Origin: Clytia hemisphaerica
Taxonomy: Eukaryota > Cnidaria > Hydrozoa > Leptothecata > Clytiidae
DNA length: 64,000 bases
Direction: 5' to 3'
NCBI GenBank assembly: GCA_902728285.1
Contig: CACVBU010000693.1
Coordinates: 580,779-644,778, forward strand
The position numbers and the translations under genes are program-made. This document shows positions 1 through 64,000 of the stretch, piece after piece; position 1 is the first letter of the stretch, and the number at the start of each line of letters is the position of its first letter. The notes beneath the pieces were generated by a model. That model was not told the DNA's origin. It saw only the letters and a program-made list of their open reading frames with translations, and made no database searches.

Positions 1-1069
1 AATGAATTATACTCTCTCACTCGTTTCGCTTTCTATCTCTCTCTATGATTTATTTATTTATGACGTCAAAATTTCCGTTGAGCGGGATTGTCTCCGGGCC
101 GGCACGGACTGTAAACAACTTTAAGAAAGACAATAGGAAAAGGAGGTAGCTAGTTATGATTTCAGCCAAAAACGTTGATCGATTGAATCAGTAAAGCTTT
201 TCCCTTGGACATTACATGTTTCTATGCACCTCAATCAAGTCACTTTCAACAAAACATATCATGCAAATTACTCTATTTCTCTCAGGCCAACATGACTTGA
301 CAATCAACGAACGTAAAAGAAAGTATAAACAAAAAAATGTCAATGGAAAGTTCTGTAGATGAATGTAACAAGCTACAGATTATCTCAGACAAAACAGTCG
401 ACTTTAAAAGCTCATCTAAGAACCTTTTCTCAAAAAACGAAGGCTTCACAATTCTTTAAAACAACATAAAACTGAAACATTTCAACACCGTAAGTGACTT
501 TCAAGCCTCAGTACCAAAAACTGAATGACAACAATAACAGACTTTTAAAATTACCATGTTGATGCTCATTTTACCACTTAACTATCAGACATTAGTGTGG
601 CAAGTTCAGTTAAAGTTTATCAGACAAGTGAACTAAGATGGATAGAACCAGCACTTAACTTTATATATCAAATGACATAATGTATAAGCTACAAATAAAT
701 ATATAAAAAACTTCAAAAAAAGAACGAAAAAATTAAACAAACAAAAAGTAGAAAAGAAAACTTTTTTTTATTTATTATTTGTCTTACACAAAAGAGCAAT
801 CAGTCTTGAACAATAGACCATGACAAAAGAACTGAATTACGAATGTCTAAAAAAAGGACAGCGAAAAAACCCGAGCAACTTTTCTAACATTTTTTCGTTC
901 ACCGAGTTAATGATATAAAAGAAAAAGCGAAAGAAGTAATCAGAGATGCTTCGTTTTTTATATATAGGTAGCTTATAACAATGGCTTTAAGATTCCTCTA
1001 TTCCGGAAAGTTATACACTGTCGCTTAGCCTTTTCTAGTCGTTTGTTAGCCTTTACTTTTAAACAATGA
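1..1069. other. gene-free flank
   Basis: AT-rich sequence with short pyrimidine runs at the very start (TCTC-rich, about 10-50). I see no open frame with coding character, no RNA gene and no clear repeat boundary. A gene extending in from outside the window cannot be excluded. Confidence 0.5.
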
Positions 1070-4005
1070 CTTTTAAACTTTACGTGTATCTTTTGTGACT
1101 ATTATGTAGTACAACAATAATATCATAAAAGGCGAAAAGAAAAGCAAAAAAAAAGCTAAGATAACTTGCCGACAATTATGGGTTTATAAGACCACTTGCC
1201 CGCCTCTCTATTCTGCTATTGTTCTTATAGGTAAACAAAGCCTTCTTTCATCTTACCGACAAACTTATTTGTACAAGAACATGATATATGTGCATTTGAT
1301 TGGTTCTTTTAAGTGAAGGGAACCAATAAAAATTATTATTATTCATAAACATTAAAGGGAAAGAAATAAGAAAATTTTATGGGAAAAAGTTTTTATCTCC
1401 AATTCTTGCCTTATAATTTGAGTATCATTTTTTGAGCTTTTTAAGCGCTAAATTGACCTTGCCTTTTCAAGCAAAACAAATTGTTATAATGACGGTTAGA
1501 AGTTTAGAAAAACATCAGCCCACTGGGATTGATTGATATACCACGGGGTGCTTGTTTGCCAATGATTATAGGAAGCTAAGCAAACAAACTATCCCCTTAA
1601 AATAGAATAAAACCCGGTCAAATGAAGCAAAAGTGAAATCAATATTCGTTATTAGTCTTACTGTACCAAAATGAATGAAATAAGTAGACATTACTTAAAC
1701 GTTAAATTTTTGAGTCCAATAGAGCTGTTCGTGCCCCAGGCTTAAGCTTCAAAAATACCTAAAATACAGTTTAACGTAACCACTGCGGCGTTAAGATTGT
1801 TTACTTAATTGTGAGGGCCATTATAGTTAGTATAGTTCTTAAACACTTGAGTTAGTGAGACGTCTGATCGTTAACAATAATATATCATTGAAAAGTAGGG
1901 TTTGTTTCCTGTCTGTTATAATAATACGCGTTTTCCATGAGCGGCTTATAAAATATTCAAAACTACTCCGCCCCACCACTTGACTTAGATAAAGGAGTAC
2001 CACTTGAAGGGATAAAAGGCCGAACAAAGCCTTTGATCTTTCTATTTAAAAGAGGCTCATTAAAAATTCAAACTGTGTTTTAACTTTAAGTAAATAAAAA
2101 TCAATAGCCTAAGATAATAGATAGGTCTCGCCGTATAGTAAAAATACCAATAGGGAAAAGAAACAGATCGAACGTGGTTTATATTTAGTTCCTTTTTATT
2201 TATATTTGTTATTTTTAGTTCTTTTCAAGCTTATGAATGGAATAGAAGCGCTCACCGCCCCAAATCATAGTATACGTTTACTCCTCAAACGGCCAACCAT
2301 ACAGAACTTTCCTTTTTTTACGAAATGGGCAAAAAAGGGGGAAAATCATGAAGTCAAAAAACGGGCCTCTATGACAGAAACAAAAAAACGAGAAAAGAAA
2401 GTTTTTAAACAATCAAAAAATTTTTGAAAAAAAAAGATTTATTTAAAGTAAATCCTGGTTGCAAAAAACTTCAGAAGGAACCGCTTTTATAGAAAAGGGC
2501 ATTATTCAAAGTATGAATTTAAATCAATTTCTTTTCTCCAAAGGCTCAAAGAAAATTCTTAACTTATAATGTACACATTGGATAGTTACGTGGGCTCATA
2601 TACAGGGAAATCGATATCTTTATTCTATTTATAAAAGAATTCAAAACAAGGCATTTACCAAACAGTATTACAGATCGAGTCCGCGGCATCGCGCGGTCAA
2701 AGTTTAGGGCGAGCGCTTATTATGTCATCAAATCCAAATAGCGGTATCGCAAAAACACATACAAAAATGACTCGCGCGATTATATATTTGCTAATGTATG
2801 ACGTAAAAGTTAGTTAGGTTAGTTGATGGTTGATAAAGGTTAGTCGGCCAAATAATTTGATCAAGTTTTTCAGGTCCACGAATTAATATTTGCGCAATTT
2901 ACCAACAAGGGACTAAAACCAGGCTCTATTGATTGCCTTTAGCCGCCGGCATATAGTTTTGATGCAAATATGGACAAAACAGGGCAAAATTCGGTCAATA
3001 ATTTACTTTTTGCGAAACTGAATTTCGCCGTCTCCCCAAGGATTGGTCGCTTCGCCGCGCGGTTGAGTGGGAAGCGGAGTCATAGAAAGATTCTAACAAG
3101 ATCGGAAAATAAGCCGTCCGTCAAGGGAGAATCGACCGGCAATGATTATATAACAGCTTTTTGATTACCCATTACGCTAAAAAGCTTTCTATGAAGTAAG
3201 CGCCCATAAAGCTCTTTACATTGTAATTGTCTAAATAGAACGGATAATATCTAATAAGATAATGGGATAAAGTGCGCGCTAAGCTAAACAATGTTAAAGA
3301 CGCAAATTCGGTAATAAGCCATGCGGAAACAAAGCTTGCATATTATGTTACAAAGAATTCTGTAGGATGTCCGCAACATAAGATGGCGTCTAAAATGAAA
3401 CCAGGGAAGTTTAACTCCAATTTTTCGAGACGAAATCTTTTTTGCGGCGATTACAGTGATGTATTTAATGATCACTCATTAAAGTAACGGGATCTGTTTA
3501 CAAGCTCATTAAAACATTTGATAATACCCTTAAGTGCGGTCTTCCGATAATAGATGAATAATTAGGCGCATTATGCATATGGTAAAGCTGCAAACATATT
3601 ATCAAAAGTAAAGCCGTAACGTATCGAGAAGGATCACGAGGTTTATAATATACTATATTTCATAATTTTGTATGGTTTCTATAAAGACTAACCAGACAAT
3701 AAATAAAGTGCGTAGACAATTAAAACTTTGTTCACACTTTAAGATTGAAACATTGCGACATCTTTGAGTCTGCTTTACCATAATTCTACTTCCTGTTAAG
3801 GCCCTTTTTCCGAAATGGGTCCTAAATTATTTATGTTTGGAAGAAAATAATAACGATAAAAGAGTAAAGGGGCGGGCAAGTGGTCATATAAACCAATAAC
3901 TGTCGGGAAGTTATCTTAGGTTTTTTTTGCTTTTGCTTTTCGCCTTTTATGACATTATTGTTGTACTACATAATAGTCACAAAATATACATGTGAAGTTT
4001 GTAAA
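1070..4005. repeat. 2.9-kb segment bounded by ~155-bp inverted repeats
   Basis: The stretch about 1070-1225 is repeated in inverted orientation at about 3850-4005. The shared core includes GTGACTATTATGTAGTACAA and, further in, AAGATAACTT and ACCACTTGCCCGCC, with scattered mismatches and small indels. The arms face each other across about 2.6 kb with no convincing coding sequence (short frames at 2206, 2970 and 3272 lack recognisable content). This may be a non-autonomous DNA transposon or a foldback element. I could not fix exact ends or a target-site duplication. Between the arms I see only AT-rich DNA with a slightly CG-richer patch at about 2680-2790. Confidence 0.7.
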
Positions 4006-4027
4006 TATTTCATTCTTTACCGACCCC

Positions 4028-4119
4028 AGCTGGCACATAACGTTGTTTTAACGTTCATCTAACGTTATATGGACGTTGTGAACGTTAGATGAACGTTGAA
4101 ACAACGTTGTGTGCCAGCT
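4028..4119. mobile_element. AACGTT-rich palindromic MITE, copy 1
   Basis: The element is a near-perfect hairpin whose ends are AGCTGGCACA and TGTGCCAGCT. Each arm carries three AACGTT palindromes, starting at 4039, 4050 and 4061 on the left and 4081, 4092 and 4103 on the right, so they are 11 bp apart within each arm. A related GACGTT lies in the loop at 4072. It sits just outside the right arm of the 2.9-kb inverted-repeat segment. A diverged second copy lies at 59274-59352, which supports a dispersed element rather than a chance palindrome. Confidence 0.75.
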
Positions 4120-6857
4120 TGGACACTAACAGGTCTCAAGAATTCCTGAAAACCTCCGCAAAACATAACTAAATATTCCTCGAATCATAACTTTCTCAAA
4201 AATCAAAACAAGGTCCAGCCTAATCCCCTAAATCAATATAGAAGTACAATAGAAAATACGCCAGGAAAGCTTCTTCTGCACTTGGTTTCACAAAGAAGAG
4301 CTATGGCGTGACCAAGGCATATGGCTTAATAGTAGGGGCTAGTGATGAATTTTAAAACAAACAATAAGCAAGAGTAGAGCTTTCAATCTTTGGCTGGCTT
4401 GGATTAGTATCGATTTCATTACTAAGCTGCACGCATTAGCCCCTCATTAGCGTTCAATAAAATTTCTTATGATAAAAATGAGAATAGTAAAAGCATGCCT
4501 GAACATATCATCAAAAATGCTATTAGGAGTTGTTTAAAATAGATGGGATGGTTGCGGAAGTCACTTTCAACTGCAAAATAGGGTAATTAGTCGAATAAAA
4601 TGACATCAAACAGATCTAGTTTGTACAATGTGTGGGTGACCTTCAAAGAAACAAGCAAATTGGATCAATCCCTTTATGCAAAGACATTGATAGCGCTCTT
4701 TCTACTGTAGATCAACGTACACGCTTCTAATCTGCTTTTAGACGCATGCATGACGTTTGCATCTTTGGATTACACTACCATGACATCGACCAGACCTTTA
4801 AGTTAATTCTCGTGAGCATTAAGTTAATAACGTTAAGAAACTCTCTATACCAGACGCACGTATTACGTAGTGTATTCCTCTACGGGAATGGATTTTGAAA
4901 TTTTCGTACATCTCGGGTCTCTTGATGATACAGTAACAACATCATACTCTAGCCAATACGAGAAAAGCTATTTTTACCAAACAATAGTGAAGAATTTTAC
5001 GATGACATCACATGTCAAGACATGATCGTACGCCATTTTGAAAGAAGGCGATTCAGCTTACTAATACTCCGAAACAAAAGATATTCTCTGTGAAACCTCA
5101 TGATTTAAATTTCGAACTAAATGAACCTGAAAATTTGTGGCAAGTCTCAACCCTATTACTAAGAAAGCAACTTGAATTGAAATGTGAAGCACGAATTAGT
5201 CAAATTCAGTTCGTTTTATTTTAAAAATCTTCCAGTACCTCGAAAATTAATTTTCTCGGAAAAAAGAAGGTTTTAAAATCGTCAAAGTATTGCTATATTC
5301 TCGGCTCAGTATAAGAAGACCAAACAAAATGAAAAGATCTCTCCTCCAACAACAGTATTTTGCGAGATTTTAAAACTAGTTGTGACATAGTGAAACACAG
5401 AAAATGATTACGGTGTTGAGAAAATATAACTGTACCGTGTTAATGCCTTTTTCTATTTACCAAACGATCTCTGTTCAATTCTCGCAAATCATTGACTTTC
5501 GTTAAGTTTGTGTGAGTCCTACTTGTAACATAACTTCCATTTTTCTTACCCCTTCTATATATAAGTTTCTTGAAAATTGGTTTTTGATCAGTGAAAGGTC
5601 GACATGTTGATGTGTGTAGTCGTTGTGATTTTATCTTGATTTTTCTTCCAAGGAAAGAATAATTTGGAATTTAAATAAATCTTATAAATTTGGACCATAG
5701 CACCGTATAAGAAGAAATACTGCAATCTTTGAATCGTGCACGAAATTCTGCGGTGATCGACAATTTTGGGGGGAATTTGAAGTTAAACTCAGGCAAAAGG
5801 AACTTTTGAAAGTTAGACTTCCAATGAGACTTCCACTGAAACTTCTATGGGACAGTTTTCAATTTCCACAAAAAGGTCGGTATCGAATGTGATAAGGGCA
5901 TACTACAATTTCTAGGAAAGAATGAATATTATTGAAGAAATGAATGTCACAGCCAACTCTCTCTGTTTTGGCCTTTCGACAAAGGATTTTCTTCAAATTA
6001 AAAAAAGACTGACTGGGACAAACTACTGGGCCTTTAGAAGGACAAGCTGAGAGAATTCGAATTAGGGAGTTGATAGTAATTGCAAGATAGTTAAACACAA
6101 TTTCCACAACCTATATTTTCAGCATAGAGAGCGGCGGTGCAGAATGCCGTGAAAAGAGGAATTAAATGTATACAATGCGGTAAGATAATGACAGGAAAAA
6201 CAAAGAACAATAGTTTATGACAAAAATAGAAACGTCTGTTCTTTTCTTGGATTGGTAATCAATCACTACTACTAGTGAAAAAATGAAAATTATTGCGACG
6301 ACCCTAAATTGACTTTCATTAAACCAAACCCCATTTACGGATGATAAAGTAATATAGAGAGTGCTCAGAGATCGGATGAGTATCATTTTCACAATGGTAA
6401 GAAGTTCTTTATAGAGGACCTTTGGTAATGTTCAAGACAAAGATGACCACACAAATTCAGCAGGGTGATTTCGAACGATAGCATGCCGTGCAAATGATAG
6501 CAAACTTCAGCAAACTAATTTTGCAGATTATTTAAAAACATCATATGGGAGTACTTCGGAAAGATGCATCGATAATACATCCCGTCATTATATACAACAG
6601 TTTTTTTTACCGACAACCGGAAAAACAAGGTGCATTTAAAAACAACTTAACATAGCTTGTCACCAGAAATGATAATTGATGATGTAATTGATTGATGATG
6701 GATGATGATGAAAAACAATGTAAGAAGCATGAGAATCCGAAGAATATAGTTCAATTATTCGCTGGTAGGTTTTTTTATAAGAACAATGTTCGATAATAAA
6801 TGAAGAGACAAGAGTTTTCAATGTAAAGATGTAAGTGGTCGGAAAATTTTGACATAG
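4120..6857. other. gene-free stretch
   Basis: No supported gene. Two minus-strand open frames (5859-6107, cysteine-containing, and 6162-6392, hydrophobic) are short, match no family I recognise and have no clear partner exons. A GATGATGATG-like run occurs near 6670-6715. Confidence 0.5.
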
Positions 6858-7133
6858 CTTTTGAGTGCGCTAAAGAATGTTGTGAAAGATCCTGAGCCAC
6901 CAAAACAACCATCAAACATCAAGAAATTAGAACAGCAATCAGACGATTTCAACAACCCAACCAAATATTTTACATTTGTTGTTCTTACAAGCTTGAAGAT
7001 GGTTAAAGAATGTTTAAAAGAAGTAATTAAGAATGCAAGAAGAAGAGATAAAGAGAAGATCAGACGCATCAACATCCGGGAGGAGTTAATCGTCATTCAG
7101 CTACTTAATGCTGTACACACTGCATGGGATTAA
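6858..7133 (+). CDS. hypothetical charged ORF, possibly a terminal exon
   Basis: A frame of about 90 codons opens after an in-frame TAG whose AG could serve as a splice acceptor, and it closes at the TAA at 7131-7133. It has no ATG at its 5' end, so if real it would be a last exon or an exon fragment. The peptide starts with a Pro/Gln-rich stretch, followed by a hydrophobic segment and a very basic helix-prone segment (runs of Arg/Lys/Glu) ending in HTAWD. I recognise no family. The opposite strand is also open over the same bases, which weakens the case. I include it only as a candidate. Confidence 0.2.
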   Translation, partial: LLSALKNVVKDPEPPKQPSNIKKLEQQSDDFNNPTKYFTFVVLTSLKMVKECLKEVIKNARRRDKEKIRRINIREELIVIQLLNAVHTAWD

Positions 7134-10100
7134 AAATAAACACCGTTTGACGTCATAGGGTGCTACTATACCCTCCCTCCCTCCTGTCTTACGTAAGGGC
7201 ATCAACAAAAAGCAGGCGATACCAACAACTCCTTGTGTGAGCTTTTTCTATAAGCATATGAAAAACTTTCGTGAAGAGGTGATTTTGGCGTTGAAGAGGG
7301 CGTTTTTACTAAGGAAAACTGATATACTAAAGGGGGCAAATTCAATTGCAATACATTGCACATGACTCATAGTCTGCTAAGGCTCAAGACTTATCGATAT
7401 GACTCAATAAAATATACTTTTTATACTAAAAATCTTATAATAAAATCAAAACAATAACAATGTTGATCGCCCGCTCTCTCCCAGTATTTCTATGACTGTG
7501 TGTAATGCCGCGCTCATCCGTCAACAAGACACGACGAAACGGCGGTACAAGAAACGTCATTATGCAAAAATGGCGACGACGTTTTTTTCCGATTTTTTGA
7601 TCGGTTGGCAATTTGAAAATTGCAGTTTTTAATCATTTTATTCCCGCGGATCAAATGAACAATTGTTATCTTAACCTAGCGAGGCCCGATATATTTTATT
7701 TGAAACTTTCTCGTTTTTTTTAATATTTTGAATCTATTCTGTTATACTTTACATGGTACTGGGAAAAGAGACTACAACTTAAGCATATAAGCTGATTTTC
7801 TGGTTTTACCAAGAATGTAGATGACACATAAAAATATAGAAAAATATTTGGTTTTTTTTACTACGTCTGGATACTCGTCTGCCTACACAAAACTTCAAAT
7901 AGAATTTTCGGCTTAAAATGAACCTAAGTCTATGAGACTAAACAAATATGAATAAGGTTCTTGATGAAAAATATTTGCCCCTTAATCTGTTTTCAGGCCT
8001 TAATGATTCAAAAGGAAGAGTGGACTTAAAATTCCACAGATTTCAAAGATATGTTCGTTGCTGGCCTAAGGATCTTTCTGTTGGTTTCATGTCAAAAATC
8101 ACGAAACTCACATAATTTAGAGCATTGAGCCATGTTTACAAAGCTAATTGAGATATTTTTAACATTAAAGCTTTAATCCAATGTAGAATTAACAAAGTTA
8201 TTGTTTCTTATGAAATTTGATTGTACTTGGATATCCTGAACATGACGTCAAATTAAAAAAAGGGGATGCCAGTTTATTTGTCAGAAGATAACAGAAGCCC
8301 AACATTTGAGTTGACGGTGGATGAAACAAGGATTTCGTTTGATTGTAAAAGCGAATGACCAGAAACGAGAATACATAAGAGGGGAACAAGGGATTGCTTA
8401 ACTAAGTACAGTCAAAATTTACCGCTATTCAATGGGGGAAGTATTGCTTTTCGAATAAAGTTCCATTTAAAAACAACAAGTTTTGGCATATGGAAAAACA
8501 GGGAAGGAAAAGGATGTCAGAGGTCACATTACAATCCAATTTATAAAAAACGTAGAAATCGAGATGTCAATCTTAAAATGTCGGCAATTACACTGATGAC
8601 AGAAATGAATAATATATGCTCTTGGCCGTCCGCCTTAGGCCGCCCACTCGTCCGTTTTCCTAAAAGAGAAGTCGCCAAGTTGGTAAAACGAAAGGAAGCG
8701 CATGTTTTTTTAAAGGAATAAGAAATGTTAATTTTTTCAGTTTAGCTAAGATAATCGTTGGAACGATATTTGTAAGTAACATTCTCTCAAATGAAAGAAC
8801 GAAGCAAAAATAATGTCCACTTGTCAAAGGTCTTTCCGATTTTTCGGCCATGTCGGTAAACACTGGTACTTTAAAACTTTCAAAATGTAATAAAAAAGGG
8901 GCACATCAAGATTTGAGATTGATGGATTAGTGATGATAGGTCTGACCGGTTGAAATCAAGACCGTTAAATGATAATGTTTGTCTAACCTTTCATTTTTCA
9001 GCCGCTTTTGATTTTGACCCCTCTTTTAGTCGGGGATCGACTATTTCTATATTCATCGAGCGTGATTACTCATTATTCGAGCAAAGAATTTTTTTGATCT
9101 TAAACTTTATAAATAAGCACTTCCATATTGCATATGAGGATGTAACATATCTCAGTGGTTGAATCTTTAAAAGGACAACAGATTTTCCCTTTGAGAATCT
9201 TCGGACGACCCCGGGGGTTGTACTTAGGCAAAATGGGTGCCGAGTATGTGCGAGCCTATAAGGGTTAAATTTTTACACCCTCGAAATTTTCACTAAGGGT
9301 TAAACAAACCAACCCACTAGGAAAGGATCTAAAATTCACGAAAATCGAAAGTTTCCCCTCTCAAAGGGTCACGATTTTCAAAGATTTTGACCAAAATTGA
9401 GTGAAAATCGACAAAAAAATTTGGTAAAAATGTCTCTAAGGATCCCCAAAAACGTCATTTTTTTATCTTTAAGGGTCAATTTTCTATTTTCGGACATACC
9501 CGTCACCTCGTAAACCATATAGTCCCTCCCCGGGCGACCCGTAAACAGCTAAGATTTGGGGAATCAGTTTGCTTCCCTCGGACAATATACTCTCCAGCTC
9601 TATGTTTCAATTTTTTCCTGGGAAAGCACAATGAATGATAATATTTCCAAAACATTTACATGATAAAGATGAAAACATGTTTCGAATCGGTCAATCTAGA
9701 GTTTCATATTCTCAAATATTCAATGTTAAATATTTTTTGGAAATACCTTAATTAGGGTAAAGATGCAACTACTAGTTAATGGGCGTTGGACCAATCAGAG
9801 ATGAGAAGAGTACCGAGTGATCGGTTTCAATTAACGGGACATTTAACAGGTCTCACTTATTAACATGATATTGTAACAGAATAATTATGAGAAGACCAAG
9901 ATAGAAACAATTAAGATAAGAATTTGAAAATTAAAAAAAACGAAGGTCCCAATTGAAGAATTTTAGGACTCATTTTTGGCGGAAGAAAACATAGATATCG
10001 GTACCCGTAAAGAGATGCTAGAAGAATAGAATTGGAAGAATATCAAAGCTTTGTGAGCATGAAGAATAGAAAGCGATTAGAACTAGTTGGAACACTACAA

Positions 10101-13100
10101 TCAAACTAAACAAATAAAGCAAAAAAATTGAGCTTAAGTGTGATTTCATTTTTCATCAAATTTATCGTCTAAGTGCAAGGGTAGGTTTTTCGCGGCAAAT
10201 TGCTTCCCTTAAAAATATTCTTCATCTCGATTTTTCAAATTTTTTGTTCCACCAAATTTCGATCCACCTGTCTTCGTGAAATTAAACAAATAATTTCAAG
10301 TTCTAAAAGAAGTCCGAAAGGGAGCGGTATCTGGTCATAGAAATAGAAAACAATGACCCCTGAAAAAACCCTCGGAAAAAATATATATAAATTCGTTTTT
10401 GAAATAAAAGAGTAATTTCAGCTTTAATTAACAAACAAACAAATAAATTTGCAGTCAATTCTTCACAAGAGATTTGACCGATGAAACACAAAGAAATTGA
10501 AGAATATCTAGTGAAGAAAATCTTGAAAAGGCTTTAAGTAGTAGAAGCAAACGAAGGGAGGATACGCCCCGTACATAGTAAAAGTTCACACCTTTTCAGA
10601 AAAATATAATAACCAATAAGATCCTCGAGCTAAAAATAACCTTAATTGTTAAAACAGTGGGCATCTAGTTTGTATTTGTACAGCAGAATTTGATTAATCA
10701 TCCAAGCTGTCAAAACTAGGGGGGCAATCAATTCAAATTTGGCATGTAATTATTAAATGCAGACTTGCGAAAAAACCACGAAAAAAACCACAATTGCTTG
10801 GAGGAATTTCACGAAAACATGGAACATTTTGCGAACGGTTCTCTTTCAAAAAATGCTTAGGCAAGTTCGCAATCGTGTTATTAACACTTTCTTTAATAGC
10901 ACTGAGTTATCAGAATTCAAGGCTAAGAACGACTAGGAAATATCCACAGGCAGTTGAAATTCACAACGACGCCAGGAATTTAAAAAGATGTAATATTCGA
11001 AGCTCCAAATGGATATAAAGCTGCCTTAGGAGTGCTTCAAATTTCCGGCTTTAGCCCGTTAAGATGTTTAAAATTTGGTTGCTAAAAAGACAAGAAGCAT
11101 GACTGTAAGTAGTATACAGTATTTCCTTTGCATAAGAAAATACCCCACAGAGCTGATTCGAAATCACACCGGACAAATAGGACGTCGGACAAATGACTTA
11201 GTTGTCACTTTATAGAAGGATTAAGGATTCTTTTGTCAGAGTGTGGGAAAGTGTGCCGTGATGAGAGAAAAAGGCGTGAAACGTCATCAAGAGTGACATA
11301 ATATAAGGAAGTTTACAGGGAAGACTGCCAAGTGCAAAATATCAAATTCCTTACAACAAGTTAAATTCAAAGCTTAACGGACGCAAGTTTTAACTTTGAA
11401 GAATCGAGAATTTAAACTGCTCTTTTGCCGACAGAAAAGTGATTTCCTTGACTTCAGACTAGAGATTAGACGAAAAGGTCATCCGTCAAAACTACTCAAA
11501 AGAATTGCTTGAACTTGCTTTCAGATTTTAAGAAAAAGGTTTTTTCAAAAACAAAATATGGAAGAGCGGTTTCCTTTGATGACGATTTACAAAGAGAGGC
11601 CGCACGAATCCTTGAGGCACTGAATTGGTGAATACGTTACGCAAATAAGCGTGTGTTTACATTATAACATCAGAACAATAAAAGATGGGGGCGATAGATG
11701 GATTGGATGACTAAATTACAAAGTGATTTTATATCTTAGACATAAAATGATGTCTAAAAATTGCATTAACTCATTCCAAGTGATTCGTTTATAGGATAAA
11801 TGAAGTTGATATTTATTTACTTTAGGTTTGAAAAAGGGGTACATTCCTTGACCATTTCAATCATTTAGACTTCGCCGGTATCCCTATACATAAAGGATGA
11901 TTGACAAATAAGACACTGGAACAAAGATTGACTGAATCAACAAAATATACGAAAAATTTCCCATGAATGGATTTCAAATCTCATTGTACAATAAAGGACC
12001 TATACACAAGCTTGTAAACAAAAATAACGGCAAAATGATAAATTGACTGTAGTATTATATGCTATAAAAAGGTTTTTGATGGGACAAATATAAATGACTA
12101 AGCAAGACCAACGTTTTATTTAGCTGGAAACTTCCATTGAGTAGTCTTTTGTACGGAGTAAAGCTTTGAGAAAGTACCTTCAAAGGAAAGATTAATTAAC
12201 GCGAAAGTGTAAAATCTCAATGCATTCAAAGCTGGGATGAAATAATCCACCATTTTGTTTTGACAGAATGATAACGGTCATTGAAACGTATAAAAGGGTG
12301 TGGTTCTTTTCTCATGTCTCCTTGTGATACCGGGTTAGAAGATTACCGGAAAGGGAAAATTGCCGGAAAAAGGCAAAACAGATACCGGAAAAATAGCATT
12401 TCTTGAGACGAAATCACAGAGGAAGTATAAAGAATTGAGCCTTTGGTGTAAATAACTCTTCTCAAAAGAAGTTGAAAAGTTAAAGACGTAAGCCTTCACA
12501 GGAGCTCAAGGTTTCCAATGGTCTAAAGGCCTTCACTGGAGCTCAGAATTAAAAAGAGGATTTCCAATTCTTCTGATAAAATGTAGTACACTAGACAAAA
12601 ATTTCTCAGCTACCTTCAAGAAACAAACACGTAAGCTGAAAACGAACCACTATATAATTAAAAGTTTGTCACCAAATGCTCGACAATAATACCAGGAAGA
12701 CGATAATTACAATAAACATTTGTAAATGAACCTGAAAATCTATACATCTCGACTTATCTGTAAAATTTAGAGAAATGATACAAGACATTAGAGCATTCTT
12801 GTGACAGATATCAAGTAGGTTTTCACTGGTTACTGAGATTTTTCGTGTGAGGCCGATTATTACTGCGAAAAGCAATGAAAAAATACTTTTGCAGATAGGG
12901 TTACAACTAAGATTGCAAGACCTTTGGACCAGAACTTTTTGCGTTTCTTATCAAAAGTAATTGGCTAAATTCTTGAGAAGGGTGTTTAATTTTACACCCC
13001 TTTTCATTACCTGTAAAAGGATTTTTACAGTCGACATCCAATTTTTGCTACAATTCTTTCATCCTTAGAAATTCTTAGTTTTTTAGGCATGCTTTTGGTT

Positions 13101-14959
13101 TGGTTTTTGTATTTCGCAGACTTGATTTTTACGATAGGCCCCTAAAAAATGGGATACCTTGAATTACCGGTATCAATTAATGGTTTAAGATGATTGGAAG
13201 GGAATCAGTTGCGGAAAGAAGAAATGAAATTCTGAAATCCGAAACTGAATTCGGTTTAAGACTGGAGAAGACTAAAGGAAAAATAATTCCGAACCTAGCA
13301 AACATTTGAGTAGACAACGAGAGATGATAGTATATCAAAAAGGGAACATAGTTTCTAGAAAGGGGGAATCAAAGAATACCCTTTTCGTAGCTTTTCCGTC
13401 AATCAAGTTCATTTTACTCAAGTTTAAAGAGACGTCGAAAAGACGCTGAACTAACATTTAGAAAACGTATCAACATTACTTAACCACAAGCTATTAATTC
13501 CGTTACCAAATATATTAGGGAGCCACGTGCCGTTTCCCTTATGTCGCCTGAACTATTGGGTCAATATTGACTAAAATGTGTTGAGATTTTATAGGGGTTC
13601 ACTTACATTTCGAAAATTCATTTTCGGTCATTTTTATTCATCTGGATCTGATTACTATAGGTGCACAAATAAACGAATAAAGGCTAGTAGGATTTGTTAC
13701 TCTAGCCCCAGTGGCCTTTACCAAATTGAAAGCTAAAGAATAAAGATTGGTCACTAAAAATTCTGCCACCCCCTTCTCCAGCCGACTGAAAACTTTCTAT
13801 ATTTGACATTAGATAGTCCAACAATCGTTCAGAACAGCTGAACTCGGGGATTAATGTCCTTTAAACCTAGGTTAACAGTTCAATAGTCTGTATCTGAAGA
13901 AACTAAGAACGTCGCGTGACCAATCAGGTGTAATTAAAAAGAGAAAGCAAAAGCTGTACACGCACAAAATTAAAAGCTGATTCTAGGAGGGAAGGGGTTA
14001 CTAGGGTTCTTCAGACGACACCTTTTAAGTGAAGAATGCTTTATAGCGAAGAAAAGAACGTGAAAAGAGAAATTGTGGGTTTTATTCAAAATCGTGTTGT
14101 TGTTTTTTCGAAAGCCATTTTATTGGTTTTTGAAGCTCCCTTTTCTTTGAAAATTATATTTGAAAGAAAACCTATGAAAAGATATAAGAAAATTCGCAAC
14201 CAGTCTCAAATCGTATTGAAAAAGGCGAACAGAGCAATCCCGACTTTGGTTACCACGACAACACTTCCTAGTCGGGTTCCTTTGATCTTTTACAAAGTCC
14301 GTTGAAAGCTGCTCCTTTTATCAAATTAACGTGTATTAGCGTTCGTTACAAACGACTTAAAATTGTATTAAACCATTAAAGATAGTATTGGTTTTTTAAA
14401 AGAAATTATCCACTGAATCGAGCGCGCGGGAAAGGCTTCGAATTCCTTTTGCAATTGCTTTAAAGTTTGACTCAATTAGCGTATAGGTGTTTCGAAACAG
14501 AACCTTACAGGCTTTTCCCTCGGATCAAAGAAATTCAAAATAAAAGAGGTTATGTAAAACTCTGAAACGAACTAATTAAACATCATAAATAGCTTTTACT
14601 ATTTCAAAGAACTTTGATTTAATTGTACTGTCGGTAAAAATATAATGCTGATTGATTTTCGATCCACTTTTTTGGCCCATTAAACCTTTGGGGTTAATGA
14701 GTCATAACGAGCTTAAAATTTTAAGTCTATTTTCTTGCTGTTTAGCCAAGCTGTTCATGTGATTCAGCAACCAAAACTCATCTTAAGCTGATTTTCTCGA
14801 GTGACAATAGATCGGTTGATTGACAAGTGTTGAGGAAAATCGTTCATCTTGTCAATCAAAATGCATCATTGACTTGCAGATGTTTTTTTTTTTCGAAAAG
14901 AAAAGAAGATAAGTTAACGATGAATCCCTAGACGTGGAAAATCTGTTACAACAGTCTAA
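7134..14959. other. gene-free stretch of 7.8 kb
   Basis: I found no exon chain, RNA gene or bounded element that I can defend here. Short open frames at 8198, 8660, 8950, 10303, 10794, 12669 and 14036 have no recognisable content. The part at 9200-9540 is more GC-rich, has CCCCGGGGG-like and CTCCCCGGGC motifs at its two ends and GGGTTAAA-type internal repeats, and may be an old dispersed repeat. This interval is either intergenic or part of a long intron. Confidence 0.5.
9200..9540. repeat. probable degenerate dispersed repeat
   Basis: This block stands out from its AT-rich surroundings. A CCCCGGGGG motif near 9209 and CTCCCCGGGC near 9525 lie at its two ends, and AAGGGTTAAA or a variant recurs inside. 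There is no open frame of interest. The ends are only weakly inverted-repeat-like, so the boundaries are approximate. Confidence 0.3.
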
Positions 14960-15146
14960 TCGGACATGGCCCCCCCCCCCAATATTTTGCAAAGTAATTT
15001 TTTTTACTTTAAAAAATCTTATATATACCGTTTAGAGGGGTGAAATAAAGGTGAAAAGTCGAAAATTTTCTTCGTCGCCCAACCATGGTGGGCGACATAT
15101 TTTTTTGGCCCCCTCGATTCGATTAGCACGCCGGGGGCCATGTCGG
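14960..15146. mobile_element. short TIR element (MITE), GGCCCCC-ended
   Basis: The left end TCGGACATGGCCCCC is matched by an inverted right end GGGGGCCATGTCGGA with one mismatch. Between them lie a C-homopolymer, an AT-rich middle and an internal near-palindrome (CGCCCAACCATGGTGGGCG). At about 187 bp with no coding capacity, it fits a non-autonomous DNA transposon. I see no clear target-site duplication. Confidence 0.75.
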
Positions 15147-15688
15147 AGTTGATTATAAAATTTTCTATTTTGACAAGACTAGATAAAATTATATCTTTAG
15201 GATTTTGTTCATCTTCGCATGAAAAAGTTTCTTGTAGGAAGGATAAGGTTTCTTTATATAAGAGGAATAGAAGTTTGCGATTCAGACTATTTTGACCAAA
15301 ACGAAGAAAATTGAATGCAAATTTTTAATTCGATTCGTTTTTCTAAACTAGAGACGCTTCGCAAGTGTTCCATTACCAAGTGTTCCATCAATGCCATCAA
15401 GTTGACCTACTGAGAGGTTAAGCGTTGGGAAAATGGAAAATTTAAAAGTTTTAGTATAATGTTTGTCCGAAATGTTTGTCCGAAATGTTTTAAATACAAA
15501 ACTGTACGAATTCGATTCACTTTCGTCACTACTTGTCCAATGTTGGATAAAAAATTTGAATGCTCGTACTTCTAAGGCTTTGCGACCCATCTTTTTCTTT
15601 AAATCATTAAATGGCTGCATGCTACAAATTCATTTTTGGATAAAAATATATAAAATGTTCCCCTTAAAAATTTGACAAAAATTATTCA
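15147..15688. other. 3' flank of UTP14
   Basis: This stretch lies immediately downstream (minus strand) of the UTP14 stop codon and should include its 3' UTR. The two overlapping open frames on opposite strands here are AT-rich and match nothing I recognise. No other feature is visible. Confidence 0.5.
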
Positions 15689-18600
15689 TTAGTTTTTAAT
15701 TGTCTTATTCTTTTTCTTAATTTTCTTGGTAGCTTTTAAAGGGTCGATCATTGTTCCTGAATTTGTAGTGATTCGAGGTTGGATAAGTTTTTCATATGAA
15801 GAAGGTGTGTTCCAATGCTCGCCAATCGGTTGCCGTATACTTCGCTCAAATTCTGTCCGATTCGTGTATGGGAAAGGTACGTCTGACACCTGAAAACGAA
15901 CGAAAAGCAAGCACTGTTACATTAAAATATGTCAAGGTACACGACAGATTGAAAGATTTATAAAAAGCAGACAAAATCTAAAAACGGATTAAAAACAGGA
16001 CTAACATATTGTTGTCTTTAGAAGTCAACTTTATTTTAAACCCTGGTCTTGATCTAGCAACAACCGCAAAAAAAGACATACCGTATTACTTCAAATTTTT
16101 TCGATTTTAGGAGGGGCGTTTATTCGAGGGGGCGTTTATTAAATTATTTTAGTCTAAAGTCGGATATTTATAGCAAATATACCATTTGTTTTAGTTCTTT
16201 ATCAGGATTTTAGTGCAAAATCTCTTTGGTTCAACGACTAAAATTGCATCGAAAACTGCTCTGGTCACAAGAAATGACTTCCTTTTTAAACTCAATCAAC
16301 ACTGGTATTTAAGTATTAAAGTCACAAGTTTCTAACAAACACCCCTCCCCTAGAGGGGGCGTTATTTCGAAGGGGGCGTTATTTCGAAGGGGGCGTTTAT
16401 TTGAGAGGGGGCGTTTACTAAATAATTTTCCTTTTAGAAGGGGCGTTTATTCGAGGGGGCGTTTAAAAGAAGTAATACGGTACCCAGACAGGGCCCGCTC
16501 AGAAAGGACACAAGATATTCTGGGATTTATTAAAGCTTTACAAAAGATATGACAAAGGAAACGAACGAAATTAGTAAGCAAAATACCTGATGCTTGGCAA
16601 ATTTTCTGTTTCTTGTTTCATTGATGATTACATTGGCTTTCCCGTCATCTAATCTCGATTTCTCTTTCGTCGGATCCTTGGTAAATCTCTTTCTCTTCCG
16701 AGTGTTGACTTTCAATCCAGCACCTCCCCAATCTCCCCAGCCAGGTAAAACATTATCGACCGCTTTCGGTTTCGTTTTCTCAATTTCCGCTTCTTTTTCT
16801 TGAACAAAATCTTCAATGACGTCATCATTGGCGAAAGCATCTCGAATGTTCATTCGTTGTTCGTTGATGACGTCATCTTCGTCAGAATCAGATTCACCGT
16901 TGTTTTCGTTGCCGGTAAAAGAGCCAATTGTGACGGCGTCCGAGTCGCTCTTAAGAAATCTGATGCCGTCACTTTCCATTGTTGCCGTTTGTTGTTTTTT
17001 CTGCTGCTGTTGTTTATTCCATTTCTTCGTTTCCGTCACTTTTGATGAACTATCATTCTTATACTCAGTAGTAGATTCAGTCTCTTTTAAATAGACGCTA
17101 TTTTTAATTTGTGTGATGATATCGGCAGGTTGCTTCTCCTTCTTGGGTACTTTCTTCTTTTTCTTTTTCGTCTTTTTCTCCTCCACGGTGCTCGACTCCT
17201 CCTTAATATCCCACTCCTCCCCAGAACTTCTTTCGTCCTCCAAGTCATCTGCACCAGTAAGAACTTTCAGTTGTTTCGATTCGTCCGTGACGATGGCTTT
17301 TGGACGTTTTAATAACATATCTTCTTCAGTCATTTCTAAGTAAGGGGGTTGATTGTGTGTCATAAGAGAGGCTGATTAGGGAACACGATGATGTTGCCAG
17401 CAAAAAGCAAGACTTTGATGGGGTTGATTGTGTGTCATAGGAAAGACAGATTAGGGGGCTGAATAGTATTGTAAGCAAGAAGAAGAAGACTTTGGTGGGG
17501 TTGATTGTGTGTCATAAGATAGGCAGATTAGGGGGTTGAATGGTATTGTAAGCAAGAAGCAAGACTTTGGTGAATGATGAATTTGAGAAAAGTATGTTAT
17601 AGGTAGTGGCAATGAAAGAAGAATTGGAGTTATTATGATCTTTACAGAGGTCAGTGATGTAAGTAAAAAAATATTTTAGTGTGTATGATGCAGTGAGATA
17701 TAATTCAAGACAGCATAAATTCGCGTTTTAGAAATTGTTTTGATTTAGCAAACAACAGTTTGAAATAATGATGACATAAACAAAAATGATACCTTCCCCA
17801 TCTTGTCCTTGGCTGTTCGATCTTCCACCTAAAAGCCATGGATTAGAGCTACCTCCCTCCTCTGTGGAAGTGGCTGTCAATAATTTCAATGTGGTTTCTT
17901 GTTGGTCAGGTGTTTGTGTGTCCATGCCTTCTTCAATATCATTTTCATCTTCGGAATCTGATACTGTTTTGTGATTGGTCAGTTCACGACTGATCCGTAA
18001 CTGCTCACGAATGCGCTCTTGATCCTAGCGAGGACAGAAAAAGAACATTAGAAATGAAAACGTATAATACCGAAACGCTTTGGTTTCTAGTTTCCACTCC
18101 TCTCGTCTTTCTTTGAGATTTTCACATATAAACTGATCGCCTAACAAGAATATTGAGATTTCTTAACCTTCCCGACTCTTTTGAAAATTATACTGAGCCA
18201 TTTGGGAATCGAATGCAATGTAGAAGTGTTAAGGTGACACTCGTTACCAACCTCTTTATTTTGTTTTCCTTTGGTGATCACATTCTTTGCCCATTTTGAA
18301 GAATTACGATGACGAAGACTCGCTCTTTCCTAAGAAAAACAAGTGATACTTTTATGGACCTACCTGGTTATGCATTTAACACATAATTAATATCTACGTG
18401 AGCGTGACCATCAAACAATCATTCAGAACACAAATAGTGACGATCTATTAAAATCAGTCGTTTGTTTCTTATAAAAAAATTTTATTGACAGTTTTATTGA
18501 CAATCGAATCATGATTGATGGTGGGAATTGCTATCAATGATGTTTTTTTTTAAGAAAAAACAAAGATATGTTAGGAAAAAGCCCAATGAAAATCTGCAAA

Positions 18601-21600
18601 AACGGTGATTTCCGGCATATTTCCGGCATTTTCGGCCGGAAAAAAAATTTCTTAAAAAATCGAACTCGGTCATGTTTTGAGCATTGCGATTACACATCTT
18701 TCTGCAAAAAATCAGAAAAAACTAAGGATGAAAATTCGAGAAAATGTCAAAAAACCGGTTTTTCCGGCATATTTCCGGCATTTTCGGCCGGAAAAAATGT
18801 TTTTCGAAAATCGGCCTCCGTCACATTTTAGGTATTGTTATTTTGCAGCAGTGTGCAAAATTTCATAAAAAAATAAAAAGTACAGCTTGAGAAATTGAAG
18901 AAATACTGTCTTTCCGGCGAAAGTAAGTTGTTCCGGCAATTTTTTAATAGTTCTGGCTTCAAAAATCAATTTTATTGAAAATTGAAACATGCTTGATGGT
19001 GGGCATTGCTATTAATAATGTTTTTGAATGAAAAAACAACCAATTATAAGGAAAAAGTCTAATGAAAATCCAGAAAAACGGTGATTTCCGGCATATTTCC
19101 GGCATTTTCGTCCGGAAAATTTTTTTTTTTCGAAAATCAGGCTCCGTCACATTTTGGGTATTGCCATTTTGCATCTTTGTGCCAAAAACCAGAAAAAACT
19201 AATGAGCCAATCTCGAGAAAAGCTGGTAACAGACGGACGGACGGACGGAAGGACGGACGAACAAAGGTTAATTTATAGGACCTCCAGGTAGGTCCAAAAA
19301 AACAGTTGTAAATCTTTGGTAGCAAGCTAAGTCTTGCAACCACAGTCAGGGGCAACCCAGATTTATTCGATAGCCATCTACCCCAGGTAAGGAGAGTCCC
19401 ACCCAGCTATGGAAATAGATGTAAACGTAGCGTTTTTTAATACATTCACCCGAGACGTCAATTCATAGCCTACATACCATAGCTCTCATTTTCTCAGCTT
19501 TTTCCAAATGTTTTTCAAACATTTCTGGGTCGTCTTTGGAAAGCTTTTCGAGATCAACATTGCTCAACGCTTTTTGTTTTTCCTTTTTCAAGATTCGGTG
19601 ATATCTAAAGAAAGGGAGGAAAATATAAAATACAATGATGAGTCATAAAGTGGGTACTGGCCATTGAGTTTTGTTTATACAGATAAACAGGTATCGGTAG
19701 TCTACACTATAGACAGCTCCAAAAACCTGACCTTACTCTTAATAAGGAGTAGGAGTTTTACACTCAAAACGAAGGAATATATGACGTAGCCTAGGTTTCG
19801 GCCGCTGGTGAGAAAAGCGTCTGGTGAATAAGGCACGGGTCACGAAGAATAAGCACAAAACATTATCCCACCCTCTGATGTATTATCTTGATGAACAAAC
19901 ATACTTTTTACTTTTGATTTTCTTCTGTCTTCGACACTTGGCTTCATAATATGACTGCAAGGCTCGCATCTTTTGAAGTTCTTTTCTCCGCTCCAGGGCT
20001 TCTTGTAAGTCGAAATTTTTGAGAGCTTCTTCTTCGTGTTCTGTGAGTTCTTTGTCTTTACGCTCCAAAAGATGTTGACTGCCCTTTAAGACTTCAGCAA
20101 TCTCACGTTCTAAGTCATTTTGAGGCTACAAAAGTTAAAAAGATAATTGGTTAAAAACAGGCAGCCTAAGTCACAAAACATTGAATATTCACCTAATCTA
20201 TTTGGTCTAAAATTTAATCTTTGGTAATAGATACACTGAGAAACACTAAGAACTAGCCGGCCTATCAAAAAATTAAGCGAAACCAATATAGACAAATTTA
20301 TTCGCGATGAGAAGAACGTTAGGGCTTTTGATAAAAGCTTAAATAAACCGTAAATATTACCAAAACCTTGAGAAAATCACTTAAACAGGCTTCAAAATTG
20401 GCATAAATATCATACTTCGATTGGTAAACTGATGTTCATTTTATTGAAAATCGATGCTTTTCGTGAAATTTTGTATTTAAAGTAAGAGAATTGATAATTT
20501 ACTCCTTTTCAACTTAATCTTCTTCAAAAGTTAAAAAATTCAAAATTGTTGTCTATATCACCCCGACCCTTATCATGCCGCCGGCGGCTTAATCCCGACA
20601 CAGGTCAAAAATGACGCCAATAAGAGCCGGCGTAAAAAGGGCCGATAGGGTATGTCATCTTTTTTATAAATCTGAAATTGCTTGATGAGAATGGATGATA
20701 AAGTTCATCTTTCACGATGGCATGGTAAAGACAGAAGGACCTAGAGAGAGACTGTGACCTTCTCACTATAGCATCGTTTTTCTTTATGAAAGAATAAATT
20801 TTCGGAAACCTTTTGTAATTTTTAGGTTTAGAGAAAAAATTCAATTTTTCATACTATACATGATAAAAATAGCTTACCTTGAAATTAGTAGATATGGTGC
20901 TTATCGTCTGCTTTGGAGCTTGATAAGACTGCAGCGGAAAATTTAACGTCTCTGCCTAAAATGTGAAAACATTTATAAATCTTAGAAAGTTTTATACCAG
21001 TGACATACCTTAAGGGAAGAAATTTTGGTGAGAAGAAAATTTGGCGGTTTTGGCCACAATCCACCAAATTAAATTCCCGCCAAATTAAAATAATTGTATT
21101 CATTCCCCAAGTTTGTGCTTTCAGGCCTTGAAACAGGTTTTTTCTAATTTTTAATACCGTTTTTTGGCCAAACATATTCTTCATCCATCAAATTAAATTC
21201 CCGCCGAATTTAATTTTTCGAGCAATCAGCCAATTTAAATCCCCTCTGAAAAAACTTTTCACCCATCCGCAAAATTAAATTCCCGCCAAATTTTCTTCCC
21301 TTAAGGTACACATCAAAAACAAATATGATCGAATGGAGTGGGGAAGATTGTGCAATTTTGAGCGCTCCTTTTGATAAACATTGATTATCCAGAAGAGCGA
21401 TTTTATCAAGAATGACATGACGAGCTTACGTCTCGATTTTTGCGAACAGTCTCGTCCCATTTACTGATGTCTTTTTTCGTCTCATCATACGCAACTCGTC
21501 TTTCGACCTGTGAAATAGAAACGAGAAATGGAATAAATTAAATTGTTTCATGATAAAAACCGATAAATAACTATGGTAATTCTAATCAGCTAATGGGAGC

Positions 21601-24600
21601 AAGCCTACTTTTCCTAATACTCTAATACTCTCGGGTCACTAAATGATCAAAAAAGGTCCTAAATTTCAACTAACTACTTTGGTTTCTGGTGCTAAAGTAT
21701 CTATCTTTGACTTTTATCTGCTCGACAAAAGCATTCCGCTGAAAATCAGTCAGCTGAAAATAACAACAAGTTGAATCATCTAATCAAAGATATTGCATCA
21801 AACAACAAATACTCTCATAAATGCTTTGTCGGGGACTTTAACTTCCCAACAATCAATTGGAAAAATTGGACGACGCCACATCTCGAGGAAAGTAAAGAAG
21901 AAAAATTTCTTGATGCCCTTCGCGACTCCTTTCTCCACCAAAGTGTAGACGAACCAACCAGATGCCGTGGGACTGACGACCCATCTTTAGTCGATCTCAT
22001 TCTAACAGGTGAAGCTAACCAAGCTCTATGTCTAGAGTATCTCAGTCCTTTGTGTTTAAGCGATCATAGCTGCTTGACCTTCACTATCAAATGTGATGCT
22101 GTATTGAAACCTAAATCAGAAAGATACAAGTACGAGGACGCAGACTTTGAAGCAATGAAACAAGATCTCAACTCTGATGATTGGTACAAGCAATTCCCCG
22201 AGATGGCTAATTCTAAGTCAACCGAGGAGCTTTGGCAGCTTTTCCGAAAGAAGATTTTGGATATACGAAACCGTTTTGTACCCATAAAGATCATCGGTGG
22301 TCAAAACTGGAAGAAGAAAGGTAAAAAATACCTATTGGAGTTCAACTTCGGAAAGAAATAGCAGAGAAGAGACGCCTCCATCGGAAATGGATGAAATCAT
22401 CGCCCGAAGAAAAAGAATACAATCGAGCAAAATACACCCCTGTAAGAAACAGAGTGAGCAAATTGATGAGACAAGCTCACAGGAACTACGAACAAAGAAT
22501 TTGTGATAACGCAAAGACCAAACCGAAGATCTTCTGGTCACATGTGCGTAACAAGATGAAATCTTCTAGTACAGTTTCATCACTACTTGAATCACCAAAT
22601 GTCAAAACCTCGTTAAAGCATGAAGATCACGAAAAAGCTAATACTTCAATGACAGTTCTGCAGTGTATTCACAAAAGAAGCAGTAGGTGAGCTTCCTGCA
22701 TTTGAAAAGAGAACTGATTCATCCATCGGAGATATTCATATCTCTGGGGAGATGGTACAGAATCAATTGAAAGAGCTCAACCATAATAAGTCATTCGGTC
22801 CAGACGAAATACACCCTAGGATACTAGCGGAATTATCTGACTATCTGTCTCTACCCTTGGCTGTAATCATGAACAAATCTTTAGTTGAAGGCTCATTACC
22901 ACAAGATTGGAAGGTGGCACATGTCACACCTATCTACAAAAACAAGGGACCTCAGAATTTAGCAGTCAATTATCGACCTGTTAGTTTGACATCGGTAGTG
23001 TGCAAATTAATGGAATCAATACTGAGGAAACACATCACGAAGCACCTTTCTGATCATAATCTTCTATCGAACAAACAATATGGCTTCATTAACAACCGTT
23101 CAACCGTGACACAGCTTTTGTACTATCTGGATAAATGTTATGAGAGCATCTCTAAAGGAAACGTTGTTGATAGTATCTACTTCGATTTTGCTAAGGCTTT
23201 CGACACTGTACCCCACCGTCGACTATGCAAGAAACTATCAGCATATGGCATCAACGGTTCAATCTTAAAATGGATAACGTCATTTCTAACAGGTGAAGGT
23301 CAGGTCTAAAAACAGGTCTAAAAGTGAACCAGTCCTTCTCGACTACAGACCCTGGAGTGAGTGGTATTCCACAGGGTAGTGTACGGGGACCAATACTGTT
23401 CGTGCTATACATCAATGATCTTCCTGAAAAGGTCATCTCATTGATCCTACTGTTTGCTGATGATACCAAAATCTTCAAAGAAGTCAACTGCATCGAAGAC
23501 TCTGTTTCCCTTCAGAATGATATAGACACACTTGTAGAATGGTCGAAAGACTGGCTATTACTATTCCATCCTGAAAAGTGTCACGTTCTGACGCTAGGAA
23601 AGTTTGGAAACATCAAACATGCTCATCCATATTCCCTAGATGGACGCCAATTGGAACACGTCTTTGAAGAAAAAGATCTTTGGAATCCTCATTGACTCAG
23701 AACTTACATTTGAAGAACACATTGCAAAGCAAGTCAAAAAAGCAAACGCGATACTTGGCATAATCAATCGAGGATTTGTAGACATGAGTACAAGTACATT
23801 TAAAACATTGTATTGTGCGTTTGTTCGCCCGCATCTGGAGTACGCTCAGTCAGTATGGTCTCCGTTTCTACGTAAACACGTAAATCTGATTGATGGAGTA
23901 CAAAGACGGGCAACAAAACTTGTTCAAAAATGTCGTAATATGTCTTATGAAGAACGATTGCGTGAATTAGATCTTCCTACGCTCGAGTTTAGAAGACACT
24001 TTTGTGACATGGTCCAACTTTACAAGCACATCAACTATTACGAAAAAGATACCATCCCAAACAAGATAGCCCGTTGAACGCGACCAAACAGGAGGCACAA
24101 CTTTGAGATGATTCCAAACTTTGGAAGCGATGGACTCCGTGGTGTACAAACGAATTGCTTCTTTTATCGAACTATACCAACCTGGAATAAATTGCCAAAA
24201 GAAGTCGCTGAGGCAAAGACAGTCAAAGTCTTCAAAGAAAGACTCAACACTGCATGGAGTAAACACCCGAAAAGATTCAACACAAGACAATTGTAAAATA
24301 CGTTTAATCACGATCAGTTCCAGAGGCCCTCGTGCGCCTAGAACTTTGTTACATTATAATATAATTCCTCATGGGTATATAAACTTTCGACCCTGCACAT
24401 TTATTTACTGTACGCTTACTATAGACTGGAGCTTTCCAAAGAAGAACAGCTTTTCGAGATGAATTGATGAATTCGAAAATTTTCCTCACCCTTTGTTGCT
24501 CTGGTTTGTGCAATGGTTTTTCCAGTACTTGCTTACTTTTTTCCATCGTCCTCTATGGTAAAAAAGGATAAAAGTTAGAGGTTAAAATCTTCATGTTTTA

Positions 24601-26527
24601 GTGGACCAGTGAAATACACCTCTCAACTCTTAGCGGCGCGGTCTGCTTTTGAGGAGCTTGGTAACGAATTTCAAGGAAAATCTCCCTCGGCGCGCGACAT
24701 TTGAAACTGTCTCTAAATTCTCTATTCTTATCATTCGAATAGCTTTAAGAAATTGACGTTACCTTATCGCTTCAATGCAACATCTTGCATTTTTCACAAG
24801 AGCGCTCCTAAACTTTTGTTTTCGATACAGTCAATTTCGTTGTTAATTCATTGCCGTTTTACTCAAAAGCTGACCGCACCTAAGGGTTGATTGGTGTATA
24901 CTGTGTGTTTCTTGAAATATGCTTCAAAGGAATGAACATCGCGAGGGATAGTGTTGTGGATTGATGCGAAATGATTCATTTTTTTCATCACAGTTTGTCT
25001 GTAGCGCCGGTCTCTGGTTTATTGCAATTTTTGAGCAATGGATCAATGAAAAAGGTAATGAAAGAGGTGTCCAATGATCCAGCTTAGATCTTTCTCAAAA
25101 TATGTCAATGTTGTTTACATTCTTACCAATTGATTCTTCATTGAAGCAATCTTTTTTGTATCAGTTTTCAAGCAACCAACCAAGTCGCTTAGATTCACTT
25201 TGTTTGTTCTGTCTAAAAGAAGCAAAAGTTTTATATTTTGCTGCAATATCATTGTTTGTTATGAATTTGATTCCTTGATACAAAGTTTTGACACTTTCAA
25301 GACTTTCATATTACGCACGGGTTATTTTAATGAGTGTTGTGGGTGATGATGTAGAAGTTGGGAGTTTTTGTATTGAACTGTTATTTTATTCTTAAAGGTT
25401 TTATTTTCAGTTTGCTTACTCATCAATTTTAATAGCTTTTAACATTGGATTGACATGGAATTGGAGCAAGATTGGTCAAAAAGAGGAAAAGAAAAACCTT
25501 TTTTGTTAATATCAGCACAATATAACAATATGGCAGACACTATCCTGATATGAAATATGTGTCTGATATGAAACGGGAAATAAAACCTCCAAGTCTGAAG
25601 ATCAATAAAGATAAATGTAAGCTCTTGAAAGTTTGTGTCAGCATAAGAAGAAATTGAATTACTGGATGGATCATTCCTTTTATTCTATCAATGAGAAACT
25701 AAACCAAGAATGCAGATTGTTGACAAACCTTGGCCAGTCGTCCACGCATGTTCAGATATCTCCGGAGTGGGCTCAGTTCTTTTCGTCTTCTTCGATCTGA
25801 AAGTTTTAAATAAAAAAAGGAAATAAAAGCTTAGTATTACTCGATGTAAACCTTTCAAGAGCTGGCGGCGAAGTTAACTTCCCCTGGAAAGTTCGAGGTT
25901 CACCCTGATCTGAAACAGGTAGGCGTGTAAAAGACAATCTCTCTCTCTCTCCGATTCGGGTCGGGCGATGAGTCGATAGCTGACAATACTTTCTAATCTA
26001 GATCAAAGCTATGGTTACACAAATCAATCTCAGAGAGAAGTTTCAAACCTTTTCTTGGTAGCCCCTGATAAAGTCTCGATATCTTTCATCAACTTTTTAT
26101 GTTGTTTCTTCTTTGTCTTTTTATCAACAACCTAAAGATTTAGAAGTAGTTAGAGTTTCTGAAAAGAACGACATATCACAGTAATAAAGAATTAACCTGA
26201 ATATATCCCATCATGACGTTAAAGTTTAAGTAAACTTAGTAAATATTCCCGACTCAGATATAAAGCAAGCACCTAAAAAGTTAATAAAGTCAACACACGA
26301 CCGGAGGGGTCACGAGAAATGCAACTAATATGAACAGCTTTTGCAGAATATTAGAAACATCCCTTTGATTAACCTTGCAGGAGGGGTGAAAATTTATACT
26401 CAAAGTACCTGCAAAAGAAAATTAAATTTGCACTATGAAAAAATTGTCAAATTTAAATCGAACAAACCTCATCCTCAGAATCTGAAGAAAGATGGACTTC
26501 GTCTATGTTTTCCATTATTTCCACCAT
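15689..26527 (-). CDS. UTP14: U3 snoRNA-associated protein 14 (UTP14), small-subunit processome factor
   Basis: Thirteen exons splice in phase into 707 aa: 26468-26527, 26049-26131, 25729-25796, 25127-25212, 24490-24552, 21430-21507, 20878-20955, 19905-20125, 19478-19604, 18252-18329, 17793-18024, 16587-17335, 15689-15889. Family motifs seen in order are an acidic N-terminus, VNLSDLV (exon 4), the KWDETVRKNR box (exon 6), ALQSYYEAK and KKIKSKKYHRI (exons 8-9), SKWAKN (exon 10), NPWLLGG (about 375), LPGWGDWGG (about 588) and the C-terminal VPFPYTNRTEFERSIRQPIG. Exon 12 encodes a low-complexity Lys/Glu/Gln/Ser stretch. UTP14 acts in the nucleolus in pre-18S rRNA processing and, in yeast, activates the helicase Dhr1. 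I chose the first AUG after an upstream acceptor; an in-frame AUG four codons later (26515) is possible. Introns hold a LINE and several MITEs. The length is slightly below typical homologues, but all conserved blocks are present, so the gene looks functional. Confidence 0.95.
16079..16482. mobile_element. TA-flanked MITE with GGGGGCGTTTATT repeats
   Basis: The ends are TACCGTATTACTTC and its perfect inverse GAAGTAATACGGTA. If TA is the duplicated target, the terminal inverted repeat is CCGTATTACTTC, as in Tc1/mariner-type MITEs. The inside holds several near-identical GGGGGCGTTTATT units near both ends. It lies wholly within the last UTP14 intron and has no coding capacity. Confidence 0.85.
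17344..17575. repeat. minisatellite, ~75-77 bp unit
   Basis: The phrase GGGGTTGATTGTGTGTCATA starts at 17345, 17420 and 17497, giving periods of 75 and 77 bp, with a partial further unit after that. Each unit continues with a TTAGGG-containing segment and an AAGCAAGACTTTG-like segment. The array abuts the splice acceptor of UTP14 exon 12 (TAG at 17336-17338, minus strand), so the last unit supplies the pyrimidine tract of that acceptor. Confidence 0.8.
18355..19296 (+). mobile_element. TGGACCTACC family element, copy 1
   Basis: The element is bounded by TGGACCTACC and its perfect inverse GGTAGGTCCA. It contains three copies of a CCGGCATATTTCCGGCATTTT block, each ending in an inverted CCGGAAAA or GGCCGGAAAA motif (near 18605, 18755 and 19080), then the family tail AGAAAAGCTGGTAACAGACG with a (CGGA)n run. 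There is no coding capacity. Relatives lie at 31118-32394 (opposite orientation) and 48935-49689. It sits in UTP14 intron 9. Confidence 0.85.
19297..19425 (-). mobile_element. fragment related to the tail of the SINE at 32841
   Basis: Read on the minus strand, this piece contains GGGTAGATGGCTAT and then CCTGACTGTGGTTGCAAGA. The tail of the tRNA-derived SINE at 32841-33066 has the matching GGGTAGACAGCTAG and TTTGACTGTGGTCGTAACA. The tRNA-like head is missing here. As at 32841, it directly adjoins the end of a TIR element. Confidence 0.5.
21006..21308. mobile_element. TA-flanked MITE with CCTTAAGGGAAGAAA ends
   Basis: The left end TACCTTAAGGGAAGAAATTT is matched inverted by a right end finishing TTCCCTTAAGGTA. 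The phrase AAATTAAATTCCCGCC recurs three times inside. At about 303 bp with no coding capacity, flanked by TA, it resembles a Tc1/mariner-type MITE. It lies in the UTP14 intron between exons 6 and 7. Confidence 0.85.
21755..24360 (+). mobile_element. 5'-truncated, inactive CR1/Jockey-type LINE
   Basis: Pieces of one non-LTR retrotransposon ORF lie in order on the plus strand, antisense in a UTP14 intron. 21771-22361 holds the C-terminal part of an apurinic-type endonuclease (FVGDFNFP, LSDHSCLTF). 22391-22690 is a linker. 22752-23309 holds the reverse transcriptase N-half (NHNKSFGPDEIHP, NYRPVSLTS, YFDFAKAFDTVPH). 23324-23695 holds GIPQGSVRGPILF and the catalytic FADD box. 23640-24077 and 24108-24296 hold the conserved C-terminal region (YCAFVRPHLEYAQSVW, TWNKLPKEV). 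Breaks are visible: frameshifts near 22300 and 23690, stops near 22690 and 24075, and a short tandem duplication with a stop near 23305. The start of the endonuclease is missing, so this copy cannot move by itself. Motifs resemble CR1/L2/Jockey-group elements, but the exact clade is unresolved. Confidence 0.9.
24621..24892. repeat. possible MITE with imperfect ~30-bp inverted ends
   Basis: TCTCAACTCTTAGCGG followed by GCGGTCTGCTTTTGAG at 24621-24653 pairs imperfectly with CTCAAAAGCTGACCGC followed by CTAAGGGTTGA at about 24861-24890. It lies between UTP14 exons 4 and 5. No coding capacity or clear target duplication is seen. Confidence 0.5.
25392..25593 (+). repeat. dispersed TTAAAGGTTTTATTTT element, copy A
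   Basis: This segment begins TTAAAGGTTTTATTTT and ends AAATAAAACCT, an inverted pair. Long stretches inside (ACATTGGATTGACA, GGAGCAAGATTGGTCA, GAAATATGTGTCTGATATGA) recur in inverted orientation at 45649-45882 in the ARSB-like gene. It is in a UTP14 intron and has no coding capacity. Confidence 0.75.
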
Positions 26528-26569
26528 TTTTCTTTATATATTTCAGTATTTTGTTTTTAAATTATCCTG
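26528..26569 (-). promoter_or_regulatory. 3' splice acceptor upstream of the UTP14 start
   Basis: On the minus strand TCTCTTATTTTCAG (AG at 26567-26568) precedes the first AUG by 39 nt. No ATG lies between. This could be the acceptor of a 5' UTR intron or a trans-splice site. The sequence cannot separate the two. Confidence 0.5.
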
Positions 26570-27155
26570 AAAATAAGAGAAAATAGAGAATTAAAATAAT
26601 GACGACACAAGACCTGACTGACACGGCACATCAAGAGTCATGATATAACAACTTTCTCAATACGGGTATATCAAAAAACAAAGAATACTCGTGGCATTTA
26701 TATTTTAGCCTGGAGTGAGGTTCCTAAAACAAATTTTAACACCACTTTTGTTTAAAAATTCAATCCATTTATTTTGTTTAAAAATTCAATCCATTCATTT
26801 TGTTAAAAAATTCATTCATTCAAGCTATACTAAATATATAATTCTACAAGATCTGATCAATGCTTACATAAATAAACTAAATTTCTATGGTGGAGAGACG
26901 AACAGGGTTGCCTTTAGATGAAAAAGTTTGCTTTCTTCTAGGTCCCGATTAGATCAAAGCCAAAGTTTTAAAAATAATAAATTAAAAATAATACAATGCT
27001 CTAAATATAACAGTGTTGTGAGTTAAAAGAAAAAGAAACATAACAGAATCGAATAAGCAAAATGTTTAAAATTTCCTCAAAGTGGATTTCAACATAATTC
27101 TATAACGTTGCATTGTATTATCATTGGATGGACTCAAAGGTGAATATAAATACAT
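26570..27155. repeat. gene-free spacer with a short tandem repeat
   Basis: This is the space between the UTP14 5' end and the iPGM stop codon. At 26751-26822 a roughly 22-bp unit containing TTAAAAATTCAATCCATT is repeated about three times with drift. The rest is AT-rich DNA, probably including the iPGM 3' UTR. Confidence 0.6.
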
Positions 27156-30100
27156 TCATTCTTTCAACAATTTCTGTCCAGTCATTTCAGAGGGAACAGC
27201 CACACCCATTTCTTGAAGAACAGTTGTGGCGACATCACATAAAGCAGCATCGTGATCAAAGTTACGGAACTTTCTGTTTGTCACACAAAAAGGTACTGAA
27301 AAAAAACAAATAGCTTAGACATTAAAAATAAGTTTGGAAAATTTGACTGCATTAAATGTCAGAAATTCTCGACATTTTCATCTTTATCTGTGTCATTATA
27401 ACCATTAGAACATACTTTTTTAAAACTTTGTTGGACTAAAAATCAGGTCTGACAGGCATGGTAAATTACTTTACCAGCCTAGCCTATATGAGCATGATTT
27501 AAGCTTTGATGATATAAGCGCCCTCCCCATTGGGAAATTGGTCCTACTTCTACAAAGAAGGAGTTCCTCCGTTTTCAAGTAGAAATGTATAGCAATGTCC
27601 AGACAGCTGGCTGACGCTGATTCTGAGCACGCAAGACACGGATACTGTGATGCAAAGTGATGACTCGTGAATATTGTGGAAGAACATAGTGTAGATTAAC
27701 CATGCCAAGTTAACAGTAGAGAACTAAAACAAGATTCAACTCGGACTCCACACAGGAGTCAAGAGCGATGAACCCCACACCACTACACTGATTTAAGCTT
27801 GAGTAAAATTCAAAACCAGACCTAATAATTTCATGCATCAGCAACAGCATGATACAAAGTTTAGGTATAAAAAAGCTTTTGGAGAGAGTTTACCTCTATA
27901 ACAAGTGTGGGCAGTATGGGGGCCACCTTGTGGACTGAACATCTGCTCTGCATTACCATGGTCAGCAGTCACCATCATTGTGTAGCCATGTTGTTCGCAA
28001 GATTCAAGCATCCTTCCAATTGCAACATCTAAAGACAATATCATAATAGAGGGAGGAACTTCAATAAAAAGAGTGTTTGTTTACATTGTAGTTCTAGTCA
28101 ATCAGAGTCAGTCTGCCGATAATCATTGAGACCATTGCAGGAAATATAATACAGAAGAAACACAATTCGAGAAAGATTTCTAAAAAATATGATCATAAAA
28201 AAATGATAGATTAAAACATTGGAATAGTCACCAGTGGCTTCGCATGCTATGATGCAAGGTTCATATTTGCCAGTGTGGCCAACCATATCTGGTGGTGCAA
28301 AATTACACATGACAAATGGATACTCTTTACTGGCAATAGTCTCGCACATCTAAAAGTTAATAAAAAAGTGATTATTTTCTTTTGTATGGGAAGCATTTTG
28401 AAATTCCTTAAAGAAGTCATATTCCTTTTAATAAAAAACTGTTGAAAGTGGACCAAGACTACCTAAGTCAAATTTGCTAAACTAAATTGCAGGTTAAAAA
28501 AATTAAAATGAAAGGGCATAAATGAAGTTCAACCAGACCAAATCTCACTCACAGCATCAGCAACACCAGCTGCACTCATCTTTGGATCTAAGTCGTAAGT
28601 TGCAACTTTTGGAGATGGAATAAGTTTACGGTCTTCCAACTCAAAGCTTGGCTCATAACCACCATTGAAGAAGAATGTCACGTGTGCATACTTCTCAGTT
28701 TCTAAGGATTTAAGAATTCGAATGTATGAAAAATGACTATTTCACTCTATAAAACAGGAGTAGTGGTTTGAGTCACTCTTAATGCTGAGAAAAAGATATT
28801 CTTCATCCTCTGCATCCATGCTGGTTGAAAGAAATCCCATGTACCGCTAAGCTGATGTCACTATTTTGTGTCTAAATATAATTGAAACAATGTTAAATTG
28901 TTTCATAAGAGTGCTTTTTCAATGCAATCTATAATCGCCATGAAAAAAAAGGTTGAAAAATAATGAAAAACATTGATCCTCCATTGAAAAAAAGGTACAC
29001 TAAAACACTCTCACCTGCACAGTGGTATTGTTTAATCTTCTCATTTGCAAGGGCTTCTGCCAGAACATTCTTTGGACGCCCTGGTGCAAACAGAACTGGG
29101 AAAGGAAATTCGCTTTTGTATTGTGTCATGCAAGAAATTCCCTGGAAAGAAAATAATATTTTCATTCAACATTTTCAAAGTTAAAATTTAATTTAAAGCT
29201 ACAATTCTGATCGCCTGAAAGCTGTGTTATTAAAATCTTCTGGTGATTGTTATAAAACAAGACGTTTTTTTGACTAATACTAGTTTTTAAAAAACCATTT
29301 CGTACAAGATCCTTTGCAACAACAGAAGTTTCAAAGTGTCTTTCGATTCCAAATGCTTCCACAATTTGTCTCATTCGGTCAGCACGGAAATCAATGAAAA
29401 TCAAGGTATCACCATCTAAAATGAGAAAATAATGTCTATCTTTATGCTTAGACTCTATCTTATCTATAGTTTTTAGACCTGAAATATACCAAAATCTTTT
29501 CTGAGGATATCTATTGGTATCTAGGTGTCGATCATTTTTGTCAAGTCTTGTTTATAAATAAACCAAACCTTTAACAAGTCCATCTTCATTTACAATGATT
29601 GGTTTAAAGAATTCATCTGTTTGCTTCTCATCCCCTTCTCCATTGTAAAGTTTCTCCATTAACTAAAATACCAAATAAAAGAAAAGCTTGTGAGGTTAAA
29701 AATTTTTTCTGCTTCAGCAACAAAGAAATAATTTTACTAATTTGCTGGAGAGTGTTTACACACTCTACCTTATTACCTCGATGAGATTGTCCTGTGACAC
29801 TTTTGTTCCTTTTCCTTGTGTAAGACCTTCATATGCAATCTGGATTCTTTCATGCCTCTTATCACGATCCATGGCGTAATATCTTCCTGTTATTGTTGCT
29901 AGACTTCCATAATTCAATTCCTTTAGTTTATCCAAAACTTGTTTCACATAAGTTACTACAATAAGAATACAACTAAAACTATTATTGATTCTAGACTAGA
30001 AAGGTTCAATAGTAAATAAGTAAGTTGGGGGGGTCAAGCCTCAGGGTACTAAAGCATAGCCGGTGGGGTGGGTGTTTTTCCAAAAAAAATTTGATAAGTA

Positions 30101-33100
30101 CCCGGGTACTTTTTGGGTGGGTGGGGAGCCAAGTTTGTTTAATCAAACAAGTACCCGGGTACTAATTGGGTAGCATTTTGAATTTGTTCTTTCATTTTTC
30201 TGACTTATTACAGCTTTTCAAAAAAATATTGCGAGATAATGTCACCTAAATTCTGCCAAAATAGTCACATGGGCTAGATCTATCTATCTATCTATCTATC
30301 TATATATTTCAGTAGTTAACAACATAAATGTTTGTTCTCCCTACATATAAAAGCATTAACAAAAATAAGATAAATGAAATTGGTTTAATAATAAAAAATG
30401 TTTGTATGTTTATTCAATAATAAATATGTAAAAATTTGTTAATTCTAAAAAAAAATCTAAGTATGTTTGGTTGAGGACAAAGCCTAGGTTATCGAGATAA
30501 AGAGTAACGAGCATAAGGCTAAACAAAATATTCTGAGAATGCCAAGATACGTGGAGGCAAAGTAGTAATGAGAAGTTGTAGATTTCTACACTTTGACCAG
30601 GTAAAGTAGAAAACTCAAAAATTCTGATTTATATCCTATCTTGGCTTCTTTTATTTCAAAAGCTTTCTTACGTTATTACATTATAGTTGTGGGTTTACTT
30701 CTTTATTCAGCTTTATTAAAAAAACCTGTTTAGAAACTTTCTTGTTTTTTTAGCCATTTTCGTATTATATTATTTTGTTTCTATTTACCACAATAGGTTG
30801 CTTGATTGCATGCTTTGACCTGATAATAACTTCTCTAAGACATTCTGGGTGGGCACTCACAACAAAGCTCAATGAAGTATAACAAATGGAGTTTAGATTA
30901 AAAGTGTTACAGATTCTCGTTTTTAAAGTGAATTTTACTTGCTGGGTCTATTGCAACTGGTTATATTTAGTTTATATTAGTTTCTTATTTTATGTTTAGT
31001 TTTGCTAATTTACTCTGGTTTATACTTTTTATATTTCCAGATATTTCAGAAACTAGATCTTTTGTTAAAACTGTTCTAAGATTTTGTAAGATTGTGAAAA
31101 AGTGTTTTTACATTTTTTGGACCTACCGCGGGAGGTCCTTTAATTTGACCGTTGTCCGTTCGTCTGTTACAAGCTTTTCTCGGGATTGGCTCATTATTTT
31201 TTTTTAATTTTTTGCATAATGATACAAAATAGCAATGCCTGAAAAGTGACGGAGCCCGATTTTTGAAAAAAAATTTTGGGGAGCAAATTTGGGCCAAAAA
31301 CTACCTAAAAATAAGGCTTTTTGGACTTTGTGCAAAATTGCTTCATTAGTTTTTCCTGATTTTTGGCAGAAAGATAGAGTGCAAGGTACCCTAAAATGTG
31401 GCTGAAGTAATTTTTCTCGGAAAATTTTTTTTCGTTTTCAAATACGGATTTTCGAAAAATTTGGGCCAAAAACTACCTAAAAATAAGGTTTTTTGGACTT
31501 AGTGCAAAATCGCTTCTTTAGTTTTTCCTGATTTTTGGCAGAAAGATAGAGTGCAAGGTACCCTAAAATGTGGCTGAATTAATTTTTCTCGGAAAATTTT
31601 TTTTCGTCGTAAAATACGGATTTTCGTTTTTTGGGGAAATTCCCTTTTACCATTTTCCTGTTAGCAGCTTTTCTCGGGATTGGCTCATTAGTTTTTTTAA
31701 ATTTTTTGCACAAGGATATAAAATAGCAATGCCTAAGAAGTGACGGAGCCCGATTTTTGAAAAAAAATTTTTGGGGGCAAATTTGGGCCAAAAACTACCT
31801 AAAAATAAGGTTTTTTGGACTTTGTGCAAAATTGCTTCATTAGTTTTTCCTGATTTTTGGCAGAAAGATAGAGTGCAAGGCACCCTAAAATGTGGCTGAA
31901 GTAATTTTTCTCGGAAAATTTTTTTTCGTCGTAAAATACGGATTTTCGCAAGATTGGGCCAAAAACTACCTAAAAATAAGTTTTTTTGGACTTGGTGCAA
32001 TATTGCTTCATTAGTTTTTCCTGATTTTTTGGACAAAGATGAAGGGCAAGGTTCTCTAAAACGTGACTGAAGTAGTTTTTTTCGGAAAATTTATTTTGGT
32101 CGTAAAAATCGGATTTTCTTATTTGGGGAAATTCCCTTTTGTCATATTTAGGGAAAATGAGCATTTTTCGAGATTGGCTTGGTATTTGTTTCTTATTTTT
32201 TGTATAGTGATATAAAATGGTAATATGTAATGGTAATTTGGGTAGAAAAGTGCCTAATGTTTGTTTTTTTTTGACTTTTTTGACTAATTCGAGCTCTGAT
32301 ACTCACGGTAATCTATTCAAGCTGCTCACTACACTTTCTTATTCCCTTGCTATTTGTCCTATTTTTTTCTGATTTTGATCAACAGGTAGGTCCATTCAGC
32401 ATGTTGCTTGTTTCATCTGTTTTCATGTTTAAAAAATAAGGCAATCAATATACCCGAATGTATTACTGTAAATTACGCCTGGCTTATTAGTTGGGCTAAT
32501 AGTAAAGGAAAATTAAAATTAACAGTTATAAGGGTGGGTTTAATTTTGATGAGTGTAGAATTGAGAAAGATTAATAAGTAATAAATTTATTTTTTGTAGG
32601 TATAGGGTCTAAGAAGGAAAAGTCCTTAAGTACCCGGGTACTTTTTGGGTTGGTATGGGGTCAAGAAGAGAAAAGTCCTTAAAAGTGCCCGGGTACTTTT
32701 TGGGTGGGTATAGGGTCTAGAAGGGAAAAGTCATTAAGTACCCGGGTACTTATTTGGGTGGGTGGTATGAGTCAAAAAAATTTTTAGATAAGTACCCTTT
32801 CTAGGCTATGCTTTAGTACCCTGAGGCTTGACCCCCCCCCTGTTACGACCACAGTCAAAGGCTACCCAAAGGCTCCCTTTTCTCTAGCTGTCTACCCAAA
32901 GGTAGGGGAGGCTGCCACTCTGTTCCTTGGATTTCTCTACTTAACTTTGATTCGTCTCTTTGGGCATCAAGTACCATTTTGGGAATCTTTAGTATGACCC
33001 AGCTGGGGATCGAACCCAGAGCCTCGTGCACTGAAGCTGGATGCTCTACTTTTATGCTACCGCCAGTTCAATACATTTACACCATCAATTTTTTGTGCAC

Positions 33101-34512
33101 CTTTTATTTTTCAATTTTCAATTTTTAACTGATATCTTTTGTACATCTCTTAAATTGGGCGTTAGCATAAACCCTTACATTTGAGCACCCACCAAAAAAA
33201 GTATTCATTTCATTTGACTGAATAGTAGGAACTAACTTCTTTATATTTCAGAACTCTGGTTTCCAACTGAAAGTCAAATTACCTCCACTTGTTGGTCTTG
33301 TATCACGACCATCACTGAAGAACTGAATAAAGGTGTTTGGTACTTCTGCTTGTTTAGCCGATTCCACCATAGATAATAGATGATCAATGTGTGCATGTAC
33401 TCCACCATCACTGACCTTGAATGAAAGAAGAATTTTTATGAAATTGGACTGAATTGGATGGTATTTTTAGCGAGTCATGAAATTTTTCTATTAATTAAAA
33501 TTTCTATTAATTATAATTTGTATCTTGTACATACAAACGCATATAAAATTTAATCTTGTGGTTATGATATTGAGTTTTATTTCAGTCAACAGGTCAGGAG
33601 TTTGTCTTTACACTTAGGTTATTAAAGAGCATTTTATCGCGGAAAAAAAATGCCAAGGCAAAAGTAACTGAATTGCCATGACTGAGAATTGTTTAACGTT
33701 CATAACCAACAGCACTTAAAAATACAAATTTTGGATCTTTACTGATCCCAATCATCCCGTTAATCAATACAGATCTCTAGAATTATGCTATGAAGGGCAA
33801 ATTACTAGTCCAAGGAAATGAAGTCTTCCATTTCCAGATTTTGCACGTTTACAAGCATCAGCAAATGTTTTGTTTTCACCAAATTTCTTTTGTTGGGAGG
33901 TCATGTTGATCCTCACAATATCCTGCAAATAGAGCAATGTTTATAGATTTAAATTATAAAAACAGGTAGGAACCAATGATTTAGACTGCTTCATATTTTT
34001 GTCCACTCTGTTTATGCCGATGTAACAAAGTTTTTATTTTTCTACATGTTATATTCTCTAAATTGAATATTTAATATTTGAAAGATGAGACTTGTGTCAG
34101 GGAAATCATCATACCTGATACACCACCCTCCCTGCTCCAATATTTAAATGTCCAACTTCACTGTTTCCCATTAAACCAGCAGGTAAACCAACAGCCAAAC
34201 CAGATGCATTTAATGTTGTATAACCGTCACCACTGCATAATTTATCCATGACTGGAGTTTTGCCATGATAAATTGCATTACCTTGAAAAAAAGTTAGTTA
34301 GAACATTTGATAAGCATGCTTTTTGGTCGATCTTTGAAGTATGATAGACTTGAATAGACAGTTTAAAAATTTTACCCTAAGAATAGGCATAATTGTAGGC
34401 ATAATTTGAAAATCTTCTGTGTGACTTAAATAATTCAAAAAAACTTACCCTCTGTTTCCTCCGAAATGCCCCACCCATCAATGACTATCAAACAAACATT
34501 ATTTTTTACCAT
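27156..34512 (-). CDS. 2,3-bisphosphoglycerate-independent phosphoglycerate mutase (iPGM)
   Basis: Twelve exons join in phase into 510 aa, the normal size for the family: 34449-34512, 34115-34281, 33806-33922, 33283-33415, 29777-29955, 29569-29662, 29306-29415, 29015-29141, 28553-28701, 28232-28349, 27894-28028, 27156-27295. The enzyme interconverts 3- and 2-phosphoglycerate in glycolysis and gluconeogenesis using two divalent metals, normally Mn2+. Metal and catalytic residues are in place: Asp12 in VIDGWG, nucleophile Ser62 in MGNSEVGH (the same numbers as in Geobacillus iPGM), Asp and His in [10 protein letters not shown], Asp-His in TADHGNAE, and the late His in GGPHTAHT. The substrate-loop motif DGRDT is also present. 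Intron 4 is expanded by a nested transposon and a SINE. iPGM is unrelated to the cofactor-dependent enzyme of vertebrates and is patchily distributed in animals. The eukaryotic introns rule out bacterial contamination. Confidence 0.96.
30279..30304. repeat. (TCTA)n microsatellite
   Basis: About six tandem TCTA units lie inside the outer TIR element of iPGM intron 4. Confidence 0.9.
31118..32394 (-). mobile_element. TGGACCTACC family element, copy 2 (nested)
   Basis: The ends TGGACCTACC and GGTAGGTCCA match copies 1 and 3, here in the opposite orientation. The family tail (AGCTTGTAACAGACGAACGG on the minus strand) is near 31160, but without an expanded (CGGA)n run. Inside, a unit of roughly 150 bp containing TTGGGCCAAAAACTACCT and TTTTTCCTGATTTTTGGCAG is repeated about four times. 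It is inserted in the 30027-32840 element. Confidence 0.85.
32841..33066 (-). mobile_element. tRNA-derived SINE
   Basis: On the minus strand a tRNA-like head at about 33066-33000 has an A-box-like TAGCATAAAAGTAGAGC and a perfect internal-promoter B box (GGTTCGATCCC at 33006-33016). A tRNA-unrelated body follows, down to a tail with CTTTGACTGTGGTCGTAACA. The acceptor stem is not intact, so this is a retroposon and not a tRNA gene. It ends exactly at the C-run terminus of the adjoining TIR element. A tail-only relative is at 19297-19425. Confidence 0.75.
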
Positions 34513-34535
34513 TGCTGTTTTAGTTCACCTAAAGT
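34513..34535 (-). promoter_or_regulatory. 3' splice acceptor 16 nt before the iPGM start
   Basis: On the minus strand TATTTTACTTTAG (AG at 34529-34530) is followed by only 16 nt before the iPGM AUG. It may be the acceptor of a 5' UTR intron or a spliced-leader trans-splice site. Confidence 0.5.
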
Positions 34536-35245
34536 AAAATATAGAATAATGGGAATGATAAATGTAAATGATATATGTAGTGTTGCCAATGTACATATTC
34601 TATGAATATACTTGCAATTTGAAAACATGGCATTTCCCTAAGAAACAAAAAACTTTTGTAAATAATCAAAAACATAAAAAATGTTAAAACATCTGAGGCA
34701 TTGAAAGTTATCTGGTATTATTCTTCCAAATTTAATTAAAAAGTTCTATTATAATCAAATGATACAATTATTATAAATCATATAACGGAACAAGAAAAGA
34801 CACTGAAAAGAGAATATTTTTAGTAATTTTAACATTTAAAGCTGATCTAAACATTTACGTACATCTATATATTGCTGTCATCAAGGCAAAAGATTCAATC
34901 TCAAAATTAGTGTCTGAGGAAACTAAAAAGTTTTCTTTTGGCTAACCTTAGATTTTGAGATTGACCTTGTTTTCGTGTAGATGGGACCCCGTCACTATTG
35001 ATCTATTAATCATTACTTGATTCAATAAAGATTTGTTTCAAATTTTCAATTCAATACAGCACTTGTTTTTCATAGCAATTTAGACCTCAATTCAGATATT
35101 GTTAACTTGTCTTCATTTAAAAGACCTTCTATGTGATGTATTAAAATTTTCATAATTTTAGACAGGTTAAGTTCTAAGGTATATACTGATACTGATATCT
35201 TATACAGTTCAATGGAAATGAAGAAGTAATTCGATATTTGTAAAT
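34536..35245. other. spacer between COQ5 and iPGM
   Basis: About 700 bp of AT-rich sequence between the COQ5 stop codon and the acceptor before iPGM. It should contain the COQ5 3' UTR. I see no further gene or bounded repeat. Confidence 0.5.
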
Positions 35246-36208
35246 TCATATCTTAAAGCCATCGTGAATGGCAACTACACCAAAAGTCAAATTTTCATAC
35301 ATAACATTAGTAAACCCTGCATTGTAAATCATATCAGAAAAATGTTCTTGAGATGGAAATTGTCTAATACTTTCAACAAGGTATTGGTATGAATTCCAGT
35401 CTTGTGCTATAACTTGACCGAGAACTGGGATAACTTGAAATGAGTATGAATCATAAAGAGTTTTCAAGACTGGATTTTCAACGTGAGAGAATTCTAAGCA
35501 TGCAAATCGTCCACCAAATTTCAATACACGATAAGCTTCATCTAATACTTTGTCAATATGTGTTGTATTCCTGATACCAAAAGCAATTGTGTACAAATCA
35601 ATTGATTCATCTTCAAAAGGTAAGTCTTCAGCATTGGCCTGAACCCATTGAAACTTCTCTTGTATGCCCAATTTTGTAGCTCGACGCTTGCCAACATCCA
35701 ACATATTTTTGTTAATATCACTTACTATGATTTCAGTGCCCGACTCGGTGTTGGATTTGGAAGTATGAGCAAGATTGTCCAACATTTTAAATGCAATGTC
35801 TCCAGTCCCACCAGCCATATCCAATATTTTCATTCCAGGTTTGAGTTGTAATGAATTTACAAAATGATTTTTCCATAGGCGATGAGTGCCAGCACTCATG
35901 AAATCATTCATCAAATCATAAGAATCTGCTACGTTTTCAAAAACTCCATAAACTTTATCAACTTTTTCCTCCTCCTTAACTTGCTCATAGCCAAAATGTG
36001 TGTATTGTTCGTTTACACTTTGTCCCCGGCTGTTAGAATCATGGCTCATATTTCTTGTTGAGTGATTCCAGAGATATCTTTGTTGAAAGCCATTATTAAA
36101 ACCAGACTGTGGGTTTAATGCACTATTTTTATTTATGGATAAGCATCGTTTTGATGCTCTCCTCAATGAACTAAATTTGCATAGTTGAAGTAAATTTGTA
36201 TATTTCAT
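35246..36208 (-). CDS. COQ5: 2-methoxy-6-polyprenyl-1,4-benzoquinol methylase, mitochondrial (COQ5)
   Basis: One uninterrupted exon encodes 320 aa, close to the usual family length. COQ5 is the SAM-dependent C-methyltransferase of ubiquinone biosynthesis and works on the matrix side of the inner mitochondrial membrane in the COQ synthome. Residues 1-50 are rich in Arg, Lys and Ser, lack acidic residues and look like a mitochondrial presequence. The UbiE/COQ5 core follows: YGVFENVADSYDLMND (about 87-102), SAM motif I LDMAGGTGD (129-137), SDINKNML (163-170), AEDLPFED (193-200), AFGIRN (209-214) and CLEFSHVENP (237-246). A strong splice acceptor (ACTTGTAG) ends one base before the AUG, so a noncoding leader is joined there. 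An intronless gene beside the 12-exon iPGM could reflect old retroposition, but there is no poly-A relic to support that. Confidence 0.97.
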   Translation of the reverse strand: MKYTNLLQLCKFSSLRRASKRCLSINKNSALNPQSGFNNGFQQRYLWNHSTRNMSHDSNSRGQSVNEQYTHFGYEQVKEEEKVDKVYGVFENVADSYDLMNDFMSAGTHRLWKNHFVNSLQLKPGMKILDMAGGTGDIAFKMLDNLAHTSKSNTESGTEIIVSDINKNMLDVGKRRATKLGIQEKFQWVQANAEDLPFEDESIDLYTIAFGIRNTTHIDKVLDEAYRVLKFGGRFACLEFSHVENPVLKTLYDSYSFQVIPVLGQVIAQDWNSYQYLVESIRQFPSQEHFSDMIYNAGFTNVMYENLTFGVVAIHDGFKI

Positions 36209-36224
36209 TCTACAAGTAAAAATT
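36209..36224 (-). promoter_or_regulatory. 3' splice acceptor 1 nt before the COQ5 start
   Basis: The minus strand reads AATTTTTACTTGTAG and then A-ATG. Only one transcribed base separates the acceptor AG (36210-36211) from the AUG. This fits trans-splicing of a leader, or a 5' UTR intron ending almost at the start codon. Confidence 0.55.
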
Positions 36225-37019
36225 AGAAAATGGAAAACTCAAATTCCTCTCTTTTTGTTCATGGTTTGCCTATCAGTATGAAAAAAAGTTTCACGCATCT
36301 CCCAGCCTATATCAAGAAATTTACATTAGTCTCCCACCCTTTTAATTTGCAGAAAATAATTGTGGTTTTGGAAAAGAGGAACACGGGTGCAAACGGGAGA
36401 AGACATAACTTGACCCCCTATATGGACCACCTCAAAAAATAGGAATTGCATCACGGCACCAAAAGGTCGAATTGTAGCATGGTTACCACATGGGATGGGA
36501 TTCTGTTTTGTTTTTTTTGCCGCTATTGACGATATATCAAACATAGTTTCAAACTGTGCCTTTAATTTAATTGGCTGTAAAAAAGCACAGAAGATATTCT
36601 TATAACCGTAAAATGCCGTTCACGCGTTCGCTACGGTGGAGTGCATGATGTAACTTGCGCTGCAACAAACTTGCCTTCTGTTGACTAATAATACTGGGCG
36701 TTTTTGGCGTTACCACCCTCGAAGCAGCAGACACCTTTATCATTCTACAACACCGTCAACCATTTTCAGTAAGTTAACAATAGATCTAAAAGGGCTCCCT
36801 CGTCATAAAAGATAATTTGCTTTGGTATCCGGCTTTAGGAAGAAGTAATGTTTTCGGTTGTTTTTGATGGAAAATGGTGGTTGGCAAACAACATCATACT
36901 CTTATTTTCCCCCTATTTTCTACTTTCTTATCTTCTATCCTGATTTTCTGTCTTTCTCAAGTGTTTCTAACTATTTTCTAAGTATTTTTTAAAAATTTAC
37001 CCGTACTGGTGAAACAGGT
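36225..37019. other. upstream region of COQ5
   Basis: No coding exon is supported. A GC-richer patch at about 36600-36770 could be a promoter or a CpG-bearing 5' region. On the plus strand it ends in TTTTCA followed by a consensus donor GTAAGT (36769-36774), which could be the end of a noncoding first exon of a plus-strand transcript. I found no downstream plus-strand exons to go with it. Confidence 0.3.
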
Positions 37020-37095
37020 CTCCGACCCCGTGCTCGAACCACCAAATGCAAGCAACCTTGGTTTACAAACCCAATGCCTAACCTACTTATATAGC
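37020..37095 (-). mobile_element. tRNA-Thr-like SINE or tRNA pseudogene fragment
   Basis: The minus strand contains TTAGGCATTGGGTTTGTAAA followed by CCAAGG, which resembles the D arm and anticodon stem-loop of a tRNA-Thr (TGT). GGTTCGAGCACGGGG follows, like a T arm with a B box. An insertion separates the two parts and no acceptor stem can be closed, so it is not a functional tRNA gene. A SINE head is the simplest reading. Confidence 0.45.
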
Positions 37096-38439
37096 GTGTA
37101 ATTTATAGACCTTAATTAAGAAAGCTCCCAACCCTACCGGTGCCCCTACAAGGATCCCTACGGGATCCTAAGTTAAGAGTCATTTTTTCTAAGAGTCTTC
37201 AGGGTGTGATACCTCACCCTCTTAGATTTTGATGAAATTTGGACCAAATGATCCATCACACAAGAAAATAAGACCCTGAAAATTTCACCTTGATATCTCA
37301 AGTAGTTTTGAAGATACATCATCTCAAAGGTGGGCTACTAAGTGAAAATTGACCCCTAAAAATCATATTCTGGTTTTTATGTTATTAGATGCTCCAAAAT
37401 TTTCCCCGAAAATCTCTAGCACCTCCTGTAGAGGGCTTCAAACTTTCCGTAATCTGGGTTTGGAAGCACTAGCTGTCTGCTGATGGTCCTTGTGACTTTT
37501 TTGAAGCAAACTTTTGACCTGGAGTGGTTTACTGGTGGGTTTTGGCCACAAAAATAAAATTTTCAGGATTTCTTTTTTTGTGTAACCGTCAAAAATGGCC
37601 GAAAAAATTGCTATTTTGGCAGATCTGGAGCAAAATTCAAGATGGCGTATCTTTTTAAGGCAACAACAAATTTTTTTGAAACTTTCAGTAAGGCTTCCTT
37701 AGTAGGTCTAGTTTATAACCTCAAAAAATTTCAGTGGGGGTTTGAAGTCTCTTAAAGATAATGATCGATTGAAAATTTCCTTAACTTCGTTGTTTTCTCC
37801 CTCTTAAAATGCTAAATCAGGCCCACTTAAGGGCTCTAAAGGTTAATTTTTGTCAAAATATTGGTTGATCTTCTCTAGCCAACTAATCATTGGCATTAGG
37901 GGAACAACTGAAAAAGATTTCAGGTCATTTCCATCAACAGGTGACATTTTATGGCAGTTTCTTTATTTTTAAGTACAGAATATGTAAAAAAATGAGACTG
38001 GCATCTGGTCTTTCCTACCATTCCAGGGCCTATAGTCCAGTAGAATTTAGGGTCAACCTAGAAAAAATTATTATAAAAGCTTTCTATATACGGTTGGAAA
38101 GATAATTTTAACAGCTTTCAAATGAGGCGTAGAGTCAATTTTTTTGTCATGGGGAAAAAAAGCTGTGGACCAAAGAGTGAAAGGGTGTTTTCTAAGCAAA
38201 AAGCAGTGACCCATTAAAAATGTCAATTTTAAAAGTTTTTAAACAGCTAATTTTGATGGTTCCATCTGATAGAGCTGGAAGAGTAGATGTCCAAAATGGG
38301 GTCATTTGTAAAATTTGGTCAACCACACCCTGAGAAAATAGCCATAATGGCTGAAAAATTGTCATTTTTAATGCTGACGTCAACACTTTAAAAAATAATT
38401 TCAGCACTCAAAACCACTTTCAACGGATGCGTCTCGAAG
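37096..38439. other. gene-free, repeat-like stretch
   Basis: No coding exon is supported. The sequence has an even composition, with recurrent phrases such as TTTTTGAA and AAAATTTTC on both strands, and looks like decayed repeat DNA. A CCTACAAGGATCCCTACGGG stretch near 37142 is locally palindromic. Confidence 0.4.
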
Positions 38440-38634
38440 AGTACTATCGCATAGAGGTATAGTTAGTTGAGGTACCATGGCGAGATCTTGAGATATCTGC
38501 ATTTCAAATTTTGCTGATTCAGCATATTTGAGCGATTTTGATGGTTTTTTGCTGAGTCATCAAAATTTGAAATGCAAATATCTCAAGATCTCGCCATGGT
38601 ACCTCAACAAACTATACCTCTATTCGATAGTACT
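38440..38634. repeat. long hairpin with ~77-bp arms
   Basis: AGTACTATCGCATAGAGGTA at 38440 starts an arm of about 77 bp that is matched inverted, with few mismatches, by the arm ending TATTCGATAGTACT at 38634. The arms share GAGGTACCATGGCGAGATCT. They are separated by about 40 bp. There is no coding content. It is either a foldback element or the two ends of a collapsed MITE. Confidence 0.85.
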
Positions 38635-39053
38635 AGATTTAGTATATATTTTATGTTCTGGTTTACAGCCTGGTCTCCCTAGAGCGTTTTGCATTCTCCA
38701 TTTGAGAATGCAGTCCGCTTGCTTGCGCTCACTTCGCTTAAAGCCGTAAGGGCCAATCTACACGGCGTGGAGCATTTCTAAAGCAAAAATAGGATAGTCC
38801 TCCAGTTACTAGTGAAGATAGGGATTTCTGTTACATGAAAACATGAAAAAGAAGAAAACAGAGGCAAGTTCATTTTCCAAGAAAACATGGTTGATTGATG
38901 ATAATGCATGCAAACTTTTTTATGAACTTTGGTGTAATCTTTGGATGTTTTAATTAGTTTTAGATCTTGTAAGACTGCTTTTTATTAATTTCTGTTTTGC
39001 GGCCCTGGGTTGGCTAGGAAACCTGATAACAAATTGTGTATTTTCTGGCTCAG

Positions 39054-39766
39054 TACGCTGAAGCTCTAAAGACCTGGGCGAAAATATACAATCTGAAAAA
39101 TATGGTCGCGCGCCTGTACGCGGACCGCATTGAATTTTATTTAAGAGGAACAGGTCCGAGTGCAATGTCGACAGGGAAGGGTGTCATGGCCGACAACTTT
39201 TGGGTCGGGAGATATGTCAAGTTCTCTCAAAGCAAATTCAGAACTTTTTTTGGAAAAGAAGCATGCAAAACATTATTGTATTTCACAAACAAGGTTCTTT
39301 AATGGATGAATATGCTCAAAAAAGAATCTTTTCTGCTTTAAACTGATCACACAAGAGAAAACAAAGTATAACAACATCATACACAAATATCACTTGAAAA
39401 GAGAGAAAAATCACAAACAAACATCTTTATGTTATCAGTAGAAGAAAACTGAAGCTATAGAAAATGAATACAAACCATTACTGAATACTTTTATGAAGTT
39501 TATAAAGTATAAAGACCAGAAAACTTGAGTTTTAAAACAATAACAAACATCCATTTTTACCTTCCGCCTCGAATTTGAAACCTTTCCACTCGCAAAGCAT
39601 TGTGAGACAGAATTGTAATTCCTATCTATAAAACGCACTTTTCATGAAGCGCCATTTTAATTTTTAAGTTTTCAGCACTAGACAAAAAGTTGACTCAAAT
39701 TTTCTGTAGAGATAGGGCCATTTTCCTCAGATGTTAGTTTTTAGCGATCTTTAGAGCTTCAGCGTG
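39054..39766. repeat. ~0.7-kb segment with ~20-bp inverted ends
   Basis: TACGCTGAAGCTCTAAAGAC at 39054 is matched inverted by GATCTTTAGAGCTTCAGCGT at 39746-39766 with a couple of mismatches. The open frame 39036-39302 inside is unrecognisable. This is a possible MITE, with no target duplication resolved. Confidence 0.5.
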
Positions 39767-40068
39767 TCACGTTAAGAAAACTCCACAACTGCTATCAGGT
39801 TAGGATATCCAGACTAGGAGTGCGAATGCCCCTAAGAAGGACTTCTGCCTTATATTGTGACTCTCGAGCTCCAACCCTAACCCTAACTGATAATAACCGA
39901 ACCCAGTCTAGGTCCGCGGATTGAAAAATTTCACTTGCATCTTGGAGTATGATATCGTTTGCCAACCAAAATGTTAAGAAACTTAAGTTTACAAGTGTCA
40001 TTTAGTTTTTACTGGCTGATAGATGGTTTCCCTAACTGATATTTTTGTAACAGACACTTAAGCAACAC

Positions 40069-41077
40069 TTAATCAATATATCATTGCAATCGATACTAAA
40101 TCGATAGCTAATCAACAGTGTAGACCTGAAGCCATTCCGAAATTAACCAATCGGGTTAGGTATCGGAATTCCTATGGGAGTTCTTTTCCGAGATTTATAA
40201 AACAGCTAAGTCAACAAAAAAACTTTTCCCGGGGGTTTGAGGAATAAACAGAACTGTTATCATTCGTTTTTTATTTAACCGTATATTTAAATTTGCGCTC
40301 AAAAATACTTTAATAAATAAGTTAATAATATTCAAATATACTATTTGTATCTCTCAGAAAATAAACACTTACAGAACGATATAGTTTATCATTTAGAATA
40401 CCCCCGTGTTTGGACCATTCTATCGTGGGTGCAAATTAGGGCGGAAACTAAGTAGCACCCTCAGTGCAAGATTTCCGCCTCATTTTTATTCGCCCGCACG
40501 AAAACGAGCTAGTCATTTTTTTCTCGCGCGCTCAAGGGGAAAAGGAAAGTGATCGATATTCTTTGAAGAAAAAATGTCAGAAACAAACCCGAAGACCAAA
40601 AGATGTATTTTGTTGTTGAGAATCGATCCGGTGAAGATGAAAAAATTTCTGCTATGCGTTTTTTTCGGAACGCTGAAAAACTCTAATTTCGATCTTCCTT
40701 AAGGTAAAGAGGTTGTGAGATTTGGGCTAGCAAGGCAAAAATCGCTAAACAACTGGTAAAATCGTAATCCTCAAAAATCAAAGTTCCAGCCTCACTGAGC
40801 ATAGGGTACAAAGTCCAAACATGCGTTTCCCGTAATTTTTGTGTGAAGAGTTAGGTCTACACTGATCAATACTTTAATCGATATATTTTGTAATCGATAC
40901 AGTTTAATTGATAATTATTGATATTAATTGATGGATAATTGATAGATAATCAATTCTCACAGTTTTTTAGACCTTGATTATCTATCGATTACCGATTGTA
41001 ATCGATATTTAATCAATCAATTATTTATCGATTACTTATCGATTGTGATCGATAATTGATTTTATCGATTACGACCC
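40069..41077. repeat. ATCGAT-rich clusters with inverted AGGTCTACACT ends
   Basis: Two clusters rich in ATCGAT and AATCAAT lie at about 40069-40125 and 40853-41077. The first ends in AGTGTAGACCT and the second begins AGGTCTACACT, an inverted pair. The second cluster has eight ATCGAT hexamers in about 220 bp, many in mirror-image pairs. The 700 bp between the clusters holds no gene. It may be a TIR element with subterminal repeats. Confidence 0.6.
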
Positions 41078-41101
41078 CCTGGATCAATCCTTTTACCTAA
41101 G

Positions 41102-41281
41102 TACCGTACCAAATCAAATGAATGACCTATCTGGTCATTAAAATACAAACTTAAATGAAAACAAAAATGGTACAGTAGAGTAGAGCTGCGAGCAGAGCTG
41201 CGTAGTTCATTTGTTTTGAAATTTTGCTGCTTTGAGTGGTCAGTCATTTGATGGCTATGCAAGTTACCCGACTTCACGGTA
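41102..41281. mobile_element. TACCGT-ended MITE, copy 1 (180 bp)
   Basis: It begins TACCGTACC and ends TTCACGGTA. It shares TGGTCATTAAAATACAAA, GTAGAGTAGAGCTG and TTTGTTTTGAAATTTTGCTG with copy 2 at 41437-41694. There is no coding capacity. Confidence 0.75.
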
Positions 41282-41436
41282 ATTCATAGAAATAAAATTG
41301 TGATGGAATATTGATTATTATTGGATTTTTTATACTAATATAGTACAGGCGGTAACGAAGCTCCCTTCAAAGACACATAGAAGATAGACGTCCAATCGTT
41401 TATATGTTTATGATGGGGTACACACAGTTTATTATC

Positions 41437-41694
41437 TACCGTGAGATCGGGTAACTTGCATCAGTGGAGGCTAACATGCATAGCCCTCAAATGAATGCTG
41501 GTCATTAAAATACAAATTTAAATCAAAACAAAAAATGGTGAATGGTAGAGTAGAGCTGTGAGTGGAGCTGCTTAGTTGATTTGTTTTGAAATTTTGCTGC
41601 TTTGTGGATTGATCAGTCATTTGATGGCTATGCAAGTTAGCCTTCACTGATGCAAGTTAGCCTCCACTGATGCAAGTTACCCAATCTCACGGTA
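41437..41694. mobile_element. TACCGT-ended MITE, copy 2 (258 bp)
   Basis: The left end TACCGTGAGATCGGGTAACT, continuing GCATCAGTGGAGGCTAAC, is matched inverted by the right end, which finishes GTTACCCAATCTCACGGTA. The GATGCAAGTTAGCC unit is duplicated near the right end. The flanks suggest TA targeting. It lies 155 bp from copy 1. Confidence 0.85.
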
Positions 41695-42058
41695 CTACTC
41701 TCCAAAACCATTACACTTTTTTCTGGGTCCACCCGGTATTTGAATGCAATCAATCACAATAGAGTTTTACCAAAGAATCGGCTGTTCAATTGAGATATGA
41801 TTGTGTTCCACAATAGAATCGCAATTTTTAGATCACATTGATTCGATTAAATTTGAGTGGTTCGTTTGCGATTTTTTGTTCAAACTTGTTTGTTTTTGAT
41901 TGATGACCTTCTTTCTGGCTAAGGGTCGGCTACGATGGTTTGGTCTGCACATACCCTTCATCTGCGAACCCTGCTACCAACCTATTTTCTAGATTAAAAA
42001 TACTCATTCAAGCCCAAAGATAGAAAATTTATTAGCATAAAAAAAGAAAGATTCTTAC

Positions 42059-42092
42059 AACAGCCAGAAGTTTTCATCTTTTTGGTCGCCAT
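42059..42092 (-). CDS. possible first coding exon of an unidentified gene
   Basis: The minus strand reads AACATGGCG (a good initiation context), then 11 codons giving MATKKMKTSGC, then T and a consensus donor GTAAGA. A GC-richer region of about 120 bp lies just upstream (42110-42230), which would suit a promoter. I found no convincing second exon at lower coordinates, so this remains a candidate only. The repeat array at 42436-43095 would lie upstream of it. Confidence 0.2.
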
Positions 42093-42435
42093 GTTGTTTT
42101 CATGTCCAGCCGCATGGAAAGTGCGAAAGGTCATCACGCTTTGTAAGCATGTCACGAAATAGGGCGGCGTCGAGACGCCCGAGGGTGGTAGGTCAAGGGA
42201 ACCCGCGAGCGATTTTCACACACACAAATGCCAGATTAAAAGTAAAATCCATCGCCAGATTTTGAAAAATATGTTGCGCGAAGACATGATCATCCATTCT
42301 GCTCATACCTTCGGTCCAAAGGGATAAGGCGAATGTGACGATCTGACCTCTGCTTTATATTTGCCAATCCAGTGCGCTCAAAATCTAATTTAAAGCCCAA
42401 AAGTCAGAAGCAGCCACCGACCTAAAATTTGCAAA

Positions 42436-43095
42436 TATCTGTTCTGATTTGCCAGCTGGAAGGATTTCCACGAAATTAAGAACAGTTCCTCGTTTTCCAG
42501 GGGAGAAATTTTACTTCAGAACAGTTATATTTTTCCAGCTAGGAGGTAAAAAAACTTTCAGAACAGATACGAAATTACCAGGCGATTGATTTTACGCGAG
42601 TTAACTGTTCTTATCTACCAGGGCTGACAAAATCTTATAAGAACAGATCGCTAAATTCCAGCTTGACATTGAAGGACTTTTAAGAACAGAAGCTTAATTT
42701 CCAGCTAACAGTTAGAACAGATCCACAATTTCCAGATGTTTTGTAGAACAGATGGAGAATTTTCAGCTGCCACTCCAGGCAACCACATTCAGGACTTTTT
42801 TGAAATTCCCTCAGAACAGATAGGAAATTCTTAGACACCTTATTTATAAATATAAGATGTCAAACTATTTTTTTCATAAGAACAGATCATATTTTTCCAG
42901 CTGGTCCCAATCTTCAGTAGAACAGATCATATTTTTCCATCTGGTCCAAATCTTCAGTAGAACAGACCATATTTTTCCAGCTGGTCCCAATCTTCAGTAG
43001 AACAGACCACTTTTTTCCAGCAGACTTTTTTCTTTAGTTTGCTAAGAACAGACCGCCATTTCCAGCTGGAACGTGCCTTCAGAACAGATATTTTG
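42436..43095 (+). repeat. array of bipartite motif AGAACAG-N11-CCAGCTGG
   Basis: AGAACAG starts at 42479, 42518, 42560, 42640, 42683, 42714, 42745, 42813, 42879, 42919, 42959, 42999, 43045 and 43081, and CTGTTCT (its inverse) at 42439 and 42605. In 11 of the 13 forward units before the last, exactly 11 bases separate AGAACAG from a CCAG-like box; in the other two the gap is 10. The two inverted units each have a 6-base gap. The 11-base gap varies in sequence. The second box is often CCAGCTGG or another CANNTG E-box. Units 42879-42999 form an exact 40-bp tandem; elsewhere spacing is 31-80 bp. The outer ends (AAATATCTGTTCTG and CAGAACAGATATTTT) are inverted, so a foldback element is possible. 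Confidence 0.85.
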
Positions 43096-44213
43096 AAGTC
43101 CTCCTTCGGTGGATGCTTTCGAAAAGTGAATGAAAAAGATCGAGGCAGTGTGCGCCAACGTGGGCAGATTCTCTTATGGAGCCATGACCTTTAGAGTGCA
43201 TATGTGCCAGCGCAAAATACCCGAATATTACTATCTCACTTGACCTCGACTACAAGTTCTTAGAAGGAGGTCAAATCAAATGGTTTTGAAGCCTTCATCG
43301 TAAAGCCCTTAGCTTTTTGGGTTTGCCCTTTTCAGCTTTATGAGTATTTCAACCTAAAGATTAGGCAATACATTGTAAATACCTCCGCCACTGCTTTCAA
43401 ATGTATCCTACCTCCTAAATATTCCCTTTTTAGTGATTTTGTGTAGACGATAGGATCGTCTAACGTAAAATTGAATTCGCGTTATAGCGACCTTAGCCGA
43501 CTTTAGCAGAATAGAAGAGCATCCAGCTACGCTGCGGTTGAGTTCGAACTCCAGCAGTGTCAAACAAAAAGCAACCAAGAGGCTCCAGATTGTATGCATC
43601 TAGTTCTAATACTCGGCAACTAAAACGAAGGATAAAGGGTTAGTGGATTAATCCATGGAGAATCCTTTCTTCTCGGGTAGAGAGAAAAAAAGGGAGCCTT
43701 TCGGTCGACCGCGGCCGCAAACCTATTTATTAAGTGGGCACTAAATTTTGTTTTGCGTGCCATTTTCCAACTGAATGCTTAAAATCTAATGAATTATGTT
43801 TTTCAGAGCACTATATTGAGAAAGTTTATTCAAAGATATTTACAAACGAAGATGAAAAATGAAGAAGAAATAATTAGATACCAAATTTGAGGTATTTTGG
43901 ACATAAACTTATCTAAAAAGCCCAAATTGTTAAAATTGCTAGGCATTTTTGGCTTAAAATCCATAGGCAAAATTTTGGCTGAAATCTGGAAAATCCTTAG
44001 CAACTCCAGCCCTGAGCCGAAAATTGAGGATGCTTATACTTACAAGAAAATGTGCAACTTAACCAGGACGTTCTTATAATATCAATTAGATTCCGCTATT
44101 TCCAAAATACTCCAAAATTGCATCTTTATTATAAAACTTTCTATAAATTATTTGAAATCAACAAAGTCTATAATCACTTCAAATAGTTTAATTTAATCGT
44201 CTCCTGTTTGATT
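43096..44213. other. gene-free stretch
   Basis: No gene is supported between the motif array and the ARSB-like stop codon. The part near 44213 probably contains that gene's 3' UTR. A short GC-rich run at about 43703-43720 happens to hold several six- to eight-base restriction palindromes. Confidence 0.45.
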
Positions 44214-46707
44214 TCAAAGTTTTTGTTTCTTTTCCTCCACAAATGCTGATTTTTTCTCAATAGCAAAAGGGTCAAACTTTTTCTCCGACAGCAATTTTTC
44301 ATATCCATTATTAGACCTCTTTGACAGGATACGTTTCAAAGAGTGACGTCCACAACATATATACCATATGATAATGGCTATGGCAATGAATGGTGAAGCG
44401 AGGAATAGGATTAATCGTATGAATCTGATCAGAGCACCTCTTTCTGCTGGTACTACAGTCACAGTTGAGAGGTCAACATCGTCTGCCAGCCAGGGATGAA
44501 TGAACCTACACAATTTTGAAGATCTGCCAGAGCCTGTACAATTACCAGAGACAATAGTTTCATCGTGATGTGGATAGATCTCGAAATAGTTAGAAACCGG
44601 TGGAGCTTTATTTCTGATTGCCATAGCTGTTTCGAGGATGTCTTTGACGATTTCAGGGTGTTCGTCAGCTATGTTGTGTTCCTCCAGAATATCATTTTCC
44701 AAGTCAAAAAGTAATGTTTGAGGTCCGATTCGTTTAGCATATGCTTGGAACAAGAAATAATTCATGAACGAAGCTCGATGCATTTCTGCTTTTCGTTCAC
44801 CAAACAAGTAATCTAAGAAACGAGCAAACTTCTCATAAGGAACTCTTGGGAACCATTTCGGGTCTGTAGATTGTACATGATCAGCTACAGGTTCTATGTA
44901 ATAATAAGGATCTCTAATATCTCCTTGGATGAGCTTATATTTTCCTTTGATATAAGCAACCATGTTTTTCTTATCATGAGAATCTTTAGATGTGTAGACA
45001 TCAATGAGGACTTCATTTCTGGCGGGAGAACCAGTTTTCAAAGCCTCTGATTGGTCAATCCCATCAAAAGTGACATTTGTAGCCAAATCTTTTGCACCTG
45101 CCCACGATAAGAAGGTTGGCAACCAATCACTGATTTGCATCTTATGATGAAATTCTTGACCAGAGCCGTTCGTATATTTACCACTAAAATCGTGAACGAA
45201 TGCTGGAACTCGCACACCTCCTTCAAATTGATTTAATTTGCCTGAACGTAATGGTTGGTTTAGGCCACCGAATAATGTTGAACCGCCGTTATCAGAAGAA
45301 ACAACAATGATAGTATCTTCACCTACATTTTCTCTGGCAGCTTTGGTGATTTGACCAATACCAGCATCCAGACCAACCACCAAGCCACAGAATTGTCTTC
45401 TCCAAAGATGAGGGATGTGTAAGCATTTGGCTTCATACTCAGGATCTGGTTGCAAAGGTGAATGAGCTGCCGTGTAACTGACGTACAAGAATAACGGATT
45501 CTCCTGGAATTGAAACAAGAACAAGTTATTGTAGAATCTATAAAGGAAAACTATCGCCCGAAGTCCCTTGCGAGTACCTAGATTATTGGCGTGAATACCC
45601 CTGTCTCATCTGCGGCTATATTTAAAATCGAAAAGTCTAGTCTGACTAATTAAAGGTTTTATTTTTACATAAAGTTTTCCCGTTTCATATCAGACACATA
45701 TTTCATATTAGGACAGTGTCTGCCTATTGCTTTATTATGCTGATATAAACAAAAAATGTTTTTTTACTCTTTCTGACCAATCTTGCTCCACATCCTTGTC
45801 AATCCAATGTGAAAAAGCTTGTGAATTAAAACTGATGAGTAAGTAAACGATATCACTATCATTTAAAATCAAAACCTTTAATGTCAGAGAGCGCGAACAT
45901 AGGAACGGTGGACGATTTACTTTTCCCACTGGATGTTTTCCCAGCCCGATGGGTGTGTCAATCTATGAAAAGGATAACACCAGTTGATAGCAGGACACAA
46001 TATTGACCCTTTGTCCAGATTGACGGAATCCGACGAATATTACTTACTTTTTCTTTATGCTCTTCAATTTTCTTCACAGCTGCTGCCGTTTGTAGTTTAG
46101 TTGCATGTGTTTCATTCAGACTGTGCTTAAAAGTCTTATTCTCGTGTGCTTCTACCCAATCAAGACCATAGAAATCCCAAGGATCAAGCCACATGGATTT
46201 ATCGAAACTATCCAAATCCCATAACATGCTACCAGTATGAGATTCAAATCCACGACCAACTGGTGTTTGTTTCCATTGTGAATGTCCTAAATGCCATTTC
46301 CCAACCATGTGTGCTGAATAACCAGCTTTACGTAACAACTGAGGCATGGTCGGCATATCATCTGGAAGACCAGCCAAGGAACCAGGAAACATAGCGAATA
46401 TTAGACCAGTGTTTAATGCATATCGACCTGTCATTAGGGCAGCTCTAGATGGAGTACATGTTGGGTGAGTGTAATGGCTTTTCAGTTTAGTTCCCTCGTT
46501 AGCAATTCGATCGATATTTGGAGTTGGGATGGAAGTGTTTCCTTTAGTGTTGTAATCAAAATCTGCCCATCCGACATCATCCACTAGAATGTATATAATG
46601 TTTGGTCCTTTAGCATCAATATGCCCGATGATAGCCAGTAGAACCAGTAAAAGCAACCAAGATTGCATTGCACTTCTAATCTCTGATATTGGGGATTGTT
46701 TTTCCAT
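44214..46707 (-). CDS. arylsulfatase B-like enzyme with C-terminal membrane anchor
   Basis: Three exons (46048-46707, 45921-45962, 44214-45503) give 663 aa. Sulfatases of this group remove sulfate esters from glycosaminoglycans; ARSB acts on N-acetylgalactosamine-4-sulfate, but substrate cannot be read from sequence. Seen are a signal peptide (about 14-32), metal-binding Asp43-Asp44 in LVDDVGWAD, the formylglycine signature CTPSR with Cys84, GKWHLG (Lys137, His139), and the DNGGS motif in exon 3 with NQPLRSGK after it. Human ARSB is about 530 aa. The extra length is a C-terminal hydrophobic segment near 588-616 followed by Cys-Cys and a basic tail, which predicts a type I membrane protein. 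Exon 2 is only 42 nt and in frame, so exon 1 could also splice directly to exon 3. A splice acceptor ends one base before the AUG. Confidence 0.93.
45649..45882 (-). repeat. dispersed TTAAAGGTTTTATTTT element, copy B
   Basis: This is the inverted counterpart of 25392-25593, with ends ATTAAAGGTTTTATTTTT and AAAATCAAAACCTTTAAT, sharing GACAATCCAATGT-type and CGTTTCATATCAGACACATA segments with small differences. It lies between exons 2 and 3 of the ARSB-like gene, about 40 bp from exon 2. Confidence 0.75.
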
Positions 46708-46725
46708 TCTGAAAAATACAATTAA
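46708..46725 (-). promoter_or_regulatory. 3' splice acceptor 1 nt before the ARSB-like start
   Basis: The minus strand reads TTAATTGTATTTTTCAG and then A-ATG, so the acceptor AG (46709-46710) is one base from the start codon, the same layout as in COQ5. Confidence 0.55.
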
Positions 46726-47870
46726 AGAGATTTTTATTAAAATTTATCATTGTGATTACCAATGGAAACCCTTCTAAACTATAGAAATTGCGGCCTAAAA
46801 TTTCTCTGTTCGGGTAAAATACCGGAGAAAGGAGTGTATCGAATGAAACTATATAAGAAAGAGAAATTTCTTTTTCGTTTAATTTGAGCTACCACATGTC
46901 AATCAGTGCTTAAGATTACAACTCAATTTGACACAAATAAAAAAACCGTCGCCTGGCGAATTTTTCTACCAGAAGCCTAAAAAACGTTGATCATAAATGT
47001 TATATATTTACAGCATAATATACATCTAAGTCAACTTTGATCACTTTAATAGGTCAAACCGCCAGGCTTGCACCCACACAAAATGGTTCAAATACTTGAC
47101 AAAGCCAAATCATACACTATTACATACATGTGTATAACAGGCACAAAAAAAAATATCATCGAATACACAAATAAGATATCAGATTTCAAAAATCACACCA
47201 TATGTTGTGCAAAGGTCTTGTAGTTTTTGATTACGTGTATCTCACCATTTGCTTAATCATAACCTTTAGATGTGTCCATGCCATATGAGATTCTTAAAGT
47301 CCCCAAGTTGGGCCTTAATTAGACTAGTAGTTAACTACGTTTTTGTGTTTCGCAAATGCTCATTGCGTTTTTTAACAGCCTTATTGGTGCATAGAACCAC
47401 TGGCGGATTTAAGAGAGCAAGTACGTCGGAAACATGCAAAGGAGTGCAATGTTCATTAAAAGACAATGAAATTGAAATTACAAATCCTTCCCCTGATAAG
47501 TTCGACACAATCGACAGGGTCTAAAACCGCCTATGAAACGGCTAAACAGTGCATACGATGAAAAAAGTTTTCTCGGGAATTTAGCCGTTTTACGGTGTTT
47601 CAGCAAGTTCCTTGGTTTCAACAAAAAATTGTTAAATTTACCTCACTTTTTAATCATCTTTTTTGAAAAAACTTAAACTGCTGTGCTTTCTAACTAATCT
47701 CCTTTCTCTTACCAAGACTCTCGTTTCCACTTTCAAAGTTCTACAGTACAATTCAAAATGCCCTGATCACACAAAACCTTTAAGCAAGGAATTATAAGAG
47801 ACACTGGATAAATGACTCATAAAACGATGGAGAGCGACCATTGTATTTTCTTTGTTTCAGAAAACAATTG
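46726..47870. other. gene-free stretch
   Basis: No supported gene. The plus-strand frame 47270-47524 (84 codons) begins with a membrane-like segment and then turns polar, but it matches no family I know and has no neighbouring exons. Confidence 0.4.
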
Positions 47871-48514
47871 ATGTTCTAGCTATGTCCGCAAAGGACAACT
47901 GTCATGGCGGCTCAAATGTATCTGATTTTGAAAAATGTTTATTAATCTCATTTTAAAAAAGTTCTCTAGCGTTTTCTTTTCGTACCTTTGCAGGGAAAAA
48001 CTTTGAAAGTAAGGCTAGAATACGAAGTCGGATACATTTTGTTAAATCTAATGTGAGAAAAACATCATTAAACAAGGAAAATCAAACAAAATGCTTATAG
48101 TAACACGAGATATTCAATTGGGAATATCTTTCCAAAACTGTTACCACAAGAGCTAAAATTAACAAACATTAGACCTGAGCTTCTTGGTGTCACTGTGGTA
48201 TGAAAATCTTTTGGAGGCACGTGGTGGCAAGGTGGTTTTTTTTTGTGGTTAAAGTTTGAAAGTTTCCGGTGTCAGCATTAAATCTCTTATACACAACACA
48301 CATTTTTTACCTTTCTCACAACTTGAAACGTCATAACGACTTATAATTGGCAATTAAATAGAAGAATCTGACTCTCACGGGAAAGTTTTAAGTCTCTTTT
48401 GGGAATTGGATGAATGATTTTGATATAAAACGCAATTAAAATGTGTCGAAAAATCATTTAATCAGGGACGGAGAGTGAACAATAATATCATTACTGCGGA
48501 CATAGCTAGAACAT
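47871..48514. mobile_element. MITE with perfect 20-bp terminal inverted repeats
   Basis: ATGTTCTAGCTATGTCCGCA at 47871-47890 is matched exactly inverted at 48495-48514. The 600 bp between them has no coding capacity. The perfect ends suggest a fairly young insertion. I could not identify a target-site duplication. Confidence 0.85.
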
Positions 48515-48795
48515 GAGAAATCAGCAAAAATCAGGCACTTGTATATCTAGTGTATAATAAATCCTTGCTTTAAGTCAGTGCACTTTCCCCTTAGGCAGCA
48601 TTGTTAGTCTGGGTCATATCATTTTAGCCATTTTCTAGGTCTACAGAGTGATTCTAAGTAGACTTGTTAAAATGGTGAAAGTACCAATTTAATGGGGAAT
48701 TTCCTCAACCACGCAACAGCCACGCCCTCTTTATCCATTTCACTCAGCAATTTTTTTCTAATCGATATTCCAGACTCCAAAAATGAATCGATTAA

Positions 48796-48850
48796 TTATG
48801 GGGCCATCCACATAGTACGTACGCACAAAGGGGGGAGGGAGGTCTTCTCA
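48796..48850 (+). repeat. GGGGCCATCCACATAGTACG-type element fragment
   Basis: The phrase GGGGCCATCCACATAGTACG followed by a G-rich run (GGGGGGAGGGAGG) resembles the ends of a class of DNA-transposon remnants common in invertebrates. Only this one end is visible, so it is a fragment at best. Confidence 0.35.
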
Positions 48851-48934
48851 AAAGCGTATGTTTGCGTATTATGGACTTTTTGACGAAATTTGTATGGTTA
48901 AAAATTGTCATAATCTCAACAAGCAACATGCTGA

Positions 48935-49689
48935 ATGGACCTACCTAATGATTAACATCAGATGAAAATAAGTAAAAAGTGACAATAATTGTACAAAAAT
49001 TCAGAATGGAAAAATAAAGCTTGTGTGTTGAACAATGTAAAATGGTAAAAAGGAATGTCCCCAAATACGAAAATCACTTAAACCATTCAGACCCAAAAAA
49101 CCTTTTAAGCTGTTTTTGGCCCAAATTTGCCCAAAAAAAATTTCCTTAAAAATCTGGCTCCGTTCGGCATTGTCATTTTGCATCATTGTGCAAAAAATCA
49201 GAAAAAAAAAATGAGTCAACATTGAGAAATGCTATATTTTCTTATTTGGTTAAAGGGAATTTCCCCAAAATACGAAAATCCGTTTTTTAAGGCGAATAAG
49301 AATTTTCCGGGAAAAACCATTTCAGCCATTCTTTAGAGAATCTTGCCCTCCATCTTTGTACAAAAAATCAGAAAAAAGTAATGACAGAATTTAGCACAGA
49401 GTCCAAAAAACCCTATTTTTAGGCAGTTTTTGGCCCAAATTTGCACAAATATATTTTTTTTCGAAAATCGGGCTCCGACTCATTTTAGGCATTGCCATTT
49501 TGCATCATTGTGCAAAAAATCAGAAAAAAATAACGAGTCAACATTGAGAAAAGCTGGTAACAGACGGACGAACGGACGGACGAACGAACGGACGGACGGA
49601 CGGACGGACGGACGGACGGACGGACGGACGGACGGACGGACATGGGTTAATTTATAGAACCTCCACCGGGGCACCCAGAGGTAGGTCCA
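48935..49689 (+). mobile_element. TGGACCTACC family element, copy 3
   Basis: Ends TGGACCTACC and GGTAGGTCCA. The body repeats CATTGTGCAAAAAATCAGAA and TTTTGGCCCAAATTTG units also seen in copy 2. The tail AGCTGGTAACAGACGGACG is followed by a long (CGGA)n run at about 49563-49640, then GGGTTAATTTATAGAACCTC as in copy 1. The outer flank AGCAACATGCTGAA is shared with the matching end of copy 2, so the element may extend about 15-20 bp further on that side. Confidence 0.85.
49563..49640. repeat. (CGGA)n microsatellite
   Basis: About 19 tandem CGGA/CGAA units lie within copy 3 of the TGGACCTACC family. The homologous site is short in copy 1 and almost absent in copy 2. Confidence 0.9.
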
Positions 49690-49928
49690 AAAAGTCATTG
49701 TGAGAATTTCGCCATCTTTTGACTTTCGAGTCTATTCTATTTTTCTGTTGAGATCTTTCCCGATTGATTTCGGAGTGGTTTTCAGGCGGTTAAATTGGGT
49801 GAAGTACTTCTTTACCGACTGGAAAACAAACTGAAAAGGTCATAGCCCCAAAATTGGCTGAGATTTATTGCCATGAACGACGAAGCAAAATACATTAATT
49901 TTGCGTTTATCGACCCAGTGATATTCAT

Positions 49929-50010
49929 ATTGGAAGTTTAACGTGGCTTTAGCTAAAAACGTAAATCCAAACGTAAATCTCGTGATCCAAGCCACGATAA
50001 ACTTCCAATA
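49929..50010. repeat. hairpin with ~22-bp arms
   Basis: TATTGGAAGTTTAACGTGGC at the left is matched inverted by GCCACGATAAACTTCCAATA at the right with one mismatch. The loop of about 38 bp contains two AACGTAAATC units. Confidence 0.75.
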
Positions 50011-50903
50011 CATATTACATTAGTTTCAATTTTTAACAGAGAACCCGACTCCAAAAACAAAATTAGAATTGCCATTTCCTGTGTAGAATAAAACCAACTT
50101 GGCACGTAAAAGATTTTCGCATATTCATTAAAGATTTATGGACGTTCAAATCAAAGAAAGAGCTAAACTTCAAATTTCATCAACAAAATTACCAAAATTA
50201 TTTATTGTTTATCCTCTATTTCTTTTCTCTTTTTGAAAATGATCTAATTGCTATAATAAAGAATTTTTGACTAGGAGTTGAAGAACTATTGAAATGTAAA
50301 GAATCGTTTTCATGTTGACCTAATGAACTTCTACTACGGGCCGAGGGTCGAAATGGGCTCATGAAGGTTCAAAAATGGGAAATTTGATGTTTCTATCAGA
50401 TTCAGCTGTTAGGTTATTTGAACTCACTTCATGGCCTTTTTGACAAAAAAAGGTCATTTCAAGCATTTTCGTGCTGACGTTGGCATTGTGCCAGACAGTT
50501 TTTAAGAGTTTCGATAGTAGTACATCTATATAGTATATGGAATTGTTTGCTACTTGCCTATAACAATCCAAAAAATTCCTTTAACAATCAAATAAAATAA
50601 TTTCCGCTAAAAATCAAAATTTCCAAAAATTTGAGTGACAAAGCAAGCTGGACGACTAAAAAAGAACTCTGCGAGAAGTTTTTTCGTGAAAATGCGCCAG
50701 CTTGGTTTTGTCTTTTTTCAAAGTGGCTGTATCGCAGTACAATCCGCATTTTTGCGATCTTGGCGCTTTTGACTGTCATAGGAACTTTTGGATTGTAATA
50801 GGTAAGTACGATATCTTTCAAAGTATGAGATAAACGTTGTTTTGAAGGTTTAGGACAGATCATTTTAATTAGTAAATATTCATTTTTGTATATTAATGCT
50901 TCA
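50011..50903. other. gene-free stretch downstream of GPCR 1
   Basis: AT-rich sequence with no supported gene. It probably includes the 3' UTR of the minus-strand GPCR at 50904. Confidence 0.45.
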
Positions 50904-51896
50904 TCATTTTTTTCGTTGTCTAGTGTCAGAGGAAGCGCCAAAAAAATATTTGAATCCATTTCGTATTTCCACGTCTTTCCCGGCATAAAAAGCCACGTTT
51001 AAAATAGCCGTACAGCAACACGGGAACGTCGCTAGTTTCAAAAGTCTCGTAATACGGACCTCAAATCGAGGATCGCCGGGTGGTCCCGAATGATTGGTCA
51101 CTGTAATAAGAATAAATACAACCCCAAGGGGTAAAGAAGTCACGAAAATTAAAAAAATTAAAGCTCCAAGAAATACAACCACATTCTTCCGGTACTTCAC
51201 TTTAACGGGGCTTTCTGCCTTATAACCAATTTTTGATTTGATGTAAAATTCACGTATGATAAGTGCATATGTAACGATTATTATACAAAGTGGGATGAAA
51301 AACCCGAAAAGATATAATGCACTTTTGTAAAGTTGTACCGTCCAATGTTCGGCGCTGATACGTCTACAGAAACCATTGATTTTATCATATTTGAAAAACA
51401 TAAAATTCGGGGCCAGTGAAGCGAAATCTACTAACCAAAATGCGATGATGTGATAGACAAAATTTCGTTTGTCTTCTCTTAAAAATGGCTTCTTAATGAT
51501 ATGATAAAATTGAACATTCATGAAAGCTAGTGTTTGCATTGTTACAAATGCGGCAACCCAAAATACTGGTGCTCCTCTAACAAACCAACATATCAAATCG
51601 TTTCGTCGGATTGGAACCAAATCTTCCACGCTTCTATGGAAATAGATAACGAATGGTAAAGCACCGATATTCTGAATGATGTTTGAGATTCCCAAATTCA
51701 TCAAGAAGAAGTTAAATAAACTGTGCGAGATTTTTCGGCGTCGGTATAAATGAATGACGACAGAATTGATGAAAATTCCCAAAGTGATGACAAGTAGATT
51801 GACCGATATAAAAGCGATGGATATGGGTCTTTCGAAAGTTAATTCGTTCGTTATAAATTGCTTAGCTGTTGTTGAGTTGTTCCTGGCTAACTCCAT
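50904..51896 (-). CDS. rhodopsin-type G protein-coupled receptor, single exon
   Basis: An uninterrupted frame of 330 codons from ATG at 51896. The hydrophobic profile gives seven membrane segments, near residues 27-50 (ending in INSVVIHLYR), 61-83 (NFFLMNLG), 103-127, 146-163, 192-217, 240-266 and 282-304, with a short basic C-tail. An N-glycosylation site (NNST) precedes TM1. Asn in TM1 (FINSVV), LxxxD-like positions replaced by MNLGISN in TM2, Trp-Pro-like positions and NVAFY in TM7 (for NPxxY) place it in class A, although the DRY box at the end of TM3 is replaced by MNVQF. Cnidarians carry many such single-exon orphan receptors. The ligand is unknown. A decayed partial duplicate lies 400 bp upstream. 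Confidence 0.8.
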   Translation of the reverse strand: MELARNNSTTAKQFITNELTFERPISIAFISVNLLVITLGIFINSVVIHLYRRRKISHSLFNFFLMNLGISNIIQNIGALPFVIYFHRSVEDLVPIRRNDLICWFVRGAPVFWVAAFVTMQTLAFMNVQFYHIIKKPFLREDKRNFVYHIIAFWLVDFASLAPNFMFFKYDKINGFCRRISAEHWTVQLYKSALYLFGFFIPLCIIIVTYALIIREFYIKSKIGYKAESPVKVKYRKNVVVFLGALIFLIFVTSLPLGVVFILITVTNHSGPPGDPRFEVRITRLLKLATFPCCCTAILNVAFYAGKDVEIRNGFKYFFGASSDTRQRKK

Positions 51897-52304
51897 AATT
51901 TCAGACAAAAGAGTTGAAAATATGAACGAGAAGAAAATTTCCTTTCTTCGATGAGAAGCGCAAAGTAAAACGTTGTAAACAATACTACTGCAAATCGGAA
52001 ATTTCGTGAGTTATATTTTATAATAAATAGATGAGATAACAAATGAATAAAACGTTTAGATTCATTGATATCGATCAACCTTCATAAGAGTATTCCAATC
52101 AAAAAATTCTCTTCAAGAACGGTCGTGAAAGGCTAATCGATGATTATAATCAAAAGATAACGCTAGGAGGTCTGGAGGTATAGGATTCAACCATTGAATA
52201 AAGATCAGTCCTATCAACAACAAGAGTGACATTCCATGTCAGAGACATTGGAGAATCATAAAAAGAATTAAATTTTGGTTAAAATTTACAACAATTTCCG
52301 CCTA

Positions 52305-52440
52305 ACAAAATTCCAAACGCGATGGCAGGTAGATTGACCGACATAAAATTAATGGATATGGGTCTTTCGAAATTCAATTCATTCGTTATAAATAGGTCGG
52401 GGTGAGCTTGGATTATCTTTTGCTTGCTTCATAATTTCAG
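52305..52440 (-). pseudogene. relic of a duplicated GPCR N-terminus
   Basis: The plus-strand phrase TAGATTGACCGACATAAAA, then ATGGATATGGGTCTTTCGAA, TTCATTCGTTATAAAT and CATAATTTCAG, repeats in order the sequence at about 51795-51903 that encodes the first 40 residues of GPCR 1. Here it is broken by substitutions and indels and is not followed by the rest of the receptor. It marks an old tandem duplication of the receptor's 5' end. Confidence 0.75.
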
Positions 52441-53085
52441 TTAAAGAAGATAAAGGCTATACAAATAAAACTGATATTAGAGGTTAGACAAAATAAAATC
52501 AAAATCGTATTAAAAAATCAAATGTGATTAATTTTCAAAAAAATTGAGAAGAAAAAATAAACGAAAAAGCTAACTCGGGACTGATTTTCTTTTCTTTAAC
52601 TAATAAACGAAAGAACTGAAAAATTAGTAAAAACATTTCTTTTCGGACTACCCAGGAATGAAAAATGGACACACAAGAAATTTTGTGCCTAGCATATTGA
52701 AAAAAAGCCGCCGGAAAATTCTACACTACAGCTCTACAGTTAGCGAGAAAGCCATGGCCAGTGAATCGCTAAAGCTTTAAAAATTGAAATTAAAATTCGG
52801 TGAATAAGCTTTGGCAATTGAATTTTAGTCAATTTGAGGGTATTCAAACGATAAAATCGATTATCTAAAGCAAAATAGACAAATACTTTTCCAGAATAAT
52901 TTATATATTTTCGGGTTTTATTTTGGACTGAGAGGGGTGAACAGAACATTGGTTGGATAACGACACCCTTGTGGACTTTTGCAATTCGAGTACTGACCTC
53001 AAAATTTTTCACACAAGAATTTTTCATGAATCCTATCAAATTTTCTTTGCTTCTTCGATATATCTACGAGGCTCCCAAACTTTTT
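52441..53085. other. gene-free stretch between receptors
   Basis: No coding content is recognised. The minus-strand frame 52740-53039 is AT-rich and unlike any family I know. Confidence 0.4.
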
Positions 53086-53285
53086 ACTGGCGTGATTAGG
53101 AAATTTTTTTACGTGATTGTGTGATGAGAAGTCAAAACGTGATCGTGATTTGAAAAATATTTGAGCCGTGATACGTGATTTGGACTTTTTTCAAAGAGAT
53201 GCGTGATTATCCAAGTTTTTTGCTGATTTTCGTGATTGTGATTGAAGACAAAAAATTGTGTGATATCGTGATCAGAGTTACCCCC
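53086..53285. repeat. GTGAT-rich degenerate tandem repeat
   Basis: GTGAT or CGTGAT(T) occurs about a dozen times in 200 bp at irregular spacing (for example CGTGATTGTGTGATGAG, CGTGATCGTGATT, GTGATACGTGATTTGG). It ends near GATCAGAGTTACCCCC. It is non-coding and probably part of a dispersed repeat. Confidence 0.55.
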
Positions 53286-53375
53286 ATCTAAAAACCTGAA
53301 ACAAATAAAAGCTACAGACGATAAAATAAGGAATACAATTTAATATGTTAGTAATTCAATAAACGTTCCCGAATT

Positions 53376-54167
53376 TTAATCTTTCAAACTTTTAAACTTT
53401 CTGAAAAGATTTCGAGCTGCTTTTAACATCTCTGAGAGTAGATCTGTGGTAACGAGTACTTTAATCGTAGAAATTTTAGCGAGACTAATTTTAGCGTTTT
53501 GGCGAGTTTTCCCTATTTTCGCTAAAATGAATCTCGCTAAAACATGCCGAATGGACAGATCGCTAAAATTTATCCGCACGAAATGTATCGTGATTTTCCC
53601 CAAGACAACAATAGTGATACAGGTTGCAGTTCGTAAAACAACGAGGAATATTAACGTACCACGGTTCGCGAAAAACACATTGCGTGTTGTGATTCTGATA
53701 ACGTTATCAATCAAAGATAGACAACAAAAGACGACTGCACAAAAAAGAACTGAGATGGAAACGGTAATATTAATTCTACGTTTGTAGACTAATTCGTTAT
53801 ACCGTAAAGGGTATTTGACAGCAATGAACCGGTCTACCACAATTAAAATTGTGACAAACATTGATGAGGCGTTGAAAATATATACAAGTAGCCACAGCCA
53901 TTTAATAACTGTTTGGTTGCCAATGCTATTTAAGCCAACTGCGTAAAGGTTTTTTAGAACTATTAAGATGCATTGTATCGAATCAACGCCTGATAATATC
54001 CGAATCAATTGATACTGATTTTCATCATTCACTCGTGGTTTGTAAATAACCCACTGTAGAATATCATGAAAGAGTAAAACGATCATATCAATAATGATAA
54101 AAACTATAGCAAATGTTGAATAGGGTTCTGTATCGTTTTCGGGAACGTGCGATGTGAAATTCAACAT
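53376..54167 (-). pseudogene. truncated rhodopsin-type GPCR disrupted after TM5
   Basis: From ATG at 54167 a 263-codon frame begins with MLNFTSHVPENDTE (two N-glycosylation sites) and encodes five membrane segments. TM3 ends in IVVDRFIAVKYPLRY, a good class A DRF/DRY box with the usual KYPLRY loop. TM5 ends near HFVRI. The frame then runs through a palindromic insert (53473-53543) encoding ARFILAKIGKTRQNAKISLAKI, and stops after a short basic tail without TM6 or TM7. I see no TM6-TM7 sequence downstream. The remaining frame is open, so it could still be transcribed, but it cannot make a normal receptor. Confidence 0.75.
53473..53543. mobile_element. palindromic insert in a GPCR reading frame
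   Basis: ATTTTAGCGAGACTAATTTT continuing AGCG at the left pairs with CGCTAAAATGAATCTCGCTA continuing AAAC at the right (two or three mismatches in 24 bp). The motif CGCTAAAATT recurs again at about 53561, so the element may extend to about 53570. It is small enough to be a MITE or foldback insert that kept the frame open by chance. Confidence 0.7.
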
Positions 54168-54594
54168 GATGGAGATCACTTGACAACACTGTTATTTCTC
54201 AGCAAATCCAAAGCCAGCCACACAAAAATGGCTATCATTAAGAGTATATTTGAAATGAGATTTCGTTAAATAAAGATGGCGGCTTTTTCAATAATAAAAA
54301 AGGGTGTTAAAACTAAGATCGTATTAAAAAATTAGGAAAAACAGCCATGTTTACTGGTCCCTTGCCAAAAATTGTGTACCGTATCGCTTTTTCTAGTTGT
54401 TTTTATCATCGGTTTAATTGATTAATCAAAACCTTCCTTCCAAAGAGGTTTTTTGTGTTGGTTTGATTGTAATATGTGAAACCGCCTAAAGTGAATTTAT
54501 TGATTGATCTACCGTTGTTCGATAAAGTTAAAAAAAGAAAAGCTTTTAGCGATTTTGAAACTGAATTTCTCTATCTCTATATTAAAAAACTTCA
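54168..54594. other. gene-free stretch
   Basis: Upstream flank of the truncated receptor. Nothing further is recognised. Confidence 0.4.
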
Positions 54595-55123
54595 AAAAAC
54601 TGTCAAGCGATATATTTCGGTGGTATCACTATTCTCAAGCTTATAAAAATACAAGTAAAAAATACACACTTGGATTTTTATAAGCTTGAGAATGGTGATA
54701 CATGTTTTTTTATAAGCAAGTGTATGCCCCTTGGTCAGGCTCGTGTATGCTTAAGTTATCAAAGCATCCAGGCATAGTTTATGCTTATTAGATGCTTAAG
54801 AATTATGCTTATGATTCACCCCGAGCCAAGTTTTTAAATGAAATTTCAAAAATTTTGTAAAAAATTGTTCAGATTTTGGGAGCAGTGGAATGTAGCTAGC
54901 CGTGGAATGTCTTATTTTTTACTTGACCTCTACCAAACCAGATAAAAATGAAACAAAAACAGATAAAAATGACCACTTGAAAAATATTTTAGGCTGACAT
55001 ATATGTATATGCTCATGTTATGCTTAGGAATTCTGCAAATCTGAGCCTTCGTATGCTTATAAGCGTTATAAAAGCTTATAAAAAAAAACATGTACCACCG
55101 AAATATATCGCTTGACCGTTTTT
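54595..55123. mobile_element. MITE with 31-bp TIRs and an internal hairpin
   Basis: The left end AAAAACTGTCAAGCGATATA, continuing TTTCGGTGGTA, is matched inverted by the right end with one mismatch in 31. Just inside the left end, TATCACTATTCTCAAGCTTA pairs with TAAGCTTGAGAATGGTGATA (about 54624-54701), a second nested hairpin. Further TATGCTTA-like units occur towards the right end. There is no coding capacity. Confidence 0.85.
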
Positions 55124-55739
55124 AAATTTTAAACTTTGAAAAATGGCTTCAAATTATAACACAAAAAACTTCAATTCGTGTAATTTTCAGAATAAAATTT
55201 CATAAATTTCAAAATTCAGGGCGTACACCTATAAAATTCAGGGCGTACCAGGGCGGACACCTATACAATTCTTACCGAGTTGATCATTACATCGTGTAAT
55301 TAATTTTCATTATACATCGTGATGCTATTGATATTTTATGAACAAATTTTTATAATTATTGTGAAAAGCGCATTCTCTCGTTGATATCGATTGTCCCCTG
55401 TATTTCAGACCCAGTCAGTTACTGTACTTTTATAGGGATCTTTAAGGATTTCAAGTTATTAAAAATTTTTGTCATAGATAGTTGAGGGGAATAATTTCAA
55501 ACCAAACGGGGTCAATATTTCCAAGATCTAAAGAGTCTCCATTCACTAGTTTATTATGAGGTGGGGAGTCAAAACGAGCCAACAAATTACTTGACTTTGA
55601 ACCACGCCCGTTTTAGCACGGACGGTTACAAGTAGGAATTTTTACCACGTAAATTTGATCACTGTTTTGGCTTGAATTTTCTTTATTTAATAAAAAATTG
55701 GGTACTATTGATAAAAAAATGGATCAATAATTATACAAT
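55124..55739. other. gene-free stretch downstream of the protease
   Basis: No supported gene. A short tandem phrase AATTCAGGGCGTAC occurs twice near 55215-55245. The part nearest 55739 should contain the protease 3' UTR. Confidence 0.45.
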
Positions 55740-58583
55740 CTAATATGCGTATGTTTCGATCCATTTGACTTGAGAGCTGATCTTAGCGAAAACACTGTAA
55801 GCTTCTGATGACTTGCAGTAACCAGATCCCCAAGAGACAGAGCCATACAAAACCCAACGGCCCTTGTTTTTGCAAACGAATGGACCACCTGAATCACCAT
55901 GACAACCAGATGTTGGGTCACGTGGTCCACGACCGGCACAGATCATGTGGTCAGTAACGCGAATACCGAGATTACGTGTGTTCATGTTGTAGCATGTTTG
56001 TTGAGACACAGTCTTCAAGAGGGCTTGCTTCAAAACCATGGCTGGTGGCCCTGATTGTCCAACAGTGTGTTGACCCCAGCCTGTGATGTAACATTCTGAA
56101 CCAGGGGCTAGTTCTTCACCAGCCTCAGGCAAGCAGATAGGTTGGACGTGATCGTTGAAAACAGCTGGTCTGTCAAGTTCGATAAGGGCCATATCATTGT
56201 TGAGTTCTGACGGGTGCATCCAGTCTGGATGATGGAAAGCACGGACGGCTTTGTAAACCTGCTCGTCCCCATCGCCATTACTTCGATCGTAGTCACCTGG
56301 GTGGCAAATACAACAAATCTTTACTAATCTTAATGATAATTTACTGGGAACAATGTTCAAGCATCGAAAAATAACTACAACATCATTTCGTATTAAATCA
56401 GATAGAGCTTATTTGCACTGTATGTAGACTACCTCAAAAACAAATTGCAGTAGCAAGGAGCTAATCAAATGACGGGAGAGGAGTGTACCACCATTCAAAG
56501 GTAGGCCAAAGAGAGGCGAGGGGCATTGAGAAAAAATTATACGCCTTGATTTTTTGTCAATACAAGTTAAACTCTTGTTTAATGTCATGGCAAAGCATGC
56601 AGGAGCAAAGACGAACCCTAGTCAGGGTACCTTTTCACTTCCAAATATTGGAATTTCAGTCCCATTCAGGGTCACTTTTTCCGCAAATTTTGACAAAATG
56701 TTCGAAAAGTGGGTCCCAAGTAGGGTCCATTTTTCGAGCCTCAGCAGAATATTCCTATCATTCGGCAAGGGTAATTTCCCCCGGGCTATTTTAGGTCTCC
56801 TAGATAAAGGAGAAAAGAGAACACTTACCCAATACGACTTCATAAGCACGGTAATCGAACCCATCCACACAATGTGCAGCAGTCAACACCCATCTTGGTG
56901 ACAAGATGGATCCTCCACACATGAACTGGCCATTGTAATACAAACTGATTTGCCAGGGCCATGCATCCTTCTTGGCACGCTCACCTCCGATGATTCGCGA
57001 TCCTGCTTTAGGGATTCCACATTCTGAAAGAGAAAAGTACAAATATAGCTGCACAATGAGGAAAATTCAAGAGAAACTCAACACAACAACTTTTCAAATT
57101 CATAAGATGGAAAATACTTTTGGAAACAAATATTAAGGTAAGGTAACGTGATGAAAGTATCAACTTTAGATCTAACCAATACCAACCTCTTCTTGAGCTC
57201 TGTGACACAGTTTACGCAAAATATGATGCAAGTCCTTATGAATTACTAACATATTGCAAAAATCTAATTCGTACTTTTTTCAGGGTTACAAAGACAATGA
57301 AAATTATTACACTTACGGTCTGGTTTTGATCCACTTCCGTCAGGTTTCTCACCACCAGATCCACCTACAAAGATAATCATTGTATTTACTTTATCACCTT
57401 ATCGGGGAAAAAACCGGGTGTTAGTGAATAAATATTTTTTGGGTTGGCGACTAAATTTTTGAAGTCAATTTTCCTTAAACCTCAAGGCTCACTGAAGTCG
57501 TTAAAAACAGAAAATATTACATGAAATGTAATGAGGCAATTGATAGAATTTCTGTTCAACTATCTTCGATCAAGGGATCATTTTGTGGCAATGTAAGATT
57601 ACGCGTTGCGTGCATGTTTAGACTTATCAGAGTCAGTGTTAAAAATAGCTAGATTAGATCATTAAATTTTTTGCGCCTTTTATTTTCTTGCACCTCTTAA
57701 AAAGAGTTTTTTTTCACGCCCTTTTCACGTTTGCTGCACGAGAATTAATGGGACTAAGGTAAAAATATGAGTAATGCACACCGGGGCTGACCTGAATCTG
57801 ACAAGGAAATCGATTTTGAGGCAGGGTTTACACTAGAGGTTAGAAAAGACAATGGAGAAACTCACCGCACATGTTGCAACTTTTAGGGCAGACTTGCTTC
57901 ATCTTTTGTGGTTCAGCTTTACAATATCCCATGCGGGCGTACAACGGACAGTACCATTGCTTGTCTTTGCACACTGAAAAAGAAGAATATAAAATGGTAC
58001 AGTTCAAAATGTTTTTACATATTACTTTGATTAAAGGTTTATTTTCTCTATCCTATACGGGCAGCCCACTGGCAGGTCTTGACATAGGGGCGTTATAGTC
58101 TGTTCCCCTTCCTACGGCGATTATCTTTTAGCTTCGCGCATGGCTTTCTAATTCTAGAGAACGCCATGGCTTCGAGTTAATTTTCAGCCAGCAAAGAAAA
58201 GCTTAACAAAGGCGAGCAATATCAATTCTCCTTTTAAACCAACTTGTATAAAAAGAAGTTGCAAAAAATGATGATTTTTCTTAGATGCTTGAATATTAAT
58301 CTAAAAAAAAAGCTTCGCCACTGGTGTCTTTCTAGAAAGCATTGATCAGGCTTGACTGTTCTTATTTTTTTAACACTTTGAATTTAAAATTGTTCTAACC
58401 CTGTTCCCATTTCTAAGGTAAAACTGAGGTATTTCAGGTGTAATAAGATTTTCTTATTTATTTGATCCTTAAAATTTGCTTAAAATTGAGAAACAATGAG
58501 AAGCGATGATTTTAGGCAATCAAAAACATACCTTGTGCCGCAGCTAGAGTTGTCAACGCCAAAAGAATCAAAATTGTCTTCAT
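55740..58583 (-). CDS. secreted chymotrypsin-like serine protease with N-terminal ShK domain
   Basis: Five exons (58532-58583, 57866-57973, 57317-57364, 56829-57023, 55740-56296), all separated by phase-1 introns, give 319 aa. Residues 1-16 are a signal peptide. Exon 2 alone encodes a six-cysteine ShK domain (about 19-53), exon 3 a Gly/Ser/Lys linker, and exons 4-5 an S1 protease domain opening at RIIGGE after a likely activation cleavage (about 79/80). The catalytic triad is His120 in TAAHC, Asp in NNDMALIEL and Ser in GDSGGP. The residue six before the catalytic Ser (trypsin position 189) is Ser, with Gly in SWGSG, which predicts chymotrypsin-like rather than trypsin specificity. ShK-S1 fusions are common in cnidarian digestive gland cells. 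The ShK part here is a domain of an enzyme, not a free peptide. An acceptor ends 9 nt before the AUG. Confidence 0.96.
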
Positions 58584-58600
58584 CTTGTGTGACTGCAATC
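58584..58600 (-). promoter_or_regulatory. 3' splice acceptor 9 nt before the protease start
   Basis: The minus strand reads GTTTTGATTGCAG and then nine bases before the AUG (AG at 58593-58594). It may be the acceptor of a 5' UTR intron or a trans-splice site. Confidence 0.5.
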
Positions 58601-59273
58601 AAAACTTCGTAAAGTGATAGTGCTTTCAAAAAGGTCACCGCATCATTTATAGGTCATGTAATTGAATCTTTTTGATGTTGATGGTACAGGTGAAACAGGT
58701 GTAAGACGTGTGTAATGAAGATAATGATATTACTATATTTGTTTTTTGGCGTTCGATAGAGAAACTCGTTTCACAATTATTGCATCAAATAACGATCGGA
58801 AAAAGTTCACGGCCTCACTGCATCCTCAAACTAGCATGCTTCTTGAAGGATCCGCAAGCGCCACCTTTGCCACTGTATCGTTCACCGTTTTACAATCAAA
58901 AATTGTATTTCCCTAGAGTACTTTGCAAAGAAAAGCCCCGCTCGATATCACAACATTGACCTATAATGCACTTCTAGAGAAGCGTGATATTATATAACGA
59001 GATATCGATTAAGTTTCGTATTTTTTCACCTGGGTAAAATTAGCCGGCGTCTCGTGTTTCATCTGTTGAATTTACAGTGAAAAGTATCTTGTATTTCCAA
59101 TTGTATTTGAGAAAAACGTTTAAATAATTTTTAGTCTCCACTAACCAAAAGGCCAGTCCCTTTGGGGTGACAAGTTTATGACACATTGGAATCCTGGAAG
59201 TATTTTCTCTATCCCATATTCTCTAAAATCTTTCTTTTGATCGGAGTTTTTTTGAAAGTGGTACTTACCATCC
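58601..59273. other. gene-free stretch upstream of the protease
   Basis: Probable promoter region of the protease with no recognised exon. The plus-strand frame 58708-58959 has no recognisable content. Confidence 0.4.
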
Positions 59274-59352
59274 CAGCTGGTACACAACGATGTACGTTGA
59301 TGTAACGTTATATGAACGTAGATTAGATAAACGTACGTTGAAACAACATTGT
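59274..59352. mobile_element. AACGTT-type palindromic element, copy 2 (diverged)
   Basis: It starts CAGCTGGTACACAACG and contains TAACGTTATATGAACG, then CGTTGAAACAACATTG, the same order as copy 1 at 4028-4119. Substitutions have broken several AACGTT boxes and the right-hand CAGCTG end is lost. Confidence 0.65.
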
Positions 59353-59663
59353 AGTAGGGGGAAATTTGTTCGATTTTCTGAGGTCTGTTATACATTTTTG
59401 AAAAGCAGGGAATCAAAATAACATGTGTGCCAATTTTTTTTCGGACACTTTGGTGTGTTTTTTGGACAAATATGACGGTTGGCAAAAATCATAGGGTCGA
59501 AATTTAATGAAAATGAAAAACTCAAACCTTCTTATAACTCGAATGTCTCCTTAACTCAAAATCTTACTCCACAACTCAAAATTTCCTGAACTCGAACAAA
59601 TTTGTGTTCGCTGTGGGTGTTCAATAATTAAAGAGGCTCCATTATAAAATGAATATAATGTAC

Positions 59664-59770
59664 CTGCTTGTCGGTTTTGATTCAAGTTTTTTTGCTGATC
59701 GACAACGGCACTTTCAACTTGATGTTTCAATTCATCCAAGACGTTGCCATCAGCAGAGCACCGTCAGCAC
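59664..59770 (-). CDS. possible exon of an unidentified gene
   Basis: A minus-strand frame reads DGNVLDELKHQVESAVVDQQ and on through KNLNQNRQA to a donor GTACAT at 59662-59663. The peptide is polar and helix-prone with coding-like codon usage. Upstream the frame meets a TGA beside a small tandem duplication (GTGCTGACG and GTGCTCTGCTGATGG), and no acceptor fits. It may be a decayed exon. It could belong to the same gene as 59929-60237. Confidence 0.3.
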
Positions 59771-59928
59771 TTTCAGTTTTCTCTGTCGTTATTGTTGATA
59801 TTGGTGTATCTGAGGGTTGTGGATAAACTACTACTTTAGAATAATAAAATTTGGAAGAATGGGTACAATATGGCACTGTCCAGGTAGTATGAATGTGTGT
59901 GATGGGTATGAGTAAATTTATACTTAAA

Positions 59929-60237
59929 TTAAAACATTAGAGGGGGAATGTCTTTTGGGAAGAATCCAAAAATGGTAATAATGTTTTCAAAGCCATAAAC
60001 TTGTGAATGTACATGAAGATAATTATCTAATGGGGCTCCAGTCACAATGATTAGTAATAACAAAAACTGAGAAACAAAAAATTCTGTTCCGCTTAAGATA
60101 ACAAGGATCTTCAATTGTTTGCTAGTTTTTTTTACCTTTTTATGAATTTCTGCTGTGTCACTGTTAGAATCAAACCAACGGATGTCAGACATTGTAATGA
60201 ATGTTATCTTATCATTATTATCATTTTCAACATCTAG
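59929..60237 (-). CDS. possible terminal exon of a small membrane protein
   Basis: The minus strand has a strong acceptor (TTTTTTTTCATTCTAG), then an open frame beginning DVENDNNDKITFITMSDIRW, a basic segment (KKVKKTSKQLK), a hydrophobic stretch of about 25 residues (FFVSQFLLLLIIV) and a second hydrophobic piece before the stop at 59929. An internal ATG at 60192 could start an 87-aa protein. Composition and the acceptor suggest a real exon, but I do not recognise the family and cannot link other exons securely. Confidence 0.4.
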   Translation of the reverse strand, partial: LDVENDNNDKITFITMSDIRWFDSNSDTAEIHKKVKKTSKQLKILVILSGTEFFVSQFLLLLIIVTGAPLDNYLHVHSQVYGFENIITIFGFFPKDIPPLMF

Positions 60238-60760
60238 AATGAAAAAAAAATCATTTAAACTTAATTGGCTTTAACTGTGCAGTGTTTTTGGCTACATTGT
60301 GAAAACCAAGTCAGGGTTATTATAGTAGTTTGGTTTGGGAATGGTTTCCACAAAATAGCAAAACACTGGAGTGAACATTTTAAACAGGATAAACTTCAAT
60401 AATGGTGGAATTTCTTTGAATTTAAAAGACAAATTGTTTTTTTTGAATGACAAGTGGGATAAAACGCATCTTTTCATATATGCGAGACTGGATATGAAGA
60501 TTGACTGGCAGCTCGTATATGATAAGACTAAAATTGTAAATAAAGAGTATCTCCAATTTAAAATCTTTCGCGTCGACCGTTAAAAAACTGTTCTATTTTA
60601 AAAAAAGAGTTAAAAATGTAATACATTATGAAGTCAAAAAAGGTAAGCAAATAAACAAAAAGGCCAAGGTTGAAGATTTCTTTACATCATGTCCTTTAGT
60701 CTTATGTCATAACATAGCCGCGGTATTAAAACGACCAAAACATCATACATTTATAAAATA
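60238..60760. other. PRPF4 3' flank
   Basis: AT-rich, with short open frames on both strands (292-477 and 371-583 within the 60-kb block) that overlap each other and match nothing. It is likely to contain the PRPF4 3' UTR. Confidence 0.4.
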
Positions 60761-62882
60761 TTACACTAAAAACTCAGGTCCCCATAATTTGAATGTCCGA
60801 TCAAAGGAAGTTGTTACAATAAAATTCTCATCTTGAGTAACATCAACACAAGTGACTTTCTGTTCATGTCCTGATAAAGTTTTCAATGGTGTCCATGTAG
60901 GATATGACCAGACTTTCGCTTCACCATCAAAAGAAGCTGTCACCAAAAAGTTATTACAAAATTTCAAATGCGATATTAAATTATTATGAGCTGGAATAGT
61001 GTAAATCGATTTTTGTTGTCTCAAATCCCAAATCATACATTTTTGGTCCTCACTTCCTGTGGCAACTTGATAGCCGTTTGAGTGAAAATCAACGGCAAGA
61101 ACCCTTTTCAAATGTCCGTCAAGTGAAAACACGTTACGACCAGTACGCAAATCCCAGACCAGTCCTCTAGCATCGTAACCACCTGTGACTGCCAACGCAC
61201 CATCCTGTTGGAAACAAATCTTGTAGACTTCCTTACCGTGACCCTCTTGATGTAAAACCTCAGTCTGTTGCTCCAAATCCCATAAACGCCATGATTTATC
61301 AAAACACGAGGTACCTAGAAACCTGCCAGAAGGATGAAAAGCAAGGCTTGAAACTCGCTCCTCGTGGCCTTCGATTTTCCCGATTGGAGCATCATCCTCT
61401 AGATTCCATAATTGAACAACACCATCTACACCACAAGATACCATATTAGCAGCAGAGCTTTCCAAACTTATTGTGGATTGAGGGTGAAAGACAATAGCAC
61501 CAACTCTCTCGTTATGACCCTTCAGAGTTCGTACTTCATTACCATCAGGAAGCGACCATAATTTACATAAACCACTCCAAGATCCAGTGGCCAGAAGCTT
61601 CCCGTTAGGTGACAAATTACAATACGATAGAGGACGATTATCACCAATCTGACTGCAAAAATTAATCAATGCTCTCATCTTTCTTTGCACTTCTTGCGAC
61701 TTTTTCAGTTTCTCTGTTTCAGGCATTTTTAAGTCCTTTTTGGCTTGTATCAAACGATCTCTTGCCCTAGGGACAGAGTACTTGGCCATAAACAACCGTG
61801 AGGCTTTCAGCTCCTCGGTCCCCTCATGGTACCATACTTCCTCAGGAGCATCTGCCTCTTCTTCTTCCTCAGATTCTTCCTTAGTTGCAGTAAATCCTGG
61901 TAAAAGCTGCTCAAAGACTGAGAGCAAATCTCTTAAACGATCGCGACGTTGAGCTGGTCCTTCACCAAAGAGACAAATAGGATGGCCAAGTTCACGTAAT
62001 CGAGCCTTGACAGCTTTATCATCAGTAGACACGGTGATAGATTTGATTATTTTACGCTTTTCAAATTGTGCCATTAATTCTTGTTGGTGTTCAGCTTTGG
62101 CATCAGGAGTCATTTCCATGGTTTCAACATCACCAATGTTGATATTACCAGCTTTCATAGCTCGATCAACTGCTGTATCTTCATCACTATCAGATTCGCC
62201 GTCAGATTCTGAAAAGAAAACTAACTGTTTAAAACCTGATGGTTTGATGTTTTTTGGAAGTTTTGCTCAGGTAGAAATTATCAAACAATTCCCAACAAAT
62301 TGTATGAACACTGCAAGAAAACTGTTGCGGATTCTAGTGATTTGACCGGACCAAAATTATTACTATGTTTACCTAAGTTAACAGAAAGCCTCTAATAAAA
62401 TAAATACTTTAATTAATTTAATTTATAGAAGTGTATTTCTCAGGTCTATTGACCTCTATGAAACGACCTCTATAATACTAAATTTAGGCCAACTAACACT
62501 AAGAAAACTTTATGATTGCAATGATTAGGCCCCTGCACCCAACAAAAGATATTCACAGATAATTTCTTCTTTAGACCTGCAAAACTTGTCTCCAAGCCGG
62601 AAGAATAATGCCCCTATAAAATAGAAGGAGAGCTTAATAAACCCAAATATTTAGCTTGGGGTAGTAAAACAAACCTTGATTCTTCTTCTTTCGTTTCTTT
62701 TTCTTTTTCTTTGAATCCTCATCGTCACTTGACTCCTCGCTTGATTCACTTCCCTGTGCACGTAACAATTCCTGTGCTGCTTTCTCCTCACGTAATATCC
62801 TTTCCCTCTCCTGGTCTTCTAAACTACCATAAAACAATCTTTGTTTTTTCAGTTGTGGGCCATCTTCTTCGTCAGACGACAT
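60761..62882 (-). CDS. PRPF4: U4/U6 small nuclear ribonucleoprotein PRP4 (PRPF4)
   Basis: Two exons (62675-62882 and 60761-62208, joined in phase 1) give 551 aa, slightly longer than the human protein. PRPF4 binds PRPF3 and PPIH on the U4/U6 snRNP and is needed to assemble the U4/U6.U5 tri-snRNP in the nucleus. Seen are an N-terminal QRLFYGSLEDQERERI box, an acidic then lysine-rich stretch, NINIGDVE, the splicing-factor motif with STDDKAVKARLRELGHPICL and FGEGPAQRRDRL (about 129-163), an acidic linker, WYHEGTEEL, and NFCSQIGDNRPLSYC leading into seven WD40 repeats (about 258-549) with repeated LWDL or VWDL ends and a final SFDRTFKLW. The first ATG is in a normal position. A weaker acceptor-like CAG lies about 27 nt upstream. 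The gene looks intact. Confidence 0.97.
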
Positions 62883-63019
62883 ATTGCTCCTTTTTGGATA
62901 ATTTTACGGCTGATTCTTACTTAAATATTATTTATTATAGCTGTAAGAAAAAGAAAAACAATTTTAATAATACTTTCGGTAAAAAGACCATGAAATATGA
63001 GTGTTGCTTCTGTATGGTT
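62883..63019. other. PRPF4 5' flank
   Basis: Probable promoter and leader region of PRPF4. The minus strand has AAGTAAGAATCAG 27 nt before the AUG, a weak acceptor candidate. Confidence 0.3.
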
Positions 63020-63215
63020 TTGCATAGTGCAGGAAGGGGTCTGATCCCCCCTTCTTAAATGATTCATAACAGTGCTGAAAAATAATCTACAATATATGTA
63101 AGCCCCCCCTTCTTAAACGATCCCCACTTTTTAATGAAAATTTCTGATCCCCCCCCTTCTTCACTTTTTTGGAAGGTGTCATCCCCCCCCCCCCTTAGAA
63201 AGGGGGGGGGTTCGA
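63020..63215. repeat. GATCCCCCCTTCTTAAA repeats with C and G homopolymers
   Basis: A unit close to GATCCCCCCTTCTTAAA or a variant occurs about four times. It ends in a run of about 13 C, then TTAGAAA and a run of nine G, which can fold into a hairpin. Homopolymer lengths here may be unreliable in an assembly. Confidence 0.7.
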
Positions 63216-64000
63216 ACTATGTTTGGGGCCTTAACTTTTATACATGATTTTAAATCTTGTTTTTTTTCAACTTTTATAATTTAGTATGATATTGCAATTT
63301 TCATCCAAAAGTACAACTTAGACTGAAAAAGAAAATGAGAGCTCAACCTCACTTTTGGATAATATCACAAGACACAAGCTTCCTTGTCTAAGTCTTAAGA
63401 GCCATTTTCTGAGAGATAAAGACACACAGACAGGAAGTGATATCCTCAGAATTGCTTCATTTTTAAGTATATTGGTCAAAACCATGATTGTTGCAACCTG
63501 TGAAATTTTTTTGAAATTCCCATCGAATGGCTAGTGAAAGTGTATTTCAAATTAGCTTGCAGTATTTTTTCAAACCTTAATAACTTTTGATAGAATTGGA
63601 ATTAAGTAGCCATTTTGTGCTCGTTGAAAAGATAATCCGGAGTGGAATATTATCAAAAAAGAAAAAAAAAATTATAAAAGATGGAAAAACAAAGATGAAA
63701 AATGAAGAAGGAGAAAATCAACTTCTTGTAGAATAATGCTATGATCTTCATTTTGTATAAGAAACTTTTCAATCTTAGAACCTCATTAGTGCGAAAAAAT
63801 ATTTAAAAAATATTCATTCAATCAAAAAATACACCCTAAAACTCAAACCCTGGTTGACTTAAAAAAGGGCTCTTTTTTGTTGTTTTTTGATGACTTTTGA
63901 AGTCAATCATTGATATACTATATATACTATATCTTTTGATGTAATAATTTTTTTTGAAAAATTCTTTCACATTAATGACGCTCTATAGATATCTATATGA
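63216..64000. other. gene-free end of window
   Basis: AT-rich sequence without recognised exons, RNA genes or bounded repeats. Confidence 0.5.

Follow-up and report, generated by a model that had tools for sequence, protein, structure and literature searches.

A short TIR transposon carrying an array of a two-box motif, and its relatives, in the genome of Clytia hemisphaerica

Nine ORFs of the window analysed here (the whole stretch of 64,000 nucleotides of Clytia hemisphaerica DNA) were scanned with Pfam and eight of them matched, the matches including a rhodopsin-type receptor, a sulfatase in two exons, a COQ5-type methyltransferase, a trypsin, a PRP4/WD40 protein, Utp14 and a reverse transcriptase. 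Broken reverse-transcriptase frames lie at 21711-24077, one of them scored as RVT_1 at 2.1e-17, and a large tandem repeat with a 494-bp unit in 2.1 copies is found at 31172-32218. Inverted arms of 45-49 bp, which are 90-96% complementary and carry the words TGCAAGTTACCC/TGCAAGTTAGCC, lie at 41241-41694 and belong to another repeat family; a word similar to these follows one of the transposon copies described below (L009). The subject of this analysis is a dense array of the word AGAACAG, for which an earlier note on this DNA had given the bounds 42436-43095. These fall short of the true ends at 42405 and 43121, between which lies a complete element that is named family 1 here (Table 1). Its 16-bp TIRs are imperfect, with the termini CAGAAG..CTTTCG, no stop-to-stop ORF of at least 120 aa overlaps it, a scan of the window with Rfam gave nothing at gathering scores, and the pattern of its TIR ends had no exact match in viral contigs.

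Table 1. Features of the family-1 element in the window (positions of the 64,000-nucleotide stretch)
Feature	Positions	Strand	Evidence
Left TSD AAAAGT, 6 bp	42399-42404		
Whole 717-bp non-coding TIR transposon (family 1)	42405-43121	+	End-to-end genome copies, TSDs, empty sites of sister copies
Left TIR CAGAAGCAGCCACCGA	42405-42420	+	
Outermost box on the left, AAATATCTGTTCTGA (box 1 in inverted orientation); over 15 bp a perfect inverted match to 43079-43093	42433-42447	-	
Inverted unit 1, CTGTTCT-N6-CCAGCTGG	42439-42459	+	
13 forward units AGAACAG-N10/11-CCAG-like, with inverted unit 2 inside the stretch	42479-43069	+	
Inverted unit 2, CTGTTCT-N6-CCAG	42605-42621	+	
Tandem of a 40-bp unit within the array, 3.6 copies, 93% match	42879-43021	+	
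Outermost right box TCAGAACAGATATTT	43079-43093	+	
Right TIR, inward reading CGAAAGCATCCACCGA	43106-43121	-	
Right TSD AAAAGT, 6 bp	43122-43127		

A recount of words confirmed that 16 AGAACAG boxes, 14 forward and 2 inverted (CTGTTCT), are present within 42439-43087. Of a second box, exact CCAG follows the forward box at a gap of 11 bases in 8 of 14 cases and at a gap of 10 in two, three more forward units carry a CCAG-like box at gap 11 (TCAG, TTAG and CCAT), and the fourteenth forward AGAACAG has no CCAG-like partner. The proportion of 11 in 13 complete units that had been given before for gap 11 therefore stands when CCAG is allowed as many as two mismatches, but not for the exact word. Both inverted boxes are followed by CCAG after 6 bases, as had also been observed, and 13 out of the 15 units in which box 2 is CCAG-like have the same orientation. 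The tandem that had been described as exact (42879-42999) is real but inexact and longer, as given in Table 1. When three of the tandem copies are dropped, the remaining 11 units yield the wider consensus TnAGAACAGATnnnnAATTnCCAG, and the information that these units share lies in box 1, in an AT/AATT pattern of the gap and in CCAG, with little in the flanking positions.

The earlier note had proposed a shuffled-sequence check of the 11-base gap, and the observed pairing lies far above what shuffling and random placement give: in 2000 dinucleotide-preserving shuffles of the 717-bp element AGAACAG occurred 0.18 times on average and three times at most, with never more than one pair per gap, and when 13 CCAG were placed randomly in 20,000 rounds, no more than five fell at any one gap. 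With the two inverted boxes taken by themselves, 0.7% of 5000 random placements matched the agreement that is observed.

The genome (417 Mb, 951 contigs) was searched with window positions 42400-43130 as the DNA query. At least 40 end-to-end copies of family 1 were found (40 scored of 369 first-look candidates), including the window copy, the other 39 being identical at 97-99%; many such copies with TSDs were the finding by which the earlier note would have its reading refuted, and they do exist. The left TIR with up to two mismatches has 484 matches in the genome against 3 in the control, and a degenerate TIR pattern 1109 against 9. The 30 best-scoring copies were fetched, and all of them measure 717-721 bp; the 11-base terminal box is found without change in 30 of 30 on the left and in 29 of 30 on the right, and a perfect 6-bp TSD flanks 28 of the 29 testable copies, the exception (L003) showing a one-base difference; the thirtieth copy, L009, lies at a contig start. 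The TSD sequences vary, and A or T occupies each of the six positions in 21-26 of the 29. Joined flanks of 41 insertions of families 1 and 2 (see below for the latter), compared with the fetched loci, gave junction-spanning matches for eight, six of them at 70-84%. The two closest, which were looked at in detail, are clean empty sites of family-1 insertions with a single 6-bp copy, that of L030 in L022 (97.4% over 272 bp) and that of L027 in L028 (93.5% over 154 bp). One family-1 copy, L014, is seemingly inserted in a family-2-like element, as its joined flanks are about 70% similar to family-2 copies, which would mean nesting within the group.

The 30 copies split into two subfamilies with a mean divergence of 0.61% and 0.43% from their own majority, values that are biased low because these copies were the best-scoring ones. 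Among such young copies variability is 0.24% in box 1, 1.4% in box 2 and 1.1% in the spacer; box 2 is thus no less variable than the spacer, and selection on the boxes within these young copies was set aside as evidence. Family 1 is a short non-coding TIR DNA transposon with hundreds of copies in the genome, and it has been active recently. Its copies share exact TIR ends and a constant 6-bp TSD, and they are short, non-coding, uniform and many, which is what characterizes a MITE, or non-autonomous TIR transposon.

Relatives were sought with a pattern that kept the TIR and excluded the bases that follow it in family 1, which gave 268 further ends against 8 in the control, and 30 loci were fetched. 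Among these are three older relatives of family 1 (744, 694 and 795 bp), all with perfect TSDs, and 12 copies with both ends of what is named family 2, ten of them with a perfect TSD. Eleven of the 12 measure 475-564 bp; the remaining one, L044, measures 1248 bp because of a simple-repeat block. This copy (L044:1501-2748) has a perfect TSD, and the block comprises about 600 bp of GATTTTTTTGT-like simple repeat. In six family-2 copies examined AGAACAG occurs once in one and is absent from five, and the arrays consist of GAAACAGATC..TTTCTAGGA or CCAGGA in place of the AGAACAG units; CAGCTG occurs not at all or once per copy in the six copies counted, and CTAGGA and CCAGGA stand there. Family 3 is long, with L061 (6733 bp, TSD GAGTGA), L065 (7576 bp, ACCCTC) and L066 (6657 bp, ATACGT, its sequence containing a run of N), and has relatives elsewhere in the genome, mostly at 90-99%. 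Family 3b is represented by an element of 12,110 bp at C228, whose TSD GGGGGT sits in a G run. Each of the four long elements tested has a 6-bp TSD. Families 2, 3 and 3b have the TIRs and 6-bp TSDs in common with family 1.

Two still longer stretches are delimited by such TIRs, C41:195909-232131 (36.2 kb) and C904:401321-435012 (33.7 kb), the right ends of which are 99% alike; the former contains a family-2 copy and the latter a family-2 right end. From their ends they are possibly giant members, and each could also be two unrelated ends.

With one copy taken per family and the boxes counted as 9-mers of the pattern [AG][AG]AAC[AG]G[AC]T, each family has a main box of its own, namely AGAACAGAT in family 1 (8 of 8), GAAACAGAT in family 2 (10 of 12), GGAACAGCT in family 3 (16 of 17) and GGAACGGCT at the ends of family 3b (9 of 11); in the place of the half-site AGAACA, family 2 has GAAACA and family 3b GGAACG. 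In the long members the arrays are confined to both ends, as far as seen in one copy each: in L065 of family 3 the first 600 and the last 700 bp together contain all 17 box 9-mers, while the 6276-bp interior is free of them, and in family 3b these terminal zones hold 11 of 14, all nine GGAACGGCT among them, and the three in the interior belong to other variants. The outermost box stands 12-13 bases inside each TIR and has the letters of its own family at all eight ends of four copies, one each of families 1, 2, 3 and 3b.

Also the geometry recurs. In forward units the usual gap is 11 bases in family 1 and 10 bases in the other families (4 of 9 in the family-2 copy L050, 4 of 5 at the left end of family 3, 5 of 6 at the left end of family 3b), and the inverted gap is 6 in 2 of 2 cases in family 1, 2 of 3 in family 2, 3 of 4 at the left end of family 3 and 1 of 1 at that of family 3b. 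Agreement is lower at the right end of family 3, with 3 of 7 for the forward gap (reached by chance in 1% of trials) and 0 of 1 for an inverted box at 6, and at the right end of family 3b, with 1 of 6 when the box pattern is strict, which is no better than chance, and 2 of 6 when it is wider; in the family-2 copy L048 the inverted gap is 6 in 1 of 3 (chance 65%). The proposal of the earlier note that kept boxes at a fixed spacing with a free gap make up a composite site is strengthened by this similar geometry in three other families whose box letters differ, and the array is probably such a site.

The best explanation, which is considered to be likely, is that the 717-bp MITE consists of two fused subterminal arrays of composite sites, and that each box pair would dock the transposase or an accessory protein. 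In the long elements an array stands at each end of an interior without recognised coding sequence, and the 717-bp and 475-564-bp elements look like two arrays brought together, which could have happened when a longer ancestor lost its interior, although no such parent of family 1 was seen. Each site, made up of box 1, gap and box 2, would be bound by a transposase or accessory DNA-binding protein that an autonomous relative supplies in trans; many sites in both orientations may concentrate the protein at the ends and assist their pairing, and the box letters would have diverged alongside the binding protein in each family. A geometry that is kept, with letters that differ together over the array and both ends, would be expected if one family-specific protein reads all sites, and that the array recruits a transposase complex is suggested by the analogy with the subterminal repeats of Ac/Ds, En/Spm and Hermes. 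The two-box motif looks like a docking site of the transposon's own machinery and not like a switch of a host gene. A gap of 10-11 bases is about one helical turn, an account that does not explain the 6-base gap of the inverted units.

It may also be that the array within the MITE is passive, having grown by minisatellite-like expansion without any binding role. One part of the array is indeed a plain 40-bp tandem, and as the copies read are young, a purifying signal is hardly readable in them, and box 2 shows none. Outside the tandem, however, it is box 1, the gap pattern and CCAG that are informative and not the flanks, and the recurrence of a similar geometry with other letters in three other families, and at both ends of the long elements, also speaks against a passive array, which is therefore regarded as unlikely. 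A regulatory, silencing or replication element of the host, as which the array might be read because CAGCTG (an E-box for bHLH proteins) and AGAACA (a nuclear-receptor half-site) occur in the window copy, is highly improbable, since many mobile copies with TSDs exist and these very words are the ones that are replaced in the related families; the bHLH and nuclear-receptor reading of the earlier note is not supported in view of the replacements given above for families 2 and 3b. Moreover, among the nine window ORFs scanned the nearest one with a Pfam match, that of the sulfatase (44215-45605, minus strand), turns its 3' side to the element at a distance of 1.1 kb. The earlier note had also considered the body of a foldback transposon, which was right with regard to a transposon body, given the end-to-end copies and TSDs, but not to the foldback, a short-TIR MITE being found instead. 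In a foldback element long inverted ends make up most of the element. The end arms of family 1 (42408-42447 and 43079-43118) are 78% complementary over 40 nt and boxes occur in both orientations, but the alignment of the ends stops after these 40 nt although up to 1500 bp were offered per side, and the units with a CCAG-like box 2 share one direction with two exceptions, so that a foldback transposon with long inverted ends is extremely unlikely.

Compatible with the docking of a transposon-encoded protein is the idea that the element is mobilised by an integrase of the rva_4 type (IS3EU/GingerRoot-like), which is possible but rather doubtful. For one such integrase (PF24764, 1.1e-30), a search in which 101 of 528 first-look candidates were scored gave at least 103 matches across the genome, and 6-bp TSDs are described as usual for IS3EU and are stated for GingerRoot in the part of PMC10045372 drawn on here, which on the other hand reports the termini of IS3EU to be always TA..TA, whereas they are CAG..CG here. 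A left end of the family-2 type at C49:685209 lies 3.9 kb from an open integrase frame of 399 aa, and C768 has an interrupted integrase match at the same offset (5004 bp; 5000 bp allowing for 40 extra bases). However, C49, C300 and C768, which have the same left end, share 354 bp outside the TIR at 97-98%, C300 has no integrase match among the matches listed, C69, C882 and C928 likewise share sequence beyond the TIR, and a second end was found in neither set of loci. Flanks that are shared beyond the TIR imply that the end lies inside a larger repeat or that one locus was duplicated, which leaves the link between end and integrase unproven, and both sets were rejected as proven autonomous elements. 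Twelve integrase matches were listed on contigs up to C90, and only C49:689067 has a degenerate TIR within 6 kb.

C69, C882 and C928 carry a family-2-like right end, which in C69 and C928, the two that were read further, lies within a repeat that spans 15 kb or more and contains integrase and HECT frames. This repeat (L070/L068 in C69, L062/L069/L071 in C928) is 94-98% alike in long aligned blocks, and one of its strands encodes both an rva_4 integrase (PF24764, 1.1e-30) and, at about 1e-8, a HECT ubiquitin-ligase domain. C792 was rejected as an end with its own integrase, as that end is one of the two of a complete MITE of 555 bp that lies beside the integrase. At C49:218301 (L063) no array was seen in the stretch examined, and this locus is regarded as a chance match or as a different repeat.

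Families 3 and 3b have 87 ORFs of at least 52 aa (in L072/L073) or at least 60 aa (in L065), of which 70 were scanned with Pfam one by one, the other 17 lying in or near the end arrays, and only chance-level matches were obtained, the best with an E value of 0.0063. Scans of whole frames with X at stops, an insensitive method, gave no match above the family cut-off; such a scan of L068 missed the HECT domain that its ORF alone shows at 1.1e-8, which is why the ORF-by-ORF scan was relied on. An autonomous partner was thus found neither in the ORFs of the long elements nor at the integrase loci near such ends.

An array that resembled an enhancer has turned out to be part of a mobile element, and a mistaken claim of gene regulation is thereby avoided. 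The four families of this genome, with a similar two-box geometry and letters that differ in step over the array and both ends, are a natural series for the study of how transposase and end sites may change together, and as hundreds of copies spread a dense and possibly protein-binding array over the genome, effects on the host could be tested.

With regard to known systems, family 1 is a MITE of a 6-bp-TSD group that could be placed in none of IS3EU, Dada and hAT. The TSD of hAT elements, Hermes among them, is 8 bp long, whereas it is 6 bp in family 1, and hAT lineages with 5- or 6-bp TSDs exist. Polinton/Maverick elements have the same TSD length of 6 bp, and they are 15-20 kb long with long TIRs and a polymerase B gene, unlike the 717 bp and 16-bp TIRs of family 1. 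IS3EU and GingerRoot share the 6-bp TSDs, but by the account in PMC10045372, as far as drawn on, GingerRoot mostly and IS3EU always ends in TA..TA and not in CAGAAG..CTTTCG, which is why a placement in IS3EU fails. Dada has similar TSDs of 6-7 bp, but according to the part of PMC3706591 used here no TIRs and small RNA genes as targets, unlike the 16-bp TIRs and the varied, mostly A/T targets of family 1. The CMITEs of corals are animal MITEs as well, with a conserved internal region that was suggested to help transposition, but in the sections of PMC2872659 used here they are piggyBac-like, about 100 bp long, have TTAA TSDs and come with no description of a composite-site array. Among the published transposon families covered by a literature search, with Repbase outside it, none was recognised as the group of family 1 in the portions of the sources used. 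It is tentatively conceivable that this is an undescribed group of animal DNA transposons with CAGAAGCAG..CTTTCG termini and a 6-bp TSD, ranging from 0.5-kb MITEs to 12 kb and possibly 34-36 kb, the ends of which would be read via two-box composite arrays with a fixed geometry in both orientations, and the box letters of which would co-evolve with the transposase in each family.

In maize Ac/Ds, which is a hAT system, short non-autonomous derivatives share TIRs and subterminal AAACGG repeats with the autonomous element, and deletion derivatives and unrelated fillers are common (PMC3260210, in part), which is like family 1, but Ac/Ds has an 8-bp TSD, a hexamer and a known transposase, whereas here the TSD has 6 bp and the site is a two-box composite with a fixed gap. 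The subterminal repeats of Hermes (hAT) are bound by the BED domains of its transposase, the repeat being a short AAGT (PMC10368747, in part) and in this respect unlike the site described here. En/Spm has subterminal motif arrays that are recognised by the element-encoded TNPA, and in the soybean CACTA element Tgmt* the motif letters differ between two subfamilies while the TIRs are kept, one member being 20.5 kb long (PMC2613891, in part). Subterminal arrays with letters that diverge between families under preserved TIRs are found here too, but the CACTA TIRs and the three-base duplication of En/Spm and Tgmt* are both missing in family 1. The organisation is one that is known from maize and soybean, with short derivatives of elements that have subterminal binding repeats and a divergence of the motif between subfamilies. 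Three points are different here: the site has two boxes with a preferred gap for each orientation, a 6-bp TSD goes with termini of the form CAG..CG, and one genome has four such families.
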